Of a stretch of 64,000 nt of DNA, positions 1 through 64,000 are shown piece by piece. Position numbers and translations under genes: made by a program. Source of the stretch: Desulfoluna sp. (GTDB lineage: Bacteria > Desulfobacterota > Desulfobacteria > Desulfobacterales > Desulfolunaceae); NCBI RefSeq assembly GCF_030145185.1, contig NZ_JAQYWB010000008.1, positions 43,455-107,454 of the forward strand, in the 5' to 3' direction. The notes beneath the pieces were generated by a model. That model worked only from the letters and a program-made list of their open reading frames with translations. It made no database searches and was not told the DNA's origin. How positions within the stretch are numbered: position 1 is the stretch's first letter; the number at the start of each line of letters is the position of its first letter.

Positions 1-1
1 C

Positions 2-505
2 TCCTTTATCTTTGTGCTTCTGGGGGCTGCTGTTTCATCCCTCGGTGGTTTTTTTTACGATCATAAGGAGTGGCTCAGAATCGGTGGCGGGGTGCTGGTG
101 ATTTTATTCGGGCTTCATTTTATGGGTGTGCTTCGTATTTCCGGGCTGGAGTTTGACAAACGACTCAAGGTCCGTCGGAAGCCTCTGCACCTTTTCGGTG
201 TGTTTGTGGTGGGCATGGCCTTCGGGGCGGGGTGGAGTCCCTGTATCGGCCCCATGCTGGGCTCCATCCTGGTCCTTGCCGGGAACCAGGAGACGGTGGC
301 CAGGGGGATGGCCCTGCTTTCGGTGTATTCCGCCGGGCTGGCTCTGCCCTTTATCCTGATCTCTGTCTTTATCGGTGGCATGCTTGGTTTTTTAAAAAAA
401 GCGCAGCGGGTGTTGCCTTACGTGAATAAAGTGGCCGGTGTGCTGCTTGTGGTCGTGGGGATTGTGCTTTTGACCGGCTCGATCAATACCCTTGCAATCC
501 TTTAA
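2..505 (+). CDS. CcdA/DsbD-family thiol-disulfide transporter, 5' truncated by window edge
   Basis: C-terminal about 167 residues of a polytopic membrane protein; the start lies before the window. The remaining part has four or five hydrophobic segments and the motif GWSPCIGP, which matches the conserved Cys-Pro segment in the second half of CcdA/DsbD transmembrane proteins. These move reducing equivalents from cytoplasmic thioredoxin across the inner membrane to periplasmic thiol proteins. The next gene on the same strand encodes an exported thioredoxin-fold protein with a CXXC motif, which fits a donor-acceptor pair. Family assignment is firm, but the exact physiological role (cytochrome c maturation or general periplasmic reduction) cannot be decided here. 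Confidence 0.75.
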   Translation, partial: SFIFVLLGAAVSSLGGFFYDHKEWLRIGGGVLVILFGLHFMGVLRISGLEFDKRLKVRRKPLHLFGVFVVGMAFGAGWSPCIGPMLGSILVLAGNQETVARGMALLSVYSAGLALPFILISVFIGGMLGFLKKAQRVLPYVNKVAGVLLVVVGIVLLTGSINTLAIL

Positions 506-613
506 CCGTTATGGTTTTTTGTTAATTATGGTAAGAAACCCATTTAAATCGGCAGGCCTGACGGGGCCCCTCATGGGGGGCGATCCCTTGCCTTTTTCCC
601 TGTGGAGAATGTT

Positions 614-1042
614 ATGCGTAAAGCCTTGAAATCGTTTTTGACGATTTTTATCTGTGTGTCGGTCACCGCCGTTTCCGCCCAGGCTCTGGAGAGTACGCCC
701 GGCGGTATTCAGTGGCAGTCGTATGATGCCGGGCTGGCCCTGGCGGCTTCCAGCGGCAAGAAAATATACGTCAATTTTCACGCGGACTGGTGCACCTATT
801 GTACGAAAATGGCCAACACCACCTTTAAATCAAAAAAGGTGATTGCCTTTTTGAATGAATATTTTGTTCCGGTGCAAGTGGATACGAATAAAGAAAAAGC
901 GCTGGCCCGAAAGTTCAAAGTGCGGGGCCTGCCTCTCAGCTGGTTTCTTGATGAGGGCGGGAACCCGATCAATTTTCGGGCGGGGTATATGGATCCCAGT
1001 GAGTTTCTGAACATGTTACAGTTCATGGTGAACGAAGGGTAG
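614..1042 (+). CDS. Exported thioredoxin-fold protein (CXXC)
   Basis: 142 residues. The N-terminus is a signal peptide (MRKALK then a hydrophobic stretch ending near AQA). The mature part carries DWCTYCTKM, a WCXXC redox-active site in the position expected for a thioredoxin or DUF255-like fold, and later a cis-proline-like RGLPLSW. I chose the ATG at 614 because GGAG lies 7 nt upstream and the signal peptide starts there; a GTG at 602 adds four residues. It lies directly downstream of the CcdA-like transporter and is probably the periplasmic protein it reduces. This is inferred from context. The final target proteins are unknown. Confidence 0.8.
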   Translation: MRKALKSFLTIFICVSVTAVSAQALESTPGGIQWQSYDAGLALAASSGKKIYVNFHADWCTYCTKMANTTFKSKKVIAFLNEYFVPVQVDTNKEKALARKFKVRGLPLSWFLDEGGNPINFRAGYMDPSEFLNMLQFMVNEG

Positions 1043-1051
1043 AAACAGTCA

Positions 1052-1627
1052 ATGAGTGCGATGGCCCCATTTGATGTAACCGCAGCCCGGGAGCGTATTT
1101 GTTCCACGGAGCATCCCGATTCGGCCGGGGAGCATTTGAAAAAGGCATCCGTGTTTATGCTTTTGCGTTCTCCGGAGACCTCTCCCACCATCCTGGCTAT
1201 TTTGAAGGCCGATAACAAGGGCTATCCCTGGGCCAATCAGGTGGCCCTCCCTGGGGGACACCAGGACCCTGTGGATTTTTCTCCCCTTGCCACGGCGTAT
1301 CGTGAGTTGGAGGAGGAGACCGGGATTCTTTCGTCGGAGGTGGATTATATCGGATCCCTGGGGCATTTTCAGACCATCAATAGTACCGAAATCGAGGCGT
1401 TCTTCGGGATTTGGGAAGGGGATGAAGAGGAGGTGGTCTACGACGCCTCTGAGATTGCTCGGATCGTGATGATCCCCCTGAAGAACCTCGTAAAAACCCA
1501 TCATGAAAAAGCGTATACCGGCCGTGTTCCCGGGTGGGAGGAGTTGCTTTATCCGGTGGAGGATATGACGGTGTGGGGGGCCACGGCCCGGATTTTACAT
1601 TATTTTACCGAGTTGCTGTTGGTCTGA
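1052..1627 (+). CDS. NUDIX hydrolase, NudL/CoA-diphosphatase-like
   Basis: 191 residues with a NUDIX box in the form LPGGHQDPVD followed by TAYRELEEETGI. The PGG-x-DP-x-D plus RELxEExG arrangement is that of the CoA pyrophosphatase (NudL/YeaB) branch, which hydrolyses CoA or related nucleoside diphosphate derivatives with Mg2+ or Mn2+ bound by the glutamates. Cytoplasmic, no signal peptide. It starts 9 nt after the thioredoxin-fold gene, with GAAGGG of the previous gene's end serving as a possible ribosome site, so the three genes may be co-transcribed. The substrate is inferred from the motif only. Confidence 0.75.
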   Translation: MSAMAPFDVTAARERICSTEHPDSAGEHLKKASVFMLLRSPETSPTILAILKADNKGYPWANQVALPGGHQDPVDFSPLATAYRELEEETGILSSEVDYIGSLGHFQTINSTEIEAFFGIWEGDEEEVVYDASEIARIVMIPLKNLVKTHHEKAYTGRVPGWEELLYPVEDMTVWGATARILHYFTELLLV

Positions 1628-1759
1628 GTCGGCAATGGCTGCCCGGCTGGAGTGTCCGTCTATTCTATGGAGGGCTTCCTGGGATGGATCAATGGAAACA
1701 CTGCCCTGGTGAACGCGGTGGCGTCAGCAGGGCAGTTTTGCGTTTACCGGCAGGCCGGT

Positions 1760-2041
1760 TTATTTTCCGAAGAGTTTGATGCGGATGGTGTGCAGGAGGT
1801 GGGAGACGAAGATCCACACCGCCAGGATGATCAGCAGGGAGGGAATCCAGATATGTTTTTCCCATGGCGACTCCGTCAGGCAGACCTCCAGCCCCACCCC
1901 ACCGAACAGGGCGGAGACAAGGGCGATCAGGATGAGAATACGTGAGGTGACGCGGGACCGATACAATCCACCGATGGCCCGTTTAAGGCCGGGGGGAGAC
2001 CCTCCTGCGGAGAGTCGTGAGGACCGTTTTTCTTCGAACAT
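1760..2041 (-). CDS. Small two-TM membrane protein
   Basis: 93 residues. The first about 30 residues are basic and polar, followed by two hydrophobic helices (SRILILIALVSALFGGVGL and IWIPSLLIILAVWIFVSHLL) and a short basic tail. AGGAG lies a good distance upstream of the ATG at 2041. It is convergent with the NUDIX gene. No family is recognised. The shape suggests a small inner-membrane protein, possibly an accessory subunit, but there is no evidence for function. Confidence 0.55.
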   Translation of the reverse strand: MFEEKRSSRLSAGGSPPGLKRAIGGLYRSRVTSRILILIALVSALFGGVGLEVCLTESPWEKHIWIPSLLIILAVWIFVSHLLHTIRIKLFGK

Positions 2042-2365
2042 GGTGATCTCCTGTCGTCCCTTTTCTCTGCCGATGGATGCGTTCTCTTGAAGGGGCGTTT
2101 GGTTCCTGTCTGTCTGTATAAGAGTCGACTCGATGAACGGTGATTACGTGGGTTGTGTAGAAGGAATGTAGCATGACTTCACCGTTCATTGGGACGGCTT
2201 TTTTTTGTGTTTCCTGTCAATGAACGGAATTGGCTTTTTTTTCACCTTTCTGGGACGGAAATATAAGTAGGATACCGCTTCGTGATCCTTGTTTACAAAC
2301 GTGACAACGCGTCTACATCCTTGAATTTTTTCGGGATATGCGTGGAGGTGTCCCGGAGGGGGAAT
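2042..2365. other. Intergenic region upstream of the nrd promoter
   Basis: About 320 bp between the small membrane protein (leftward) and the nrd promoter. It has T-rich stretches around 2200 and 2240. I see no ORF with a credible start, no tRNA and no clear terminator. Confidence 0.4.
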
Positions 2366-2416
2366 ATACAATATATGGGAAAAGGCTCTTGACACTGCCT
2401 ATATATTGTGTAAACT
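2366..2416 (+). promoter_or_regulatory. nrd promoter with two NrdR boxes
   Basis: Two 16-bp AT-rich sites share the NrdR-box core ACAATATAT. Box 1 is ATACAATATATGGGAA at 2366-2381. Box 2, at 2396-2411, reads ACACAATATATAGGCA on the opposite strand. The two match each other at 13 of 16 positions and their centres are 30 bp apart, close to the three helical turns usual for tandem NrdR boxes. A sigma-70 promoter, TTGACA (2389-2394) with a 16-bp gap to TAAACT (2411-2416), sits under box 2, so bound NrdR would block it. NrdR repression of ribonucleotide reductase genes is well established. Confidence 0.75.
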
Positions 2417-2988
2417 TGGGTTGTCTTCGGGTCTAACTGAAGGCGTAGAAACCCCCGGGACCTTACCCGGCACCCGCTTTCACGATGCCGTATCCTCTTG
2501 GGACGGCCAAGCTGAAAATTGAGTCCTTGGAATCCTGAAAAATCAGGTGACTCCATGCTCTATGGGGTAATTCATGCAGAATAATAGGGATATTCACAAT
2601 ATAATCTATGACAACGGTGGTGAATCACAGGCTCTACATCAGTGACGCACCATGTCCGTTGTGTCATGTCACATCGTTACCGAATTGAATGGCAGGGATG
2701 ACCTCTGGCTCGAGGCCTGTCGGTCGGTATCTTTCCAATAAAAAAAATCCGATGTAAGCAGTCTTTACAAAATACAAGAGGAGATGGTGGTTTCATTGTC
2801 AGCGGCTGTCCATGGGGATGCGTATGCGCATCGCGGCTCCCCCCCAGCCCAAACCATGGTGTGTGACGATGAGACCGGGACCGTAACCTGACTGTCACTA
2901 AATGAGATGCGCCCTTGATGCAGAGGGCGAGGATGTCTCTTCAGTGCGGTCCGTGTAAACCTGTGAACGTTAAAGATGAAGAAGGGGT
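2417..2988 (+). other. Long nrdD 5' leader (about 570 nt)
   Basis: From the probable transcription start near 2423 to the nrdD ATG there is no convincing ORF. The first about 120 nt are GC-rich and contain several short complementary runs (for example CCCGGGACC near CCCGGCACCC, and CCGTATCC near GGGACGGCC). It lacks the cobalamin-riboswitch B12 box, and I match it to no named RNA class. It may be a structured leader or may contain a second promoter. Confidence 0.35.
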
Positions 2989-5085
2989 ATGCATTTGTTC
3001 GATCGAATAAAAAAACGAAACGGTAGTGTGGTTGAATTTGATTCTTCCAAGATAACAGCGGCCATCTCTAAGGCGGGGAAGGTGACAGGGGAGTTCGGGG
3101 AGCGGGAAGGCAAGATGCTGACCATGAAGTTTCTCAGCATGGCGCGTACCCTTCGTCTGGGTGCGGTCCCTGACGTGGAGGAGGTTCAGGACATTGTGGA
3201 GCGAGTGCTCCTGGATTCTCCGTTTTACAAGACCGCCAAGGCTTATATTCTCTACCGTGAGCAGCGTGCCCAGATTCGAAACATCACCATCAAGGCCAAC
3301 ACCGAGCTGATGGACAACTACATTAAAAAGCTCGACTGGAAGATTAAAGAGAACAGCAACATGAGCTACTCTCTCCAGGGCCTGAACAACTACATCTCCT
3401 CGGATATCACCGCAGAGTACTGGCTGAACCGGATTTATCCCAAGGCCATCCGTGAGGCGCACAACGAAGGGGATCTCCATATTCATGACTTGAGCCTGCT
3501 TTCCGTTTACTGTGTGGGCTGGGATCTTCAGGATCTTTTACGCGTGGGATTCAAGGGCGTGGCCGGCAAGGTCGAGAGCACTCCGCCCAAGCATCTTCGG
3601 ACCGCTTTGGGTCAAATCGTAAACTTTTTCTACACCCTTCAAGGGGAGGCGGCGGGCGCCCAGGCCATCAGCAACTTTGATACCCTCCTGGCTCCCTTTA
3701 TCCGCAAGGACGAGCTTCCGTATGACAAGGTGAAGCAGGCGCTTCAGGAGTTCGTTTTCAACATCAACATTCCCACCCGTGTTGGATTTCAGACGCCTTT
3801 TACCAACATCACCATGGACCTTGTGGTACCGAAAAACCTCAAAGACACCCCCATTCTTATCGGCGGCGAGGATCTTGACGAGACCTACAGCGAGTTTCAG
3901 GAAGAGATGGATACCCTGAACCGCGCCTTTGCCGAGGTGATGATGGAGGGGGATGCCAAGGGGCGTGTGTTTACTTTCCCCATTCCCACGTACAACATCA
4001 CCGTGGATTTCGACTGGGACAATCCCAACCTCGATATGATCTGGAAAATGACGGGACGCTATGGCATCCCCTACTTTTCCAACTTCGTCAACTCCGACAT
4101 GAGCCCTGACGACGCACGGTCCATGTGCTGCCGCCTGCGGTTGGACAACCGAGTCCTTCTTAAACGCGGCGGAGGCCTTTTCGGAGCCAACCCCCTGACC
4201 GGCTCCATCGGTGTGGTGACGCTGAACCTGCCCCGCATCGGCAAACAGGCCAAAACCGAAGAGGCTTTTCTGGCGAGACTGGATGAGTTGATCCAGCTGG
4301 CCAAGGAGAGCCTGGTGATCAAGCGCAAGATTCTCGAAGAGTTCACCGAGAAGAATCTCTACCCCTACTCCAAGTTTTACCTGCGCCACATCAAGGAACG
4401 CTTCGGTATTTACTGGAAGAACCACTTTTCCACCATCGGCATCATCGGGATGCAGGAAGCCCTTGAAAATTTCATGGGCAAGGGGATCGCCGATCCCGAA
4501 GGCAACGCAATGGCCTTGCGTATTCTGGATCACATCCGTGGCCGCCTGGAAGAGCTTCAGGATGAGACCGGCGATATTTTTAACCTGGAAGCCACCCCCG
4601 GTGAAGGCACCGGTTATCGACTGGCCATGAAGGATAAGAAGCGGTACCCCGATGCGGTTTGTGCCAATGAGGAGGCGTTCCGAAACGGCGATGACCCTTT
4701 TTATACCAACTCCACCCATCTGCCGGTGAATTACAGCGACGATCTCTTTGAGGTGCTGGATCTCCAGGATGAGCTCCAGACCAAGTACACTGGCGGCACG
4801 GTGCTTCACATGTTCCTGGGGGAAGAGGTCACCGACGTGGAAGCCGTGAAGGCCCTGGTAAAAAAAGTGTCCGGCAATTACCGCCTGCCTTACTTTACCC
4901 TGACCCCTACCTTCAGTGTCTGCCCGTCCCATGGGTATATCTCTGGAGAAGTCCCGATATGTGAGAAGTGCGGGAGCACAACGGAAATCTACTCTCGTGT
5001 GGTGGGTTACCTGCGGCCTGTTTCTCAGTGGAATAACGGCAAGCAGAGTGAATTTACCATGCGTCAGACCTTTAAGGTGGCTTAG
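2989..5085 (+). CDS. nrdD: Anaerobic (class III) ribonucleoside-triphosphate reductase
   Basis: 698 residues, the usual length. NrdD reduces NTPs to dNTPs with a glycyl radical in the absence of oxygen. Domains: N-terminal ATP-cone (about residues 5-95, starting IKKRNGSVVEFDSSKI), the catalytic barrel with its cysteines in the middle, and a C-terminal zinc site (CPSHG and CEKCG, about 640-665) followed by the glycyl-radical segment RVVGYLRPV (glycine near 673). GAAGGGG precedes the ATG. The stop codon TAG is part of the 4-bp TTAG duplication made by a MITE insertion, so the coding region abuts the element. Its activase nrdG follows 410 bp later. NrdR boxes upstream point to repression when dNTPs are plentiful. 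Confidence 0.97.
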   Translation: MHLFDRIKKRNGSVVEFDSSKITAAISKAGKVTGEFGEREGKMLTMKFLSMARTLRLGAVPDVEEVQDIVERVLLDSPFYKTAKAYILYREQRAQIRNITIKANTELMDNYIKKLDWKIKENSNMSYSLQGLNNYISSDITAEYWLNRIYPKAIREAHNEGDLHIHDLSLLSVYCVGWDLQDLLRVGFKGVAGKVESTPPKHLRTALGQIVNFFYTLQGEAAGAQAISNFDTLLAPFIRKDELPYDKVKQALQEFVFNINIPTRVGFQTPFTNITMDLVVPKNLKDTPILIGGEDLDETYSEFQEEMDTLNRAFAEVMMEGDAKGRVFTFPIPTYNITVDFDWDNPNLDMIWKMTGRYGIPYFSNFVNSDMSPDDARSMCCRLRLDNRVLLKRGGGLFGANPLTGSIGVVTLNLPRIGKQAKTEEAFLARLDELIQLAKESLVIKRKILEEFTEKNLYPYSKFYLRHIKERFGIYWKNHFSTIGIIGMQEALENFMGKGIADPEGNAMALRILDHIRGRLEELQDETGDIFNLEATPGEGTGYRLAMKDKKRYPDAVCANEEAFRNGDDPFYTNSTHLPVNYSDDLFEVLDLQDELQTKYTGGTVLHMFLGEEVTDVEAVKALVKKVSGNYRLPYFTLTPTFSVCPSHGYISGEVPICEKCGSTTEIYSRVVGYLRPVSQWNNGKQSEFTMRQTFKVA

Positions 5086-5330
5086 CCCGGATATTTCACG
5101 AGTCGAGTGCATCCATATTCAAGGCATCAGAGCTGCAGATGTAGTGGTTTACCTCAAAGCTCTGATAACGCAGAAGATGGGTGCACTCGGCTCGCCCGAA
5201 GGGTGAGAAAAGTGAGTAGAAAATGGTGAATTACATTTTGCATTTTTGAAATGTCTATATATTTATTGGTAACAAGCTACAATAACTCATTATTGTCTTG
5301 GTATGGTCGTTTTTTCATGAAATATTCGGG
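5086..5330 (+). repeat. Family-A MITE, copy 1 (245 bp)
   Basis: The ends are imperfect terminal inverted repeats: CCCGGATATTTCACGAG on the left, and on the right CCCGAATATTTCATGAA read on the other strand. A direct TTAG duplication flanks it (5082-5085 and 5331-5334). The left half folds into a nested hairpin: GAGTCGAGTGCATCC pairs with GGGTGCACTCGGCTC, and inside it ATCAGAGCT pairs with AGCTCTGAT. A smaller hairpin, CTCGCCC-GAA-GGGTGAG, follows. Two further copies lie at 51688 and 52216. It has no transposase gene, so it is a non-autonomous element. Confidence 0.85.
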
Positions 5331-5389
5331 TTAGCCCCGAGGGTTGATCAGCACAGGGTTCGGTGAGTACACTGAGCCTTCATGTTTGT

Positions 5390-5466
5390 GTCGGGGCCGA
5401 TTTTTTCTTGCAGGAAAGATCGGCCCCGACTATTTTAAGCGGCACATGCCCGGACGCCGTCCGGGC
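5390..5466 (+). promoter_or_regulatory. Two hairpins between nrdD and nrdG
   Basis: GTCGGGGCCGAT (5390-5401) pairs perfectly with ATCGGCCCCGAC (5419-5430). A second stem GCCCGGAC/GTCCGGGC occupies about 5448-5466. The first has an internal T-run rather than a T-tail, so it could be an attenuator or an mRNA-stability element rather than a clean terminator. Confidence 0.45.
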
Positions 5467-5494
5467 GTCTGGTGATGGAAGGAGTCGGCTGGAT

Positions 5495-6193
5495 ATGATT
5501 ATCGGCGGTTTGAACAAATGCTCGCTCATTGATTACCCCGGAAAGATCGGGGCGGTGGTCTTTACCTATGGCTGCAATCTCACTTGCCCTTATTGCCATA
5601 ACGCAGGGTTGGTGTCGGCGGGAGGGCCTGAGACCCCGTATGAGGTCGATGCGGTGCTCGATTTTTTAAAGCGTCGGGTTGGGCGTCTGGACGCCGTGGT
5701 GGTCAGTGGTGGGGAACCCTGCCTTCACAACGATCTCCCCGAGTTTATCGGCACGCTGAAGGCGATGGGGTACCTGGTGAAGCTGGACACCAACGGCAGC
5801 CGTCCGGCCATGCTGAAATCCCTGATGGAGCAAAATCTGGTGGATTATGTGGCCATGGATATTAAAACAGACCCGGCCTCTTATGAGCCTTATCTTTCAA
5901 GTCGCTCCATCGAGGTGGAGCTCCGGGAGAGTGTGTCGGCCATTTTGCATTCGGGGCTGCCCCATGAATTTCGGACCACCTGCACCTCCCCTTTTATCGA
6001 TGAAGCCGTCCTTGACACCATCACCTGCATGATTGAAGGCGCGGAGCTTTATGCTCTGCAGGAGTTTAACCCCAAGCACACCCTGAATCCCGAATTTTTT
6101 AATGATCATGAAGGGATTTCTCCGGCGCTTCTCAAACGGTTCAAGCTTGTGGCCGAGGGGAAGGTCGGGCGCTGTGTTCTCAGGATGACGTAA
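5495..6193 (+). CDS. nrdG: Anaerobic RNR activating radical-SAM enzyme
   Basis: 232 residues. The radical-SAM cluster motif is CNLTCPYCHN (CX3CX2C, about residues 27-34), followed by the glycine-rich VVSGGEPCLH that binds SAM. It cleaves SAM to make the radical that is transferred to the NrdD glycine. The ATG at 5495 is chosen because AAGGAG (5479-5484) lies 10 nt upstream and MIIGGLNKCSLIDYPGK is the usual N-terminus of this NrdG branch; the frame is open further upstream but without a ribosome site. It lies downstream of nrdD across a MITE and two hairpins, so coupling to nrdD may be weakened. Confidence 0.92.
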   Translation: MIIGGLNKCSLIDYPGKIGAVVFTYGCNLTCPYCHNAGLVSAGGPETPYEVDAVLDFLKRRVGRLDAVVVSGGEPCLHNDLPEFIGTLKAMGYLVKLDTNGSRPAMLKSLMEQNLVDYVAMDIKTDPASYEPYLSSRSIEVELRESVSAILHSGLPHEFRTTCTSPFIDEAVLDTITCMIEGAELYALQEFNPKHTLNPEFFNDHEGISPALLKRFKLVAEGKVGRCVLRMT

Positions 6194-6297
6194 TGTGACA
6201 TGGTGGCTTCGTGAAGAACGTGCCCAGGATTGGCGTTGATCGCCGTTTCTCGGATTGTTTTCGATTCTGTCATGATGTGCGTCTGTGGAGGTGAGCC

Positions 6298-7458
6298 ATG
6301 ACGGTGATCGGCAACGTGCCCGAACCCATTTACGCAGAAATAGACCTGAAGTGTATTGCTGCGAACACACAAATTTTGAAAAAGCATGCCGGCAAGGCGA
6401 AGCTCATGGCGGTGGTGAAGGCCAATGCCTATGGCCACGGAGCCGTACACGTGGCCCGGACCGCCCTTGCCCATGGAGCCTCCTGGTTAGGCGTTGCGCG
6501 GCTTTCTGAGGCGGTCACCCTGCGGGAGGCGGGCCTTGACGCCCCCATTCTTATTTTGGGGCACACCTCGGCTGCAGGGGTCCCTCTCCTGCTGCGGTAT
6601 GCGCTTCGTCAGGCGGTGGTGGATGCTGACCATGCCCTCTCTTTAAGCCGTGCCGCGGAAAAAGAGGGGGGTCGTGTGTTGGGGCACATCAAGGTAGACA
6701 CCGGCATGGGCCGTGTGGGCTTTGATGCGGTGCCGCAACCGATGGACGCGTCGGCGCTGTGCTGTGCGGAGTCTATCCTCGGGGCCGCGTCCCTTCCGGG
6801 GCTCTACGCCGAAGGTATTTTTACCCATTTTGCCACCGCGGATGAAGTCGACCTGGGCGATGCCCGGGAACAATTGGCCCGGTTTTCCGCGGTTCTCTCT
6901 CACCTTGAGGCCCGGGGGCTCACCTTTGACGTCCGTCACGCCGCTAACACGGCCGGTATCTTTACGATGCCTGAAGCCCATTTTGATATGGTGCGGGGGG
7001 GCATCTCCCTGTATGGATTGAACCCCTCCCGGGATGTCCGTGTGGAACACCTGGGCGTTCAACCTGCCATGCAGGTCAAGGGGTGTATTGTTCAGCTCAA
7101 GCGCGTACAGAAAGGGGGCTGCGTCAGTTATGGCGGTTCCTGGAAGGCCGAAAAAGAGACCTGGGTGGCAACGGTGCCTTACGGTTACGGGGATGGGTAT
7201 CCCCGGTTTTTGTCGGGGCGTGGGCGCATGCTGGTGCGGGGAGAAAGTGCCCCTGTCCTGGGACGGGTCTGCATGGATATGACCCTGATTGACGTGACCG
7301 GTATTGACGGCGTCTGCGTCGGGGATGAGGTGGTGATCATGGGCAGCCAGGCCGAGGCCGTCGTTTCCGCCGATGAGATTGCGGACATCATTGATTCCAT
7401 CAATTATGAGGTAACCTGCATGGTCGCTTCCCGGGTACCCCGGGTCTATGTGTCCTAA
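6298..7458 (+). CDS. alr: Alanine racemase
   Basis: 386 residues. It interconverts L- and D-alanine with PLP, supplying D-Ala for peptidoglycan. The PLP lysine lies in VVKANAYGHG (K41); the second catalytic base is the tyrosine of CVSYGGSW (about 277). PYGYGDGYPR and GRVCMDM are further family signatures. Fold type III barrel at the N-terminus, beta domain at the C-terminus. GGAGGTGA lies just upstream of the ATG. A short GGGGAG/CTCCCC hairpin follows the stop codon near 7470-7490 and may end transcription. Confidence 0.96.
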   Translation: MTVIGNVPEPIYAEIDLKCIAANTQILKKHAGKAKLMAVVKANAYGHGAVHVARTALAHGASWLGVARLSEAVTLREAGLDAPILILGHTSAAGVPLLLRYALRQAVVDADHALSLSRAAEKEGGRVLGHIKVDTGMGRVGFDAVPQPMDASALCCAESILGAASLPGLYAEGIFTHFATADEVDLGDAREQLARFSAVLSHLEARGLTFDVRHAANTAGIFTMPEAHFDMVRGGISLYGLNPSRDVRVEHLGVQPAMQVKGCIVQLKRVQKGGCVSYGGSWKAEKETWVATVPYGYGDGYPRFLSGRGRMLVRGESAPVLGRVCMDMTLIDVTGIDGVCVGDEVVIMGSQAEAVVSADEIADIIDSINYEVTCMVASRVPRVYVS

Positions 7459-7808
7459 AAACGGAAGAGGGGAGTGAACGCTCCCCTGTAGCCATGTGGG
7501 TGATAAACCCTCAAAATTTTAGTATGTTATTTGCCTACCTGGTATTTTCTAAAATCAGTTCCCTCCTTTGTGACCCTCTATTATTCTATCCTTACGTGAT
7601 CTGTCTTGACCGATATCCTTTGGTTTTTTATGATTGGGTGTTTGTTTGAATAGCTATTATTGCTGATGGGCTTCCAAAAAATTGTGGACTCGTCTGTCGA
7701 TAAACAGGCTGTTGCGGTCCCCCTATACGTCCTCTGGCTGATGTGCCGGGATGTGCCGTGCAGCGGGGTTATTTGTTATGTTGCCATTATGTTAAGGAAA
7801 GGGTTGCA
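7459..7808. other. alr-minC intergenic region
   Basis: 350 bp. It contains the AGGGGAG-CTCCCCT hairpin near 7470-7489 and otherwise AT-rich DNA. A minC promoter is expected here, but I could not single out a convincing -35/-10 pair. Confidence 0.35.
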
Positions 7809-8486
7809 GTGGCAGTTTTGTTTGGATCGGCGAACACAGCGGTAAAAATTAAGGGATATGGGGACGGGTTTTTGCTCTCCGTGGACCCAAAGGCCTCAGA
7901 AGATCACATCCTGAAAGCCACCATTCGGATTTTTCGCCAGCTCAGAAATCTTGCGGCGGGTGCTCTGGTTCAGGTAGATGCCGGAAGCTGGTCCGGGTCA
8001 GCCCTCTGGGCGGATCGTCTTGCGCTGGTGTTGCAGGATCGTTTTGCTGTCTCCGGTGTTCTGCCCTACGGGGAACCACCGGAAAGCCAGGGGGCAGAGA
8101 TGATTGCCACGCCCTCTGTTCTAGAGACCCAGGTTCTGACAGGGCGGGTGCGCTCCGGGCAGAGGGTGAACTCGGAACGGCATCTGGTGGTGTTGGGAGA
8201 TGTGAACCCGGGGGGCGAGGTGGTGGCCGGAGGCGATATCTACGTGATGGGCAGCCTGCGTGGAACCGCCGTGGCCGGTAATCCCAGTGACTCATCCTCC
8301 ATTGTCATGGCCCTGGATTTCCGGCCCATGCAGTTGCAGGTGGGGCCCCATGTGGCCGATCATCATGTGCCGGCAAAACCGGGACGGGTAGAATATGCCT
8401 TTGTCGCCGCCGGGCGGGTGGTGGTGGCCGACTATCTGGATGAAAATCCCTTTGCCAAAGCCCCGGTTCTCACCTGGAGAACTTAG
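7809..8486 (+). CDS. minC: Septum site-determining protein MinC
   Basis: 225 residues. Inhibitor of FtsZ ring assembly, recruited to the membrane by MinD. The N-terminal domain (to about 105) is followed by a linker and the C-terminal right-handed beta-helix (from about 115: LTGRVRSGQRVNSERHLVV, GDVNPGGEVVAGGDIYVMG, LRGTAVAG), the MinD-binding face. The GTG at 7809 is favoured because AAGGAAAGGG lies 6 nt upstream; an upstream ATG in frame gives an atypical cysteine-rich extension. First gene of a minC-minD-minE cluster in the usual order. Confidence 0.93.
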   Translation: MAVLFGSANTAVKIKGYGDGFLLSVDPKASEDHILKATIRIFRQLRNLAAGALVQVDAGSWSGSALWADRLALVLQDRFAVSGVLPYGEPPESQGAEMIATPSVLETQVLTGRVRSGQRVNSERHLVVLGDVNPGGEVVAGGDIYVMGSLRGTAVAGNPSDSSSIVMALDFRPMQLQVGPHVADHHVPAKPGRVEYAFVAAGRVVVADYLDENPFAKAPVLTWRT

Positions 8487-8615
8487 GCAGGGCCTCCGCA
8501 TCGCCGCTTGCTGTTTTTTTGTGGCGCGCTGCAGGGCTGGGTCCCCTTTGATAACACGATGTCTTTTAGCAGGCGCATCGTCAACGTGAAACACACGGAC
8601 AGGAGAGTTGGATAC

Positions 8616-9416
8616 GTGAAAGGCAGAGTGATCGTGATCACATCGGGTAAAGGCGGTGTGGGCAAAACGACGGCAACGGCTTCCATCGGTGCGGCCCTGG
8701 CCCTTAAGGGCAAGAAGACGGCCGTGGTGGATATGGATATCGGACTGCGCAACCTCGATGTGGTGATGGGGTTGGAAAACCGGATCGTCTTTAACGTGGT
8801 GGATGCGGTGAAGCACAAGTGCAAATCCTCCCAGGTGGCCATTAAGGACCGGCGCATCGACAACCTTTTTCTCATCCCCGCCTCCCAGAGCGACAACAAG
8901 AACACCATGAGTCCGGATGAGGTGACGGCCTTTATCTCCGAGATTCGAAGCGACTACGATTTTATCCTGATCGACTGTCCTGCGGGCATTGAACAGGGCT
9001 TTGAAAACGCCGTGGCCGCAGCGGACGACGCGGTGGTGGTCTGCATGCCCGAGGTCTCTTCCATTCGAGATGCAGACCGTATTATCGGCTTGCTCCTGGC
9101 CAAGGAGATTGTGCCCCGACTCGTGGTGAACCGTATTGTGCCCCAGATGGTGGCGCGCGGTGATATGCTCAGTCACGAGGATGTGGTGGATGTGCTTTCG
9201 GTGGAACTGCTGGGCCTTGTGGAGATGGATGAGCAGGTGATTGTCTCCACCAACACCGGGGTTCCCCTGGTGATGCAGAAGGACTCCAAAGCGGGGCGCG
9301 CGTTTGAGCGCATTGCCGGACGTCTTGCCGGACAGACCGATTTGCCTATCGAAGTGCCCCGGACGGACAGTGGCTTCTTTAAACGCCTGGGTCGGAAAAT
9401 GGGCCTGGCAAGGTAA
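8616..9416 (+). CDS. minD: Septum site-determining ATPase MinD
   Basis: 266 residues. Deviant Walker A SGKGGVGKTT near residue 10, Walker A' segment VVDMDIGLRNLD, and Walker B FILIDCPAGIE. The C-terminus GFFKRLGRKMGL is the amphipathic membrane-targeting helix of MinD. ATP-bound MinD dimers hold MinC at the cell poles and are released by MinE. The GTG at 8616 has AGGAGAG about 9 nt upstream and gives the standard N-terminus; upstream codons in frame have no ribosome site. Confidence 0.97.
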   Translation: MKGRVIVITSGKGGVGKTTATASIGAALALKGKKTAVVDMDIGLRNLDVVMGLENRIVFNVVDAVKHKCKSSQVAIKDRRIDNLFLIPASQSDNKNTMSPDEVTAFISEIRSDYDFILIDCPAGIEQGFENAVAAADDAVVVCMPEVSSIRDADRIIGLLLAKEIVPRLVVNRIVPQMVARGDMLSHEDVVDVLSVELLGLVEMDEQVIVSTNTGVPLVMQKDSKAGRAFERIAGRLAGQTDLPIEVPRTDSGFFKRLGRKMGLAR

Positions 9417-9423
9417 GGGGGAG

Positions 9424-9690
9424 ATGATGCTGAACCTGTTACAGAAGATGATGGGAAAAGAGGCACCCCGGAGCAGTGATGTGGCCAGAAAGCGTCTGAA
9501 GCTCGCCTTGGTGTGTGACAGCCTGGAGGTCTCCGATGAGGTGCTGCATAACTTGCGGGAGGATCTGCTGGATGTCATTTCCACTTATTTTGAGATTGAC
9601 AGAAAAGGGTTTACTCTGGATATTGATAAAACCGAAGATTACTCTGCCCTTGTGATGAATACCCCGATTTTGTCGGCCCTTCGCCGGTAA
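9424..9690 (+). CDS. minE: Cell division topological specificity factor MinE
   Basis: 88 residues. The N-terminal amphipathic anti-MinCD part (LLQKMMGKEAPRSSDVARKRL) is followed by the beta-rich dimerisation domain ending in DKTEDYSALVMNTPIL. It stimulates MinD ATPase and makes the Min system move. Starts 7 nt after minD, with AAGGGGGAG overlapping the minD stop. Two adjacent ATG codons (9424 and 9427) are possible starts. Confidence 0.93.
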   Translation: MMLNLLQKMMGKEAPRSSDVARKRLKLALVCDSLEVSDEVLHNLREDLLDVISTYFEIDRKGFTLDIDKTEDYSALVMNTPILSALRR

Positions 9691-9789
9691 GGCACAGCGT
9701 GCTGTGTGTGCTTTGTCGCCGGGCCATTCCAAGAGGGCCCCAGGGAAGACCCGGGGGTGCCGTGTTACGAAATGATATGAGAGGATTCC

Positions 9790-10485
9790 ATGGATCTCAC
9801 CCATGACCTGCTGCCGACCATTCCGCTGTTCCGTTCCCTGGACACCGACAGCCTTGCGCGTATTGCCGCCGCCGTGAAACCTGTCACGCTTAAACCGGGA
9901 GAGGCGCTCTTTCGCAAAGGGGATGACGGCAACGAGATGTACATTATTGAAGAGGGCGCCGTGAAGATCGTTCTGCCTTCCAGCGTGGGGGAAGAGATTA
10001 TCCTGACCGTCTTGAGGGAGCCCTCTTTTTTTGGCACCATGTCGATGTTTGATGGACAGAGCCGAAGCGCCGATGCCGTGGCCATGACCCCGAGCCGCCT
10101 ACTGGTCCTTGAACGTGACTCCTTTATTCATATCCTCCAGGAAGACGAACACGCCCTTCGCACTCTTTTGTGCGACCTCTCCTCCATGATTCGTAAAACA
10201 GACGACCTCCTGGAAGGTCTCTGTTTTTTCAGTATTTCCACCCGCCTTGCAAAATGTCTCTTGGAGTTGGCCGAACAGGCCTCAGATGGAAGTGACCATC
10301 CCGTGGAGATCGATCTTACCTTTACCCAGAAAGAGCTGGGTGAGATGGTGGGGGCCACCCGGGAAAGCGTGAACCGCGAGCTCAAAAAATTTCGGGAAGA
10401 GGGCATTATTCATTTGAACCGGGGGATTATCACGATTTCCGACTGGGACGCACTTGAAGAACTCGCCATGCCCATCGATTTTTAA
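9790..10485 (+). CDS. Crp/Fnr-family transcription regulator
   Basis: 231 residues. Cyclic-nucleotide-binding beta-roll (about 15-130, with GDDGNEMYIIEEGAVKI and FFGTMSMFDGQSRSADAVA), dimerisation helix, then a Crp-type winged helix (FTQKELGEMVGATRESVNREL, about 175-200). It lacks the N-terminal cysteine cluster of oxygen-sensing FNR, so it is more likely a cAMP- or other-ligand-responsive member. GAGAGGA precedes the ATG. It follows minE by 100 bp and has its own terminator, so it is probably a separate transcript. Target genes are unknown. Confidence 0.9.
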   Translation: MDLTHDLLPTIPLFRSLDTDSLARIAAAVKPVTLKPGEALFRKGDDGNEMYIIEEGAVKIVLPSSVGEEIILTVLREPSFFGTMSMFDGQSRSADAVAMTPSRLLVLERDSFIHILQEDEHALRTLLCDLSSMIRKTDDLLEGLCFFSISTRLAKCLLELAEQASDGSDHPVEIDLTFTQKELGEMVGATRESVNRELKKFREEGIIHLNRGIITISDWDALEELAMPIDF

Positions 10486-10591
10486 ACAGAGGGCCATCCC
10501 AGAGAACGTATCGACCACTATAAAAAAGGTAACGGCTGAGTTCCTGATAACGGAAAATGCTCGGGTGACGAGCTGAATTCCCGCGGAAACG

Positions 10592-10632
10592 AGTCCCCGG
10601 CAGCGCTGTCGGGGACTTTTTTTGTTTTTTTG
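10592..10632 (+). terminator. Rho-independent terminator after the Crp-type gene
   Basis: Stem AGTCCCCG(GC) / (GC)CGGGGACT around a small loop at 10592-10617, followed by an almost unbroken T-run to 10632. Confidence 0.9.
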
Positions 10633-10633
10633 G

Positions 10634-10731
10634 AACTATTCATCTTATGCCTCCGGCGGCAAGGGTGGCGAAGCCACTTAGGCAAAAGTTTAGCCCCCGG
10701 CAGGGCCGCCGGAGGCACTATCTGAATAGTT
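10634..10731. repeat. Family-C palindromic repeat, complete copy
   Basis: A 98-bp element whose outer arms AACTATTCA and TGAATAGTT, and inner arms TGCCTCCGGCGG and CCGCCGGAGGCA, are inverted repeats. A 39-bp part (GCCTCCGGCGGCAAGGGT through GCCACTTAGGCAAA) recurs on the other strand at 43039-43103 with one mismatch, and more loosely near 63353-63420. No ORF. It resembles a REP/BIME-like or small MITE-like repeat. Confidence 0.75.
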
Positions 10732-10841
10732 ACAGATGATTATGGTATGATTCCAGAGCCATGCTAAAATCAAAGGCGGATGTGATTACATCCGCGGGAG
10801 GCTTTTTTGGAAGCTGAACAGTCACTTTTTTTAGCACATTG

Positions 10842-11636
10842 CTATGGGGTTGTGGGGTGCGAGGGGACGGTGTGTTTGCTGAGGAGCGGGGAAAACTCGT
10901 TTCGGATGATGGCATCAAGTTTTTTCCCCACCTCAAGGCCAATATCGATGAATTCCGGGCCATAGAGTTTCCCGGTTTGGGATCGGAAGGTCTCTTTGAT
11001 CCGTGCGATTCCCTCCAGGGCTCTGGGGTAGTGGGTCATGAACAGGGGCAGGGGGATTCGAGCGTAAGAGACCATATCCCAGACGGTATGCGCGAAATTG
11101 TCAGGACCCCACCGGAATTTATCGGCATCGTAGAGGGCGTCGGCCAGGCCTTGGGCGTCAGGTCCCATCGGACAGGGGGTCTCCTGGACTCGAAAGGCTT
11201 CATGACAGGCAATGGCAAAGGCAATTTCACCAATCTCTTTTTCGGGAAATCCCAGGAAATGAAGGGCTTTCCGGGCGTAGGTGGCCCCTTTTTCAGCGTG
11301 GTCTTTGTGTTTGCGCATGGTGTCGTGGAGGAGACCGGCACAGTGGGCTTTGAACATGATGTGATCGATCTGGGGACCCGGGGTATTTTTACCTTCCACG
11401 AAAACGATGGCACCGGCTTCGATGGCGACCTTCTGCGAGTGGGAGAGCCCATGCCCGAAGTCTTCATCAAGCTCGGCTTTCAGGTGGGACATGAGTTCCT
11501 TAAGCGGCTTGCTTTGTTCAAAAAGCCGGTGCGACCGTAACAGGGCATCGGCTTCCTTTTTATAAAAAGCAGGCGCTGGGAGATCCCGCACCAGCTCCCT
11601 CGCCCTTTCCCGAATTTGTCGGTAGGTTTCATCCAT
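10842..11636 (-). CDS. HD-domain phosphohydrolase
   Basis: 264 residues (GTG at 11657 would add 7). HD superfamily features: GHGLSHSQKVA supplies the first histidine, HCAGLLHDTMR the H...HD pair, and ALYDADKFRW the last aspartate; together these bind the metal. Such proteins hydrolyse phosphate esters of nucleotides or second messengers. Neither start has a strong ribosome site. It is divergent from the DUF134 operon, separated by 250 bp. The substrate is unknown. Confidence 0.7.
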   Translation of the reverse strand: MDETYRQIRERARELVRDLPAPAFYKKEADALLRSHRLFEQSKPLKELMSHLKAELDEDFGHGLSHSQKVAIEAGAIVFVEGKNTPGPQIDHIMFKAHCAGLLHDTMRKHKDHAEKGATYARKALHFLGFPEKEIGEIAFAIACHEAFRVQETPCPMGPDAQGLADALYDADKFRWGPDNFAHTVWDMVSYARIPLPLFMTHYPRALEGIARIKETFRSQTGKLYGPEFIDIGLEVGKKLDAIIRNEFSPLLSKHTVPSHPTTP

Positions 11637-11816
11637 AGAAATAAGTGTACCACACACCGCCGGGGCTTGGGAATAGGGAAGCAGGGTCAGAAACTCCGTT
11701 CGGATGGATCGGTCTTCCTCCCTTTGTCTGGAAAATGGTTGAGTTAAATTTTAGCGTTTTATTTCGGGTGTTTTCGCTGTGAATAGGGGCCGGTCGGTTC
11801 TCTGCCAAAAAAAACG

Positions 11817-11870
11817 TTGACAGAGGGTTGGGCCTGGTCTAAATAACAGCTTATGAGCATATGCTCATAA
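11817..11870 (+). promoter_or_regulatory. Promoter and palindromic operator of the DUF134 gene
   Basis: TTGACA (11817-11822), exact 17-bp spacer, TAAATA (11840-11845). A perfect 20-bp palindrome, TTATGAGCATATGCTCATAA, covers the expected transcription start (11851-11870), ending 3 nt before the AGGAGGA ribosome site. Position and symmetry indicate a repressor operator, most simply autoregulation by the DUF134 product; this is inferred. Confidence 0.8.
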
Positions 11871-11883
11871 CTCAGGAGGAATT

Positions 11884-12324
11884 ATGGTACGTCCGAAAAA
11901 AGAACGGGTGGTGGGAGTTTCCACCAGCCTCAGCTATTTCAAACCCGGGGGCATTCCCCTCTGGCAGCTGGAGGAGACCCTTCTCACCGTGGACGAACTG
12001 GAATCTCTGAGGCTCTGTGATCTGGAACAGCTTTCCCATGAAGAGGCGGGTCGATGTATGAATGTGTCTCGGGCCACTCTCGGACGTATTGTTCGCGAGG
12101 CACGGCGTAAAGTCGCCGATGCGCTGGTTCATGCCAAGGCGCTGCGCGTTGAGGGCGGTAACTATCGGATCACAGAGGAGATGCGCCTGTTTGTCTGCAG
12201 CGACTGCGGCAAAAGGTGGGTAGAACCCTATGGAACCGGTCGGCCCGATGGGTGTCCGGGGTGTGGAAGCATCCAATTTCACAGGGTATGGAAAGAAGAA
12301 GCCGAGTTCCCCGAATTCGAATGA
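11884..12324 (+). CDS. DUF134 family DNA-binding protein
   Basis: 146 residues. Begins MVRPKKERVV and has a sigma-70 region-4-like helix-turn-helix (about 45-85: LTVDELESLRLCDLEQLSHEEAGRCMNVSRATLGRIVREAR), as in DUF134 proteins that accompany NifX/ORP-type genes in anaerobes. The C-terminus adds a four-cysteine zinc-ribbon-like module (CSDCGKRW and CPGCGS). AGGAGGA lies at the right distance. It sits first in a run of ferredoxin-ATPase and NifX-like genes and is preceded by a perfect palindrome, so it is the likely local regulator. Confidence 0.85.
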   Translation: MVRPKKERVVGVSTSLSYFKPGGIPLWQLEETLLTVDELESLRLCDLEQLSHEEAGRCMNVSRATLGRIVREARRKVADALVHAKALRVEGGNYRITEEMRLFVCSDCGKRWVEPYGTGRPDGCPGCGSIQFHRVWKEEAEFPEFE

Positions 12325-12467
12325 TGCCGTGGTTACGTTTTTTTGATCCCCAGGTCCGGCGCAGTACCGCGTGAATCTGTTTCAAAATGATTGTTGTCCG
12401 AGACATCTCTTCCCATATAAGGAGCTCCGGCGTTAAGATGAACCCGTAACACGGGGAAGTGAACGCC

Positions 12468-13316
12468 ATGATCATCACGGTAGCCAGCGGCAAAGGGGGC
12501 ACGGGGAAAACCACCGTGGCCACCAACCTCGCCGTAGCCGTCGGAAAAGGGACCACCCTTCTCGACTGCGACGTGGAAGAGCCCAATGTCCATCTGTTTC
12601 TAGAACCCAAAAATCTTAGAAAAACACCCATCACCACCATGATTCCGGTGGTGGATCAGGATGCCTGCATTCAGTGTGGCGCCTGCAGTGAGTTGTGTCA
12701 TTTTTCTGCCATCACGCTGGTGGCAGACGAATTGTACCTTTTTCCCAATATGTGCCATAGCTGTGGGGGCTGCGTCATGGTTTGCCCTGCCGGTGCTCTG
12801 ACGGAAGGATCCCGTGAATTAGGGGAATTGGAGATTGGCCAGTGGAACGATATTGAGCTGATCTCAGGGCGTCTCCGGGTCGGAGAGGCCATGAGCCCTC
12901 CCCTCATCGAGCGGGTTAAAGAAGCCGCCGAGGGACGGGAGCTGGTCATTGTGGACGCGCCTCCCGGAACCTCGTGTCCGGTGATCGCCGCCATGAACGG
13001 GACTCACTATGTGCTTTTGGTGACCGAACCCACTCCCTTCGGGCTTAACGACCTGAAGCTTGCCGTGGAGGCTGTGCGGGTTCTGGGCATGCCCTTTGGC
13101 ATCGTGATTAACCGGGCCGATGCCGGTGATGATCGGGTCGTCCGGTATGCAGAGGAAGAGGGCATCGAAATTCTGATGTCGATTCCTTACAGCCGAAAGG
13201 TGGCAGAGTATTACGCCCGGGGACGGCTTTTGGTGGAGGCGATGCCAGAGATGGCTGAGGCCTTTGGCGGCCTGGTCGAAAAAATACGGGCAGCCGTGGA
13301 AAGGGGGACGCGATGA
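12468..13316 (+). CDS. MinD/Mrp-type ATPase with two [4Fe-4S] motifs (1)
   Basis: 282 residues. Walker A SGKGGTGKTT near residue 7, then an inserted bacterial ferredoxin domain (about 60-110) with CIQCGACSELC and CHSCGGCVMVCP, each a CX2CX2CX3C cluster motif, then the rest of the ParA/MinD fold (IVDAPPGTSCPV). The ATG at 12468 is preferred, with GGGGAAG 9 nt upstream; GTG at 12459 is the alternative. Proteins of this layout occur in ORP-complex loci of Desulfovibrio beside NifX-like proteins and may handle Fe-S or metal-sulfur clusters using ATP. It overlaps the next, paralogous gene by 4 nt, so the two are probably made as a pair. Confidence 0.85.
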   Translation: MIITVASGKGGTGKTTVATNLAVAVGKGTTLLDCDVEEPNVHLFLEPKNLRKTPITTMIPVVDQDACIQCGACSELCHFSAITLVADELYLFPNMCHSCGGCVMVCPAGALTEGSRELGELEIGQWNDIELISGRLRVGEAMSPPLIERVKEAAEGRELVIVDAPPGTSCPVIAAMNGTHYVLLVTEPTPFGLNDLKLAVEAVRVLGMPFGIVINRADAGDDRVVRYAEEEGIEILMSIPYSRKVAEYYARGRLLVEAMPEMAEAFGGLVEKIRAAVERGTR

Positions 13317-14203
13317 AAGAGATTACCGTCTTGAGCGGCAAAGGGGGCACGGGCAAAACCACCGTGACCGCTTCCTTTGCGGCGCTTATCAGCAATCGGG
13401 TTCTGGTGGATGCGGATGTCGACGCCGCGAATCTTTATATGATTACCCCCCACACCGTGAATTCGGAACATCCCTTCGAAGGAGGGAGTCTGCCGAAGAT
13501 CGATATCCAGGCCTGCACCCATTGCGGCGACTGCATCACGCGGTGTCGATTCAACGCCCTGGAAAAAGGCCCTCGCCTGAACCGCATCGCCTGCGAAGGC
13601 TGCGGCGTGTGTGCCCATTTCTGCCCCGAAGGGGCTATTACCATGGAACCTCGGGTCTGTGGCACCTGGTTTAACTCCAGCACTGAAAATGGCCCTCTGG
13701 TCCATGCCCGTCTCGGAATTGCCGAAGAGAACTCCGGCCTGCTGGTCTCCCTGCTTCGCCGTGAGGCCCGTAAGCAGGTTGAAGCCACCGGAGCCGATTA
13801 TATTCTCGTCGATGGCCCTCCAGGGATCGGTTGCCCGGTGATTGCCTCCACCACGGGATGCGACGCCGTGGTCGTGGTGACTGAGCCCACCGTCTCCGGG
13901 TTTCACGATTTAGAACGGGTGGCCGAGCTTGCCGCTTTCCTCAAGGTGCCGGTGATGCTCACCATCAACCGGTGGGATATTCATCCCATGATGGCGGAAC
14001 GCATTCGGGCGTTTGCAAAGGAGAAGGGCATGCACCATGTGGGTGACATCCCTGTAGACGAAGGAGTCACGGCGGCTATGGTGAAAGGGCAACCCCTGGT
14101 CACCTGCTCCGATGGCCCTGCCGCTACAGCCATTCGTGGTGTGTGGCAGCAGGTCGTCAATTTTCTCGATGATAAACACGGGCCATTTAAAATGGCTCTG
14201 TAA
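13313..14203 (+). CDS. MinD/Mrp-type ATPase with two [4Fe-4S] motifs (2)
   Basis: 296 residues, paralogous to the gene before it and overlapping it by ATGA. Walker A SGKGGTGKTT near residue 8, ferredoxin insertion (about 65-110) with CTHCGDCITRC and CEGCGVCAHFCP, then LVDGPPGIGCPV. Two different copies side by side suggest a heterodimeric ATPase, as the P-loop fold needs a dimer for hydrolysis. Likely role: ATP- and electron-dependent assembly or delivery of a metal-sulfur cofactor to the adjoining NifX-fold proteins. Pairing and substrate are inferred from gene order. Confidence 0.85.
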   Translation: MKEITVLSGKGGTGKTTVTASFAALISNRVLVDADVDAANLYMITPHTVNSEHPFEGGSLPKIDIQACTHCGDCITRCRFNALEKGPRLNRIACEGCGVCAHFCPEGAITMEPRVCGTWFNSSTENGPLVHARLGIAEENSGLLVSLLRREARKQVEATGADYILVDGPPGIGCPVIASTTGCDAVVVVTEPTVSGFHDLERVAELAAFLKVPVMLTINRWDIHPMMAERIRAFAKEKGMHHVGDIPVDEGVTAAMVKGQPLVTCSDGPAATAIRGVWQQVVNFLDDKHGPFKMAL

Positions 14204-14220
14204 CCCAAGGAGAACTTTCA

Positions 14221-14583
14221 ATGAAGATTGCAGTGACAGCTACAGCAGCAGATTTTGACGCCCCCATGGATCTTCGATTCGGCCGTGCCGCTTGTTTTCT
14301 TGTGGTGGACACCGAGACCATGTCCTGGAGCGTAGTAGAAAATACCCAGAACTTGAATGCCGCCCAGGGTGCAGGGATCCAGGCAGGTAAAACCATCGTG
14401 GAAACCGGTTGTACCGCCATCATTACTGGCAATTGCGGTCCCAAGGCGTTTCGTATTCTCACCGGGGCCGGTATTAAAATTGTTACCGGGGCCAAGGGCA
14501 GTGCCCGTCAGGCCGTGGAGCAATACAAAGCCGGCGAGCTCCAGGAGTCCTCAGAAGCCAACGTTGAAGGGCACTGGATTTAG
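14221..14583 (+). CDS. NifX/NifB-C-fold protein, orange-protein-like
   Basis: 120 residues covering one dinitrogenase iron-molybdenum cofactor-binding domain (MKIAVTATAADFDAPMDLRFGRA...FLVVD; TIVETGCTAIITGNCGPKAF). This fold binds metal-sulfur cofactors or precursors, and its closest genomic analogue next to MinD-type Fe-S ATPases is the Mo/Cu orange protein of Desulfovibrio. AAGGAGA precedes the ATG and it follows the second ATPase by 17 nt. No nif genes are in the window, so a nitrogenase role is unlikely. Confidence 0.85.
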   Translation: MKIAVTATAADFDAPMDLRFGRAACFLVVDTETMSWSVVENTQNLNAAQGAGIQAGKTIVETGCTAIITGNCGPKAFRILTGAGIKIVTGAKGSARQAVEQYKAGELQESSEANVEGHWI

Positions 14584-14589
14584 TCGCCT

Positions 14590-14609
14590 GCCCCCCACCG
14601 CGGTGGGGG
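14590..14609 (+). terminator. GC hairpin between the two NifX-like genes
   Basis: CCCCCCACCGCGGTGGGGGG is a perfect 20-bp palindrome just after the stop codon. There is no T-run, so partial attenuation or mRNA 3'-end protection is more likely than full termination. Confidence 0.55.
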
Positions 14610-14663
14610 GCCTGACGTCCTCGTTTATACTCAGTGATCAAATAATATCCCAAGGAGAAAGAT

Positions 14664-15020
14664 ATGAAAATTGCCATTCCACTGGCCATGGGCCAGCTGA
14701 CTGCACATTTCGGACATTGCCAGGAATTTGCCTTTGTGGCTGTTGCTGATGGAAAAGTTACCGGAACAGAGAAACTTGTTCCTCCTCCCCACGAGCCCGG
14801 CGTTCTGCCCAAGTGGCTGGCGGAGCACGGTGTCACCCACGTCATCGCCGGTGGCATGGGCGGCAGGGCTCAGGCGCTCTTCACCGAGAGCAATATCGCC
14901 GTGATTACCGGTGCTCCTGTGGAAGATCCTGAAGTGCTGGTGAAAGCCTGGCTTGCCAAATCCCTGGAGACGGGTGAGAACACCTGCGGTCACGATGAAA
15001 ATCATATCTGTGACCACTGA
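14664..15020 (+). CDS. Second NifX-fold protein with Cys/His tail
   Basis: 118 residues of the same dinitrogenase-cofactor fold (MKIAIPLAMGQLTAHFGHCQEF; VTHVIAGGMGGRAQALF). It differs from its neighbour in the extra HFGHCQEF motif and in a C-terminal tail rich in metal ligands (TCGHDENHICDH), which suggests direct metal binding. AAGGAGA lies at the usual distance. Last gene of the apparent operon; a strong terminator follows. Confidence 0.85.
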   Translation: MKIAIPLAMGQLTAHFGHCQEFAFVAVADGKVTGTEKLVPPPHEPGVLPKWLAEHGVTHVIAGGMGGRAQALFTESNIAVITGAPVEDPEVLVKAWLAKSLETGENTCGHDENHICDH

Positions 15021-15131
15021 TCCAGGCGCGAACCTGTTATCAGATTTTAGATAAGAAGTACGATAGCGTTCTGCGAGGGGCTTGATTCGCCTGTCCGTCC
15101 ACTTGAAGATGAGAGCCCCCGCTGAACACGC

Positions 15132-15176
15132 AAAACCCCGCTTTTGAGAGGTCCCTCTCGGATGCGGGGTTTTTTT
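15132..15176 (+). terminator. Rho-independent terminator
   Basis: AAAACCCCGC...GCGGGGTTTTTTT, with an inner GAGAGG/CCTCTC stem. It ends the NifX-like operon and, read on the other strand, the HAD-family gene. Confidence 0.9.
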
Positions 15177-15190
15177 GTTGGGGGGCAGGC

Positions 15191-15790
15191 TTAGGAAAGA
15201 TCCGCCTTCCGATCAATATCCCGCCAGGAGACGCAGCGGGTGTATGTGGGGCAGGGGGTGTCGGTCTGGTTCCAGGGCCGGTTGTAGAGAAAGGTAGGAA
15301 CCTGCATGGCCTCTCCCAGGAAGGTGGCCATGGAGAGGGAATCCTCCACCGCCAGGGTGTAGGGGCGGCCTTTTATCTTGTCCAGGGTGAGAAAAGAGCC
15401 CTGGGACGGGTCGTGACGCCCGTACTTGTCGCAGATATCAAAACGATCAAAGGGAATGTTTTCCCGGGTCAGCCAGGCCAGGGAGACCTCCCGGGTCTTG
15501 GGGGGGCGGCCGGTGACCACATGAAGGGGGTAGCCTGCCGTTTGCCAGGTGGTGAGGGTTTCCCTCACCCCCGGGACCGGGGAAAATCCCATGAGAACCT
15601 CCTCCTGGTGCACCACGTGAAACAGGTGCTCCAGCTGGGCCCGGGTCAGGCCGAACGAGTGGGAGAGGTCAAAGTGGGCGATCTCCTCATAGGTGGCGTC
15701 GATCCCGAACTCGCGTGTCACCAGGGCCGGGTAAGTCCGGGTGGTCTCGGAAATGACGTCATCGAGATCGATAAAAATAGGATGTTTCAT
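15191..15790 (-). CDS. HAD-superfamily 5'(3')-deoxyribonucleotidase-like phosphatase
   Basis: 199 residues. HAD motif I is IDLDDVISET (two aspartates, nucleophile and acid), motif II VVTGRPPKT, and the C-terminal acidic motif AVEDSLSMATF. The cap region and length fit the 5'-nucleotidase (NT5C) group. It lies 12 nt downstream of dapB on the same strand, so they may share a transcript. The real substrate is not known. Confidence 0.7.
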   Translation of the reverse strand: MKHPIFIDLDDVISETTRTYPALVTREFGIDATYEEIAHFDLSHSFGLTRAQLEHLFHVVHQEEVLMGFSPVPGVRETLTTWQTAGYPLHVVTGRPPKTREVSLAWLTRENIPFDRFDICDKYGRHDPSQGSFLTLDKIKGRPYTLAVEDSLSMATFLGEAMQVPTFLYNRPWNQTDTPCPTYTRCVSWRDIDRKADLS

Positions 15791-15802
15791 GAAAGGATCC
15801 GT

Positions 15803-16627
15803 TTAGAGGTTTTTCATGACGTCGATCATGGAGAAACAGTGTCCTGAGATGCCCTGGTCGCGCTTTTTTTCGACGAAGGCGACGGCATCCAAGGTTCCTT
15901 CGGCGTAGATGTCGCGGCCGTTGATGTTGTGCGTGATGCCGAATTCAGAGCCGCCATCCGAGGCCTTTAATGTGTAGGTGTGCCAGCCGTGGCCGTCCAG
16001 GTGCTCTTCGGCAATGCCCATGGCCTTCTGGGCCTCGGGATCCCGGACCTTGTCGATATCGGCCTCGGTGAAGTCCACACCGAGGAGGTTGAACTGGCGG
16101 ATGATGGCCTTGGCGGTTCCGCTGGTGTCGGCTTTCCAGCTCTGGTGACTCTCTTTGACGCTCATCTCATAGCCGTTGAAAAGGCCGGGAAAGTTCTGGG
16201 CTCCGTATTCGATCATGGCCTGAAGACCGACGATCTGTTTGGCCATGTTGGGGGCGATGACGGCCGGGATGTCAGAGTGATTGACTGCTTCACGGATTTG
16301 GTCCCGGTTGCCGCCGGTGGTGCCCATAACAAAGGGCAGTCCATTTTCGCAGTAGAAGGCGACGTTGGCATCCACGGCGGTGGGGTGGGTGTAATCCACG
16401 GTAATGAACGGGGCGTATTTTGCCTTGATTTTTTTGATTGCCTCGAAGCGTTCGTCCGGGGAGACCAGGGTGATGTCCGTGCCGTTTACCGGGATGCTTT
16501 TTTCTGTGCCGGGCCCGGTGAGGGAGAAGGGGATGACGGTGAACCGTTCGTCTTTCATGGCGTGGGCCAAAAGGGTGGTGGCCACCTTGCCGGGAACGCC
16601 GTTGATCATGATGTGGATGGGGGTCAT
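15803..16627 (-). CDS. dapB: 4-Hydroxy-tetrahydrodipicolinate reductase, plant-type
   Basis: 274 residues. NAD(P)H-dependent step of lysine and diaminopimelate synthesis. The N-terminal nucleotide fold starts IMINGVPGKVATTLL instead of the enterobacterial GxxGRMG. VMGTTGGNR, IAPNMAKQIV and ESHQSWKADTSGTAKA are signatures of the plant-type DapB also found in some deltaproteobacteria and cyanobacteria. The ATG at 16627 has GAGGCGA upstream; longer reading to 16669 lacks support. Confidence 0.88.
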   Translation of the reverse strand: MTPIHIMINGVPGKVATTLLAHAMKDERFTVIPFSLTGPGTEKSIPVNGTDITLVSPDERFEAIKKIKAKYAPFITVDYTHPTAVDANVAFYCENGLPFVMGTTGGNRDQIREAVNHSDIPAVIAPNMAKQIVGLQAMIEYGAQNFPGLFNGYEMSVKESHQSWKADTSGTAKAIIRQFNLLGVDFTEADIDKVRDPEAQKAMGIAEEHLDGHGWHTYTLKASDGGSEFGITHNINGRDIYAEGTLDAVAFVEKKRDQGISGHCFSMIDVMKNL

Positions 16628-16743
16628 GGTGTCGCCTCGTCTGTTGTGGATTCGATGGGGTTGAAACACGCCTGTGGCATGTCCGAGGCCAACCTACCAT
16701 ATTTACCCCCCCGATTCAAAAATCAAAACAGCCTGCCGTCATG

Positions 16744-16777
16744 AAAAAAACCGCCCCTTTTGAAGGGCGGTTTTTTT
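16744..16777 (-). terminator. Bidirectional terminator
   Basis: A7-ACCGCCC...GGGCGGT-T7 with a short loop. It serves the small periplasmic-protein gene that ends at 16815 on the minus strand. Confidence 0.85.
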
Positions 16778-16814
16778 AAGGGGGCAGGGACGATCAGCCA
16801 GCTGACACGGCCTC

Positions 16815-17144
16815 TTATTTTATAACCACATAGACCGCTTCGTGTTTGTCATTGGCGTAGAGCTCCACCTTCGTCCCTTTTTTCAAAGCTTTCCGGTCGG
16901 TCTTGAGGCCCTCCCGGGTATACACGTTTATATTCGTGTGGAAGGGGTAGTCGGCATCGTTTACAACCACCCGCGTGGCTTCCACAAAATCAATCGCGCC
17001 GCTGTCCATGTAGAGAATGCCCGGCGGCAGGGTGACTTCATTGTATAGCGCGGGGTTGAACGGTTCGGGCTTCTCTGCTGCGATGGCTGCCACCGTTGTG
17101 GCCAGAAGCAAGGCTCCCATAATGACGATGAGGTATCGTTTCAT
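16815..17144 (-). CDS. Small exported protein downstream of pilY1
   Basis: 109 residues. Signal peptide MKRYLIVIMGALLLATTVAAIAAEK, then a mature domain of about 85 residues rich in beta structure with no cysteine. AGGAG lies upstream of the ATG. It is the last gene on the strand of the minor-pilin operon, 120 bp beyond pilY1, across a T9G12 homopolymer tract. No family is recognised. A role in pilus assembly or PilY1 function is only suggested by position. Confidence 0.6.
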   Translation of the reverse strand: MKRYLIVIMGALLLATTVAAIAAEKPEPFNPALYNEVTLPPGILYMDSGAIDFVEATRVVVNDADYPFHTNINVYTREGLKTDRKALKKGTKVELYANDKHEAVYVVIK

Positions 17145-17187
17145 GTTTCTCTCCTGTGAGGGTTTGCGGCATGGGCCCTCCCCCTCC

Positions 17188-17208
17188 TTTTTTTTTGGGG
17201 GGGGGGGG
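17188..17208. repeat. T9-G12 homopolymer tract
   Basis: Nine T followed by twelve G on the plus strand (12 C then 9 A on the coding strand), 44 bp upstream of the ATG of the small exported protein and 57 bp beyond the pilY1 stop. Long G/C runs are prone to slipped-strand length change. Confidence 0.7.
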
Positions 17209-17264
17209 AGAGGGGCCGGGTTCCGTCCATCGGGGGGCGCCTGATGGACGGATTCCGGTGCCTG

Positions 17265-20200
17265 TTAGTCTCGAATACGCCAGTAGAAGAGTCCTTTGAT
17301 TTCGTCAGCGGTGTCTTCTACCCTGTCCTTGGTGAAGAAGAGTTTGTCTTCGATGATGGCCGGCGCGTAGTAGATGTCGTCATCGAATTTCTTACCGGAC
17401 GGGTTGCTGTCGTTGTCGTCTACCACGCCGTCGTTATTGGTATCCCATTGGGGGTCATCCAGCTGTCCGCCGTTGCAGGCGTTCAGGATGGTCCCCACGG
17501 TGGTGCCTCCGGAGGCGCACGGGGCTGGGATCGGGATGATGGAGACGATGTAGGCTTTGCCGTCGCGGATCTGGACCTTGGTGATCACCCGTTCCTTGGT
17601 TTCCGGCAGGTTAAGGTACCAGCCGATATGGGTGCCGCCGGTGTAGCTGGCCCCGGCGGCCAGATTGAGATAGTTCTCCGGAGAAAACCAGTCGACGGGG
17701 TTGTTGCTCGTGTAACGCCAGTCGTCACTTGCGGAGGTCTGGGTCTGCTGCAGGAGGGTCAGGTTTACGTTGCTTGGGAAGTCGCTGTTTCCATCGATGT
17801 TAGACAGAGTCCGGACCGCAGGGGTTCCGCTGGGCGGGTCGAAGAGTCCCATGTTGTATTCAGTGGTGTCCCCGATGCCGTTATACGCCCAGTCCGCCTG
17901 CCAGTCCCAGATACCGTAGACGGTCTGGACGTTGGTGTCGGCAAGATCCGCTTGTGAGAGCATGCGTCCGGTGCCGAAGACCACGATGGTCCCTTTTTTG
18001 GTGGCGTCGCAATGGAACATGGCCGAGGGCTTGGCGGTGATGGGCTGGATCTGTCCCGAGCTGTTTCGAGCGGTGAAGAGCGGTTTGTTGTCGGTGCCGT
18101 CTTTAAACGCCACGTCCCAGTTGCTCTTGTCCGTGCTTGAGATGTCGAACTTCCAGAGGTTGCCCAGCAGGTCACCTGCGTAGATCGTGTCGGCTTTGCC
18201 GTCATCGTTTAAATCCACCACCAGAGGATCGCTCAGTCCGTTGCAGTTGCCGGGGGTGCTGCTCCCGACTTCGGTGTCGATTTTATGGAAGAGCGTGCCG
18301 TCGAGTTTCAGGAACAGCAGCACCGCATGGCCGTCGGGGCTGTCGTAGCCGTTGGAGACAACGATCAGCGGGCCTCCGGCCGAGGTGTCGTTGCCTGTGG
18401 CAAAAGTGATCTCTCCATAGGTATAGCCCATGTCGTCATCGGGTGCGGCCACCGTGGGGTACTCCCAGGTATCGGGACGGGTGGTTTCCGTAATGGCCTT
18501 TGGATTGTTCACGTTGATTCCGAAGAGTCCCCGTCCGCCTTTTCTCAGGCCGCTGACCACCCAGGTGTCCGTGCCACCTCCTGATTGAGTCACCGTTCGC
18601 GCGGTGGCCGTGCCGTCCGCATAGTATTTATGGACGTAGCTGGGGCTGGTGAATTCGTCGAGGTTTGGATAGACGAAACCGGGCACATAGGCGAAAAGTT
18701 CGTTGCCGGTCTCCGCGTCAAAGGCATGGAACATCCCGTCGTTGGCCCCCACGTAGACGACCCCGTCGTGGAGAATGGGGGAGGAGTGCGCGATATCTCC
18801 TAATTTGCTGTTGCGATTGCGGAAGGTTCCAGAATTGTCTTCCTCGTTGCTGTCGTCACCTCGGATAAAGTCCACCTGATTGGCCGTGATATAGCTCTTC
18901 TGGGCCGGAGAGAGGTTCGAGTGACGGAAGGCGACGGTGGCGTCCGTGGCATTGTTTCGGCTGAGAATGACACGCCCGGTGTTCCAGTCCGCTGCATTCA
19001 GTTTGGCTTTGGCGCTCCACTTGGCGGTGAGATTGACGACGCCGTCGGGGCTGACATCGTAGGCTTCCAGGTTGCCGGACCAGTCGCCGCTGTCGAAGAA
19101 CCCCTGGTAGATGACCAGGCCGGTATCGAGTTTCTCGGAGCTGATCGCAACGGAGGCTGCGGTACCGGTTCGGCGGGTGATGTCGTTTAAGACCGCGTTG
19201 ATGGCGTCCGCAAGTTCCTGGGGCGTGCTGGTGTTGATGTACTGTCCCCGACCGTTGGCGGCCGCGTGCCACAGCTCATCGACCTTGGCTTCATTGGTCC
19301 CGCCGGAGAGCCAGACCGGGCAGTCGATGGGGTTATCGGGGTGCGCAGGGGGACAGTTGGGATAGTTCGCCTGGTTAAAGAATCCACGAATACCGAAGGA
19401 GACCGTGTAGGTGACCATCCGCTGGTGGGCGGCTTCGTAGTCAGGGTCTTGAAGCGGGACTTTATTGGCCAGGGCAGTGGAGAGATCTCTCTCATAGTAG
19501 TACATGGCCACGTCCGGGAGTCGGTTGGCATTTTTGCCGTAGAATTCGGTACCGTCCCAGGCGGTGTTGTCGTCCGCATCGGCGTTGCCCACCCCGGGGG
19601 AGCCGCCGTTGCCGTATCCATCGGTCATGAGGATGGCAAAGGCCTGCTGGCAGTCCCCGCCATTGGCAGTGGTGTTAAAGGGGTTGGGTCCGATGCCTCC
19701 GTCGAGTCCGTCGTCGACGTCAAGGTACCGGCCGATGTCCCTTAAGGCCAGTCGCATGGGGGTGTACCCGCTGCGTGCGACCTGGTAGATGCTGTCCAGA
19801 AGGGACTCCACATCGGCGCTGGTGCTGATGAGAGCCGCCGCTTTGACCACGGAGCGGTTGAAGGTGTGAACTCCGGCCTTGACGCCTGAAAGGTTCAGAA
19901 GGGCAAACCCCAGGGACGCTTTGGTGCTGGTTTCACGGGTTCGGTGGTAGGTGAACCAGTTGGCAAAATTTGTCCTGGCTTCGGCAAAGGAGGTCGCAAG
20001 GAGGACATCTGCGGGGACCGCAGTCCCGGTGATCGGCGAGAGGCCCTGGACGGTTCGGTAGGGGTCATTGGCGTTGCCCCGGCTCTGGGTGACGCGGTAA
20101 TAGGCGGGGCCAGTGCTGTCGATGCCCAGGTCCACGAGATAGGGCTGGCTGTCTGTGGTGGAGACCAGGTAGTAGTGCCCGAAGGTGATGGTTTGCCCAC

Positions 20201-21737
20201 CCACGGTGTCAAAGCTTCGTGTCAGGCTGAGGGTGGCACTGCCCCGGTTTTCATTTTTCAGGGCGTTGGAGGTGAAGCCGAGGGGGTGCTTGGGCACATT
20301 GGTGAAGTCGGCGTCTGTAAAGGTGTTGGCTTGTGATTTCGCCCAGGGATTATAGGTGGTCTCCGGATTGAAGTAGATGCGGTTGTATCCGTGATACTGA
20401 GATTTCCACCGGGGTCTCGCGTAGTTTTCGGTGTATTCGGCCATGCCGTTGAAACGTCCCTCATCCTCGGGGCACATGACGCTCCACTCCATGCTCCCGG
20501 AATCATCTAGAATGAACATGATAATGGCAGGGGATCCCCCGACGGTAACGCTTAATGGGATATCCGAAATGGGTTCGCAGAGGGTGCCTGAGGAGCAGGC
20601 CGCATCGCCGCCTGAGCAGTCCTCGTCGATGTTGTTGTCACAGATATCGGCGGCACCCGGGTTGATCAGGGAATTGTTGTCGTTGCAGTCTCCGGGGGTG
20701 GCGATGTAGCCGGGGTTGGGGGTGCACCCCTGATGGGTGTCGGTTGAGGTGCCGTAGCCGTCTCCATCGGCATCCCGATAGAAGGTGGTGGTGACCAGTC
20801 CTTCATCGATATCACCGTCACAGTTGTTGTCTTTGCCGTCGCATAGTTCGGTGGCCCCTGGGTAGGTGTTCGCGTCGGAATCATCGCAGTCGGTGTTGTC
20901 GGTGACATAACCGAAGGGGGGGGTGGCAGAGCTTGACACGATGGATGCCGAGGGGTTGCCATAGGTGTCTCCGTCACTGTCGGCGAAGTAGACAAAGGCG
21001 GCGGCGGAGCCGAGCAGAGTGAAATTATCGAAACGGGCCGTGCTCTCTTTCCACCACCAGTGGCCGGAGGTCCCGAAGACCCCGAGGTTCACGTCGGACC
21101 CTGCCTCTGAGGAGGTGACGGTTCCCAGGGCGGTCCAGGTGGCGTTATCGGTACTGTAGAGCCCGGTGAAGGTGTCGCCGCTGCGGACGAGTCTCAGCCA
21201 GATATCGGGAGGATCGACCGCTCCGGGCAGGGAGAAAGACTGGTCGACCGTGCCGTCCCCGTTGTCGTCAAAGAGCATGAGGTAACCGGCACTGCGGCTC
21301 GCGGCCACCTGAATATGCGCTTGATTGTCGGTCTCAGTTCCCAGGCTGTTCTGAACGATGAGACCCGCCTTGGTGTTGGGGTCGGTGTTGGTGAGCCGTT
21401 TCACCTGGACAGTGGCGGTGAAATCATTGCTGACGGCATCGAGGTAGACCGTGTAGTAGTGTCCCAGGGCATCATAGCCCCCGGAGATGATGCGAAGGGA
21501 ATTGTTTTGGATGTTGTGGTAGCTGTTGTACCACCACGGGGTCTGGTCGTATGCGTTCCATTCGCTGTCGAGGGACCCGGTGAAATTGTCATTGAATGGC
21601 AGGGTGACGGCATGGGCTGCAGGCTGGCCCACCAGGAGCCAGAAGCTCAGCAGGCCAAGCAGCATCAGGCCGGCGAGACGCTTTAAGGGGGGCAGGGTCC
21701 CGGCGGGGGCTCGACTGGGTTGCGTGTGATAGCCCAT
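17265..21737 (-). CDS. pilY1: PilY1-family type IV pilus tip/adhesin protein
   Basis: 1490 residues. Signal peptide (hydrophobic LAGLMLLGLLSFWLLVGQP, cut near AHA). Then: a concanavalin-like beta region (about 45-235); two MopE/thrombospondin-like calcium motifs (DTDCDDSDANTYPGATELCD and a second near 360); a von Willebrand A domain with MIDAS DDSGSM (about 410-830); and the conserved C-terminal PilY1 beta-propeller (from about 930, with GDIAHSSPILHDGVVYVGAND) including an EF-hand-like DLNDDGKAD. Near the end, DTNNDGVVDDNDS is another calcium loop. The ATG at 21737 has GGAGGAA upstream. It is the last large gene of the fimT-pilW-pilV-pilX operon and is likely carried at the pilus tip for adhesion and retraction control. 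Confidence 0.93.
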   Translation of the reverse strand: MGYHTQPSRAPAGTLPPLKRLAGLMLLGLLSFWLLVGQPAAHAVTLPFNDNFTGSLDSEWNAYDQTPWWYNSYHNIQNNSLRIISGGYDALGHYYTVYLDAVSNDFTATVQVKRLTNTDPNTKAGLIVQNSLGTETDNQAHIQVAASRSAGYLMLFDDNGDGTVDQSFSLPGAVDPPDIWLRLVRSGDTFTGLYSTDNATWTALGTVTSSEAGSDVNLGVFGTSGHWWWKESTARFDNFTLLGSAAAFVYFADSDGDTYGNPSASIVSSSATPPFGYVTDNTDCDDSDANTYPGATELCDGKDNNCDGDIDEGLVTTTFYRDADGDGYGTSTDTHQGCTPNPGYIATPGDCNDNNSLINPGAADICDNNIDEDCSGGDAACSSGTLCEPISDIPLSVTVGGSPAIIMFILDDSGSMEWSVMCPEDEGRFNGMAEYTENYARPRWKSQYHGYNRIYFNPETTYNPWAKSQANTFTDADFTNVPKHPLGFTSNALKNENRGSATLSLTRSFDTVGGQTITFGHYYLVSTTDSQPYLVDLGIDSTGPAYYRVTQSRGNANDPYRTVQGLSPITGTAVPADVLLATSFAEARTNFANWFTYHRTRETSTKASLGFALLNLSGVKAGVHTFNRSVVKAAALISTSADVESLLDSIYQVARSGYTPMRLALRDIGRYLDVDDGLDGGIGPNPFNTTANGGDCQQAFAILMTDGYGNGGSPGVGNADADDNTAWDGTEFYGKNANRLPDVAMYYYERDLSTALANKVPLQDPDYEAAHQRMVTYTVSFGIRGFFNQANYPNCPPAHPDNPIDCPVWLSGGTNEAKVDELWHAAANGRGQYINTSTPQELADAINAVLNDITRRTGTAASVAISSEKLDTGLVIYQGFFDSGDWSGNLEAYDVSPDGVVNLTAKWSAKAKLNAADWNTGRVILSRNNATDATVAFRHSNLSPAQKSYITANQVDFIRGDDSNEEDNSGTFRNRNSKLGDIAHSSPILHDGVVYVGANDGMFHAFDAETGNELFAYVPGFVYPNLDEFTSPSYVHKYYADGTATARTVTQSGGGTDTWVVSGLRKGGRGLFGINVNNPKAITETTRPDTWEYPTVAAPDDDMGYTYGEITFATGNDTSAGGPLIVVSNGYDSPDGHAVLLFLKLDGTLFHKIDTEVGSSTPGNCNGLSDPLVVDLNDDGKADTIYAGDLLGNLWKFDISSTDKSNWDVAFKDGTDNKPLFTARNSSGQIQPITAKPSAMFHCDATKKGTIVVFGTGRMLSQADLADTNVQTVYGIWDWQADWAYNGIGDTTEYNMGLFDPPSGTPAVRTLSNIDGNSDFPSNVNLTLLQQTQTSASDDWRYTSNNPVDWFSPENYLNLAAGASYTGGTHIGWYLNLPETKERVITKVQIRDGKAYIVSIIPIPAPCASGGTTVGTILNACNGGQLDDPQWDTNNDGVVDDNDSNPSGKKFDDDIYYAPAIIEDKLFFTKDRVEDTADEIKGLFYWRIRD

Positions 21738-21800
21738 GATATTTCCTCCATAAAAAGGTGTTTGGTACCTCAAAAACTGTTTATGCCGTTTTTAACTGGC

Positions 21801-22334
21801 TTAAAATCTGATGCGGTAGCCGGCAATGACATCTACCAGGCCGTTGCACTGTTCAGCCCGGCCGACGATGGCATACTGCCGCATGGTGGGGTTGGCTACA
21901 TCCAGGGACGCACCCGGGGCGATGCCTTCGTAGACGGCCGTATATCCGGAGAGCGTGTCAGTAAAGTGTTGTGAGGCTTGGGCCGTTTGCGGATTCGCCC
22001 CGTCGGGTGCTGTTCGCCACTGGCCGTCCACAAAGGGGTCAAAGCCCGAGGCTTCAATCCAGAGAAGCGGGTTGCCACCCGTGGGTTTCAGATTGGATTC
22101 CGGGGACGCGGCGGTGTCGTCGTAGTAGGCGATCAGCTGGGCCGCTTCCATGACAGCAGATTCGGCTCGGGTGAGATTTTGTTTGAAGCATCGGTCGTTC
22201 TGGGTGATTTTGAGCTCTGTGTTGGTGGTGCTTAAGAGCCCCAGCCCGGCAACGGTAAAGAGAATGAGCAGCACCAGGGTCAGGAGAAGAACGGACCCCT
22301 CCTCATTGGTGACGGCGTGTGGGATGTGTTTCAT
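21801..22334 (-). CDS. pilX: PilX-like minor pilin
   Basis: 177 residues. N-terminus MKHIPHAVTNEEGSVLLLTL then a long hydrophobic helix, with the PilX-type TTNTELKITQNDRCFKQNL segment. Minor pilins prime pilus assembly and hold PilY1. The ATG at 22334 has AGGAG upstream; the open frame runs further but into pilV. It has GSVLLL in place of the GFTLIE of classical prepilins, as PilX proteins often do. Lies between pilV and pilY1. Confidence 0.83.
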   Translation of the reverse strand: MKHIPHAVTNEEGSVLLLTLVLLILFTVAGLGLLSTTNTELKITQNDRCFKQNLTRAESAVMEAAQLIAYYDDTAASPESNLKPTGGNPLLWIEASGFDPFVDGQWRTAPDGANPQTAQASQHFTDTLSGYTAVYEGIAPGASLDVANPTMRQYAIVGRAEQCNGLVDVIAGYRIRF

Positions 22335-22377
22335 GGCTGACTCCTGTCGGTCAGGGGGGGCCTGGCCGCTCTGTCCG

Positions 22378-22773
22378 TTAAATGTCTTTGGCCTTGAGAA
22401 ATTCGTAAGCGACCTGATGGGAGCGTCCTCCTTCAGACCAGGTAACGGTGAGAAGGACGCTTTTTGTGTCCTGCAGCTGACCGGTGGGGGAAGCAACCGT
22501 CCAATCCAGTGCGTAGTTGCCGCTCGTGTCGTTACCTGTGTTGACAGCGTCATAAGTCTGGCTGACGATGGTTTCAATCCTGTTGGCTCCGATATTGGCA
22601 GCTTCTGTGAGGTTCATCGACTGGTAGCCGCCTCGGATGGCGGTGATCTGCATGCCAAGAACGGCAAGAATTCCGAAGGTGAAGATGACCAGTGCCACCA
22701 TGACCTCTATGAGGGTAAAGCCCTCCTCGGTGGTGGAGCGCGATGGGTTGTGTTGGCTCTCTGTGTTGAACAT
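22378..22773 (-). CDS. pilV: PilV-like minor pilin
   Basis: 131 residues. Type IV prepilin leader EEGFTLIEVMVALVIFTFGIL: cleavage after the glycine, phenylalanine at +1 and glutamate at +5. The rest matches PilV (MQITAIRGGYQSMNLTEAANIGANRIE). Cleaved by PilD prepilin peptidase and inserted in the inner membrane before pilus assembly. Its order between pilW and pilX is typical. Confidence 0.87.
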   Translation of the reverse strand: MFNTESQHNPSRSTTEEGFTLIEVMVALVIFTFGILAVLGMQITAIRGGYQSMNLTEAANIGANRIETIVSQTYDAVNTGNDTSGNYALDWTVASPTGQLQDTKSVLLTVTWSEGGRSHQVAYEFLKAKDI

Positions 22774-22804
22774 GGTGATTGTTCCTTCTCTATATTACAA
22801 GGGA

Positions 22805-23461
22805 TTACAGGTTTCTGAAAAGGATAAAACGTTCACCCAGCCGTCGTCTCATCCCATCGTTAAACGGTCCCCAGGTTACTCCGGAGGGGGTGGTGTAGGT
22901 GGTGGTGGTGGAGAAATCCCGGTCGCGGCGATGGGTGCGGGCCAGGACCGTGATACGCACCGCCTCGATATCGGTCAGGGTCCCTGGGGCGGTGGATGGG
23001 CCTCCTGAGCCCAGGGTATAATAAAATTCGACCCTGTCGATTTGTTCGGCGACGATCTCGTTGGTGGTGCCGTCATTGCGTCGAAGCACATCTTTGGTTC
23101 CGTCTCCGTCTGAATCGAGGAAGGCATAGGCCAGGGTAGACAGCGTCCCGGAATCATCGTCGAAAAAGGTAAAGGAGAGGGCGTCGGGGGTGGCCGTGAG
23201 GAAGCCTGTGGCCGCGGTGTTGGTGGGGTCGGGGCCCCTGTATCCTGCCATGCGGAGGTCTCTTCCCATGAGGTAGAGGGCGGCACGCAGGTTCTGCTGC
23301 ATGGAGAGGACATTCTCCTGGACGACCTGGGTGCGTGAATACGCGGCAAAGGTTGCGATGAGGGCCACGGAGACGATGGTTCCCAAGGCCAGAGCCACGA
23401 GCAGTTCCACCAGGGTGATGCCCTGATCATTTTTTATGGGGCGGCGGATGGTGCGTCTCAT
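22805..23461 (-). CDS. pilW: PilW-like minor pilin
   Basis: 218 residues. Prepilin signature DQGITLVELLVALALGTIVSV, with isoleucine at +1 and glutamate at +5, followed by PilW features (QENVLSMQQNLRAALYLMGRDLRMAGYRG). It follows fimT after a single base. Contains a DSDGDGTKD stretch resembling a calcium loop. Confidence 0.88.
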   Translation of the reverse strand: MRRTIRRPIKNDQGITLVELLVALALGTIVSVALIATFAAYSRTQVVQENVLSMQQNLRAALYLMGRDLRMAGYRGPDPTNTAATGFLTATPDALSFTFFDDDSGTLSTLAYAFLDSDGDGTKDVLRRNDGTTNEIVAEQIDRVEFYYTLGSGGPSTAPGTLTDIEAVRITVLARTHRRDRDFSTTTTYTTPSGVTWGPFNDGMRRRLGERFILFRNL

Positions 23462-23462
23462 A

Positions 23463-23933
23463 TTAATCCTCCCAGGTCGTGCCGTTGGTGCTGCGCTCCA
23501 GCTTGATGTTGCCGGCAGCGGAGACGGTAATGCGTTTGTATGCGGAGGCGTCGTTGGTTTTCACCTCGACCTGTCCTGTTGAACTCGCGATTCCCAGGGA
23601 ATTAAATCCAATGGGGGTGGTGACACCGGTCAGGGTCACGCGTTCGGGCATGGCGCGTGTCAGGATTTTTTCTCCACCTTTTGTGTTGACAGAGAGGGTA
23701 TAATGGCCATTTTTCCCTGCTCCGTCGTCAAAGTAGGCCAGGATCGTGGCATGGCGCCGGATAGCCGTTAATTTGGCCAGCTCCAAGTCGCCTTTGATGT
23801 CATTGGCGGCTGAGGTGAGGCGTGTCTTTTCAATAAGGTGGGAGTAGCCCGCGACGGAAAGGGTGGATACAATCGCCACAATCGCCACGGTGACCATCAA
23901 TTCCATTAAGGTGAATCCATCTGTTTTTTTCAT
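23463..23933 (-). CDS. fimT: FimT/FimU-like (GspH-type) minor pilin
   Basis: 156 residues. Prepilin leader MKKTDGFTLMELMVTVAIVAIV, glutamate at +5, then the GspH/FimT domain (AANDIKGDLELAKLTAIRRHATIL; C-terminal RITVSAAGNIKLERS). First gene of the minor-pilin operon. AGGAAG lies upstream of the ATG. A candidate sigma-54 promoter lies 45-60 bp upstream. Confidence 0.87.
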   Translation of the reverse strand: MKKTDGFTLMELMVTVAIVAIVSTLSVAGYSHLIEKTRLTSAANDIKGDLELAKLTAIRRHATILAYFDDGAGKNGHYTLSVNTKGGEKILTRAMPERVTLTGVTTPIGFNSLGIASSTGQVEVKTNDASAYKRITVSAAGNIKLERSTNGTTWED

Positions 23934-23977
23934 GCGGCTTGCTTCCTTGGTTGAGGTTGGTCGGCAGGGATTAAATA

Positions 23978-23993
23978 TACAATAAGCATGCCA
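23978..23993 (-). promoter_or_regulatory. Candidate sigma-54 promoter of the minor-pilin operon
   Basis: On the minus strand the site reads TGGCATGCTTATTGTA, against the consensus TGGCACG-N4-TTGCA. The GG is present, but the -12 GC is GT. Type IV pilin operons are often sigma-54-dependent through PilR. A sigma-70 -10 (TATATT) overlaps, so the assignment is tentative. Confidence 0.4.
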
Positions 23994-24559
23994 GTGTTCC
24001 GCTGAAACGAACCCCGGTGAGACGCACTCCAGACCTCATTTTATCGAAAACCCCGTGTATCAAAGAGATAACCGGGTACTTTGAGGCAAGGGCTCAGAGA
24101 AAAATGAGGGACTCCTGGCTTTGAGGGGCCGGGCAGGGTTTGTTTTTTTGTCGGGTGTGAGGACTGACCGCGTGGATGCCAGGGTAACCATGGCACACCT
24201 GCAGGGCGTCTTTTTTACATGAAATAGCCATTTAACAGGGGTGACAGCCATGTCAGGCAGGAGATTAAGGGGCGGGTCAGCGGGGATGATTTGATCCTGG
24301 CGATGGAGGGAATGATTAAATTTTTTAATAGTGAACGCATCAGGGATGCCGAGCTGTGTGCATTCTAACAATTCGATAATATTGGAACTGTTGTGGGCTG
24401 TAAAAAGATTTAATATGGGGGGGAGGCCGCTGTCAGTTGTTCTCATGGCATCTGTGTGATAAAAATAGGAAACGATAGGCTGGCAGGCTCATGCCACCCC
24501 GGCAAACGGTCGGTATCCGTCTTCGTTTCTTCTGCATAAATCAAGGAGATCCCATTGTT
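23994..24559. other. Divergent region between the minor-pilin operon and pilB
   Basis: About 570 bp with no credible ORF. It must hold the pilB promoter, but I could not pick a clear one. A T-rich run lies near 24140-24150. Confidence 0.3.
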
Positions 24560-26347
24560 ATGAATTCAATATCCCGTGAGAAGTTTTCCCCGAAAGCCGT
24601 CTTGAGCCATCTCGTTAGGGGGGGCTACCTCTCCCAGGATCAGGCCAGGCATGTCTTTTCCATGCGGGAGAGTGTGGAGAGAAAGCTGGCCCGGAAAGCA
24701 GGGGGCAAACCGGTCGGGATTATTGAGGTGTTGTGGCATTTGGCCATGGACCGTGCCGACAGGCCGGGTGAGCCCCTGGACGAGGATGCCATCTACCAGG
24801 GGCTCGCTGGGGCGTGGCGTCTCGATTACATGAAGATCAACCCCTTGAAGCTGAATATGGAGACGGTGACCAAAACCATTCCGAAAAATTTTGCCATGAA
24901 ACACCTGGTGCTCCCGGTGGTGATCAAGGATGGGGAGCTGACCGTCGCCATGTCCGATCCCTTTGATACCGAAGTCCTCGATGATCTCAAGCGGGTGAGT
25001 CAGATGCGTATCCGGCCTGTGGTAACGGCCCGGTCTGATATTGAACGGTATATCAATGAATTTTTCGGGTTCAGGTCTTCCATCGCCGCCGCGAAATCTC
25101 AGTACGATGGCTCGGGCATCGACCTGGGGAACCTGGAGCAGTTTGTTAAACTCGGCTCCTACGGGGAAATTCAGTCGTCGGATCATCACATCATCAATGC
25201 GGTGAACCACCTGTTCAGTTACGCCTTTGACCAGCGGGCCAGTGATATTCATATTGAGCCCAAGCGGGAGGTGACCGTCATCCGCATGCGCATTGATGGG
25301 TCGCTGCATACGGTTTACGAGTTGCCCCGGACGATTCACAGTGCCTTGGTGACGCGTATCAAGGCCATGAGTCGTTTGGACATGGCGGAGAAAAGGCGTC
25401 CCCAGGACGGGCGTATCAAGACGGACCAGGATGGGACAGAGGTGGAAATACGGGTTTCAACGGTTCCGGTTGCCTTTGGAGAAAAGGTGGTGATGCGAGT
25501 GCTGCATCCGGATATCATGTTTCAGGATCTTGAGAAGCTCGGCTTTACGGGGGAGGACCTGGAGCGATATGAATCGTTGGTGAATCGGCCCCATGGCATT
25601 GTGCTGGTATGCGGACCCACGGGGAGTGGCAAATCCACCACCCTTTACTCCACCCTGAGACGACTGGCCAGCCCCGAGGTGAATATCACCACGGTGGAGG
25701 ACCCCATTGAAATGATTCACGAGGAATTTAATCAGATTGCGGTTCAACCCCAGGTGGGGATCAAGTTTGGAACCATCTTAAGAAATATTCTGCGGCAGGA
25801 CCCGGATATCATCATGCTCGGTGAAATGAGGGATCTGGATACGGCTGAAAATGCCGCCCAGGCCGCCATGACAGGACACCTGGTTCTCTCCACCCTTCAT
25901 ACCAACGATGCACCGTCGGCCATCACACGGCTTCTGGATATCGGGATCCCCTCGTACATTATTCAGGCGACTCTGGCCGGGGTGGTTGCCCAGCGCCTTG
26001 TGAGGCGGATCTGCCCCCACTGTGTGGCGCCGTATGAAATGGACAGCACCAAATTAAAGGGGCTCGGTCTGGATGTGGGGAAGGAAGGGGCGCTCACGCT
26101 GTATCGTGGTACCGGGTGTGTGAAGTGCCGCGGGACGGGATATCTGGGGCGGCTGGCTATTTTTGAGATTCTCTCCTTCAGCGACGAGATTCGTCGCCTG
26201 ACCACCCGGGACACGGATGCGGCGGCCATTCGAAGGCAGGGCACAAAAGAGGGCATGATCAGTCTCAGGGAGAGTGGGATTCGGCAACTCTTGGCGGGGC
26301 ATACGACCTGGGAAGAGCTGTTGAGGGTGACCTGGGAGAGTCATTGA
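24560..26347 (+). CDS. pilB: Type IV pilus/type II secretion extension ATPase (PilB/GspE)
   Basis: 595 residues. N-terminal MshEN-like domain (ends near 170), then the hexameric ATPase: Walker A GPTGSGKST, Asp box, Walker B LGEMRDLDTAENAAQAAMTGH and His box LSTLHTNDAPSAITRL. Near the C-terminus a four-cysteine zinc module (RICPHC and GCVKCRGTGY). It powers pilus extension or pseudopilus growth. Preferred start is ATG 24560, with AAGGAG 11 nt upstream. It is divergent from the minor-pilin operon, which favours PilB over GspE. Confidence 0.88.
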   Translation: MNSISREKFSPKAVLSHLVRGGYLSQDQARHVFSMRESVERKLARKAGGKPVGIIEVLWHLAMDRADRPGEPLDEDAIYQGLAGAWRLDYMKINPLKLNMETVTKTIPKNFAMKHLVLPVVIKDGELTVAMSDPFDTEVLDDLKRVSQMRIRPVVTARSDIERYINEFFGFRSSIAAAKSQYDGSGIDLGNLEQFVKLGSYGEIQSSDHHIINAVNHLFSYAFDQRASDIHIEPKREVTVIRMRIDGSLHTVYELPRTIHSALVTRIKAMSRLDMAEKRRPQDGRIKTDQDGTEVEIRVSTVPVAFGEKVVMRVLHPDIMFQDLEKLGFTGEDLERYESLVNRPHGIVLVCGPTGSGKSTTLYSTLRRLASPEVNITTVEDPIEMIHEEFNQIAVQPQVGIKFGTILRNILRQDPDIIMLGEMRDLDTAENAAQAAMTGHLVLSTLHTNDAPSAITRLLDIGIPSYIIQATLAGVVAQRLVRRICPHCVAPYEMDSTKLKGLGLDVGKEGALTLYRGTGCVKCRGTGYLGRLAIFEILSFSDEIRRLTTRDTDAAAIRRQGTKEGMISLRESGIRQLLAGHTTWEELLRVTWESH

Positions 26348-26382
26348 TCTGAAACGGTTTCGAGTGGCCCCTTGGGCCTGAT

Positions 26383-26412
26383 AAAAAAAGCGCCCTGGGT
26401 TGCAGGGCGCTT
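26383..26412 (-). terminator. Terminator between pilB and the LysM gene
   Basis: GCGCCCTG...CAGGGCGC stem. On the minus strand it is followed by seven T, so it mainly ends the LysM-protein transcript; on the plus strand the T-tail is poor. Confidence 0.75.
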
Positions 26413-26440
26413 CGTCGTTTTGTCATGTTGTGTTTGGGGG

Positions 26441-27532
26441 CTATTCCATAAATTTAAAGAAATCGCCTGGGCTGATCCCCTGGGTGGAGTAGGTGACGAG
26501 AACCGTGGCGGTCTCCTCCTGGGTATCGATGACAATAAAATTTCCGATCGTCACCGGGACACTCAGGGCTTTTCCTCCAAAGAGATCGTTGGACTCCTTG
26601 GCCTCGTTGTAATAAACGGTGTAGGCTTGGCCTTTCAGGATGCCATCACGATCTCCGCGGTTGATGAAACCCACCATGTCCTGACCAAAGGTGGTCTCTC
26701 CCTCTTCGGACACCATGATCTCGCCTTGTATGGACTCAAGACCCTTGAGGAGGGGAATGTATCGGGAGCGCTTCTTATAGGGCATGATTTTATCATTGAG
26801 CTTGACGGAACGGTAGGAGTCGGTGATGCGGGCAATGAAAAAGCCGTCTTTTTCGCCCACAATTTCCACCACGCCACTCAAATAATGCTGGGTGCCGATT
26901 TCATCCCGGACTCGGTTGATTTTTTTTCGGTTCACATCCATCATGCGTGAGGTGATTTCCCGGGGGCTGAAGGTGCGGTAGGTGACGTAGCGGGCTCCGA
27001 TGACCAGGGGGGTCTCTTCATTGCTTTTGATGTAGATAACATCGCCCTTGCCCAACATCAGCTGATCGGTTCCCTTGAGCTTGAAGACCGTGCCGTGGGG
27101 TGTGATGGGCTTTTTTTTCATGAAGCCGGCGCGTTCGATTTTTGAGTAGTAGTAACGACGGCTCTCTTCTTTGGCGGTGACCGCGATTGATTCCACAGCT
27201 CCTGAGTCATCCATGGCCGCAGATTGCCCCTCACCGGTTGCGCCGAAACGATCCAAATCGCTGCGATGGATCAATTTAATTTTCTGGCCCGGATAGATGA
27301 GGTGGGGATTGGACAGCTGACCATTTTTACTCCAGAGATCAGGCCAGGTGTAGGGATCATCGCTGAATTTTTGAGAAAGATCCCAGAGGGTGTCTCCTTT
27401 CTTAACGGTATAGTAGACACCTGTTTCCGAGGAAACTTCCTGAGTGGTCCCGGCCAGAACCGATACCCCAGAGGAGAAAAGAAGAACCAGTGAGAGTACG
27501 GCGGCGTAACGGAGTTTTGCCTTGATATCCAT
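26441..27532 (-). CDS. LysM-domain exported protein
   Basis: 363 residues. Signal peptide (MDIKAKLRYAAVLSLVLLF...VLA), then a LysM peptidoglycan-binding motif (about 40-95: YTVKKGDTLWDLSQKFSDD, NPHLIYPGQKIKL). The remaining 250 residues have several beta-rich repeats with no catalytic motif that I recognise. GGAG precedes the ATG at 27532. It faces pilB tail to tail. Likely a periplasmic cell-wall-anchored protein; a link to envelope or pilus assembly is only positional. Confidence 0.78.
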   Translation of the reverse strand: MDIKAKLRYAAVLSLVLLFSSGVSVLAGTTQEVSSETGVYYTVKKGDTLWDLSQKFSDDPYTWPDLWSKNGQLSNPHLIYPGQKIKLIHRSDLDRFGATGEGQSAAMDDSGAVESIAVTAKEESRRYYYSKIERAGFMKKKPITPHGTVFKLKGTDQLMLGKGDVIYIKSNEETPLVIGARYVTYRTFSPREITSRMMDVNRKKINRVRDEIGTQHYLSGVVEIVGEKDGFFIARITDSYRSVKLNDKIMPYKKRSRYIPLLKGLESIQGEIMVSEEGETTFGQDMVGFINRGDRDGILKGQAYTVYYNEAKESNDLFGGKALSVPVTIGNFIVIDTQEETATVLVTYSTQGISPGDFFKFME

Positions 27533-27937
27533 AATCGCTCCGGTATGATGATTAATGTAATTAAAATAGACCAAATTGGGTCTGAACTAAGGGCCCTGAG
27601 TGACTCTTTACTGTCCGGGTTTTTCAACAAAGTGTCAATACCAAATACTGTAAAGTGAACTCACGTCCTTTGGTGTCTGGCCGTGTTGCGGGGAGAGAAA
27701 AGGGCTCAAAGGGCCAACGCGTAGAACGGTTTATTTTTCACTCTGGGGGCACCCTGTCTTGGGTCTCGTCAGGTGGATCCTGGGCTCAGTTTGGGATCGA
27801 TCGGTTTATATCTAAGGGTGATATAGCTTTTATTGTCCTGATTTGTCAATGTTTTCAATGACGTTTCTTCTTCTGTCTGGAGGGCGTCCGGCGGGCTGTC
27901 GTGACGGCCACAGAATATGGAGAGGAGTGAATCGGTG
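27533..27937. other. Intergenic region upstream of the YfbR-like gene
   Basis: 405 bp. Contains a small perfect hairpin AGACC/GGTCT near 27567-27582 just upstream of the LysM gene. No other RNA or gene is seen. Confidence 0.3.
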
Positions 27938-28489
27938 ATGGAAAAGATTGCAGACTTTTTATTTGAAGCGGGGATGTTGAAACGCATCCCGCGTTCCGGA
28001 TATCAGTTTCTCGGGGGGGGGAAGGAGAGTGTGGCGGAGCACTCTTTTATGGTGACCACCCTTGCTTTTGTACTCTCTCGGATGGATGTCGAGGTGGACG
28101 CCGGCAAATTACTGGCCATGTGCCTGCTTCATGATCTTCCCGAGGCAAGGACGGGGGATTTAAACTATGTCCAGAAAAAATATTGCCGTGCTGATGAGGG
28201 CCTTGCGATCGCTGACCAGGCCCGTGGGCTTCCCTTTGGGGGCGAGTACAAGGCTCTTGTGGAGGAGTTCAACGCCTGTGAATCCCGTGAGGCGATGCTG
28301 GCCAAGGATGCCGATCAGCTTGCCTTTGTCCTGGATTTGAGGACACTGATCGATACCGGGCATAAGGGCGCGGATAAATGGCTGAAGACGGTCCTGCAGC
28401 GCCTGGTGACCGATACGGGGCGGCAGCTTGCCGAGGCGATTCTGGCCCGCTCATGGGATGATTGGTGGCTGGGCGGGGACTCCGAATAA
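27938..28489 (+). CDS. YfbR-like HD-domain nucleotidase
   Basis: 183 residues. HD-fold metal site: ESVAEHSFMV (first His), LLHDLPEARTGD (His-Asp), and AKDADQLAFVLD (last Asp). This arrangement is that of YfbR/HDDC2 5'-deoxynucleotidases, which remove the phosphate from dNMPs. The ATG at 27938 is preferred (GAGAGGAG 9 nt upstream); ATG 27917 gives seven more residues. Stand-alone gene; the substrate is inferred from the family. Confidence 0.78.
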   Translation: MEKIADFLFEAGMLKRIPRSGYQFLGGGKESVAEHSFMVTTLAFVLSRMDVEVDAGKLLAMCLLHDLPEARTGDLNYVQKKYCRADEGLAIADQARGLPFGGEYKALVEEFNACESREAMLAKDADQLAFVLDLRTLIDTGHKGADKWLKTVLQRLVTDTGRQLAEAILARSWDDWWLGGDSE

Positions 28490-28879
28490 AAGGAGATCCG
28501 TGGGGCGGCTTGGGTATCGGATGGAAAGACCCTGGCATGAGTCTGTGACCTTTTGCTGGTAACTTCCCGAAAATGAACATTAATATCGATGGGGGCTCCG
28601 GTGCTGTCAAGGCGTTGGTAGATAAAAAATGAGAATGGCTTTAACTTCACGGCAGGTTTGGCCGATCAAAAAGGGTGGATGAAGAAACCGTCGGGTATGT
28701 GGTCTGTTATTTTATATAGGTGCATGCGTTGGCGAGTCGTAAATCTCAGAGCTGCGGGTGCGTCGATGGGAGGGGCCTCGGGGCAGGGCCTCGCACTGAC
28801 GTTGAAGATCATTAAAGAGCAGAGACAAAAAACAGGGGTGGCACCCGACTTTTTCTTCGGGACAACAGGGGTGGAAGGT
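28490..28879. other. Intergenic region upstream of the receiver/HD gene
   Basis: 390 bp. An open frame in phase with the next gene extends through it, but the translated sequence is unlike any domain and lacks a ribosome site. No RNA gene is seen. Confidence 0.3.
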
Positions 28880-30223
28880 ATGGAGAGAATGGATACAGTA
28901 AAAATATTATATGTGGACGACGATGAGGACCTGACACAGATTTATACCCGGTTTCTTGAAGGAGAGCATTGCACCCTGAAAACGGCAGGCGATGCCGAAG
29001 AGGGGCTGGTGATTGCCTTTGACTTCAAGCCGGACCTTATCATCAGTGATGTGGCCATGCCTGGGATGGATGGCCTGGAGTTCTGCCGAAGGGTTCGGGC
29101 GTCCGATCTCTTAAATGACGTGATTTTCATGTTGGTCTCGGGCATTGATGTGGAGCCCAGAGACGTGGTGGCGGGGCTTGGGGCCGGTGCAGATGAGTAT
29201 TTGGTCAAGCCTTTTTCCCGGGATGAACTCGTGGCTCGGATCGGGGCCCTCCTGCGTATAAAAGAGCTAAAGGATAAGGCAGATAACGCCGATAAATTTT
29301 TAAAGGATGAACTCCAAAGTCGCGATGCACTGGAGGCGAGGCTGGCAGAGCTCAAGGATGAGCTCGCTGGTGAGCGAGAGGCACTCTCGGGTGCCCTCAA
29401 GCAGGTGTCCTCGCTGGTCGGTGAACGGCAGAAAGCAGTGGAAAGGGCCGATACCATGGAGGCCCGGGCTGTACAGACGCTGGACTCGTGCGTCAGCATG
29501 ATGGTGTCGGCTCTGGATGCCAGGCCGGGATTCAAGCGGGGCCATGGTGCCGATGTCGCGCGTCGGGCTGTCACTATCGCCGAAGAGATGGGGCTTGAGG
29601 GGGAAAAACTTCATCACCTCGAACAGGCCGCACGCCTCCATGAGCTGGGGCTGCTTTTCGTTTCGGAATCACTGGCGGGTAAAAACCCGCTGGATTACAC
29701 CGAGTCGGAAGCGGATTTTCTCTCTCGGCATCCGGAACGAGCCGGTGGGCTGCTGGAGAAGGTGGAGGGGCTGGAAGAGACGGCTCGGATCGTTCGGCAT
29801 CTGTTTGAGCATTTCGACGGAAGTGGAACGCCCCATAGCTTGAAAAAAGAGACCATCCCCTTTGCATCGCGGATTGTTGCCGTGGCGGATGCCTACGAAA
29901 CCCTGGCTGCGTGGCCAGGGGGCGGCAGCGAACGAGATCATCTTGACAGGCTGGAAGAAGAAGCAGGGACGCGATTCGATCCCAAGGTTGTACACTGTTT
30001 GCACAAGTGTCTGGGACGAAAGCCTGAAATAGAAGTCGGAGGCCGTGTAGAGATGAGCGTGTTTGATGTGAAACCTGGAATGGTTCTCGCCTCAGCCATC
30101 TTTACCGCCAAGGGTGCCATGCTTCTGCCGGAGAATACGGTCCTGACGGATGAGTATATCAGGCAGATCGCACGCTACAACCGGATCGACCCCCTGGAAG
30201 AAACCATTTTTATTAAGGGATAG
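28880..30223 (+). CDS. Response regulator with coiled coil and degenerate HD-GYP domain
   Basis: 447 residues. Receiver domain at 1-125 (VDDDEDL acidic pocket, DVAMPGMDG phosphoacceptor, VKPFSRDEL), a coiled coil (about 130-200), an HD-type domain (200-370) and a C-terminal tail resembling the region after RpfG-type domains. The HD-GYP motifs are altered: LHELGLL instead of LHDIGK, and FEHFDGSGTP instead of HHExxDGxGYP. c-di-GMP hydrolysis is therefore doubtful, and the protein may be a binding or output module. It ends 12 nt before motA, which ties it to motility. Start may be ATG 28880 or 28889. Confidence 0.75.
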   Translation: MERMDTVKILYVDDDEDLTQIYTRFLEGEHCTLKTAGDAEEGLVIAFDFKPDLIISDVAMPGMDGLEFCRRVRASDLLNDVIFMLVSGIDVEPRDVVAGLGAGADEYLVKPFSRDELVARIGALLRIKELKDKADNADKFLKDELQSRDALEARLAELKDELAGEREALSGALKQVSSLVGERQKAVERADTMEARAVQTLDSCVSMMVSALDARPGFKRGHGADVARRAVTIAEEMGLEGEKLHHLEQAARLHELGLLFVSESLAGKNPLDYTESEADFLSRHPERAGGLLEKVEGLEETARIVRHLFEHFDGSGTPHSLKKETIPFASRIVAVADAYETLAAWPGGGSERDHLDRLEEEAGTRFDPKVVHCLHKCLGRKPEIEVGGRVEMSVFDVKPGMVLASAIFTAKGAMLLPENTVLTDEYIRQIARYNRIDPLEETIFIKG

Positions 30224-30235
30224 GTTGTTATACTC

Positions 30236-31003
30236 ATGGATCTGGCTTCGTTGATCGGTGTAATTTCGGGTCTTGGCTTTACGGCCGCAGGTATTCTTCT
30301 CGGCAGCAGTTTGCTGCTGTTTTGGAACATGCCGTCGGTGATGATCGTGATTGGCGGGACGATCGCCTCGACCATGATCGCCTATCCTCTCAAGGATTTT
30401 CTCGGCGTCTTCAAGACCGTTGGCAAGGTCTTTATTTTTAAGATCGAGAAGCCCGAGGAGCTCGTTAAGATCCTCATTGAAATATCCAATAAAGCGCGAA
30501 AAGGTGGGCTTCTTTCTATTGAAGCGGATATCAACACCACCGAAGATCCCTACTTGAAAAGTGCCCTCCAGATGACGGTGGACGGGGTAAAAACCTCGGA
30601 TATTGCCGCTGTCATGCAGAAAAGAATGGAGCTGACTCACCGGGAGCACAAGATCGGCTATTCGGTCCTGGCGTCCATGGGGACTTACGCACCGGCCTTT
30701 GGCATGGTGGGAACCCTGATCGGTCTGGTGCAGATGCTGGCCAACCTCGATGACCCTTCTTCCATTGGTCCTAAAATGGCGGTGGCCATGCTGACCACCT
30801 TTTACGGAGCCCTTCTGGCCAACCTCTTTTTTATTCCCATGTCGGACAAGCTGAAACTCAGAAGTGACGAGGAGATCTTGAACATGACCCTTCTTTATGA
30901 GGGGGTGGTCTCCATTCGTGAAGGGGAACACCCCAGACTCATGGAAGACAAGCTCAACGTCTATTTGACATCCGGCGGCGGAAAAGCGCCGAAAAAGGAG
31001 TAG
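30236..31003 (+). CDS. motA: Flagellar motor stator protein MotA
   Basis: 255 residues. Four membrane helices (starting MDLASLIGVISGLGFTAAGILL), a cytoplasmic loop carrying KTSDIAAVMQKRMELTHREHK, and the pore segment MGTYAPAFGMVGTLIGLVQML. It forms the ion channel with MotB that turns the flagellar rotor. Stop and the motB start are 3 nt apart. The sequence is of the PomA/MotA type; the coupling ion is not decided here. Confidence 0.93.
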   Translation: MDLASLIGVISGLGFTAAGILLGSSLLLFWNMPSVMIVIGGTIASTMIAYPLKDFLGVFKTVGKVFIFKIEKPEELVKILIEISNKARKGGLLSIEADINTTEDPYLKSALQMTVDGVKTSDIAAVMQKRMELTHREHKIGYSVLASMGTYAPAFGMVGTLIGLVQMLANLDDPSSIGPKMAVAMLTTFYGALLANLFFIPMSDKLKLRSDEEILNMTLLYEGVVSIREGEHPRLMEDKLNVYLTSGGGKAPKKE

Positions 31004-31006
31004 CAC

Positions 31007-31834
31007 ATGGCTGAAGAGACCGGCTCCGGGGGAAGTGAAGAGGATGCAGCTCCGGCATTGAACCCCCCGGCATCCATCGGGGATGACGATGAGGGAGGTG
31101 GGGGCGCCCCGCAGTGGATGTGTACCTTTTCCGATCTGGTGACGCTTCTGATGTGTTTTTTTGTGCTGCTTTTTGCCATGAGCACCATTCAGGAGGAGAC
31201 CTTCAAGGAGCTTGTGCAGTCCCTGAGGTCCGCCCTGGGGGTGCAGCAGGTCCCTGAGACCGGCACACGTGAGGGGCTGGTCATGAACTCTGACTCGGAC
31301 ACCCATGAGCCGAAAGACCATGCCGTGGACGAACTCGGCGGGATGGTTCAAAAGGAGATGGAGGAGATCGTCAGTGATGTGCGTGAGCTGATCATGTTCA
31401 ACAAGCTGGGCGGTCAGGTCCGGGTGGAAGAGACGGAGGATGGAGCGGTGATCACCATCGCCGATATGGTGATCTTCGGGCCCGGGGAGTCTCGCCTTTC
31501 TGAGAACGGACGCATTGTCATGGAGAAGGTGGCCATGGTCCTGGCTCAATTCCATTATCCGGTCACTGTTTCCGGCCACACCGACGCCATGCCCATGGAC
31601 AACCGGGATTATGCTTCGAATTGGGAGCTCTCCACGGGGCGTGCCACCAGCGTGGTCCGGTTTCTAATTTCCATGGGGATAGACCCCACCCAGTTAAAAG
31701 CGCAGGGCTTTGCCCATTATCGGCCTGTGGCTGACAACCGAACCCCGGAAGGGCGTTCGAAGAACAGGCGGGTGGAGATCACCTACGAGCGCACCTACAT
31801 TGCCCGGGCTTTCGACGACGGGCTGTATCGTTAA
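31007..31834 (+). CDS. motB: Flagellar motor stator protein MotB
   Basis: 275 residues. A glycine- and acid-rich N-terminus, one membrane helix with the essential ion-carrying aspartate (WMCTFSDLVTLLMCFFVLLF), a plug region, then an OmpA-like peptidoglycan-binding domain (about 150-265, TVSGHTDAMPMDNRDYASNW, RRVEI). Anchors the MotA channel to the cell wall. Immediately downstream of motA. Confidence 0.93.
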   Translation: MAEETGSGGSEEDAAPALNPPASIGDDDEGGGGAPQWMCTFSDLVTLLMCFFVLLFAMSTIQEETFKELVQSLRSALGVQQVPETGTREGLVMNSDSDTHEPKDHAVDELGGMVQKEMEEIVSDVRELIMFNKLGGQVRVEETEDGAVITIADMVIFGPGESRLSENGRIVMEKVAMVLAQFHYPVTVSGHTDAMPMDNRDYASNWELSTGRATSVVRFLISMGIDPTQLKAQGFAHYRPVADNRTPEGRSKNRRVEITYERTYIARAFDDGLYR

Positions 31835-32087
31835 TCTTTCCCTTTTTTCCCCTTCCTTTTATTTATGATTTCCCCCTGTGCGTTGGAATGCCACTGGAAG
31901 AGGGGCTTTTCGGGCCTGGTGTGCCGTGTCTCTTTTGATCTCAGGTGTTTGGTTTTCCATGATTGCGGTTGAACTCTCAATTTCTATCAGATAGGATAAA
32001 AAGTTTTTAAATATCGCTGGGACGACATCAGGCGCGGAAACTCCTCTGTGCCGGGAAGGCCCCTTTTAAGATTTTGTGGTGATAGAT

Positions 32088-32756
32088 ATGAAATTGAGAA
32101 TAGATGCTCTTGCCAAGGCCATGGGTTTGCCTCGGGATACCCTGGAACGCTGGATTCGTCAGGGCCGCATCCCGGTTAAGAAGGCCGGTATGGAGTGCTC
32201 TTTCGGGTATGAAACGGTCAAAAGCTGGGCGACAAAGCACAACACCTCTTTTATTATTGAAGAGCCCGCCTCTCCGGTGGGTGTGATGCGTGAAGCGGTC
32301 TCCCTTTCCTCCGCCCTCGGATCCGGGGGTGTGGTTTACGATCTTGAAGGGGACGATGTGTCCTCTGTTTTGCTTGGTATGACAGCCTCTGTGAAGGGAC
32401 TCGATGACGAGGGTCGAGACACGCTTTTTCATCTCCTCGTCGAGAGGGAAGACCTTGCCTCCACCGGTGTCGGGCGTGGTGTGGCCCTGCCGCACCCGAG
32501 GACGCCCATGGATGCGTGGGTTATTCCTTCCATCACCACCTTCTTTTTAAAGCATCCCGTCGATTTCGGTGCGGTGGATGATCTGCCGGTGCGTGTGCTT
32601 TTTTTGATTCTGAGTCCCGATGTGGGCGCCCATCTTCAACTGCTTTCGAAAATCTCTTTTTGTGTGCGGGAGCCCGCCTTTCTAAGTTTTCTCGACGCGG
32701 TGCCGTCCGAGGCCTCGCTGTTGGAAAAGGTGGCCGAGTTTGAGAGCCGGCTGTGA
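32088..32756 (+). CDS. Helix-turn-helix–PTS EIIA(Ntr) fusion
   Basis: 222 residues. The first about 50 residues are an excisionase/MerR-like DNA-binding helix module (MKLRIDALAKAMGLPRDTLERWIRQGRIP). Residues 70-222 form a PtsN-type EIIA domain with the phosphorylated histidine in GVALPHPRTP. EIIA(Ntr) relays phosphate from the nitrogen PTS and acts by binding other proteins; here the fused DNA-binding part suggests direct control of transcription by phosphorylation state. Start at ATG 32088 (GTG 32076 possible); ribosome site weak. Neighbours (motB, ClC channel) give no further clue. Confidence 0.8.
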   Translation: MKLRIDALAKAMGLPRDTLERWIRQGRIPVKKAGMECSFGYETVKSWATKHNTSFIIEEPASPVGVMREAVSLSSALGSGGVVYDLEGDDVSSVLLGMTASVKGLDDEGRDTLFHLLVEREDLASTGVGRGVALPHPRTPMDAWVIPSITTFFLKHPVDFGAVDDLPVRVLFLILSPDVGAHLQLLSKISFCVREPAFLSFLDAVPSEASLLEKVAEFESRL

Positions 32757-33064
32757 TTTTATAGTGGGTTCTGAGGGGCGCTGATCCATGGCGACCCTTT
32801 ACGAGGCGTCTCATTGCAATGGGTCTCTTTACAATGGGTATGGAATCTGTTAGTTCGGCGGTGTCGGGTTGACCCCGGCATCGGTTGGGTTTCGTCAGGG
32901 AAATTCCTGGCCCGAAGACGTTGTGGGCTCTTTTGATAAGGGTTGCCGAGAGGGCACCATGGCTGTTCAGGGTGGGTATTTTCAGGGCTTTTTTGCGTCA
33001 TGACTTCGAAAACTTTTTGCCCGTCAATGGGGGGTTTTCTGAAATTTTTAGGGATCTTTTCAAC
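32757..33064. other. Region upstream of the ClC gene
   Basis: 308 bp. A frame in phase with the channel gene is open from 32885 but the translated part is not membrane-like and has no ribosome site, so I treat it as noncoding. Confidence 0.35.
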
Positions 33065-34792
33065 ATGTTGAAAGGGCTGCGTAGGCTTCCGTCAAAATTG
33101 CTGACCATTCAACCGGATGACCGGTTGACGCTGATGGTGGCAGGTGTGATGGTCGGAATTGCAAGCGGTTTGGCGGCCTTGGCCTTGAACCGCAGCCTCG
33201 AGGCGATGCTTGAGTTTGTGCATCATTTAAGCAAATACCCCTGGGCCTTTGTGGTGCCCGGACTTGGGGCCGCTGCCTCGGCAATCTTTCTGGATCATAT
33301 TATGAAGGAGGGGGCCGGGCATGGGGTTCCGGAGGTCATTTATGCCGTCTCCCGGTATGGGGGGTTGCTTCGCCTGCGTTCCAGTATTACGCGTCTTGTC
33401 TCCAGCTGTTTGACCATTGGCAGCGGCGGGTCTGCGGGTCCTGAGGCGCCGGTGGTGATGAGCGGGGCGGCCATCGGGTCCAATATTGCCAAGCTGTTTA
33501 ACATGAATGACCGCCAGCGGGTGACCCTGGTGGGGTGTGGGGCAGCGGGGGCTATCTCTGCGATATTTAACGCCCCTATCGCCGGGTTGGTCTTTGTGCT
33601 TGAGGTGGTGCTCGGGGAGTGGTCCATCGTTAATATTGTGCCCATTGCCCTTGCCTCGGTGGCGGGTACCGAGGTGAGTCGTTTTTTCAACGGCAACCAG
33701 ATCGCCTTCAGCCATGCCGGCTTTGATATCGGTGTGGCCGACACGGTGGCTGCCGCCGGCCTCGGCCTGGCCACGGCCCTGTTTTCAATTTTGCTTACCC
33801 GCGCCATGCGGTCCATGCACCATGTGTCGGAGGGGGTTAAGCTTCCCAAGTGGGGGCGGGCAGCCATTGGCGGGTGCCTGGTGGGGCTTTTGACGCTTCT
33901 TTTTCCGGACGTTCAGGGCGAAGGGTACCATGCCATTCGTGAGATGATCGTTGGGGCTTACGATGGCGCTTTTCAGCTTGCTGCGATTGCCATTTTTGCA
34001 AAAATTCTTGCCACATCCCTGACCTTGGGGTGGGGAGGCTCTGGCGGGATTTTTGCCCCTTCCCTTGTGGTGGGCAGTTTTACCGGCCTGGCTTTTTATC
34101 GTGGCGTGACCCTCCTCTGGCCGTCCATTCCCCTCGTCGGGGAAGGGTGCTTTGCCTTGCTTGGCATGGCCGGTCTCATCAGTGGCATTCTGCAGGCGCC
34201 TCTCACCGGTATCTTTCTTATCGTGCAGATTACCGGGGGCTATGAGGTTATTTTGCCCCTCATCGTCGTTTCTGCCGTTTCTACCACCATTACTCATTAT
34301 TTTGAACCGGCATCCTTTTATATGAAGGATCTCGTGGACCGGGGGCAGCTGCTTCGGCCAGGGACAGACGCCCGGGTGCTGAATGACCTCTCCCTTGGGG
34401 AGCTCATTGAAAAAGATTGCCTGGTTGTTTCGCCCCACATGACCCTTCGGGAGTTTGTCGATGTGGTGAAGCGATCCCGCCGAAACCATTTCCCCGTGGA
34501 AGAGCCGGAAAGCGGAGATTTTCTGGGGATGGTCGATCTGAGCGAGGTGCGTCCCTACCTGTTTGATACCATTATGTACGATGCGGTGGTGGTCGAGCAG
34601 ATCATGGACAGTAAGGTGAAACACATTACCTATGGGGACGAGCTGGCCGAGGTGCTCCACATTATGGACATCGATGGGCTTTTCAGTATGCCTCTGGTGG
34701 TGAATCGTCGATTTGTGGGGATGATCTCCAAGGCCACCCTGCTGGATAAATATCGAAAAGAGCTGATGGTGCAAACCACCGACAACCCCTGA
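33065..34792 (+). CDS. ClC-family chloride channel/antiporter with CBS pair
   Basis: 575 residues. ClC membrane domain with about ten helices: first selectivity motif GSGGSAGPEAP (the glutamate corresponds to the gating residue of GREGP), third motif GWGGSGGIFAPSL. The C-terminus (about 430-575) has two CBS domains (LGELIEKDCLVVSPHMTL; VVEQIMDSKVKHITYGDEL), which usually sense adenine nucleotides. Moves Cl- (possibly with H+) across the inner membrane. Start placed at ATG 33065, with a weak AGGGA upstream. The Usp-like gene follows 16 nt later, probably in one transcript. Confidence 0.88.
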   Translation: MLKGLRRLPSKLLTIQPDDRLTLMVAGVMVGIASGLAALALNRSLEAMLEFVHHLSKYPWAFVVPGLGAAASAIFLDHIMKEGAGHGVPEVIYAVSRYGGLLRLRSSITRLVSSCLTIGSGGSAGPEAPVVMSGAAIGSNIAKLFNMNDRQRVTLVGCGAAGAISAIFNAPIAGLVFVLEVVLGEWSIVNIVPIALASVAGTEVSRFFNGNQIAFSHAGFDIGVADTVAAAGLGLATALFSILLTRAMRSMHHVSEGVKLPKWGRAAIGGCLVGLLTLLFPDVQGEGYHAIREMIVGAYDGAFQLAAIAIFAKILATSLTLGWGGSGGIFAPSLVVGSFTGLAFYRGVTLLWPSIPLVGEGCFALLGMAGLISGILQAPLTGIFLIVQITGGYEVILPLIVVSAVSTTITHYFEPASFYMKDLVDRGQLLRPGTDARVLNDLSLGELIEKDCLVVSPHMTLREFVDVVKRSRRNHFPVEEPESGDFLGMVDLSEVRPYLFDTIMYDAVVVEQIMDSKVKHITYGDELAEVLHIMDIDGLFSMPLVVNRRFVGMISKATLLDKYRKELMVQTTDNP

Positions 34793-34808
34793 TAAGGGTA
34801 GGAGAGTT

Positions 34809-35642
34809 ATGGATACCCAACTTTTTCATATTTTTCGAAACACGCCAACCGGGCGGGAAACTTTTCTTCAATCCATTTATTTTTGTCATCTCCTGGGGGC
34901 CTCGCCGGTGGTGTATGTCCCCAAGCACACCAAATTTTTGATGTACTTCGAAAAAGACGTGGTGCAGGTGGATCTCGACGGGTCGTATCTCTCCGCTTCG
35001 GAAACGGCGGAAAAGCATGCCCGGGAGCTCGCCGAGGCCGAGGGGCTTGAACCGAAGTTTTTCAATCCGAAAAATTTTACCGCCTCCACTCTGCCGGATA
35101 TCCCCGTGGACTTTGATTTCATGTGCTGTCCGCGCAGCATCAGCGACCTGACAAGCAAGATCGGGCTGGGGTATATCGGGTCACGGGTCCGCCGCATTAT
35201 TCGATCGGCTCGGTTTCCGGTGTTGATCAGTAGCCCTTCCTTTCGGCAATGGCACAGCGTGACCGTCTTTTTTGGGGGCTCTGGCAATGCGGTAAACGCC
35301 CTGAAGCTGGGGGTTCGGATCGCTCGAAAGACCGGGGTGAAGCTCCGCCTTTTTACCCAGGTTGAGGCTGGGATGACCCGGGATGATTACGAGCGGGCGA
35401 TCATTGAAAGCGGTCTCGGAGACGATATGTCGGAGTACGTGGATGACTGGCTTCTTTTTTTCGGGGGGCGGCTTGAAGAAAATCTGTATGATGTCCCCCA
35501 TGACAGCCTTCTTGTGGTGGGTGCGTATGGCCATGGACTGATCCGGGACATTCTCTTTGGCAGCAAGGTGGAGACCATCCAATCCGTGATGCCCAACAAT
35601 CTGATGGTGGCGGGTCCCAATTACGTCGATCATGCGGTGTGA
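34809..35642 (+). CDS. Universal stress protein family protein
   Basis: 277 residues. C-terminal half fits the UspA fold, with the ATP-binding signature GAYGHGLIRDILFGSKVE (G-2x-G-9x-G-S). The N-terminal half is a second, more divergent alpha/beta unit without the motif. GGAGAG lies upstream of the ATG. It is 16 nt behind the ClC channel; Usp domains often accompany ion transporters and may regulate them by nucleotide binding. The role here is inferred from the pairing. Confidence 0.75.
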   Translation: MDTQLFHIFRNTPTGRETFLQSIYFCHLLGASPVVYVPKHTKFLMYFEKDVVQVDLDGSYLSASETAEKHARELAEAEGLEPKFFNPKNFTASTLPDIPVDFDFMCCPRSISDLTSKIGLGYIGSRVRRIIRSARFPVLISSPSFRQWHSVTVFFGGSGNAVNALKLGVRIARKTGVKLRLFTQVEAGMTRDDYERAIIESGLGDDMSEYVDDWLLFFGGRLEENLYDVPHDSLLVVGAYGHGLIRDILFGSKVETIQSVMPNNLMVAGPNYVDHAV

Positions 35643-35847
35643 ATCGCTTTTGGGCGGGATGAATGGTGATACCGGTGTGTTGTGGCGGAGCCTTTAGGGG
35701 CCCGCCTGGACGCCTCGGTGGAGCCTCGGGTTGCACCCCTGAAAAGGGTAAGAAAACCTCTTGACAAAGAAGGGGGGATGACGTAAATCTTTTTTCGCTT
35801 TTGAAACAGTTTCTCAAAACGCTTCAAGCTTCCCTTTACAGGAAAGC

Positions 35848-35876
35848 TTGCTTGAAATGTTGGGGGCTGATATAAG
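35848..35876 (+). promoter_or_regulatory. Promoter of tRNA-Ser
   Basis: TTGCTT (35848-35853), 17-bp spacer, TATAAG (35871-35876); transcription would begin a few bases before the tRNA. A second -35/-10-like pair, TTGACA 35761 and TAAATC 35784, lies 100 bp further upstream. Confidence 0.65.
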
Positions 35877-35888
35877 GGTTTTGTTTGC

Positions 35889-35978
35889 GGAGAGGTGGCC
35901 GAGTGGCTGAAGGTGCACGCCTGGAAAGCGTGTGTGCTGTAACAGGTACCGAGAGTTCGAATCTCTCCCTCTCCGCCA
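35889..35978 (+). tRNA. tRNA-Ser (anticodon GGA)
   Basis: 90 nt including an encoded CCA. Acceptor GGAGAGG pairs with CCTCTCC; anticodon loop CTGGAAA between stems CACGC and GCGTG; long variable arm as expected for class II tRNA-Ser; T-loop GTTCGAATC. Reads UCC/UCU. Confidence 0.95.
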
Positions 35979-36013
35979 CACCCCTTATCAAAAATAGGGA
36001 TCAGGTTTATTTG

Positions 36014-36065
36014 AACAGGTTTTCGCCACATCCTCTCAATTCGGAAGTGGGAACCTGTTTTTTTT
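36014..36065 (+). terminator. Terminator after tRNA-Ser
   Basis: AACAGGTT...AACCTGTT with inner CAC/GTG and TCC/GGA pairs, followed by eight T. Confidence 0.8.
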
Positions 36066-36279
36066 GTTTGGGCCCTTTTTTTTATTCAGAGCCTCTGGGG
36101 ATGACGGCGCGTATGCAACGTCGATTTTATAATGATGCCATTCCTGACAGTGACTCCCCATTCATGATGCGGGGTCTTTGAGGCGGCACCCAGGCCGCGG
36201 CTGATTTGATGATACGCCGGCGCCTTGTCCGTGTTCCGGTCCGGAACCGGTCTTCGGCCCGCAGGGAGAACCGGTCACC

Positions 36280-38136
36280 ATGTCCTATCTTGTCCTTGCC
36301 CGAAAATACAGACCCCAGCTTTTTGACGATGTGGTGGGGCAATCCCACGTCACCACGACCCTGAGTCATGCCATTACGGCAGGCCGCGTCGCGCACGCCA
36401 TTCTCTTTTCCGGCCCCCGGGGTACCGGAAAAACCTCCGTGGCCCGTATTCTCGCCAAGGCGATGAACTGTACCGGACGGAAGGAGACCGGGTCTCCTCA
36501 TCCCTGCAACAGCTGCCGGTCCTGCCGGGAGATTACCCAGGGAAGCTCGGCCGATGTGTTCGAGATCGACGGTGCCTCCAACAACAGCGTGGAACAGATC
36601 CGGGAGCTGCGAAACAATGTCAGCTACATGCCGGTCTACAGTCCCTTTAAAATATATATCATTGACGAAGTTCATATGCTCAGTATGGCGGCGTTCAATG
36701 CCCTTTTAAAGACCCTTGAAGAGCCCCCGCCCCATGTTCTGTTCATGTTCGCCACCACCGAAGTCCACAAGATTCCGGTGACGATCCTTTCGCGCTGTCA
36801 GCGTCATGACATGCGGCGTGTTTGCCATCAGGACCTCAAGACCCATCTTGAAAAACTCTGTCGCCTGGAAGCGGTCACCGTTCCTGCAGAGAGCCTGGAT
36901 CTCATCTCTGTGGAGGCCGGGGGCTCGGTGCGGGACTCCCTGAGTATTCTTGATCAGATTATCGGCAGTGCCGTGGACGGCGCTGTGACCCATGAATCGG
37001 TTCTCACCACCCTGGGGTCTGTGGAGACGAGCGATGTCCTCGGGTTGGTGAATGCGCTGATCCGGCGTGACGGCGGCGAGGTTCTTTCCGCGGTCAATCG
37101 GTTTTACACCCAGGGCAATGACCTGAGGCGTCTTTTCGGCAGCCTCACCCAGACGTTAAGGGACCTTCTGGTGCTTGAGGTGGCCGGTCCCGGTGTGCTG
37201 GATCTTCCCGATGGGGAGATGAGTGCCCTGGCCGCCATGGCCAACGCCTCGACCCGGGGGTTTCTCACCAAGGCTCTGGAGGTGCTTCTGGCCGAGGAGT
37301 CGGCCATGCGTTACGCTGCGGCGCCTAAAATGGCTTTGGAGCTGGCCCTCATCAAGATTTTGCAGGTCCCGGACGCCTTGTCCATTGATGCCCTGATTCG
37401 AAAAATTGACACCCTGCAGAAGGTGGGAGGGGCACCCGTCCCGCCGACAGGGAGCCCCGTGGCCGGACCCGGGGTCTCTGAAACCCGGACGGGGTATGTC
37501 GCGACTCCCCCCATGACTCAACAGGGGACTCAACAGGCGGCCCCGCAGGCACCTCAACCGGTCTCCCCGCAGGCGGCCCCCCCCCAGGCGCACCCTCAGC
37601 CCTCAGTCAGCCCAGAAACGCCAGAATTGGAGGATCGGGCCATGGACTCACCTCCAGCGCCGGTGGCTGATCCGATGCCATCGCCCCCGGCTGAAACGCC
37701 GGAGCGGTCCGAAACGCCGAAGCCGACCTGGAATCCTTCCCATTCGCCGGAAAAGGCCTGGGGTGTTTTTCTCGACGCGTTGCGGAAAAACAGGCCTTCC
37801 ATGGCCCCGCTTCTGGCCAAAAGCGCCTTGAAAAAAGTGTCTGGAAAGAGTATTGAGATCGAAATCACTGCCTCCCGTTTTGCCGTGGGACGTTTGAATA
37901 ACGGCAAAAAAAAGGAGCTGGAAGAGGAAATTCGGGCCTGGTTTGGTTCGGATATGAACGTGACCCTACACACCATCATTGCCGGTGAAGAGGCCCCTGC
38001 CGGGGCACGCCATGGAAACGATCGCCTCATCACGGAGGCAAAGGAACACCCCGTTATCCACGAGGCCGTTCGGGTCTTCGGGGGCAAGGTGGATGTCAAC
38101 ATCATTAAGGAGGATGACCATGAAAGGCATGGGTAA
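36280..38136 (+). CDS. dnaX: DNA polymerase III subunits gamma/tau
   Basis: 618 residues. Clamp-loader AAA+ ATPase: Walker A GPRGTGKTS, four-cysteine zinc site (C-HPCNSCRSC), DEXX IIDEVHMLS, sensor 1 ATTEVHKIP. After about 375 comes a proline/glutamine-rich linker (380-480) and the C-terminal tau domain (DALRKNRPSMAPLLAKS). Organises the replisome and loads the beta clamp. An A8 run at 37906-37913 contains A AAA AAG in the right frame (see findings). The next gene overlaps its end by 17 nt. Confidence 0.95.
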   Translation: MSYLVLARKYRPQLFDDVVGQSHVTTTLSHAITAGRVAHAILFSGPRGTGKTSVARILAKAMNCTGRKETGSPHPCNSCRSCREITQGSSADVFEIDGASNNSVEQIRELRNNVSYMPVYSPFKIYIIDEVHMLSMAAFNALLKTLEEPPPHVLFMFATTEVHKIPVTILSRCQRHDMRRVCHQDLKTHLEKLCRLEAVTVPAESLDLISVEAGGSVRDSLSILDQIIGSAVDGAVTHESVLTTLGSVETSDVLGLVNALIRRDGGEVLSAVNRFYTQGNDLRRLFGSLTQTLRDLLVLEVAGPGVLDLPDGEMSALAAMANASTRGFLTKALEVLLAEESAMRYAAAPKMALELALIKILQVPDALSIDALIRKIDTLQKVGGAPVPPTGSPVAGPGVSETRTGYVATPPMTQQGTQQAAPQAPQPVSPQAAPPQAHPQPSVSPETPELEDRAMDSPPAPVADPMPSPPAETPERSETPKPTWNPSHSPEKAWGVFLDALRKNRPSMAPLLAKSALKKVSGKSIEIEITASRFAVGRLNNGKKKELEEEIRAWFGSDMNVTLHTIIAGEEAPAGARHGNDRLITEAKEHPVIHEAVRVFGGKVDVNIIKEDDHERHG

Positions 38137-38431
38137 CATGATGAAGCAGGCCCAGAAGATGCAGGCCAAGATGATGAAGCTTCAAGGCGAGATGGATCAG
38201 TACACCGCAGAAGGCACGGCCGGGGGCGGGATGGTTAAGGCGGTGGCCAATGGGAAGCAGACGGTGCTTTCGGTGACCATCAACCCTGAAGCGGTGGATC
38301 CAGAAGATGTGGAGATCCTCCAGGACATGGTCACTGCGGCTGTGAATGACGCCCTGACCAAGGTGGGCCTGATCGTCAATGAGAAGATGAGCAAAGTGAC
38401 CGGCGGGATGAATATTCCCGGTCTTATGTAG
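38120..38431 (+). CDS. YbaB/EbfC nucleoid-associated protein
   Basis: 103 residues. Begins MKGMGNMMKQAQKMQAKMMK, and has the GMVKAVANGKQTVLSVTINPEAVDPEDVEILQDM segment typical of the family. Dimeric DNA-binding protein that forms tweezer-like structures. AAGGAGG precedes the ATG at 38120, inside the end of dnaX. The dnaX-ybaB-recR order is widespread. Confidence 0.93.
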   Translation: MKGMGNMMKQAQKMQAKMMKLQGEMDQYTAEGTAGGGMVKAVANGKQTVLSVTINPEAVDPEDVEILQDMVTAAVNDALTKVGLIVNEKMSKVTGGMNIPGLM

Positions 38432-38532
38432 GTTTATGAACGCGCTTTCTTGTGCTGAATGCCGGGTGATCAGCTCCCGGCACCCAGGCAGGGGGCGTTG
38501 TCTTTTGTTTTGCACCCACTACCAGGTCCAGC

Positions 38533-39147
38533 ATGAATCATTATCCAGCCTCGTTGAAGCAGCTCATTGACAACCTCGCCCGCTTGCCCGGTATCGGTCG
38601 AAAGAGCGCCGAAAGACTGGCCCTTCATATCCTGAAGGCCTCACACCGTGAAGCCGATCTTCTGGCCTCCAGTATTGTTGAGGTGAAGAAACGAGTGCGG
38701 CTGTGCCGCCGTTGTTTTGCCCTCGCAGAGGAGGACTACTGCCCGGTGTGCACCAACATGAACCGCGACCATTCGCGTATCTGTGTGGTGGAAAAACCGG
38801 CCGATATGGCGGCCATTGAGATGTCTGGCGGCTACAACGGGAGCTATCATATTCTCCAGGGGGCCCTCTCTCCCATGGACGGTATCGGTCCCGACGATCT
38901 TCGCATTGCAGAGCTCTTGAAGCGCGTGGACGTCGATGGGCCTTCCGAGGTGATTCTGGCCACGGGGACCAATGTGGAGGGTGAAGCCACGGCGGCATTT
39001 ATTTCGGAAAAGCTGCATCACCAGCCGGTGCGGGTGACCCGTATCGCCTCTGGGGTTCCCATGGGTGGGGATTTAAAATATGTGGATCAGGTGACCCTGA
39101 AACGGGCCATGGAGACGCGTCATGACACAAGGTACCTTGACAAGTGA
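38533..39147 (+). CDS. recR: Recombination mediator RecR
   Basis: 204 residues. Helix-hairpin-helix (LARLPGIGRKSAERLALHIL), zinc finger CRRCFALAEEDYCPVC, and a Toprim domain (ICVVEKPADMAAIE; LRIAELLKRV). Acts with RecO and RecF in recombinational repair of gaps. Third gene of dnaX-ybaB-recR. The ribosome site is weak (GGTCCAGC). Confidence 0.94.
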   Translation: MNHYPASLKQLIDNLARLPGIGRKSAERLALHILKASHREADLLASSIVEVKKRVRLCRRCFALAEEDYCPVCTNMNRDHSRICVVEKPADMAAIEMSGGYNGSYHILQGALSPMDGIGPDDLRIAELLKRVDVDGPSEVILATGTNVEGEATAAFISEKLHHQPVRVTRIASGVPMGGDLKYVDQVTLKRAMETRHDTRYLDK

Positions 39148-39580
39148 TGATATTTTTCAGTGCACCCAGTGCGGGGAGTGCTGTACAGGTTTCGGTGGCA
39201 ACTACATGACCCCGGAGGACGTGGATCGCATTGCCGCTTTTGTCGGCGTGAGCCGGGAGCGGTTCCTTGAGGACTACTGTCAGATGGTAGACGGCCTGCC
39301 GGTGATTGCCGTGGGTGAGGACGGCCGATGCGTTTTTTTTCGTGGGAACTGCACCATCCATGAAGTGAAACCCCGGATGTGCCGTGCCTGGCCTTTTATT
39401 GACGCGGTGGCACGGGTGCCCTCAAACTGGGAGCTCATGGCCGGTGCCTGCCCCGGCATTCAGACGGGTTTTCCCCTCGAAGAGGTGCGCCGCATTGTCC
39501 GTCTGGAGATCGACAAACTGGATAAGGCCCGCAATGAAAAAGGGTCAATTTCCCCACATCTCCGAGGGCAGAAGGCGTAA
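39122..39580 (+). CDS. YkgJ-family cysteine-cluster protein
   Basis: 152 residues. N-terminal CTQCGECCTG, the CXXCXXCC signature of the zinc- or iron-chelating family, with the later CVFFRGNCTIHEVKPRMCRAWPF cysteines expected to complete the metal site. It overlaps the end of recR by 26 nt, so it is translationally coupled. Function is not established for the family. Confidence 0.82.
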   Translation: MTQGTLTSDDIFQCTQCGECCTGFGGNYMTPEDVDRIAAFVGVSRERFLEDYCQMVDGLPVIAVGEDGRCVFFRGNCTIHEVKPRMCRAWPFIDAVARVPSNWELMAGACPGIQTGFPLEEVRRIVRLEIDKLDKARNEKGSISPHLRGQKA

Positions 39581-39793
39581 CGGGGTGTTTGGCGTTTCGG
39601 GTATCCCGATGATCCCCTGCCGGTGAAGCTCTTCAAGGGCTGTCTCCAGGGCGCCGGGTTCACCGGTCCACAGTGTGGCTACCGTCTCTCGGTTCAGGGG
39701 TAGCGCCTGGTCGGCCAGGCCGGTTAAGAGCAGGTAACAGGAGACGGTCTCCGTCGGGAGATGAAGGGTGAAGATTTTCTGGTCCATGTGCAT
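39545..39793 (-). CDS. Small winged-helix-like protein
   Basis: 82 residues from the ATG at 39793 (another ATG at 39787, better spaced from AAGGAGG). The body (VSCYLLLTGLADQALPLNRET ... ALEELHRQGII) looks like a winged-helix domain. It is convergent with the YkgJ-type gene and the two coding ends overlap by 36 bp. No close family is recognised; a DNA-binding role is a guess from the fold. Confidence 0.5.
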   Translation of the reverse strand: MHMDQKIFTLHLPTETVSCYLLLTGLADQALPLNRETVATLWTGEPGALETALEELHRQGIIGIPETPNTPLRLLPSEMWGN

Positions 39794-39965
39794 GGGGCCT
39801 CCTTGACCTATCGGTATGAGCGGAATGAATGATTGGGGCAGGCCATCAGGCTGTCCCACTTCGATGACACTGCGGAGTATATCAAACAGTGCCTAATTCA
39901 CAACCTTTGGCGGGCGATGCAAGCGATTGCGTTGTCCTCCCTATGACACAGGCGTCTTTTTTATT

Positions 39966-40751
39966 ATGATTGGTATTTTTGATTCGGGCATCGGGGGGCT
40001 TACCACCTGCCGCGCCCTGAAACAGGCCCTTCCCGGGCACGACATGATCTATTTCGGCGATACCGCCCGAACTCCCTATGGCAGCAAGAGCCGGGAGACG
40101 GTGGTGCGTTACAGTCTTGAGAACAGTCGCTTTCTCCTTGAGATGGGCGCAGAGATGATTGTGGTGGGATGCAATACGGCCTCCAGTGTGGCTCCGGACG
40201 CCATCCGCAAAGCCTTTGACGTTCCTGTGTTTGAAGTCGTGGCACCGGCTGTGGAACAGGCGCTGGCCGCTTCGAAAAAGGGGCGTATCGGTGTGATCGG
40301 CACCCGGGGAACCATCGACAGTGGGGTGTATGAGACCCGTATCAAGGCGATGCTTCCTTCTGCCACGGTCCACTCCAATTCCTGCCCTCTGCTGGTGCCT
40401 CTGGTGGAAGAGGGCTGGTTCAATCGCCCGGAAACTCGCCGTATCGTGAAGAGTTATATCCACCCCTTGCGGGAACGCCAGATCGATACCTTGATCCTTG
40501 GCTGTACCCATTACCCCATGTTGCAGTCGATTATTCAGGAGAAGGCGGGTAAGCGTGTCACCATTATCAACTCGGGTTCCGCGGTGGCTCAGCAGGTGAA
40601 GGCCTTCGTCGAAGCCAACCCTGAATGGCGGGATAAGGGCGGGCGTACCGGCGGGGATCGTTTTTTTGTTTCGGATTATACCCCCCAGTTTCGTTCCATT
40701 GCGGAGTCCATCCTCAAACAGAAGGTGGAGCTCCAGCTGGTGCAGCAGTAA
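39966..40751 (+). CDS. murI: Glutamate racemase
   Basis: 261 residues. Cofactor-independent L-/D-glutamate interconversion for peptidoglycan. Signatures: FDSGIGGLT at the start, catalytic cysteines in GCNTASS (about 70) and GCTHYPML (about 181). ATG 39966 begins directly with MIGIFDSG; there is no clear ribosome site upstream. A good terminator follows. Confidence 0.94.
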   Translation: MIGIFDSGIGGLTTCRALKQALPGHDMIYFGDTARTPYGSKSRETVVRYSLENSRFLLEMGAEMIVVGCNTASSVAPDAIRKAFDVPVFEVVAPAVEQALAASKKGRIGVIGTRGTIDSGVYETRIKAMLPSATVHSNSCPLLVPLVEEGWFNRPETRRIVKSYIHPLRERQIDTLILGCTHYPMLQSIIQEKAGKRVTIINSGSAVAQQVKAFVEANPEWRDKGGRTGGDRFFVSDYTPQFRSIAESILKQKVELQLVQQ

Positions 40752-40777
40752 GCCTCTCTATTTGTAACGTTATCTGG

Positions 40778-40816
40778 AAAAACCCGGGCTGAGGGATACT
40801 CATGACCGGGTTTTTT
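40778..40816 (+). terminator. Terminator after murI
   Basis: AAAAACCCGG...CCGGGTTTTTT with a loop of about 18 nt. Confidence 0.85.
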
Positions 40817-41003
40817 ATTCGGGAAAGGCGTGATTCTATCTCTGGTGGCTGTTCATGGTGGCGAGGCGCCCTTACGATGTCCTCACATGGTGAATAATGA
40901 TTGATCATTTATGAGATTGATATTATAAATAAATATGTTTTTTCTTCGGGCGGTCCGCGCCTTGAATGCCTTCTTGAACCTTCCAGAATGAATCTTTCCG
41001 GCC

Positions 41004-41420
41004 ATGACAAATGAACGACGTCGACATCCCCGGTACAAGGCGAGAAGCGGCACTTATGTCTCCATGCTGCCCGCATCAACATGCATGGGGCAGCTGGTAG
41101 ATGTCAGTGTTGGAGGGCTCTCCTTTCGCTACATCGATCACGAAGGGGTGGACCGCAACCGGGAAGAGACCCATGTCTTCATCGGGGACGACTCCGTTTA
41201 TCTCGATGGCATTCGCACCACCATCATCGATGATGTGCCCGTCTGTGAGCGACCGTCGTGGGACTTCTCCGGGGTTCGCCTCTGTCATGCCAGGCGAGTG
41301 CGGCAGCGCAGGGTGCGTTTTGACGCCATGAGCCTGGATCAGAAAGCGCAATTGGACTATTTTCTTCGGTACCGTACCGCAGGGGCTTCTGATCGTCTCG
41401 CGATCAACGATTCCTGCTGA
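41004..41420 (+). CDS. PilZ-domain protein
   Basis: 138 residues, one PilZ domain. The c-di-GMP-binding pair is visible: an arginine-rich RRRHPRYKA at the N-terminus and DVSVGGLSF (D/N-x-S-x-x-G). A stand-alone PilZ protein reports c-di-GMP to a partner such as pilus, flagellar or EPS machinery, all of which are in this window. The partner is not identifiable from sequence. Confidence 0.85.
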   Translation: MTNERRRHPRYKARSGTYVSMLPASTCMGQLVDVSVGGLSFRYIDHEGVDRNREETHVFIGDDSVYLDGIRTTIIDDVPVCERPSWDFSGVRLCHARRVRQRRVRFDAMSLDQKAQLDYFLRYRTAGASDRLAINDSC

Positions 41421-41619
41421 TCCTTGTTTCTGTGTGTCTCCCTGCATTTACAAACGGTTATCCTCTGTGCCTTTACAGGGCATCTCTTCTCTCCTGTCTT
41501 TACGAGCTCCACTCCTTCTTATTCCAGCCTGTAGCCAACCGTTTCTTTTTTTTGTTTTGTGAAAAGCGTCTATCCGAGTCTGCGCCATTCCGATTTGTAA
41601 CCTGATGAAGGAGGAATCC

Positions 41620-42549
41620 ATGACCGTTAGTAAGATTTTCATTGCCGGCGCTGGAAACGTCGGTTCGGCCAGCGCGGCGTTTATGTCGATGAAACAGCTG
41701 GGGAACGTTTATCTTTTTGATATTATAGAGGACTTTGCGATTGGTCAGGCGATGGATATCAATCAGTCGCTTCCCTATTGGAATTCTGACTCCAAGGTGT
41801 CGGGGTGCCGTTCCCTCGATGAGATGGAGGGGGCTGACGTGGTGGTGATTACGGCCGGCGGTAAGAGGGCCGAAGGCATGACGCGGCTGGATCTTCTCTA
41901 TCAAAATCTGGATATCATGTATCAGATCGGAGAAAAGGTGATGGCTTTGGCTCCCAAGGCCTTTGTCCATGTCACCAGCAACCCGGTGGATGTGCTGGCC
42001 TGGGCGCTCAAGGCGAAATGGCCGGAAATGAATGTCACCGGCTTGGGGTGCGCCCTGGATGCCATGCGGTTCCGATTTTTTCTGGCCGAACACCTGAATG
42101 TCTCCCGTGAAGCCGTGGGTTGTACCGTGATTGGGACCCACGATGACAACATGATCCCTTTGGTGGCACGGGCGGATGTGGGTGGGATTCCTGTGACACA
42201 GCATTTGACCCCCGCCGATGAAGAGCGGCTGGTGACCCTGGTAAAGCATGGGGGCGGAGATATCGTCAAGCGCTTGAAAACACGCAGCGGCTTTTTTGCG
42301 GCGGCGACCAAGGTGACCCATATCATTGAATCTTATCTTTATAACAAGCAGCATATTTTTCCCTTAAGTGTGACCCTGAACGGTGAGTATGGCTACACCG
42401 ATATGGCCCTCTCCCTTCCTGTCTCCATTGGAGAGCGGGGGGTCCACGATATTTTTGAGTTTGAGTTAAGCGATCACGAACGGGCCATGCTGGATGTCTG
42501 TGCCGGGTCCATGCGAAAGGTGATCTCTGAAATTCGTGCGAGGCAGTAA
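41620..42549 (+). CDS. mdh: Malate dehydrogenase (LDH/MDH family)
   Basis: 309 residues. NAD-binding GAGNVGSAS, catalytic histidine in GTHDDNM, substrate-binding arginines in KRAEGMTRLDLL. The arginine in KRAEG at the specificity position predicts malate/oxaloacetate rather than lactate/pyruvate (glutamine there). The loop lacks the usual RKPG of LDH-like MDHs, so the assignment is good but not certain. AAGGAGG precedes the ATG at 41620. Confidence 0.82.
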   Translation: MTVSKIFIAGAGNVGSASAAFMSMKQLGNVYLFDIIEDFAIGQAMDINQSLPYWNSDSKVSGCRSLDEMEGADVVVITAGGKRAEGMTRLDLLYQNLDIMYQIGEKVMALAPKAFVHVTSNPVDVLAWALKAKWPEMNVTGLGCALDAMRFRFFLAEHLNVSREAVGCTVIGTHDDNMIPLVARADVGGIPVTQHLTPADEERLVTLVKHGGGDIVKRLKTRSGFFAAATKVTHIIESYLYNKQHIFPLSVTLNGEYGYTDMALSLPVSIGERGVHDIFEFELSDHERAMLDVCAGSMRKVISEIRARQ

Positions 42550-42719
42550 AGGGTCGCCGCGGGTGCCTTTCGTGAAATGGGTGTGCACGCGTCACGATTC
42601 AGTACACACTAGCCTCCGGGGAGCCATTTCAGGGCGGCGTAAGGGATATCCGTACACGGGTTTTTGTGACCGTTGCGGTTGGTCCGCGGTGCGCAAGCAT
42701 ACCTGAACGCCTTTGTTCC

Positions 42720-42803
42720 CTGGAGTGCGGCGCTCCGTTTCGGTTCGTCTTTCTCGGTTTTTTAAAGGTCGCGGCTCAAACGATGACCAAGGCCGAGACG
42801 TTG
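42720..42803 (+). repeat. Family-D inverted repeat, copy 1
   Basis: Starts GGAGTGCGGCGCTCC and continues with TCGGTTCGT, TTTTTTAAAGGTCGCGGC and CGATGACCAAGGCC. The same sequence occurs on the opposite strand at about 63541-63611, with a few mismatches, 20.8 kb away. Confidence 0.75.
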
Positions 42804-43038
42804 AATAAAAATGGGCTCAACGAACGGAAACACCAATAGGGCTTTACAATAGAGTGGAGGCACCACAGCCGCCCTTCCGGGCGCGCCGTGCTCCGTAGCG
42901 ACTTTTTTTGCCGGGAGCTTTGCCCGGCCATTCAAAAGAATCAGGTCCTTTTATGACCATGGTTTTCCGGGGGGGTACATGGGCGATAACGAATCCAAAA
43001 GCCTGAGCGAAGCGACTCCTCGCCGATGGCCTATAGGT

Positions 43039-43103
43039 ATTTTTGCCTAAGTGGCTTCGTCACCCTTGCCGCCGGAGGCTTCGTATCATGAGCTGAATAG
43101 TGA
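43039..43103 (-). repeat. Family-C repeat, partial copy
   Basis: The stretch TTTGCCTAAGTGGCTTCG through GCCGCCGGAGGC is the reverse complement of part of the complete copy at 10634, with one mismatch over 39 bp. It ends in TGAATAGT like the complete copy. Confidence 0.75.
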
Positions 43104-43241
43104 CGGTTTTCTCGCGATGTGAGATCATCACCGGTGATCGTCGAGTCGCCTCTGTGTGCGGGCCGGTTTTTTGGGGTATGCAAATGAGAAGGGTTGGTAT
43201 AGGAAGCATGGGAACCCTGATATCCCAAAGGAGATGTTTCC

Positions 43242-44414
43242 ATGAACCCCGGCTTATATATCCATGTCCCTTTCTGTCTTCGCAAGTGCCCGTATTGTGA
43301 CTTTTATTCCGAGGCGGATTTGACGCTGAAATCCGCATTTCTTGAGGCATTGAGATGTGAAATGGCGTTGGTGGCGGAAGCCCTTCCGGATGCGGGGGGC
43401 TTTGATACGGTCTATTTTGGCGGCGGGACCCCCTCGCTTCTGGAGCCTTCGGAGGTGGCAGGGGTTTTGGATGCGGTTCAGCGTCATTTCACGGTTGCCG
43501 ACGATGTGGAGGTGACCCTTGAGGTGAATCCTGGGACGGTGACGCCTGAAAAGTTGGCAGGATTTCGCCATGCCGGGGTGAATCGCCTGAGCATCGGGGT
43601 GCAGTCCCTTGATGATGCGACCTTACGTTTTCTGGGGCGTCTTCATAACGCGGAACAGGCGCGGGATGTGCTCGATGCGGCGAGGGCCTGCGGATTTGCC
43701 AGCCTCAGCGCTGACCTTATCTATGGGGTTGGGGGGGCGACGGGGCAGAGCGTCGAGGCCGTGCTTTCCGACGTGACAGCCCTTCTTTCCTATGCGCCAG
43801 AGCATCTCTCCTGTTACATGCTGACCCTGGAGGAGGGAACTCCGCTTCACGCCCGTCACAGCAACAACGATTTTATGATGCCTGACGAAACGGCTCAGGG
43901 GACTCTTTTTTCAACAGTTTCGGATACCCTCACCGAAGGGGGCTACCTCCACTATGAGGTCTCTAACTTTGCCCGGAGCCCCGGGTTTGTTTCCCGGCAT
44001 AATACGAAGTATTGGGAGATGGTCACCACCGTGGGGCTGGGACCTTCGGCCCATGGTTTCTGGTGTGGCGGGGGGGGGCGTCAAGAGCCTTCGCGCTGGT
44101 GGAATGTGGCGAACCTGAGGTCCTGGCTGGCTTGCTTGAAAGAGGGGCGGCGCCCTGTCCAGGGAGAAGAGACTCTGGACCGGGAGGCGTTGATGACGGA
44201 GGCGTTATATCTCGGTCTGCGGCGCATGGAAGGGGTCGCTCTGAAAGACTTTCATCGGCGTTTTGCGGTGGACTTGGTGTCGGTCCTGGGGGGGCTTTTC
44301 GGAGAGCTGGAAGAGCAGGGGCTGATGGTCAGATCGTCAGATGCCATTCGCCTGACCCGCAGAGGGTTTGCCGTGGCCGATGGGATTGTGCTTCGTTTGT
44401 TGCAGGCGCTGTAG
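43242..44414 (+). CDS. hemW: Radical-SAM heme chaperone HemW-like protein
   Basis: 390 residues. Radical-SAM motif CLRKCPYCDF (CX3CX2C, plus the neighbouring residues typical of HemW/HemN-like proteins), YFGGGTPSLL, and the C-terminal HemN_C-type region. Often called coproporphyrinogen oxidase by similarity, but HemW proteins are thought to carry heme to proteins. Starts after AAGGAG. Terminator follows. Confidence 0.88.
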   Translation: MNPGLYIHVPFCLRKCPYCDFYSEADLTLKSAFLEALRCEMALVAEALPDAGGFDTVYFGGGTPSLLEPSEVAGVLDAVQRHFTVADDVEVTLEVNPGTVTPEKLAGFRHAGVNRLSIGVQSLDDATLRFLGRLHNAEQARDVLDAARACGFASLSADLIYGVGGATGQSVEAVLSDVTALLSYAPEHLSCYMLTLEEGTPLHARHSNNDFMMPDETAQGTLFSTVSDTLTEGGYLHYEVSNFARSPGFVSRHNTKYWEMVTTVGLGPSAHGFWCGGGGRQEPSRWWNVANLRSWLACLKEGRRPVQGEETLDREALMTEALYLGLRRMEGVALKDFHRRFAVDLVSVLGGLFGELEEQGLMVRSSDAIRLTRRGFAVADGIVLRLLQAL

Positions 44415-44449
44415 GATGTGACGCTTTATTATGACTCGGAAAAAAGAGA

Positions 44450-44488
44450 AGCCCGTCATTTCAGAAGAATGAAATGACGGGCTTTTTA
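44450..44488 (+). terminator. Bidirectional terminator
   Basis: AGCCCGTCATTTCA pairs with TGAAATGACGGGCT, loop of 6 nt, then TTTTT; A-rich on the other side, so it also serves the convergent DUF2333-type gene. Confidence 0.92.
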
Positions 44489-44530
44489 GGTTGAACGTCT
44501 GGGCTCCCTTATGGCAAGGATCGCCGCTTT

Positions 44531-45769
44531 TTAGGTGCTCATCGTCTTTGTGACAAACTGGATGTAGGCTCGGGCGTGGCTGATAAAAGCGGCCATGTTG
44601 GCTCGGTGGTTGGCAAAAAAACCACTGTAAGCGCTCTCCTGAATAAAGAGAGGGTCGAGTTCCGTGGCGTGTTGAAGCATCAACACCGCATGGTGCAGGT
44701 CGTTGGCAGCCCCTCTGGAGTCCAGAACCGGTGCAAAGTCAACCATCACGGCTTCCAGGATGGTGGCCATGGCCGTGGACACCCCTTGTGCATAAAAGAA
44801 GTAATCATCTGCCTTGAAGGTGCTGACCCGGGCGCCGTTCTCTTCATGGGTTTTTACGAGGTCGTCGTCGCAGTCTCCCAAGAGGTCTTCAAAACTTTTG
44901 AGCAGGGGGATCAGGTTATCAGCCCGGGAGTGAAAGGTGGCCTTGTTGGTGTTGAGTCGTTCCCTGTAGGTTCTGAGTTCATCAAGGGCCTGGGCGTAGG
45001 ATTTTTCGGGTGCAGGCAGCCAGTATTTTTTGGGGTCGTTGTTGAACTTGGCCCGCGCCAGGTTGAGGTTGCGGTCGAATTTGATCGTGCTGCCGGTCCT
45101 GGCAATACGTTCCGTGAGTTTTTCGGTCGAGCGCCGGGTGACCTCAAGGATGCCGAGTTGGCGATTGCTGATGTTGTCGGTAAAGAAGGTGGCGACGTCG
45201 TTGGGGCGCCATCCAAGCCGACGGACGTTAATCTCATAGTTCAGGGGCTCAATGAGCGCGGTGACAAAGGCAGTCCCTCGCACGGCATTGGGGAAGAGAT
45301 CGGCCACATCCTGCTCCACGGAGCTGTGGGGGGTGTTCGCCGGGTCTGTGCCATGGCCCTGGGCGTCCACATGGAGGGTTGACTCGGGGTCTATTTTTTC
45401 GGTCGTTCCCGCGTGACTGTCGGAGGCTTGGGGTGTGTGTGATACAGCGGGCGTATTTTTTTCACCTGAAACCCCGTGGGCATCTGTGGCCGGTGTGCCT
45501 GAATCATCGGTCGCAAGGGCCGAACCGGCGTGAGCTGTTTTGTCAGTCCCGAGGACTTTTCCAAGGACGATGTCGGCTTTTTTGAGTGCAGGGCTTTTCT
45601 CTACGGCCTGGTGATAGGCGGACGGCACGTCGTCACTGTCGGTAAAATACTGAAAAAGTTTGGAACCTCCCCAGAGGACGGCTACCGTGACAACAAGGGC
45701 CAGGGCCACTCTTGAAACGAGATATACCTTGAAATCTTTGCCGGTCTTTTTGTTGGTGGGATCATTCAT
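44531..45769 (-). CDS. DUF2333-like membrane-anchored protein
   Basis: 412 residues. One N-terminal membrane helix (VALALVVTVAVLWGGSKLF), then about 100 low-complexity residues rich in T, S, H and D, then a soluble helical domain of about 260 residues. The segment RRLGWRPNDVATFFTDNISNRQLGILEV resembles the conserved stretch of the DUF2333 family. AAGGAG precedes the ATG. It lies about 260 bp downstream of selB on the same strand; no link to selenium is evident. The function of the family is unknown. Confidence 0.6.
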   Translation of the reverse strand: MNDPTNKKTGKDFKVYLVSRVALALVVTVAVLWGGSKLFQYFTDSDDVPSAYHQAVEKSPALKKADIVLGKVLGTDKTAHAGSALATDDSGTPATDAHGVSGEKNTPAVSHTPQASDSHAGTTEKIDPESTLHVDAQGHGTDPANTPHSSVEQDVADLFPNAVRGTAFVTALIEPLNYEINVRRLGWRPNDVATFFTDNISNRQLGILEVTRRSTEKLTERIARTGSTIKFDRNLNLARAKFNNDPKKYWLPAPEKSYAQALDELRTYRERLNTNKATFHSRADNLIPLLKSFEDLLGDCDDDLVKTHEENGARVSTFKADDYFFYAQGVSTAMATILEAVMVDFAPVLDSRGAANDLHHAVLMLQHATELDPLFIQESAYSGFFANHRANMAAFISHARAYIQFVTKTMST

Positions 45770-46026
45770 ATTTTCTCCTTAATCTCCCGGATATTCAGCA
45801 CCACAGATTGATGGTTTAGCTAGTGTCAGGCCCACAGTATGCACATTTTTAATACAGAAGTCAAAAGAGCAGGGTGAGAGCGTCATTGTTTCAAAAGAAC
45901 CCCTTAGTTTTACAGAGGTAAATCATCGGGGCGCAGGTGCGTGAGGCTTCAGGAAATAAAGGGTCACACATTTTTTTACCCGAATTCCCTTGGGCGTTTA
46001 TTTTTTTCTGCACCCCACTGCCCGGA

Positions 46027-47943
46027 TTAGCTGCGACCTCTCAACTGTCGGGTATCTCCGACGCGAATGGTCAGGTTTTTACCGTCATAGTATTCCAGAA
46101 GAGGAATTAAATATTTTCGGGAGACCCCGCCGGTCATCTCTTTGAAGTCTGCGGTGGTCATTTCGGTGTGGGTTTCAAAGAAAGCCAGCACGCGTGATTC
46201 CAGACCTTCAAGGGCAGATTGGTGAAAGTAGAGATCTTCTTTGGCCTTTCTCAACGTTTTCTCTGTGGTGAGAAGAAGGAGCACATCCATGGCCTTGTTG
46301 ACCGGGACCCCAAGGGTCTCACACAGGGCCTTGAAGTAGGGTGGCGTGAGGGCTGTGTCGCTGTAAGCGGAGACAATATTTTTCTTCAGCAGCTCCTGAT
46401 CCACCTGAAGTTCGACGGTATGGGTGGCGAGTTTAACCGTGTCCGAGGTGAGGATGACCGACTTGTCGGTGACGAGATGATTAAGCGTGAGGGTAAAAAC
46501 ACGGTTTCCCAGTATGGCGGGAAATTTGGATTTCAACTCTTCTTTGGACATCCCTTCCTTTAAAGGGTGGGTCTTGTGATAATCGGCGAGAAAGGTTTTG
46601 CCGATTTCCGTCAGGCGGGAGAAGGTGTCCCCATGGATCAAGGTACGGGATTCTTTGTCCGTCTGGATAACCACTCGCTTGGAGAGCAGTCCGGAGAGGG
46701 CTCCTGTCAGCTGTTTCTCGCTGCAGTTGGTCATGATCTTCAGGTCGGAAAAAGGAAGGCCGGCATACCCTGCCTGGGTGACATGAAATGAGATGATTTC
46801 AGGCAGCTCGTTTTCCCTCAAGCCTGCCAGACCCTGGGTGACGTCTTCTCGAAAGCGCTTGTGTTTGGGGGGGATCGGGTTCAGGATACGTCCCCCGCCG
46901 ATGGTGCGGACCGGGGAGTAGCTTCGGATCACATACCGGTCGTCCTTGATACAGGCGACGGGCTCTTCCAGGCGCAGCTGAACGGCGGCGGTTTTTCCGG
47001 CATCCAGGGATTCCCGGTCCAGGAGGATCAGGTATCCGAGGACTTCACTGGTGCCGGTGTGAAGGCGAATCCGGGTTCGATTCTTCAGGGGCTTTTTGGC
47101 GCTGGGCAGATAGTGAAATTCCACATCCATGAGATAGCTTGGCTTGATGTTACCGGGTGTGGACACCACCTCGCCCCGTTGGATGGCGCTTTTTTCCAGG
47201 CCCTGAAAGTTGATGGCCGTGCGCATTCCTGAGGAGGCTTTTTCCACGCTGTCACTGTGGACCTGAATGCCGCGGACTTTGGATTCCACCCCGGAGGGGT
47301 AGATGGTAACTGCGTCCCCAATGGAGATGCTTCCGGAAATGACGGTACCGGTGATGACGGTACCGAATCCTTTCATGGTGAACACGCGGTCCACGGGCAG
47401 CCTGAAAACAGAGGCGGTGCGACGTTGTGGAACGCTCGCGGCCAGTTCGGAAAGGGTCTGCTTCAGGGTGTCCATCCCGTCGCCGGTAACGGAGGAGACA
47501 GGAATCATTGGCGCCCCTTCTAAAAAGGTGCCTTTAAGGAAGCCGCCGATGTCCTCTTGGACAAGTTCCAGCCACTCCTCATCGACGAGGTCGGTCTTGG
47601 TGAGCACCACCACGCCATGGGAGATGCCCAGAAGGGAACAGATTTCCATGTGCTCACGGGTTTGTGGCATGACCCCTTCATCGGCCGCAATCACCATGGC
47701 CACGATGTCGATGCCAGTGGCACCGGCGACCATGTTTTTGACGAATTTTTCATGGCCAGGGACATCCACGATGCCCACGTGCTGGCCATTGGGCAGGGCC
47801 ATGGAAGCAAATCCGAGCTCAATGGTGATGCCTCGTGCCTTCTCTTCTTTCAATCGATCTGTTTCGATGCCGGTCAGGCTTCGAATGAGGCTGGTTTTAC
47901 CGTGATCTATGTGTCCGGCCGTGCCGAGTATGATCTGTTTCAA
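46027..47943 (-). CDS. selB: Selenocysteine-specific elongation factor
   Basis: 638 residues. GTPase motifs [25 protein letters not shown] and TKTDLV; EF-Tu-like domains II and III; then SelB-type winged-helix repeats (about 370-638) that bind the SECIS hairpin in the mRNA. Delivers Sec-tRNA(Sec) to UGA codons. The start is TTG at 47943, with AAGGG 5 nt upstream; there is no ATG nearby in frame. The domain layout distinguishes it from EF-Tu. No selA, selC or selenoprotein gene was recognised in the window. Confidence 0.93.
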
Positions 47944-48081
47944 CGACCCTTAGCTCCTCTTTATCGCGGGCATATAATTAAGCCGTATGGCCCGGTTTCG
48001 GGTGGAAGTACGGGGAACCCTGATACTTTTCGGGTCTGTTCTTCCCGGGAAGTGGTCGGGCGGGGCTTTTTATATGCACAT

Positions 48082-48255
48082 CTATGTGGATTTTCTGTGA
48101 CGCCAGTATGCGGAAAAGTAGGCCAGAGCAAGCAGCAACAGGCCCAGAACTGCGGAAAAGACGATTCCCTTGTCTGGATAAAAGAGACGCATCAGAAGCG
48201 TTCCACAGGCAAAAGAGAGAATCGCACGTATCATAAAGATGGTCACACGTTCCAT
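48082..48255 (-). CDS. Small membrane protein upstream of selB
   Basis: 57 residues from ATG 48255, preceded by GAGGTG. Two hydrophobic segments (FMIRAILSFACGTLLMRLF and FSAVLGLLLLALAYFSAYW) and a basic C-terminus. No family recognised. The reading frame is short and could be fortuitous, though the hydrophobic pattern and ribosome site support it. Confidence 0.45.
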   Translation of the reverse strand: MERVTIFMIRAILSFACGTLLMRLFYPDKGIVFSAVLGLLLLALAYFSAYWRHRKST

Positions 48256-48808
48256 ATGGGTACACCTCAAGGCGATCGCTCGCCGTCTGGGTTTTCATGT
48301 ATCGGAATCTATAAACGCATGCAGCGCATGCCTGAAGCCTGTGCCCTAAAGCACGGTTCATACCTATTATAATTGGCTGGTGGGGGTCAATAGGCAATGT
48401 CCTGAGAGGGGGGACATGTCTATCCCAGGGTTTTATCCCACCTCAAGTGTCCGTGGGCTTGTCGTGCCGGTGGAAAGGTGGGCTGCGTCGTTCTGGGAGC
48501 CTTATTATAAATAAGGAGGGGACTTTCTGACGGCCCGTGGTGGGCCGTGTTATTTTTTCTGGCAGGGGTCTGTTTCTGGCGACGCTGTGGAAGGATTCGC
48601 CTCGGCCCGGAGGGGTCACAGGGATTTTGATGCAAAGGGCTGATTGCAAGGGACCGGGATCGATGAAGCTGGCTTTGTTGTGGCAGGTGAGGAGCACCTT
48701 AGGGATGTTTGACATGTCCTCTTTGACGTATCGTTTCACAAATTCAGGTGGTTGGTTGCTAAGGGTGGGGCGTGAGGGCTTTTTTTTTGCCATGGCATTT
48801 AAAAAGCC
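48256..48808. other. Intergenic region before the tRNA pair
   Basis: About 550 bp. Contains one small hairpin (GGCCCGTGGTGGGCC near 48533-48547). An open frame on the plus strand has no ribosome site and I do not call it. Confidence 0.35.
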
Positions 48809-48837
48809 TTGAAAAGCGTGAGGTCATCGGGTATAAA
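48809..48837 (+). promoter_or_regulatory. Promoter of the tRNA-His/tRNA-Arg pair
   Basis: TTGAAA (48809-48814), 17-bp spacer, TATAAA (48832-48837). The first tRNA begins 15 nt later. Confidence 0.8.
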
Positions 48838-48852
48838 TCTCTTGTTTTTGTG

Positions 48853-48928
48853 GTGAGCGTAGCTCAGTTGGTAGAGTCCCGGATTGTGATTCCGGTCGTC
48901 GCGGGTTCAAGCCCCGTCGCTCACCCCA
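48853..48928 (+). tRNA. tRNA-His (anticodon GTG)
   Basis: 76 nt with CCA. Acceptor GTGAGCG pairs with CGCTCAC; anticodon GTG in GATTGTGATTC; discriminator C and a preceding G (48852) that can give the G-1:C73 pair specific to tRNA-His. Confidence 0.95.
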
Positions 48929-48937
48929 TTACCCTAT

Positions 48938-49014
<77 letters not shown>

Positions 49015-49026
49015 CTTTGGGAAATT

Positions 49027-49060
49027 AAAGCCTCAAGGTTAAGTTCTTGTGGCTTTTTTT
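49027..49060 (+). terminator. Terminator of the tRNA operon
   Basis: AAAGCCTCAAG...CTTGTGGCTTTTTTT stem-loop with T-tail. Confidence 0.8.
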
Positions 49061-49323
49061 GTATCCAGCCTTTTTGGTCTTTGTGTCTGATTATGGACAG
49101 CAAGGTGTCAGGGAGGCGGGGTGTAGATAAAAAGAGATAATAAGTTGGGTTGCTTTTTGCTCCCCTTGCCTGTTGTCTTTAAACAAACTGGGCCTGTCTT
49201 AATTTCAAGGCGCGTTCACTGTTTCGCACTTAAGGGAAGTCATAATTTGTCAGATACGTATACCTGCGTGACAATTACCTCAAGTTTGGAACATTTAAAC
49301 TTTTTCTTTAGGAGATTGTCACC
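49061..49323 (+). promoter_or_regulatory. cspA leader region
   Basis: 263 bp between the tRNA terminator and cspA. AGGAGATTGTCACC precedes the ATG. Cold-shock genes usually have a long structured leader; the length here would allow it, but I could not place a promoter or a conserved cold box. Confidence 0.35.
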
Positions 49324-49524
49324 ATGGCGAACGGAATTGTAAAATGGTTTAACGAGTCAAAAGGTTTTGGTTTTATTGAGCAGGAGAACGGGGCGGATCT
49401 TTTCGTACACCACTCAAGCATCAATGCTACCGGTTTTAAAACCCTCCAGGAAGGTGACCGAGTCACTTTTGACGTTGAGCAGGGCCAGAAAGGTCCCGCT
49501 GCAGGTAACGTAACTGTAGTTTAG
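49324..49524 (+). CDS. cspA: Cold-shock protein
   Basis: 66 residues, one cold-shock domain. RNA-binding motifs KGFGFI (RNP1) and LFVHHSSI (RNP2); start [22 protein letters not shown] chaperone binding single-stranded nucleic acid. Strong AGGAG ribosome site and own terminator. Confidence 0.95.
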
Positions 49525-49603
49525 ATACCCGATTATAAAACTTTGTGGCGCGCGGGTTTGAAAGAACTCATCATCGCCTGATAAGTTGAATATAGTTTAG
49601 AAA

Positions 49604-49638
49604 GAGCCTCGTTGATTTATTTCAGCGGGGCTTTTTTT
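49604..49638 (+). terminator. Terminator after cspA
   Basis: AGCCTCGTTGA pairs with TCAGCGGGGCT (two G-T pairs), followed by seven T. Confidence 0.85.
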
Positions 49639-49922
49639 ATGATTTTTTTGCTGGGGGGCAAGCTCTTGCCAATGTGTATGAGCCGGGTTTGATAAACAGG
49701 CCTTATTATATATTTCAAATTGACGTCGAACCCAAGGTGTATCCGTGCCTTGCTTTCAAGGTCACTTTGATTGGGCGGGTAATCCCTGATTGCCCTCACG
49801 GCTCCTTATCATTTTGTGGGGTATGGATACTGTTTCATAATTGTGTGAAGTAAACGTTACAATTACATGTCACGATTGAATCCATTTATTCGTAACCCAT
49901 TGAATGTATGGGGTGTGACGGG

Positions 49923-49938
49923 TGGCATGCTAATTGCT
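49923..49938 (+). promoter_or_regulatory. Sigma-54 promoter
   Basis: TGGCATGCTAATTGCT against the consensus TGGCACG-N4-TTGCA: GG and GC with exactly 10 bp between them, and TTGC complete. It faces the small protein gene at 50153. A sigma-54 activator gene lies next to it (50519-51550, convergent). Confidence 0.75.
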
Positions 49939-50025
49939 CATTAATCAAGGATCTTACAATTTTATTTTTCGAATCTTGTCCAATAAATGGTATAAATTTA
50001 TTGTTGCCTTGGGTTGTTTTTTTGC

Positions 50026-50130
50026 ATTAACCCGGCAACTTGATATACGAAACAACAGGCAAATGAGATGTCAACTTTTTTGGGGTGATCGTGCCACTCG
50101 ACATCCATGGTATTTAACCGCCGGGTTAAT
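50026..50130 (+). repeat. Family-B mini-element, copy 1
   Basis: 105 bp bounded by an 11-bp perfect inverted repeat, ATTAACCCGGC ... GCCGGGTTAAT. The internal blocks GATGTCA, GGGGTGAT and CTCGACATCCATG are shared with the copy at 58983 in the opposite orientation. It lies between the sigma-54 promoter and the ribosome site of the next gene, so it is inside the mRNA leader. Confidence 0.8.
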
Positions 50131-50152
50131 ATTTGAGAAAGGAGGGCGTTGA

Positions 50153-50395
50153 ATGGCAAGCACTCAGGCTGGGATGGAGGATCATATAGAACGGGGTGGC
50201 TATGATGAGCGGCGAGTACATTCTGACAGGCGTGTCTATTCATACAAGGGGTATTATCCTGAACGACGGGCGGTCAATGATCGCAGGTCTGGGGTCGATC
50301 GCAGATCGGATCGAGTTGAGGGGCCAATTTCGGAAGAGCGCCTGATACTGCAAACTAACCGTCCAGAGATGGATGAGAGTGAGAGGCACGGCTGA
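50153..50395 (+). CDS. Small Arg/Asp-rich protein under sigma-54 control
   Basis: 80 residues, strongly charged, with repeated arginine motifs (DERRVHSDRRVYS, ERRAVNDRRSGVDRRSDR). AAGGAGGG is an excellent ribosome site. No membrane segment or catalytic motif. The arginine pattern resembles the tails near PilZ or other regulatory proteins, but I recognise no family. Expression probably depends on the sigma-54 promoter at 49923, with a family-B element in the leader. Confidence 0.65.
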   Translation: MASTQAGMEDHIERGGYDERRVHSDRRVYSYKGYYPERRAVNDRRSGVDRRSDRVEGPISEERLILQTNRPEMDESERHG

Positions 50396-50518
50396 AAAGG
50401 CTGCTCGGGTCGTATGGATTCCCAGGGATGCTGCACTGGCAAACAGCTGAGGTTTAGTCCAGGTGTGATCGGGAAAAAACGTATGGTTATATTGCGTTGA
50501 TTCGTAGAGAGGGTACTG

Positions 50519-51550
50519 TCAATTGGGTCTGCTGATGTTGAGATTGTCTATTTTGGTTAGCAGCGTTTTGTAACTAATTTTCAGTATTTTTGATGCGTGT
50601 GTTCTGTTCCAGTTTGTAACGCCAAGTACCCGTGAAATAATCTCTTTTTCGACAATATTAGCCGTGTCCTGTTTGATTTTTTTTAGGGAAATCGTCGTCA
50701 TGTCGTCTGTGCTTATGCTTACAATATCTATGATCTCTTTTATGATGTGGCCGTCGATGGGCATCGCCGGATCGGAAACCATGTCTGTACGGGTGTCCTT
50801 TTCAGAGAGAATCTCATTTAACGTAGCTGCATCGCATCCTATGAGGAGTATCCTTTGGAGTAAACTGATAAGTTGTCGGACATTGCCTGGCCACGAGTAA
50901 TGGCAGAGCCTGTTGAATGTTTCGGTGTCCAGCTCATTGATTTTTCGATTGGTGTATTTCTCCTGATAGATCTTCGTGTAGTGTTTGATGAGCTCGGGGA
51001 TGTCCGTGGGGCGTTCGCGAAGAGGGCGAATATAGATTTGAACCATATTGAGGCGGTAGTAGAGATCTTTTCGGAACTCCTTGGCCCGTATTTTTTCGTT
51101 TAAGTTGTTGTTGGTGGCCGAGATGACCCAGGTGTTTGATTTTATATTGGATTCAGATCCAAGGCGATTGTATTCACCACTTTGAAGCACGTGCAGGAGC
51201 TTGGCCTGAAGGTGAAACGACATGTCGCCGATCTCATCCAAGAAGAGAACACCTCCATCCGCCAGCTCAAATTTTCCTTTTCTTTTTTTATTTGCTCCAG
51301 TGTAAGCCCCTTGCTCCACGCCAAAGAGTTCGCTTTCGAGCAGGGTGTCCGGGATCGCCGCACAATTGACCTTGACGAACTCTTTTTTGTTTCGGGGGGA
51401 CTTTTCGTAAAGTGCGCGAGCGACGACTTCTTTGCCTACCCCCGTTTCTCCTGTTATAATTACGTTCAGGGCCGTGTCCAAGGCAATAAGCTCTATGATT
51501 TCACGAATTTTTGCAATAGCGGGACTCACGCCGACGAGGGTGGTATGCAT
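50519..51550 (-). CDS. Sigma-54-dependent activator without receiver domain
   Basis: 343 residues. AAA+ domain from the first residues: Walker A GETGVGKE, the sigma-54-contacting loop GAYTGA (GAFTGA in most), Walker B GGVLFLDEIGD, and arginine finger region FRKDLYYRLN. C-terminal Fis-type helix-turn-helix (WNRTHASKILKISYKTLLTKI). There is no sensory N-terminus, so activity must be set by another protein or by expression. The split receiver-domain gene at 52079-52738 lies upstream on the same strand and could be its lost partner. It could drive the sigma-54 promoters seen here. Confidence 0.88.
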   Translation of the reverse strand: MHTTLVGVSPAIAKIREIIELIALDTALNVIITGETGVGKEVVARALYEKSPRNKKEFVKVNCAAIPDTLLESELFGVEQGAYTGANKKRKGKFELADGGVLFLDEIGDMSFHLQAKLLHVLQSGEYNRLGSESNIKSNTWVISATNNNLNEKIRAKEFRKDLYYRLNMVQIYIRPLRERPTDIPELIKHYTKIYQEKYTNRKINELDTETFNRLCHYSWPGNVRQLISLLQRILLIGCDAATLNEILSEKDTRTDMVSDPAMPIDGHIIKEIIDIVSISTDDMTTISLKKIKQDTANIVEKEIISRVLGVTNWNRTHASKILKISYKTLLTKIDNLNISRPN

Positions 51551-51687
51551 TGTGGTATCTACCCTGTGAAAAGATATGCGTTTAAAATTTTAAGGTTTGC
51601 CTGGACCTGAATGAGGTTACGACCTTACAGGTACATATATCGCCATGGTTTTTGGTCGCGCAATGGCAATACCATGCCCTCGCTTAG

Positions 51688-51931
51688 CCCGGATATTTCA
51701 CGAGTCGAGCACAACCATTTCAAGGCATCAGGGCTGCAGATGTAGTGGTTTACCTCAAAGCTCTGATAACGAAGAAGGTGGGTGCTCTCGGCTCGGGCGA
51801 AGGGTGAGAAACGCGAGTAGAAAATGGCAAATTACATTTTGCATGTTTGAAATATTTACATTTTGCTTAGTAACTCGCCGTAATGTAATATTATTACATT
51901 GGTTTTACCGTTTTATCATGAGATATTCAGG
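51688..51931 (+). repeat. Family-A MITE, copy 2
   Basis: 244 bp. Left end CCCGGATATTTCACGAG; right end slightly degraded (GATATTCAGG). Flanked by TTAG (51684-51687) and ATAG (51932-51935), so one duplication copy has mutated or the target was WTAG. It keeps the nested hairpins, with changed arms (CGAGCAC against GTGCTCTCG). Lies 138 bp upstream of the sigma-54 activator gene. Confidence 0.82.
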
Positions 51932-52078
51932 ATAGGGGCTGGGAACCAAGCTCATACTCGTACGAAAAGACCTGGCGGTCTTACAGGTTATAAAAATGCC
52001 TTTTAAACCAGTCAATAAATATCACAAGTAACCTAAAATAAACAATTTTGTTATGGGTTCGGTGATTTAGTCCGACTG

Positions 52079-52738
52079 CTATCTATGGGAAACGTGCGGG
52101 GGCTGCCGATTCGTGGTGGTGGGGGGCCGCAGGCTGATTTGATTCTCCAGTTCACTTAAAATGAGCGGTTTTCCCATGGTGGCGTTAGCTTTCAACTCCT
52201 CAGTCAGAGAGATAGCCCGAATATTTCATGAGAAAGCGACCATGCCAATGCAATAACTATCTATTACAGTTAGTTGTTGTAAAAAATGCAGATATTTCAA
52301 AAATACAAAATGTAACCCACAGTTTTGGACTCGATTTTCTCACCCTTCGGGCGAGCCGGGTGCGCTCATCTGCGGCGTTATCAGAGCTTTGAGGTAAACC
52401 ACTACATCTTCAGCTCTGATGCCTTGCATATGAGCGCACCCAACTCGTGAAATATCCGGGATAGGATGTTCTCCAAACCCTGAAATGGCGATGCTTGGGA
52501 GGTTTGGTGTGTTGTTTTTGATAATCGAAATTAACGCCGCGCCGCTGATATCCGGCATGATTAGATCGGTTCTAATTAAGTCGATGATGTCGGCGTGTGA
52601 GTTGAACAGCTTCAGGCCCTCGACCTCACTTTTCGCCGGCATAACATGATACTGTTTTCCCGAAAGATACATCGTCATCATGCCAAGAAGGATGATCGTA
52701 TTGTCATCGACGACCAGAATGTTTGCCTTTGGTTCCAT
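52079..52738 (-). pseudogene. Receiver-domain response regulator split by a MITE
   Basis: The 5' part (52738 to 52461, about 92 residues) has receiver motifs VVDDN, DLIMPDISG and SIAISGFGE. The family-A element at 52216-52460 follows, and the remaining part (52211 to 52079) reads SLTEELKANATMGKPLILSELENQ, with the receiver's conserved Lys-Pro. Removing the element and one ATAG copy joins the parts in frame to a 136-residue single-domain receiver ending in TAG. As it stands, translation runs into the element and stops after 132 residues, with a foreign tail of about 40 residues and without the conserved lysine. Confidence 0.88.
52216..52460 (-). repeat. Family-A MITE, copy 3, inserted in a receiver gene
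   Basis: 245 bp in the opposite orientation to copies 1 and 2, flanked by perfect ATAG repeats (52212-52215 and 52461-52464). On its own strand the hairpin arms are GGGTGCGCTCAT and ATGAGCGCACCC: still perfectly paired but different in sequence from copy 1. The inner stem ATCAGAGCT/AGCTCTGAT is the same as in copy 1. Confidence 0.9.
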
Positions 52739-52986
52739 GGCTGTTTGTAGAGAAATGTAGAGAAATGTACAGTTAAATTTATATTGACATTTTATTATGA
52801 TAGATGAATATTATGTTTACAGCAAGCCTTAAATATATGCCAAATAACAAATGATTATGGTTTTTAGATTTGATTAATGTGACAGGTCTGTGTATCGTAT
52901 GACTCTCTCTATATGTGGGTAGGTATAGATGTAATGGCCTTGTTTTAGAAATACTAGCGATCGCACTAATATCATAGTGGGGGGCG

Positions 52987-54507
52987 ATGGACGGTTCAAA
53001 AAGCGGTAAGGCCGATCTTGAATTTTATAGCGGGATGATCGTTAAATGGTATTGGGTATTATTTATACCGTTATCGGTGGCAATGCTTGTGGGGATTTAT
53101 CTTGTTCTTTTCTCACAGAGGTACTATGAATCGACAACCGTTATCCTTGTACAACCCCAAAAATTACCGGAAGACGTCGTAAAAAATGTCGTCGCAGAAG
53201 ACATTAATACCAGAGTAACTACTTTGGCTCAGCGGATTCAGAGCCGAACAAATCTTGAAAAAATTATCAATGAGTTTCATCTTTTTTCTGCGGATCAGTC
53301 TGCCGAAATGTACATGGAGGATATGGTGGCCATTCTCCGCAGCCGTATTTCCGTTACAATCACGAAGGGGCAGAATCGAAATGTAGAGTCTTTCACGGTT
53401 TCATATAAAGGGACCGATCCGAATCGTGTCGCTAAGATTACCCGTACCCTTGCAACGCATATCATCGACGAAAACATGAAGCTCAGAGAGACCCAGGTGC
53501 TGGGCACCAATTCGTTTCTTGAAGATGAAATGGAATCCATGAGAAGAAAACTTGTGGAGACAGAAACAAAGTTAAAAGAGTACAGAGAGCGATATATGGG
53601 GGGGTTGCCTGAACAGTTGGACAGCAACCTTCGTATACTTGACTCTTTAAATGAACGGCTTACCCATGTGCGTGATGACATCAGGTCTTCAAAATACAGG
53701 CTTGATAATCTTCTCCAGAGAATGAATAAACCAACGGACCCGGGTTTGGGAAATGAATATACGCCTGACGAGGTGAAGACTCATCTTGAGCAATTGCGAG
53801 AAGAGTTAAGTCGTCGGTTGAAGCGGTATACAAAATATCACCCGGACGTCCTTCAACTTCAAGCGACCATTGAACAGCTGGAACAGCGTGAGACAGAAAT
53901 CCCGAATGGCGAAACGCCCGTTAAGAAAAAAACGGATACCACGCTTGACCGTCAGCATCGTGGTATCATGAATGAAATTTTGACAAATGAAAAGGAACAG
54001 CAGCAGCTTCTGGGTCAAATTACCGTTTATAAAAAAAGAGTTGAGGATACCCCGAAACGCGAACAGGAGCTCCTCTCTTTGCAGCGGGATTATGATAATA
54101 TCCGACAAGCCTATCATTCACTGTTGGGTCGACAGCTGGAAGCTCAAATTGCGGTAAACATGGAGAAGAAGCAGAAGGGCGAGCAGTTTAGGGTGATCGA
54201 CCCTGCCCGAGTTCCACAAAAGCCTGTTGAACCTGACATGAATAAATTAATCGCGTTTGTTTTGGTGGCCGGTCTTGGCGTCGGGTGCGGAATTATTGCT
54301 CTTCTCGAGTTTTTTTTCCAAACATTCAGAGGCACCAAGTCTGTTGAATCCTTTACCTCTTTACCTGTGATTGCGACTTTGCCTGTGATTGATTTTTCGG
54401 GACCCGTTAAGGGCCGTTTTTTTAAACGTGTTGCCTCGGTTGCCGGAGGAGTGATCACAGTCTCATTGTTGTGTGCATTTCTTGGTATTGCTTTCATTAA
54501 GGGTTAA
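52987..54507 (+). CDS. Wzz-type polysaccharide chain-length determinant (XrtA/EPS locus)
   Basis: 506 residues. Membrane helix near residues 20-43, Wzz-like periplasmic part (YESTTVILVQPQKLPEDVV), a long coiled-coil region (about 170-400), GNVR-like segment near RDYDNIRQAYHSLLGRQLEAQIA, and C-terminal helices (about 418-445 and 485-503). It sets polymer length together with the tyrosine kinase encoded next. The coil-rich form is typical of the chain-length protein in XrtA/PEP-CTERM EPS loci. GGGGGG precedes the ATG. Confidence 0.87.
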   Translation: MDGSKSGKADLEFYSGMIVKWYWVLFIPLSVAMLVGIYLVLFSQRYYESTTVILVQPQKLPEDVVKNVVAEDINTRVTTLAQRIQSRTNLEKIINEFHLFSADQSAEMYMEDMVAILRSRISVTITKGQNRNVESFTVSYKGTDPNRVAKITRTLATHIIDENMKLRETQVLGTNSFLEDEMESMRRKLVETETKLKEYRERYMGGLPEQLDSNLRILDSLNERLTHVRDDIRSSKYRLDNLLQRMNKPTDPGLGNEYTPDEVKTHLEQLREELSRRLKRYTKYHPDVLQLQATIEQLEQRETEIPNGETPVKKKTDTTLDRQHRGIMNEILTNEKEQQQLLGQITVYKKRVEDTPKREQELLSLQRDYDNIRQAYHSLLGRQLEAQIAVNMEKKQKGEQFRVIDPARVPQKPVEPDMNKLIAFVLVAGLGVGCGIIALLEFFFQTFRGTKSVESFTSLPVIATLPVIDFSGPVKGRFFKRVASVAGGVITVSLLCAFLGIAFIKG

Positions 54508-54511
54508 TGTC

Positions 54512-55336
54512 ATGGGGTACTTTTCAAAAGCACTGGAAAAGATGGATTCGGAATCGGGCCTTACCGCTGACGTGCGCCTGCCGTCAAAAGAAATAGCTAA
54601 TGCATTTTCCAATGAAAAGAAACCCCAGAAGTCCTCGCCGGCGTCTGGATTTGCTTCGCTTGTCGCGGTTTCGTCTCCACACAGTTTTTCTTCAGAGCAG
54701 TTTCGTTCTATCAAAACATCCATTATGTTTCCCGAGGATGGACGGGAAATGCGCTCAATTCTTGTGACGAGCGCAGTTCCCGGTGAGGGAAAGTCTTTTG
54801 TCGCATCAAATATCGCAGCAACGATGGCCTCGAGCATGGATAATTATGTGCTTGTGATTGACAGCGATTTAAGGCGTCCTTCTATCTCTAAAATCTTTGG
54901 TTTGCCGTCCGAGTCTTCGGGCTTAGATTTGTACTTAAATAATGATTGTCCCCTGGAGAACATAATATACCGGACTAAAATTGAAAAATTGTCCGTGATT
55001 CCAGCCGGGAACAGTGTAGAAAACCCGTCGGAGTTGATTACCTCTTCCAACATGACTCAGATGTTGTCTGAAGTTCGATCGCGTTATTCAGATCGATATG
55101 TCATCATTGATTCTCCCCCACCCCTCCTTGCCCCGGAAACCATCGCTGTCTCGAAGCATGTAGATGGTATTATCGTTGTTCTAAGAAACGATAAAACCTT
55201 GAAAAAATATGTGTCTGACATGTTGGATAAGATAGATCGATCCAAGGTGATAGGCATTATTTTGAACAGGTATGATGTCCCCTTCGGAAATCAGCATGGT
55301 TACAAAGATTACTATGCTTACGGCAGAACTCGGTAA
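54512..55336 (+). CDS. BY-kinase (CpsD/XrtA-type tyrosine autokinase)
   Basis: 274 residues. Walker A SAVPGEGKS, Walker A' VLVIDSDLRRP, Walker B VIIDSPPP. The C-terminus ends in a tyrosine cluster (YKDYYAYGRTR), the site of autophosphorylation. It controls polymer assembly through the membrane protein encoded just upstream (stop and start 4 nt apart). Membrane part and kinase are separate genes, as in Gram-positive CpsC/CpsD and XrtA loci. Confidence 0.9.
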   Translation: MGYFSKALEKMDSESGLTADVRLPSKEIANAFSNEKKPQKSSPASGFASLVAVSSPHSFSSEQFRSIKTSIMFPEDGREMRSILVTSAVPGEGKSFVASNIAATMASSMDNYVLVIDSDLRRPSISKIFGLPSESSGLDLYLNNDCPLENIIYRTKIEKLSVIPAGNSVENPSELITSSNMTQMLSEVRSRYSDRYVIIDSPPPLLAPETIAVSKHVDGIIVVLRNDKTLKKYVSDMLDKIDRSKVIGIILNRYDVPFGNQHGYKDYYAYGRTR

Positions 55337-55398
55337 AATAAAGCGTATTATCCGGAACAGCATTTTCATATTCGGGTACGCATAAAGCCATGGGATCG

Positions 55399-55424
55399 CC
55401 ATCTCCGTTATGTGTCGGAGATGG
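55399..55424 (+). terminator. Hairpin after the BY-kinase gene
   Basis: CCATCTCCG ... CGGAGATGG with an 8-nt loop and no T-run. Possible attenuator between kinase and sugar transferase. Confidence 0.45.
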
Positions 55425-55469
55425 GACTTTGTAATCGCTTTATAATTTCAAATATGGCGTGATGTCGGT

Positions 55470-56855
55470 ATGATAAATCTTTTTAGAAGTTATTATACAA
55501 TACGCAATTTGTTTTTGATCAGCCTGGAAAGCTTGCTTCTCTATTTGAGTATTATCCTCTCCTCGTTTATTGTCTTTGGTGATGCGTCGGGAATTGATTC
55601 TCCCTGTCTTCATATGAAGGCCGCATGTATCGTGATTGTGAGCGTCCTGTGTCTTTACTGCAATAATGTCTACAGTATTAAAGACACCAAGGGCTATATG
55701 GATCTTACCATCAAGTTGTTTCAATCTTTTGGGGCGGCGCTTATATTCTTATCTTTTTTTTATATGAGTTTCAGCCAGGCTATCATCAGTAACGGTTTCT
55801 TTTTTGTTTATATCCCTGTCGTCGTTGTGGTTCTTACGGCTTGGCGATTTGTCTATGTTTTTCTTCTGAAGTCGGGGGTGTTGAGTCAAAACATATTTAT
55901 TCTTGGCGATAGTGACCTTGCTTTGGATATCTGCCAGGAAATAGATCATGAAATTGACTGCGGGTATTGTGTGAAAGGGATTGTTTCGCGAAATCATATT
56001 CCTGAGTTTGATTCGCTGAAGGCTCCGCATATCGATTCGTATGAAAATCTATCCCAAATCGCTAATGCCCATAGTGTAAAGCGGATTGTCATCGCCTTGA
56101 ATGAAAAACGAGGGAATTTCCCTGTGGATGAGCTTCTTATGTGTCGGGTCAACGGTATTGATGTGATTGAGGGGCACACCTTCTATGAAATGCTCACTGG
56201 AAAATTTCTGGTCTCCTCCATCAACCCCACCTGGCTTATTTTTTCAAATGGATTCAGAAAAAGCAGGATCCGTAATTTTCTGAAAAGAATAGAGGATATT
56301 CTGGCCTCTTTACTTCTTTTGATTGTGTTCTCCCCCATTATTATGGTTACGGCGATGGTGATTAAATTAGATTCTAAAGGTGTCATTTTCTTTTGCCAGG
56401 AGAGGTTGGGATTGCTCCATCGGCCTTATAAACTCTATAAGTTTCGGTCTATGGTTGATAACGCTGAAGCCGTGAGCGGTCCCGTTTGGGCCGCTAAAGA
56501 TGATAAGCGCGTCACCCGGGTCGGTCAGTTTATCAGGACGTGGCGGATCGATGAACTTCCTCAACTGTTTAATGTTTTGAAGGGCGATATGAGTCTGGTA
56601 GGCCCCAGGCCGGAGAGGGCGCATTTTGTAAAAAAACTTGAAGCTGAAGTGCCCTACTACGCAGAGCGTTATATCGTAAGGCCCGGTGTGACGGGCTGGG
56701 CCCAGGTCCGTTATGAATACGGGGACTCCGTGGATGATGCCATAGAAAAGCTTAATTATGATCTTTTTTATATCAAGAATATGAGTATCTTCATGGATAT
56801 CGTCATTGCTTTCCGAACTATCCGGACGGTTCTTTTTGGGGTGGGAGCACGTTAA
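55470..56855 (+). CDS. Undecaprenyl-phosphate sugar transferase (XrtA-type)
   Basis: 461 residues. Four or five membrane helices and a nucleotide-binding-like domain (about 130-250), then a further helix and the bacterial sugar transferase domain (from about 265: KRIEDILASLLLLIVFSP, CQERLGLLHRPYKLYKFRSM, RVTRVGQFIRTWRIDELPQLFNVLKGDMSLVGPRPE). It transfers the first sugar phosphate to undecaprenyl phosphate. The layout matches the glycosyltransferase of PEP-CTERM/XrtA loci. Codon use looks AT-richer than the core genes. Confidence 0.88.
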   Translation: MINLFRSYYTIRNLFLISLESLLLYLSIILSSFIVFGDASGIDSPCLHMKAACIVIVSVLCLYCNNVYSIKDTKGYMDLTIKLFQSFGAALIFLSFFYMSFSQAIISNGFFFVYIPVVVVVLTAWRFVYVFLLKSGVLSQNIFILGDSDLALDICQEIDHEIDCGYCVKGIVSRNHIPEFDSLKAPHIDSYENLSQIANAHSVKRIVIALNEKRGNFPVDELLMCRVNGIDVIEGHTFYEMLTGKFLVSSINPTWLIFSNGFRKSRIRNFLKRIEDILASLLLLIVFSPIIMVTAMVIKLDSKGVIFFCQERLGLLHRPYKLYKFRSMVDNAEAVSGPVWAAKDDKRVTRVGQFIRTWRIDELPQLFNVLKGDMSLVGPRPERAHFVKKLEAEVPYYAERYIVRPGVTGWAQVRYEYGDSVDDAIEKLNYDLFYIKNMSIFMDIVIAFRTIRTVLFGVGAR

Positions 56856-57072
56856 CCGAGATCGTTCACGAGTTGAGTCCATTTCTTGGCACAAGGCGGT
56901 ATAACGAGAACAGAATTCCCCATTGATGCAAAGTCCTTAACATGTATGCGCTATGATGCATCATTCTTGAATTTATATAAAAAATGCATATGTAGCCCCA
57001 TTTACTTGTCTTGTTTGTTTAACTTGAAATTAATCGTAAAAATATGGGCCATGTAACCCAAAGGGCGGAGCT

Positions 57073-57675
57073 ATGACTTGTCGTAAAGTTTTCCTGAGAG
57101 TACTCATTACGCTGGTGACGTTGATTTTGTGGGTCGGGCGAGGTGACCTGAATGCGAAGACCGTGGAACCGGTTGATAAGCAGAGTGTTGACTCTTATAT
57201 CATGGGGTATGGCGATGTCCTCGATATAAATGTATGGAAAGAGCCTGACTTTACATTAGAAAACAGCGTAGTCCGTCTCGACGGAAAGATCACCGTGCCC
57301 CTGGTGAATGATATCCAGGCGGCCGGGAGAACCACCCGACAACTTAAGTCCCATCTTGAAATCGTTTTACGAAAATATATTGATAATCCTGTGGTGACCG
57401 TGATTCTAAAGGAATCCCGAAGCCAGCGATTTTATATATTAGGTGAAGTTGCACGGACGGGCGAGTATGCCCTCTCCAAAGAATTGACGGTCTTACAGGC
57501 CTTTGCCATCGCCGGGGGATTTACAGAGTGGGCAAATAAAAAGGAGCTCTTTGTGCTCAGAAGAAGTGAGGGGGGCGATAAGGTCCTTAAAGTCAATTAT
57601 CTCGATATCATTTCGGGAAAGGATTTTAAAGGCAACATCATTCTTCAGGCAGATGACACCATTGTGGTGCCTTGA
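57073..57675 (+). CDS. Polysaccharide export protein (Wza/XrtA type)
   Basis: 200 residues. N-terminal hydrophobic export signal, no lipobox cysteine, then the polysaccharide export (Poly_export) domain (GYGDVLDINVWKEPDF, GKITVPLVNDIQAAG) and a SLBB-like domain (FYILGEVARTGEYALSKELTVLQAFAIAGGF). Periplasmic/outer-membrane part of the exporter. Shorter than Wza, as is usual for the XrtA-locus version. The next gene starts 4 nt after the stop. Confidence 0.88.
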   Translation: MTCRKVFLRVLITLVTLILWVGRGDLNAKTVEPVDKQSVDSYIMGYGDVLDINVWKEPDFTLENSVVRLDGKITVPLVNDIQAAGRTTRQLKSHLEIVLRKYIDNPVVTVILKESRSQRFYILGEVARTGEYALSKELTVLQAFAIAGGFTEWANKKELFVLRRSEGGDKVLKVNYLDIISGKDFKGNIILQADDTIVVP

Positions 57676-57679
57676 CGCT

Positions 57680-58957
57680 ATGCTCATATTCGATAAACGA
57701 TCGGCTTCTTCGATTCTTTTTTTACTGTCCTTCATTTTCGTTGGACTGGTTTCGTGTTCCCTTGCCTGTGCCGAGGTTCGGATGGGGGTACGATCGAGTG
57801 CAGAATACAACGACAATATTCATCTCGAAGAGTCGCACGAGACGACTGATATCCTGTACAAGGTTTCTCCATGGGTGGACATTCAATCCCAATGGCCCCG
57901 TTTTCGATCGGCCTTGAGCTACCATCCCAGCTACACCTGGTATGAGACCCATCGGGAGTATGATTCAGCGGGACATCGGTTTGAAGTCGATCTTGCCGGA
58001 GATGTCGCAAAAAATGCGGGCCTTTCTTTTAACACCCTCTTCGAGAGGACCGAAGAAGGGACCTCGGATGATCAGGATCTTCAAGGGTCTACAAGGTTGC
58101 CATACACGAATCTCTCCTCAACCTTTTCAGGGACCTGGGTTCCGGGCAGAGATGAATTATGCGGCTTCTCACTGACCGGTGAATCCCTGGATTATGACAG
58201 TCAGAGTGAGTCCGAGGACAGCCGTGAGGTTAGAGGACGTATCAACGCACGAAAACGTCTCCAGGGTCACTTCTCCGGGACCCTGGAAGCTGGATACCTC
58301 GAAGGGAGGTATGACGACTCGACATCCTATCAGTTGGGCTCTGGAACGCTTGGCTCTGAGTATGCACTGACTCCGAAAAAGAGGGTCTTCGGCAGAATGG
58401 CTTTTTCGAAGTACACCGGTGACTCCCGGGCGAATTATTCCACCTTCAACCCTTTTATTGGTATGGCCCAAGAGTTTCAGAATGGGCAATACGATCTCGG
58501 TGCCGGGGTTTTGATTCGTGATCAGGAAGGGGCTGATATTACCTGTCAGTTTTCTGTCGTCGGCAATGCCGATGTTACAAAGAGCTGGCGCAGAGGTGCC
58601 CTCACAGCCTCTTTCTCCACCGGTCATGAAGAGGAGTATATCGACTTCGATAACCCGGGGTTTGATACCTATGTTTCCGGCAAGGTGTCGGGGTGGTACA
58701 GCCTGTCTCGAAAATGGAAGGGCAATGGCGGTTGTGAGTTGCGGGATGATGATTATCAGGAAACGAATTCCGGTCAATCCGATCGGAATGATGTGACGTT
58801 CAAAATCATGGGTGGGATCGAGCGTCAGCTTAAGAGACATGCCACGCTGCGGCTTGACTATAGTTACCATACCAGGCGGTCAAATATGGATGAGTATGAG
58901 TACGACGAAAACAGCATTGTCCTGACCTTGAATTTTTTTACAAAGCCGGTACCGTGA
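57680..58957 (+). CDS. Outer-membrane beta-barrel protein of the EPS locus
   Basis: 425 residues. Signal peptide (SSILFLLSFIFVGLVSC...ACA), then a run of amphipathic strands with aromatic ends (FRSALSYHPSYTWYETHREY, RHATLRLDYSYHTRRS) and a final NSIVLTLNFFTKPVP strand, as in TIGR03016-like PEP-CTERM-associated outer-membrane proteins. Likely the pore for the polymer. Starts at ATG 57680, 4 nt after the export protein. Confidence 0.75.
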   Translation: MLIFDKRSASSILFLLSFIFVGLVSCSLACAEVRMGVRSSAEYNDNIHLEESHETTDILYKVSPWVDIQSQWPRFRSALSYHPSYTWYETHREYDSAGHRFEVDLAGDVAKNAGLSFNTLFERTEEGTSDDQDLQGSTRLPYTNLSSTFSGTWVPGRDELCGFSLTGESLDYDSQSESEDSREVRGRINARKRLQGHFSGTLEAGYLEGRYDDSTSYQLGSGTLGSEYALTPKKRVFGRMAFSKYTGDSRANYSTFNPFIGMAQEFQNGQYDLGAGVLIRDQEGADITCQFSVVGNADVTKSWRRGALTASFSTGHEEEYIDFDNPGFDTYVSGKVSGWYSLSRKWKGNGGCELRDDDYQETNSGQSDRNDVTFKIMGGIERQLKRHATLRLDYSYHTRRSNMDEYEYDENSIVLTLNFFTKPVP

Positions 58958-58982
58958 AACATTTTAAATTATGTCGGGATAT

Positions 58983-59086
58983 ATTAACCCGGCGGTTAAA
59001 TGCATGGATGTCGAGGAGCGTTATCACCCCGATAAAGCTGACATCTCTTTCATCTACTTTTTTGTATATTAAGTTGCCGGGTTAAT
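58983..59086 (-). repeat. Family-B mini-element, copy 2
   Basis: 104 bp, reversed relative to copy 1, with the same ATTAACCCGGC/GCCGGGTTAAT ends (extended here to GATATTAACCC/GGGTTAATATC). Its right end stops 3 nt before the ATG of the deacetylase gene, so any ribosome site of that gene lies inside the element. Confidence 0.82.
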
Positions 59087-59089
59087 ATC

Positions 59090-60001
59090 ATGACAGAAGG
59101 GTTCTCTTCTCGCGATGACCAGACCGTGTTTCTCCTTACCGTCGATGTCGAAGACTGGTTTCAAGTGGAAAATTTCAAACAGTGGATACCCTTTGAAACC
59201 TGGGGGCAGCGGGAACTTCGGGTTGTTGATAATACTCTGGCACTGCTTGATTTTTTGGACTCACGAAGTGGCGTGTATCAAATAAAAGCCACCTTTTTTG
59301 TCCTTGGCTGGCTGGCAGAAAGGTATCCACGCCTCGTTTCTGAAATTCATGCCAGGGGCCATGAGGTCGCATCTCATGGGTACAATCATCGCATGGTGCC
59401 CCTCTGCTCGGACAATGAGTTGTTCGAAGACCTGTCATCGAGTCGTAAGTGTCTTGAAGACATCCTTGGAAAACAGGTCAAAGGGTACAGAGCGCCCAGT
59501 TTTTCCATTGAGCCCAGGCTCATCGGTATGTTGAAACGGTGTGGGTATCACTATGATTCCAGTTACAATTCGTTTTCGGGTCATGGGCGTTACGGAACGA
59601 TGGCGGATGTACCCAAGGCATCCAGAGGCATATTCGAATGGCCCGAGGGGCTGTATGAGATTCCGGTGAGCAACCTGATGTTTCGGAATCGTACGATTCC
59701 CTGGGGTGGGGGGGGCTTCTTCCGGTTGATCCCTGAAAGGGCTTATACTTACGGTGTGAAGAAGAAGGTAGATCAGAGCAGGGTTTTTCTTTTTTATATC
59801 CATCCATGGGAAATTGATCCTGGGCAACCCCGCGTCACGCAGGCCTCCATCGGTTTTAAGTTCCGCCACTATGTCAATTTGAATAAAACCCTTGGGAAGT
59901 TGGCTTTTCTGATGAATCACCTGCCGGAAACCTCTTTTCTGACATGCTCCGAATATCTCGACAATGTGACCCCCTGTTTAGAAAAAACCCAAATCCTTTA
60001 A
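59090..60001 (+). CDS. Polysaccharide deacetylase, XrtA/PEP-CTERM type
   Basis: 303 residues. NodB-type metal and catalytic motifs: TVDVEDWFQV, HEVASHGYNHRM, RAPSFSIEP, and late YIHPWEIDP. DUF3473-like C-terminus. Removes N-acetyl groups from polymer sugars. There is no Shine-Dalgarno sequence between the upstream mini-element and the ATG, so start level may be changed by that element. Same locus as the sugar transferase and export genes. Confidence 0.88.
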   Translation: MTEGFSSRDDQTVFLLTVDVEDWFQVENFKQWIPFETWGQRELRVVDNTLALLDFLDSRSGVYQIKATFFVLGWLAERYPRLVSEIHARGHEVASHGYNHRMVPLCSDNELFEDLSSSRKCLEDILGKQVKGYRAPSFSIEPRLIGMLKRCGYHYDSSYNSFSGHGRYGTMADVPKASRGIFEWPEGLYEIPVSNLMFRNRTIPWGGGGFFRLIPERAYTYGVKKKVDQSRVFLFYIHPWEIDPGQPRVTQASIGFKFRHYVNLNKTLGKLAFLMNHLPETSFLTCSEYLDNVTPCLEKTQIL

Positions 60002-60049
60002 TCTTTGAGAAGGGCCATCATTTAGGCTCTCAAGATTCGGAAAACATCC

Positions 60050-61147
60050 ATGCAGATAGTGACCACAGACCTGGATCAGGATTCAGAAAAAGAGGCCTGG
60101 AATCATTACGTCTCCCACCATGAATGCGGTTCTTTGTACGTCAGGGCGGAGTGGGGTGATGTGATTCGGGACGTTTACGGTCATGACAGCATACGCCTGG
60201 TCGCCGTTGGGGGTGGGGAGGGACTCAAAAAAATTGTGGGCGTTTTGCCAATGGTTCATATGCGGTCACGTATTTTTGGTAACAGGCTGATCTCAATGCC
60301 TTATTTTGATGTGGGTGGGGCTGTGGCCGATACCCCTGAGATTGAAGAGGCATTGATGTTTAAAGCCCTTGATATTGGACGAACCCTCGGGGTTAAGAGT
60401 CTGGAGATTCGTCAGGTCAGGCCCATTGCTGCTTTAGATGACCAGGCGGATGGGAGGCATGAGGATAGAGGGAATACCCTTTCCGTGTTTAAAGAAAAAG
60501 AGCGTATGCTGCTGGCACTTCCCCCTTCTTCCGAATCGTTGTGGACCTCATTCAAATCCAAGCTCCGAAGTCAAATTCGTCGAGCCATGAAAGAGGGCTT
60601 AACGGTTGACATGGGAGACGAGGAGTTGATTGATACTTTTTATACCGTGTTTGCCGAGAACATGAGGGATCTTGGTTCCCCTGTCCATGCAAAGGCCCTG
60701 TTTCATGGCGTGATGAACGCCTTTAAAGGCCGCGCAAAGATTGTGGTTGTTAAAAAAGGGGGGATGCCTGTCGCAGCATCTATTGTTTGTCCCCACGGCA
60801 AGACGCTTCAAAATCCCTGGGCTTCCTCTTTAAGGCGATACAGCCGTTTAAGCCCGAATATGCTCCTTTATTGGGCCATGCTGGAATATGCCAGTGATCA
60901 TAGGTATTCGACATTTGATTTCGGACGATCGACTTCCGGTGAAGGGACATACAGGTTCAAAAAACAATGGGGGGCAGAACCTCGCCCCCTGCATTGGTAT
61001 CAATGGATGTGTAATAACGTGTCTGTGGGAAAAACCATTCGCAGCGACAAAGATCGATTCGGAAGGGCTGCTAAATACTGGCAAAAACTTCCCGTCTCGG
61101 TGACGACGCTGCTTGGCCCCATGGTCAGGGGGCAGATCAGTCTGTGA
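60050..61147 (+). CDS. FemAB-like acyltransferase (XrtA-associated)
   Basis: 365 residues, GNAT-fold FemAB-like protein: N-terminal YVRAEWGDVIRDVYGHDS, central SFKSKLRSQIRRAMKEGLTVDMG, C-terminal FDFGRSTSGEGTYRFKKQWGAEPRPLHW. The latter motif is strongly conserved in PEP-CTERM-associated FemAB proteins. Proposed to transfer an aminoacyl or related group to the polymer or its linkage. Its stop overlaps the start of the next gene. Confidence 0.85.
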   Translation: MQIVTTDLDQDSEKEAWNHYVSHHECGSLYVRAEWGDVIRDVYGHDSIRLVAVGGGEGLKKIVGVLPMVHMRSRIFGNRLISMPYFDVGGAVADTPEIEEALMFKALDIGRTLGVKSLEIRQVRPIAALDDQADGRHEDRGNTLSVFKEKERMLLALPPSSESLWTSFKSKLRSQIRRAMKEGLTVDMGDEELIDTFYTVFAENMRDLGSPVHAKALFHGVMNAFKGRAKIVVVKKGGMPVAASIVCPHGKTLQNPWASSLRRYSRLSPNMLLYWAMLEYASDHRYSTFDFGRSTSGEGTYRFKKQWGAEPRPLHWYQWMCNNVSVGKTIRSDKDRFGRAAKYWQKLPVSVTTLLGPMVRGQISL

Positions 61148-62358
61148 GAATAGGACGCACATTGCCCCCGGCAGCAGCGCCTATGCCGATGAAAAGTATC
61201 ATCAATGGGTTGAGGGGCTGGATTCGAGGGATCTCTGAGATCGAGCGGTTTCGTAAGGAATTGAAAGCCTACCACGCCATAGAACACGTGTTTCTTGTCT
61301 CCTCCGGCAAGGCCGCTTTATATCTTATTCTAAAGGCATTGAAGTCTCTTCAACCGGATAGAGATGAAGTGGTGGTGCCCGCCTTTACATGCTACTCTGT
61401 TCCTTCTGCGATTATGCGGGCAGGTCTTCGGGTACGACTCTGTGATATTGATCCTGAGACCCTTGATTTTGATTATACCTTGTTAGAAGAGATCATAAAA
61501 TCTGATACCTCCGAACGTATTCTCTCTCTTATCCCCACTCACCTCTTTGGTCTACCGTCCGATGTAGCGCGGGTGCGCCGATTGATTACCGGAACGGGCA
61601 TAAAACTTGTTGAGGATGCCGCGCAGTCCATGGGCGCAAAGGTGAAGGGGCAGTTCCTTGGAACCCTGGGTGATGTCGGTTTTTTCAGTCTGGGTCGAGG
61701 CAAAGCCTTTTCGACCGTGGAAGGGGGCATCGTTTTGACGTCAAATACCCACATTGCCACGGCTCTTAAAGAAGAGTTAAGCCAATTCAGAGAGTACCGT
61801 GTCCCGGAGATCATTGGACTCGCATTGCAGTCCATCATCCTCTCGATTTTTATGGACCCCCGCTTTTTTTGGTTTCCAAAGTCCCTCCCGTTTCTCAACC
61901 TTGGTGAAACCCATTTTGAGAGACATTTTCCCCTCAAGAAATTATCGGCGTTTCAGGCGGGTGTTTCCAGGGAGTGGCAGGACTCCCTCGAGAAGATCTC
62001 CTCCATCCGGAAACGTAATTCTGCCGGATGGACAGAGGAGCTGAAACGTAGTGAATTCTTGAATCAATTCAAAGTTATTGAAACCGCCATTCCATTACTC
62101 AGGTACCCGTTGTTGGTGAGACAATCTGATCAGAGATGGGCGTTGTTAAAAGCGAGCGAGGCCCGTGGATTGGGAGTCATGCAAGCCTACCCTGAGTCTT
62201 TAGACCGTTTGGATGAATTGGCGCAGAAGGATCATTGCGCTTGTTGCCTCAATGCACACGCAGTGGCGCAACAGATGATCACCCTTCCGGTCCATGGTTA
62301 TGTGAGCAGGATGGATTGTCAAAAGTTTAGGGAACTGTTTGCGCTTGTAGAAACATAA
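61144..62358 (+). CDS. DegT/DnrJ/EryC1-family PLP aminotransferase
   Basis: 404 residues from a GTG overlapping the previous stop (GTGA). PLP-fold features: HVFLVSSGKAALYLILKAL, VVVPAFTCYSVPSAI, VEDAAQSMGA, and the lysine in FSLGRGKAFSTVEGG (normally an FSxxxxK pattern). Such enzymes make amino sugars for surface polymers. The lysine context is divergent, so the substrate is uncertain. Confidence 0.82.
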   Translation: MRIGRTLPPAAAPMPMKSIINGLRGWIRGISEIERFRKELKAYHAIEHVFLVSSGKAALYLILKALKSLQPDRDEVVVPAFTCYSVPSAIMRAGLRVRLCDIDPETLDFDYTLLEEIIKSDTSERILSLIPTHLFGLPSDVARVRRLITGTGIKLVEDAAQSMGAKVKGQFLGTLGDVGFFSLGRGKAFSTVEGGIVLTSNTHIATALKEELSQFREYRVPEIIGLALQSIILSIFMDPRFFWFPKSLPFLNLGETHFERHFPLKKLSAFQAGVSREWQDSLEKISSIRKRNSAGWTEELKRSEFLNQFKVIETAIPLLRYPLLVRQSDQRWALLKASEARGLGVMQAYPESLDRLDELAQKDHCACCLNAHAVAQQMITLPVHGYVSRMDCQKFRELFALVET

Positions 62359-62525
62359 AAAGCGCAACAGTGCCGTGTATGCTGGTATGAGATGAATGGC
62401 TCCGGTTTTGGCATAAATAGATAGAATTGAGAAAGTTAACGCTTGGCTTTAAGCAGCAACTCATATGCTCTGCGTGTATCAATAGTTATTTATTATGGAT
62501 TTTTTGAAAAGAGGAGATCGCGATA

Positions 62526-63239
62526 ATGTCTGACTATTTAGCAAATGGGCAAGGGTTGTTAACAATCGAGGATCAGGGGAATTTTACGCCTTTTCATGTT
62601 GTTATTACTGGTAATATGAGTGTCGGAGACACTCCGACAGAAGTAGATCCAGAAAGACGAACTTACCTTGTCAATTCATTTGGGCTGGTACTTCACGAAG
62701 TGAATGGAGACAAAAATTATCAGTTTAACGGGCATGGGAGCATTTATATGACAAGGCATGATAATTTTCTGTTTTTGGAAGGGTCGGGCGATTGGAATAA
62801 GTGGGCTTTTGATCTTGTTGAGGACTGCAAGACGTTTGATTTTAAGCTGAGGCAAAAGATGCGCTATTCTACTGGTTTTACGTGTGATCCGAAAACGGAA
62901 CATCAGATTAGCTTAAAAAGCGTAGATCTGAACCTTGAAAAGCAGGCCCGTGTATGTTGCGGTTCGACAGAAAAGGGAAACACGGATTGGAAGACCTATT
63001 TGGATGGGAAGGGATTGTTTGTTGACGTTGATACATCTATATGCGGTTTCGCCACCACGCCATTGTATTTTACCTCCATAGGAGGTGATTGTGATCACTG
63101 GGATACTTGTGGTGGGACGTCGATTTATAATCCGACACCAACAGGATTTAGAGTTTATGTTCAGAGAAATGGACTAAATACCACCACGGAAGATGCGAAT
63201 AAGAGGGGGTGGCATATCAATTGGCATGGGATTGAATAA
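62526..63239 (+). CDS. Unrecognised cysteine-containing protein
   Basis: 237 residues, no signal peptide or membrane helix. GAGGAG precedes the ATG. Eight cysteines (among them CC near residue 144, and SIC, DC and TC in the last 70 residues). Rich in aromatic and beta-forming residues. The C-terminal part (PLYFTSIGGDCDHWDTCGG, then PTPTGFRVYVQRNG and GWHINWHGIE) looks like a compact domain with invariant-looking Trp and His, possibly carbohydrate-binding. AT-richer than most of the window. No function can be assigned. Confidence 0.6.
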   Translation: MSDYLANGQGLLTIEDQGNFTPFHVVITGNMSVGDTPTEVDPERRTYLVNSFGLVLHEVNGDKNYQFNGHGSIYMTRHDNFLFLEGSGDWNKWAFDLVEDCKTFDFKLRQKMRYSTGFTCDPKTEHQISLKSVDLNLEKQARVCCGSTEKGNTDWKTYLDGKGLFVDVDTSICGFATTPLYFTSIGGDCDHWDTCGGTSIYNPTPTGFRVYVQRNGLNTTTEDANKRGWHINWHGIE

Positions 63240-64000
63240 TTCTAATAATGTCGTTGGCTAAGGTCTCAGAGAAAAAAACGCGTCACACATGAATGCCGCT
63301 TTGGTTTACCCTGGGGATTGAGAGATAAATCACAGCCGTAATCAGCCTTCAAGGTGGCTCACCTTCCCGTCGGAGGCATCGCCTTTTGTATGTTTTATTG
63401 TAACTATTCAGCTCAATCTACCTGGGTGGAGATAACGTCCCGCCATGCGACACCCCGTGTGCTTGAGCACCATTTGTTTGGAAAACCAACATCTTTTGCC
63501 ATTTAATGGCGGAGTGAGGGGCATCCATACACGGGCTTTCAGGCCTTGGTCATCGTTTGGGCCGCGACCTTTAAAAAATCGAGAAAAACGAACCGAAGCG
63601 CCGCACTCCGGTGCGACTTTTTAGTTCGTCGTTACCCATGCCGCACGGGAGTGCGGCGCTCCAGGGGACAAGATGGATCCCCGGTCACTTGGCGATACAA
63701 AAGGTGAAGAGTGTCGGGCTGTAAAACGGCACAAACGAATCTATTGTTCCGGGCCGCCGGGGAAGACGAGTAAGCGAAGGGTGTCGCTCTTCTCTACCGT
63801 CTTTCCCGCGAAGGCAGGAACCCATGTATGAAAATCCGTATCGTCCTCATTTTTATAATGAAGTACCGGGTGGATGCGTAGGGTGCGCCGTGCGCACCGT
63901 CAGGCGTATCGTAAACCGGAAACACCGCATTTTGAAATAAGACTCGTGGTCATCGTTAACTTGCGAGGCCGAGGGTCCTCTCTACGGTAGAAGGTGCGGG
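63240..64000. other. Noncoding repeat-rich tail
   Basis: 760 bp with no credible gene. Contains a diverged family-C copy (about 63353-63420), family D (63541-63611), GTGCGGCGCTCC and its reverse near 63600-63660, and a GGTGCGCCGTGCGCACC palindrome near 63882-63898. Confidence 0.6.
63541..63611 (-). repeat. Family-D inverted repeat, copy 2
   Basis: GGCCTTGGTCATCG ... GCCGCGACCTTTAAAAAA ... CGCCGCACTCC: reverse complement of the sequence at 42720-42803 with a few mismatches. Confidence 0.75.

What the first reader, a model, noticed from the sequence alone, without database searches (positions are those of the whole stretch)
52079..52738. A 245-bp element splits a receiver gene, and removing it restores the frame exactly
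The gene is cut after GFGEHPI of the receiver fold. Deleting 52216-52460 plus one ATAG copy joins codons in frame into SLTEELKANATMGKP, which brings back the missing Lys-Pro of the receiver. The present reading frame runs into the element and gains a foreign tail of about 40 residues. This shows recent insertion, defines target and boundaries to the base, and raises the question of whether the element can leave precisely and turn the regulator on. The receiver lies upstream of a sensor-less sigma-54 activator and next to the EPS locus.
Basis: seen in the sequence. Interest (0 to 1): 0.75.

Follow-up and report, generated by a model that had tools for sequence, protein, structure and literature searches.

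The report
Mobile DNA splits a regulator gene
In a Desulfoluna bacterium, one of hundreds of copies of a 245-base mobile element sits inside the gene for a small signal-receiving protein next to genes predicted to make an outer polysaccharide, and it likely disables that gene for good, because no enzyme of the kind that would likely move the element was found in this genome.

Summary
A 245-bp element (52216-52460) with 17-bp inverted ends and an ATAG duplication interrupts a stand-alone receiver gene. The two gene halves fit consecutive columns of a profile of 13 relatives. In 11 of 12 relatives the intact receiver directly precedes the sensor-less sigma-54 activator. Here a second copy (51688-51931) lies between them.

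It is a high-copy MITE: 529 end matches in 5.8 Mb, control 2. Its ends and YTAR-like duplications resemble IS1380-family elements found elsewhere. No IS1380 transposase passed the cut-offs in this genome or five congeners, so 'precise excision as a switch' is weak. 'Recent' is uncertain: the copy is a mosaic, its right half 126/128 like the abundant subfamily, its left half about 66-78% like most copies.

Two features add interest: the right half is a hairpin with compensatory changes (26 of 34 pairs; 0/500 shuffles), and a few copies end at internal sites yet carry exact duplications (3 of 7), as with the imperfect right ends of ISEcp1.

The parts
52216..52460 (+). 245-bp MITE copy (non-autonomous element) inserted in the receiver gene
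   Evidence: sequence; same-length copies in own genome and congeners
52216..52232 (+). left terminal inverted repeat CCCGAATATTTCATGAG
52444..52460 (-). right terminal inverted repeat CCCGGATATTTCACGAG
52212..52215 (.). target-site duplication ATAG, left copy
   Evidence: 23 of 28 full copies examined have identical 4-bp flanks
52461..52464 (.). target-site duplication ATAG, right copy
52216..52332 (+). left module of the element, divergent lineage (nearest sampled relative 90%)
52333..52460 (+). right module: hairpin supported by compensatory changes; 126/128 identical to the consensus of the abundant subfamily
52461..52738 (-). receiver gene, N-terminal part (beta1 to beta4, DD, phospho-acceptor D, Ser; fold positions recalled)
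   Evidence: Pfam PF00072 45.3 bits, profile columns 1-90
52079..52215 (-). receiver gene, cut-off C-terminal part with the Lys-Pro motif
   Evidence: profile columns 93-118, 10.9 bits vs best shuffle 4.2
52340..52738 (-). present open frame, 132 aa, with about 40 residues read from the element
51688..51931 (-). second, more diverged MITE copy between receiver and activator (flanks CTAT/CTAA)
50519..51550 (-). sigma-54 activator without sensor domain (AAA+ and Fis-type HTH), open frame intact
   Evidence: PF00158 226.7 bits, PF02954 32 bits; 58% identical to the syntenic relative
52987..54507 (+). EPS locus, first gene: Wzz/GNVR chain-length protein
   Evidence: PF13807, PF02706; synteny
5086..5330 (-). 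third full MITE copy in the window (flanks CTAA/CTAA)

Best explanation
A 245-bp non-autonomous transposable element with inverted ends like those of IS1380-family insertion sequences lies in the receiver gene between two ATAG copies, cuts the gene after GFGEHPI, and likely inactivates the receiver. Shown: ends, duplication, high copy number, colinearity of the two gene halves, adjacency of intact receiver and activator in relatives. Inferred: an IS1380-type transposase, now not found in this genome, acting in trans inserted it. Inferred: the truncated product, lacking alpha4-beta5-alpha5 and the conserved lysine, cannot work as a phosphorylatable receiver, so the sensor-less sigma-54 activator beside it is left without its partner. 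Inferred: the loss is in practice permanent, since restoring the gene would need rare RecA-independent slippage between 4-bp repeats or a newly arrived transposase.
For: Ends and duplication in the sequence. 529 end matches in the own genome, 2 for the reversed control pattern. 23 of 28 own copies and 16 of 21 congener copies examined have identical 4-bp flanks, mostly YTAR-like. In viral contig L128 an IS1380 transposase (NF033539 390 bits, PF13701 527 bits) lies between an exact end CCCGGATATTTCACGAG and a second end with 3 mismatches. In genome G059, which carries MITEs with the same ends, an IS1380 element with intact transposase has such ends (1 and 4 mismatches) and TTAG on both sides; three transposase fragments in G058 also lie beside such ends. 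Receiver halves fit consecutive profile columns. Receiver and activator are neighbours on one strand in 11 of 12 relatives, 1-274 bp apart, and activator, receiver and six EPS-locus genes are syntenic in a relative of the same family.
Against: No IS1380 transposase above cut-off in the host genome or congeners, so the mobilising enzyme is inferred from other species and rests on the short ends and duplications; no IS1380 element sharing the interior was found. Of six genomes with these ends only one has an IS1380 match above cut-off. No allele of this site without the element was seen. The upstream half still has an intact start and open frame, so a residual role of the 132-aa product cannot be excluded. 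The C-terminal 17 residues of the cut-off part match nothing.
Confidence: 0.8

Rival explanations
1. Reversible switch: the element leaves precisely in some cells and restores the receiver, so that EPS control is phase-variable.
For: The frame is restored exactly when the element and one ATAG are taken out; strong hairpin potential of the element (z about -9) could favour slippage between the repeats.
Against: No cognate transposase above cut-off in the genome; the repeats are only 4 bp; the copy's left module is about 10% from its nearest sampled relative, which does not suggest ongoing movement.
Confidence: 0.07
2. Exaptation: the element was kept because it gives the receiver a new tail, or its hairpin or promoter-like sites retune the downstream activator.
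For: The present frame stays open for 132 aa; insertion of 249 bp keeps codon phase; copies are rarely in open frames (4 of 27, this one included, against 285 of 540 random positions), so this one is unusual; promoter-like sites on the minus strand inside both copies.
Against: The tail has no match in the receiver profile (-2.8 bits) and comes from DNA that is conserved as a hairpin; promoter scan is only a consensus match (9 found in the region, 4.0 expected from shuffles).
Confidence: 0.1
3. Assembly artefact: a short-read assembler joined repeats wrongly.
For: Ten of 51 unselected contig starts begin inside this element, so the repeat does break the assembly.
Against: Both sides of the element carry the two halves of one gene, in frame, with matching ATAG; a wrong join would not do that. 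Only the inner bases of the repeated right module could be affected.
Confidence: 0.03

Closest known systems
IS1380 family insertion sequences (NF033539 / PF13701)
   Same: Ends equal or close to CCCGGATATTTCA(C/T)GAG (0-4 mismatches) and YTAR-like 4-bp flanks in L128 and L258; similar ends beside the fragments L259, L263, L264
   Different: No transposase gene inside; interior not shared with any IS1380 element seen; no IS1380 transposase above cut-off in the host or five congeners
MITEs of bacteria (definition as in PMC4133298, passages read: small multicopy elements with terminal repeats, mobilised in trans)
   Same: 245 bp, terminal repeats, hundreds of copies, no transposase gene, duplications
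   Different: Asymmetric: one half is a long hairpin kept by compensatory changes; mobility not shown here
ISEcp1 (IS1380 family, placement recalled), imperfect right end use (PMC2887853 and PMC12589106, passages read)
   Same: Some copies stop at internal ...CGGG sites and still show exact duplications (3 of 7)
   Different: Here non-autonomous, 4-bp instead of 5-bp duplications, and the alternative ends lie inside the element rather than outside
Stand-alone receiver plus sensor-less sigma-54 activator pair of relatives in the same order
   Same: Receiver 38-48% identical over the N-terminal part (13 used), activator 51-58%, adjacent on one strand in 11 of 12
   Different: Receiver broken here, and a second element separates it from the activator

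Membership tests
MITE (non-autonomous inverted-repeat element) | terminal inverted repeats, short length, no transposase | tested here: met
   17-bp ends with 2 differences, 245 bp, no ORF of 60 aa or more of its own beyond the receiver frame that runs into it
MITE (non-autonomous inverted-repeat element) | many copies dispersed in the genome | tested here: met
   529 end matches, control 2
MITE (non-autonomous inverted-repeat element) | target-site duplication | tested here: met
   ATAG here; 23 of 28 own copies examined
MITE (non-autonomous inverted-repeat element) | mobilised in trans by a transposase | not testable with these tools
   no transposition assay
IS1380-derived element | ends and duplication shared with an IS1380 element | tested here: met
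   L128 (one exact end, one with 3 mismatches; flanks CTAA/TTAG) and L258 (1 and 4 mismatches; TTAG/TTAG)
IS1380-derived element | cognate transposase in the same genome | tested here: not met
   own genome and five congeners, none above cut-off
IS1380-derived element | interior derived from an IS1380 element by deletion | tested here: inconclusive
   no autonomous element sharing the interior was found; a 1551-bp candidate in G001 turned out to be two MITE copies around a host gene
Response regulator receiver (PF00072) | acidic pair, phospho-acceptor Asp, Ser/Thr, Lys (motif set recalled) | tested here: inconclusive
   all present over both pieces; the Lys lies only in the cut-off piece, so the present ORF lacks it
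Sigma-54 activator (PF00158) | AAA+ domain with GAFTGA-type loop (recalled) and C-terminal HTH | tested here: met
   226.7 bits, GAYTGA in the sequence, HTH_8 32 bits
Rfam family | match to a curated structured RNA | tested here: not met
   one hit at E 0.81, 21.1 bits against a gathering score of 80, over the second copy

The most novel reading that the evidence does not exclude
The right half of the element is a distinct structured module: a hairpin with a nearly constant internal-loop core (CTGCGTT...GCCTTG) and freely exchanged stems, shared by several families of one order. It is combined with different left modules and ends, and acts as a recognised folded end or as a functional transcript of a trans-mobilised element family.
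Probability: 0.3. Interest if true: 0.6.

Novelty: new variant of a known kind. Interest (0 to 1): 0.42.

Why it matters
As a single event it is an ordinary gene interruption by a small transposon, although intragenic copies are rare in the sample. The family matters more. It has hundreds of copies in a genome without a detectable transposase, a right half whose fold is kept while its stems change across families of an order, and copies that stop at internal cryptic ends with perfect duplications. That makes it a natural data set on how loosely an IS1380-type transposase chooses its second end, a trait otherwise known from ISEcp1 in resistance gene spread. It also points to a receiver and sensor-less activator pair beside polysaccharide genes.

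Tried and rejected
Autonomous partner in the genus: PF13701 and NF033539 searches and the L128 transposase gave nothing above cut-off in G000-G005. The 19-bit PF13701 hit at C26 (one stop inside) lies in none of the ORFs of 100 aa or more listed. The 1551-bp pair in G001 was two MITE copies around a host gene. Long pairs of ends in G058 (L171, L172) showed no transposase-like ORF by eye (no family search run). One search looked for inverted ends around other IS1380 genes of the order: L090 and L109 begin CCTGAAT..., which resembles but does not equal the end here; L111, L112, L113 and L115 gave none; L110 gave unrelated ones. A plasmid search with the element gave no match. One with a 40-base end gave 11 records, all short matches at chance level except perhaps a 20-base exact hit in a Candidatus Magnetococcus plasmid, not followed up. 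A phage search with the right module gave none.

Fixed length across phyla: one search asked only for ends 196-226 bases apart, so the similar lengths in Gammaproteobacteria are partly an effect of the query; their interiors scored no more than the ends alone. Similar hairpin patterns in L133, L162 and L265 look like chance when folded. Weak model hits in the Pseudomarimonas elements L131 and L133 (22.7 bits, E 0.002) were left open. A sigma-54 promoter scan showed no excess over shuffles (78 matches, 89 expected). Paper searches were seen as listings and gave nothing on this family.

Full report
WHERE. The window lies in genome G000 (5.79 Mb, 152 contigs). Its 'same genus' genomes G001, G002 and G005 contain contigs whose lengths equal those of Desulfoluna limicola ASN36 (6,263,790), D. 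spongiiphila AA1 (106,368) and D. butyratoxydans MSL71 (527,805). The host is therefore a Desulfoluna species by inference.

OBSERVATION. The sequence shows ATAG, a 245-bp element from CCCGAATATTTCATGAG to CTCGTGAAATATCCGGG, and ATAG again. The gene on the minus strand is a receiver (PF00072, 45.3 bits, profile positions 1-82 of 111) whose present ORF runs into the element. I built a profile from 13 relatives, the best matches; a fourteenth, L054, was dropped because its contig ends inside the gene. The upstream piece fits columns 1-90, the cut-off piece columns 93-118. Joined over one ATAG the protein scores 128.4 bits, the present ORF 104.6, the element-coded tail -2.8. The cut-off piece alone scores 10.9; the best of 1000 shuffles was 4.2, with 749 scored at all. 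The cut comes just after the fourth strand of the receiver fold, so alpha4, beta5 with the lysine, and alpha5 are lost from the product (fold positions recalled from CheY).

NEIGHBOURS. The gene below is a sigma-54 activator without a sensor domain (PF00158 226.7 bits, Fis-type HTH, GAYTGA loop). I compared 12 longer stretches of relatives. In 11 of 12 an activator homologue starts 1-274 bp after the receiver stop on the same strand; in L253 none was found beside it. In L246 (same family) activator, receiver and six further EPS-locus genes are syntenic. Here the two genes are 528 bp apart and a second, more diverged element copy (51688-51931, flanks CTAT/CTAA) lies between them. The receiver and activator thus look like one small operon that has been hit twice. 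Loss of receiver control is an inference; whether the activator becomes silent or unrestrained cannot be told from sequence.

THE ELEMENT FAMILY. The end CCCGGATATTTCACGAG with up to 2 mismatches occurs 260 + 269 times in the own genome; the reversed control pattern occurs 0 + 2 times. With two ends to a copy this means hundreds of copies. Of 58 genomes searched, 15 had any match; 245-bp copies were found in G000, G001, G002 and G005, part-length ones in G004, none in G003, and short partial matches, mostly to the right half, in ten genomes of other families of the order. Duplications were counted on full copies that lay in fetched loci. These are a sample picked by similarity to this copy or by intact ends, not a census. 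23 of 28 in the own genome and 16 of 21 in congeners have identical 4-bp flanks. Shuffling the right flanks gives means of 6.5 and 3.7 and maxima of 16 and 8. YTAR is the commonest form: 19 left and 21 right of the 28. The copy in the receiver has ATAG. Of 27 own copies with enough flank, this one included, 4 fall in an open frame of at least 120 aa across the empty site, against 285 of 540 random positions in the same loci. At least one of those 4 (L036) is antisense to an intact gene. Intragenic insertion is the exception in this sample.

WHICH TRANSPOSASE. In viral contig L128 a 447-aa IS1380 transposase (NF033539 390.3 bits, PF13701 527 bits) lies between an exact end and a far end with 3 mismatches, with flanks CTAA and TTAG. 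In G059, a Lysobacterales MAG with 30 exact ends, an IS1380 element with an unbroken transposase frame has ends with 1 and 4 mismatches and TTAG on both sides; its transposase is 52% identical to that of L128. In G058 (143 exact ends) three transposase fragments lie next to such ends. Of the six genomes with these ends searched, 4 had any NF033539 match and only 1 was above cut-off. In the own genome and five congeners nothing passed the cut-offs: PF13701 gave one 19.1-bit hit in G000 (cut-off 34.7), NF033539 one 23.4-bit hit in G002 (cut-off 180), and the L128 protein none. G001 (D. limicola by length) is a single contig, so absence there is not an assembly gap. The mobilising enzyme was therefore lost, comes and goes, or is too distant for these searches.

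AGE AND MOSAIC. Over its right 128 bp the copy in the receiver matches the consensus of 18 own copies at 126 of 128 positions, and many contig-end copies at 125 or 126. Over its left 117 bp it matches the own copies at only 66-78%. The nearest left halves in the own genome are at C125 (90%) and C54 (87%), from 40 scored of 303 candidates. Both belong to shorter elements without most of the right module. The element is thus a mosaic joined near the shared TTTTCTCACCCTTCGGGC stretch. 'Recent' is neither proved nor excluded. Recombination before insertion, or conversion after it, would both give this picture.

ALTERNATIVE ENDS. One search lists 16 own-genome elements that have the left end but not the full right half. 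Nine keep a right inverted repeat (internal deletions). Seven lack it; of these, three stop at an internal ...CGGG and are flanked by exact duplications (CTAA/CTAA in L237, CTAT/CTAT in L244, TTAA/TTAA in L243). For an end fixed beforehand one expects about 1 in 256 each by chance; the ends were read by eye, so this is a guide only. L210 has CTAA/TTAG, and the other three do not match. Of four congener rows, L170 keeps the right repeat and the other three show no exact case. Imperfect right-end recognition with duplications is described for ISEcp1, an IS1380 member (passages of PMC2887853 and PMC12589106 read; ISEcp1's family placement is recalled). The same behaviour is the simplest reading here.

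HAIRPIN. As RNA the element folds far better than shuffles on either strand (z -9.2 and -8.6). On 27 right modules (10 own, 11 of three congeners, 1 of G004, 5 of other families) 94.7% of cells pair and 26 of 34 pairs show changes on both sides. 0 of 500 shuffles reach any of the five measures, and sliding the partners destroys the signal. The structure was derived from the same alignment and relatedness inflates such counts, but exchanged stems in sequences not used for the alignment point the same way: L251 87.6 bits, L081 57.8, L250 44.3. No Rfam family matches. What the fold does is unknown. My preferred guess is a folded transposon end or a transcript-level role.

VERDICT. A correctly seen, exactly bounded insertion of a MITE with IS1380-type ends that likely inactivates a receiver. 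The switch idea has no support beyond the exact frame and the hairpin. The family-level features are the more interesting part. Literature: a search for MITE plus IS1380 plus bacteria returned 4 papers (for one of them, PMC4133298, passages were read, the others were seen as listing only); passages of PMC3281130 on IS1380 were read; a search for Desulfoluna plus repeats returned 2 (listing only). None was seen to describe this family, which is no proof that it is unpublished.

Noticed in passing
52333-52460; L251:18314-18442; L250:32-148; L081:1481-1608: A hairpin with a nearly constant core (CTGCGTT...GCCTTG) and changing stems recurs in several families of the order; in L081 no element end of this kind was found, and none is seen in the bases printed around the L250 hairpin.
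   Followed up: partly
L237, L243, L244 (own genome): Shorter elements (136 or 145 bp) stop at internal CGGG sites and carry exact 4-bp duplications, as if the transposase used cryptic right ends.
   Followed up: partly
49923-49938 +: TGGCATGCTAATTGCT, the best sigma-54-promoter-like site of the window (1 mismatch to the pattern, which as a whole found no excess over shuffles), about 215 bp before an 80-aa ORF at 50153-50395.
   Followed up: no
L131, L134, L138, L148, L155 and others of L129-L168 (genome contigs): Elements with the same ends but unrelated interiors occur in Pseudomarimonas, Lysobacterales, Salinisphaeraceae, Burkholderiales and Desulfarculus records.
   Followed up: partly
contig starts C90-C140 of G000: Ten of 51 contig starts begin inside this element, so it is a frequent cause of assembly breaks in this genome.
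   Followed up: partly
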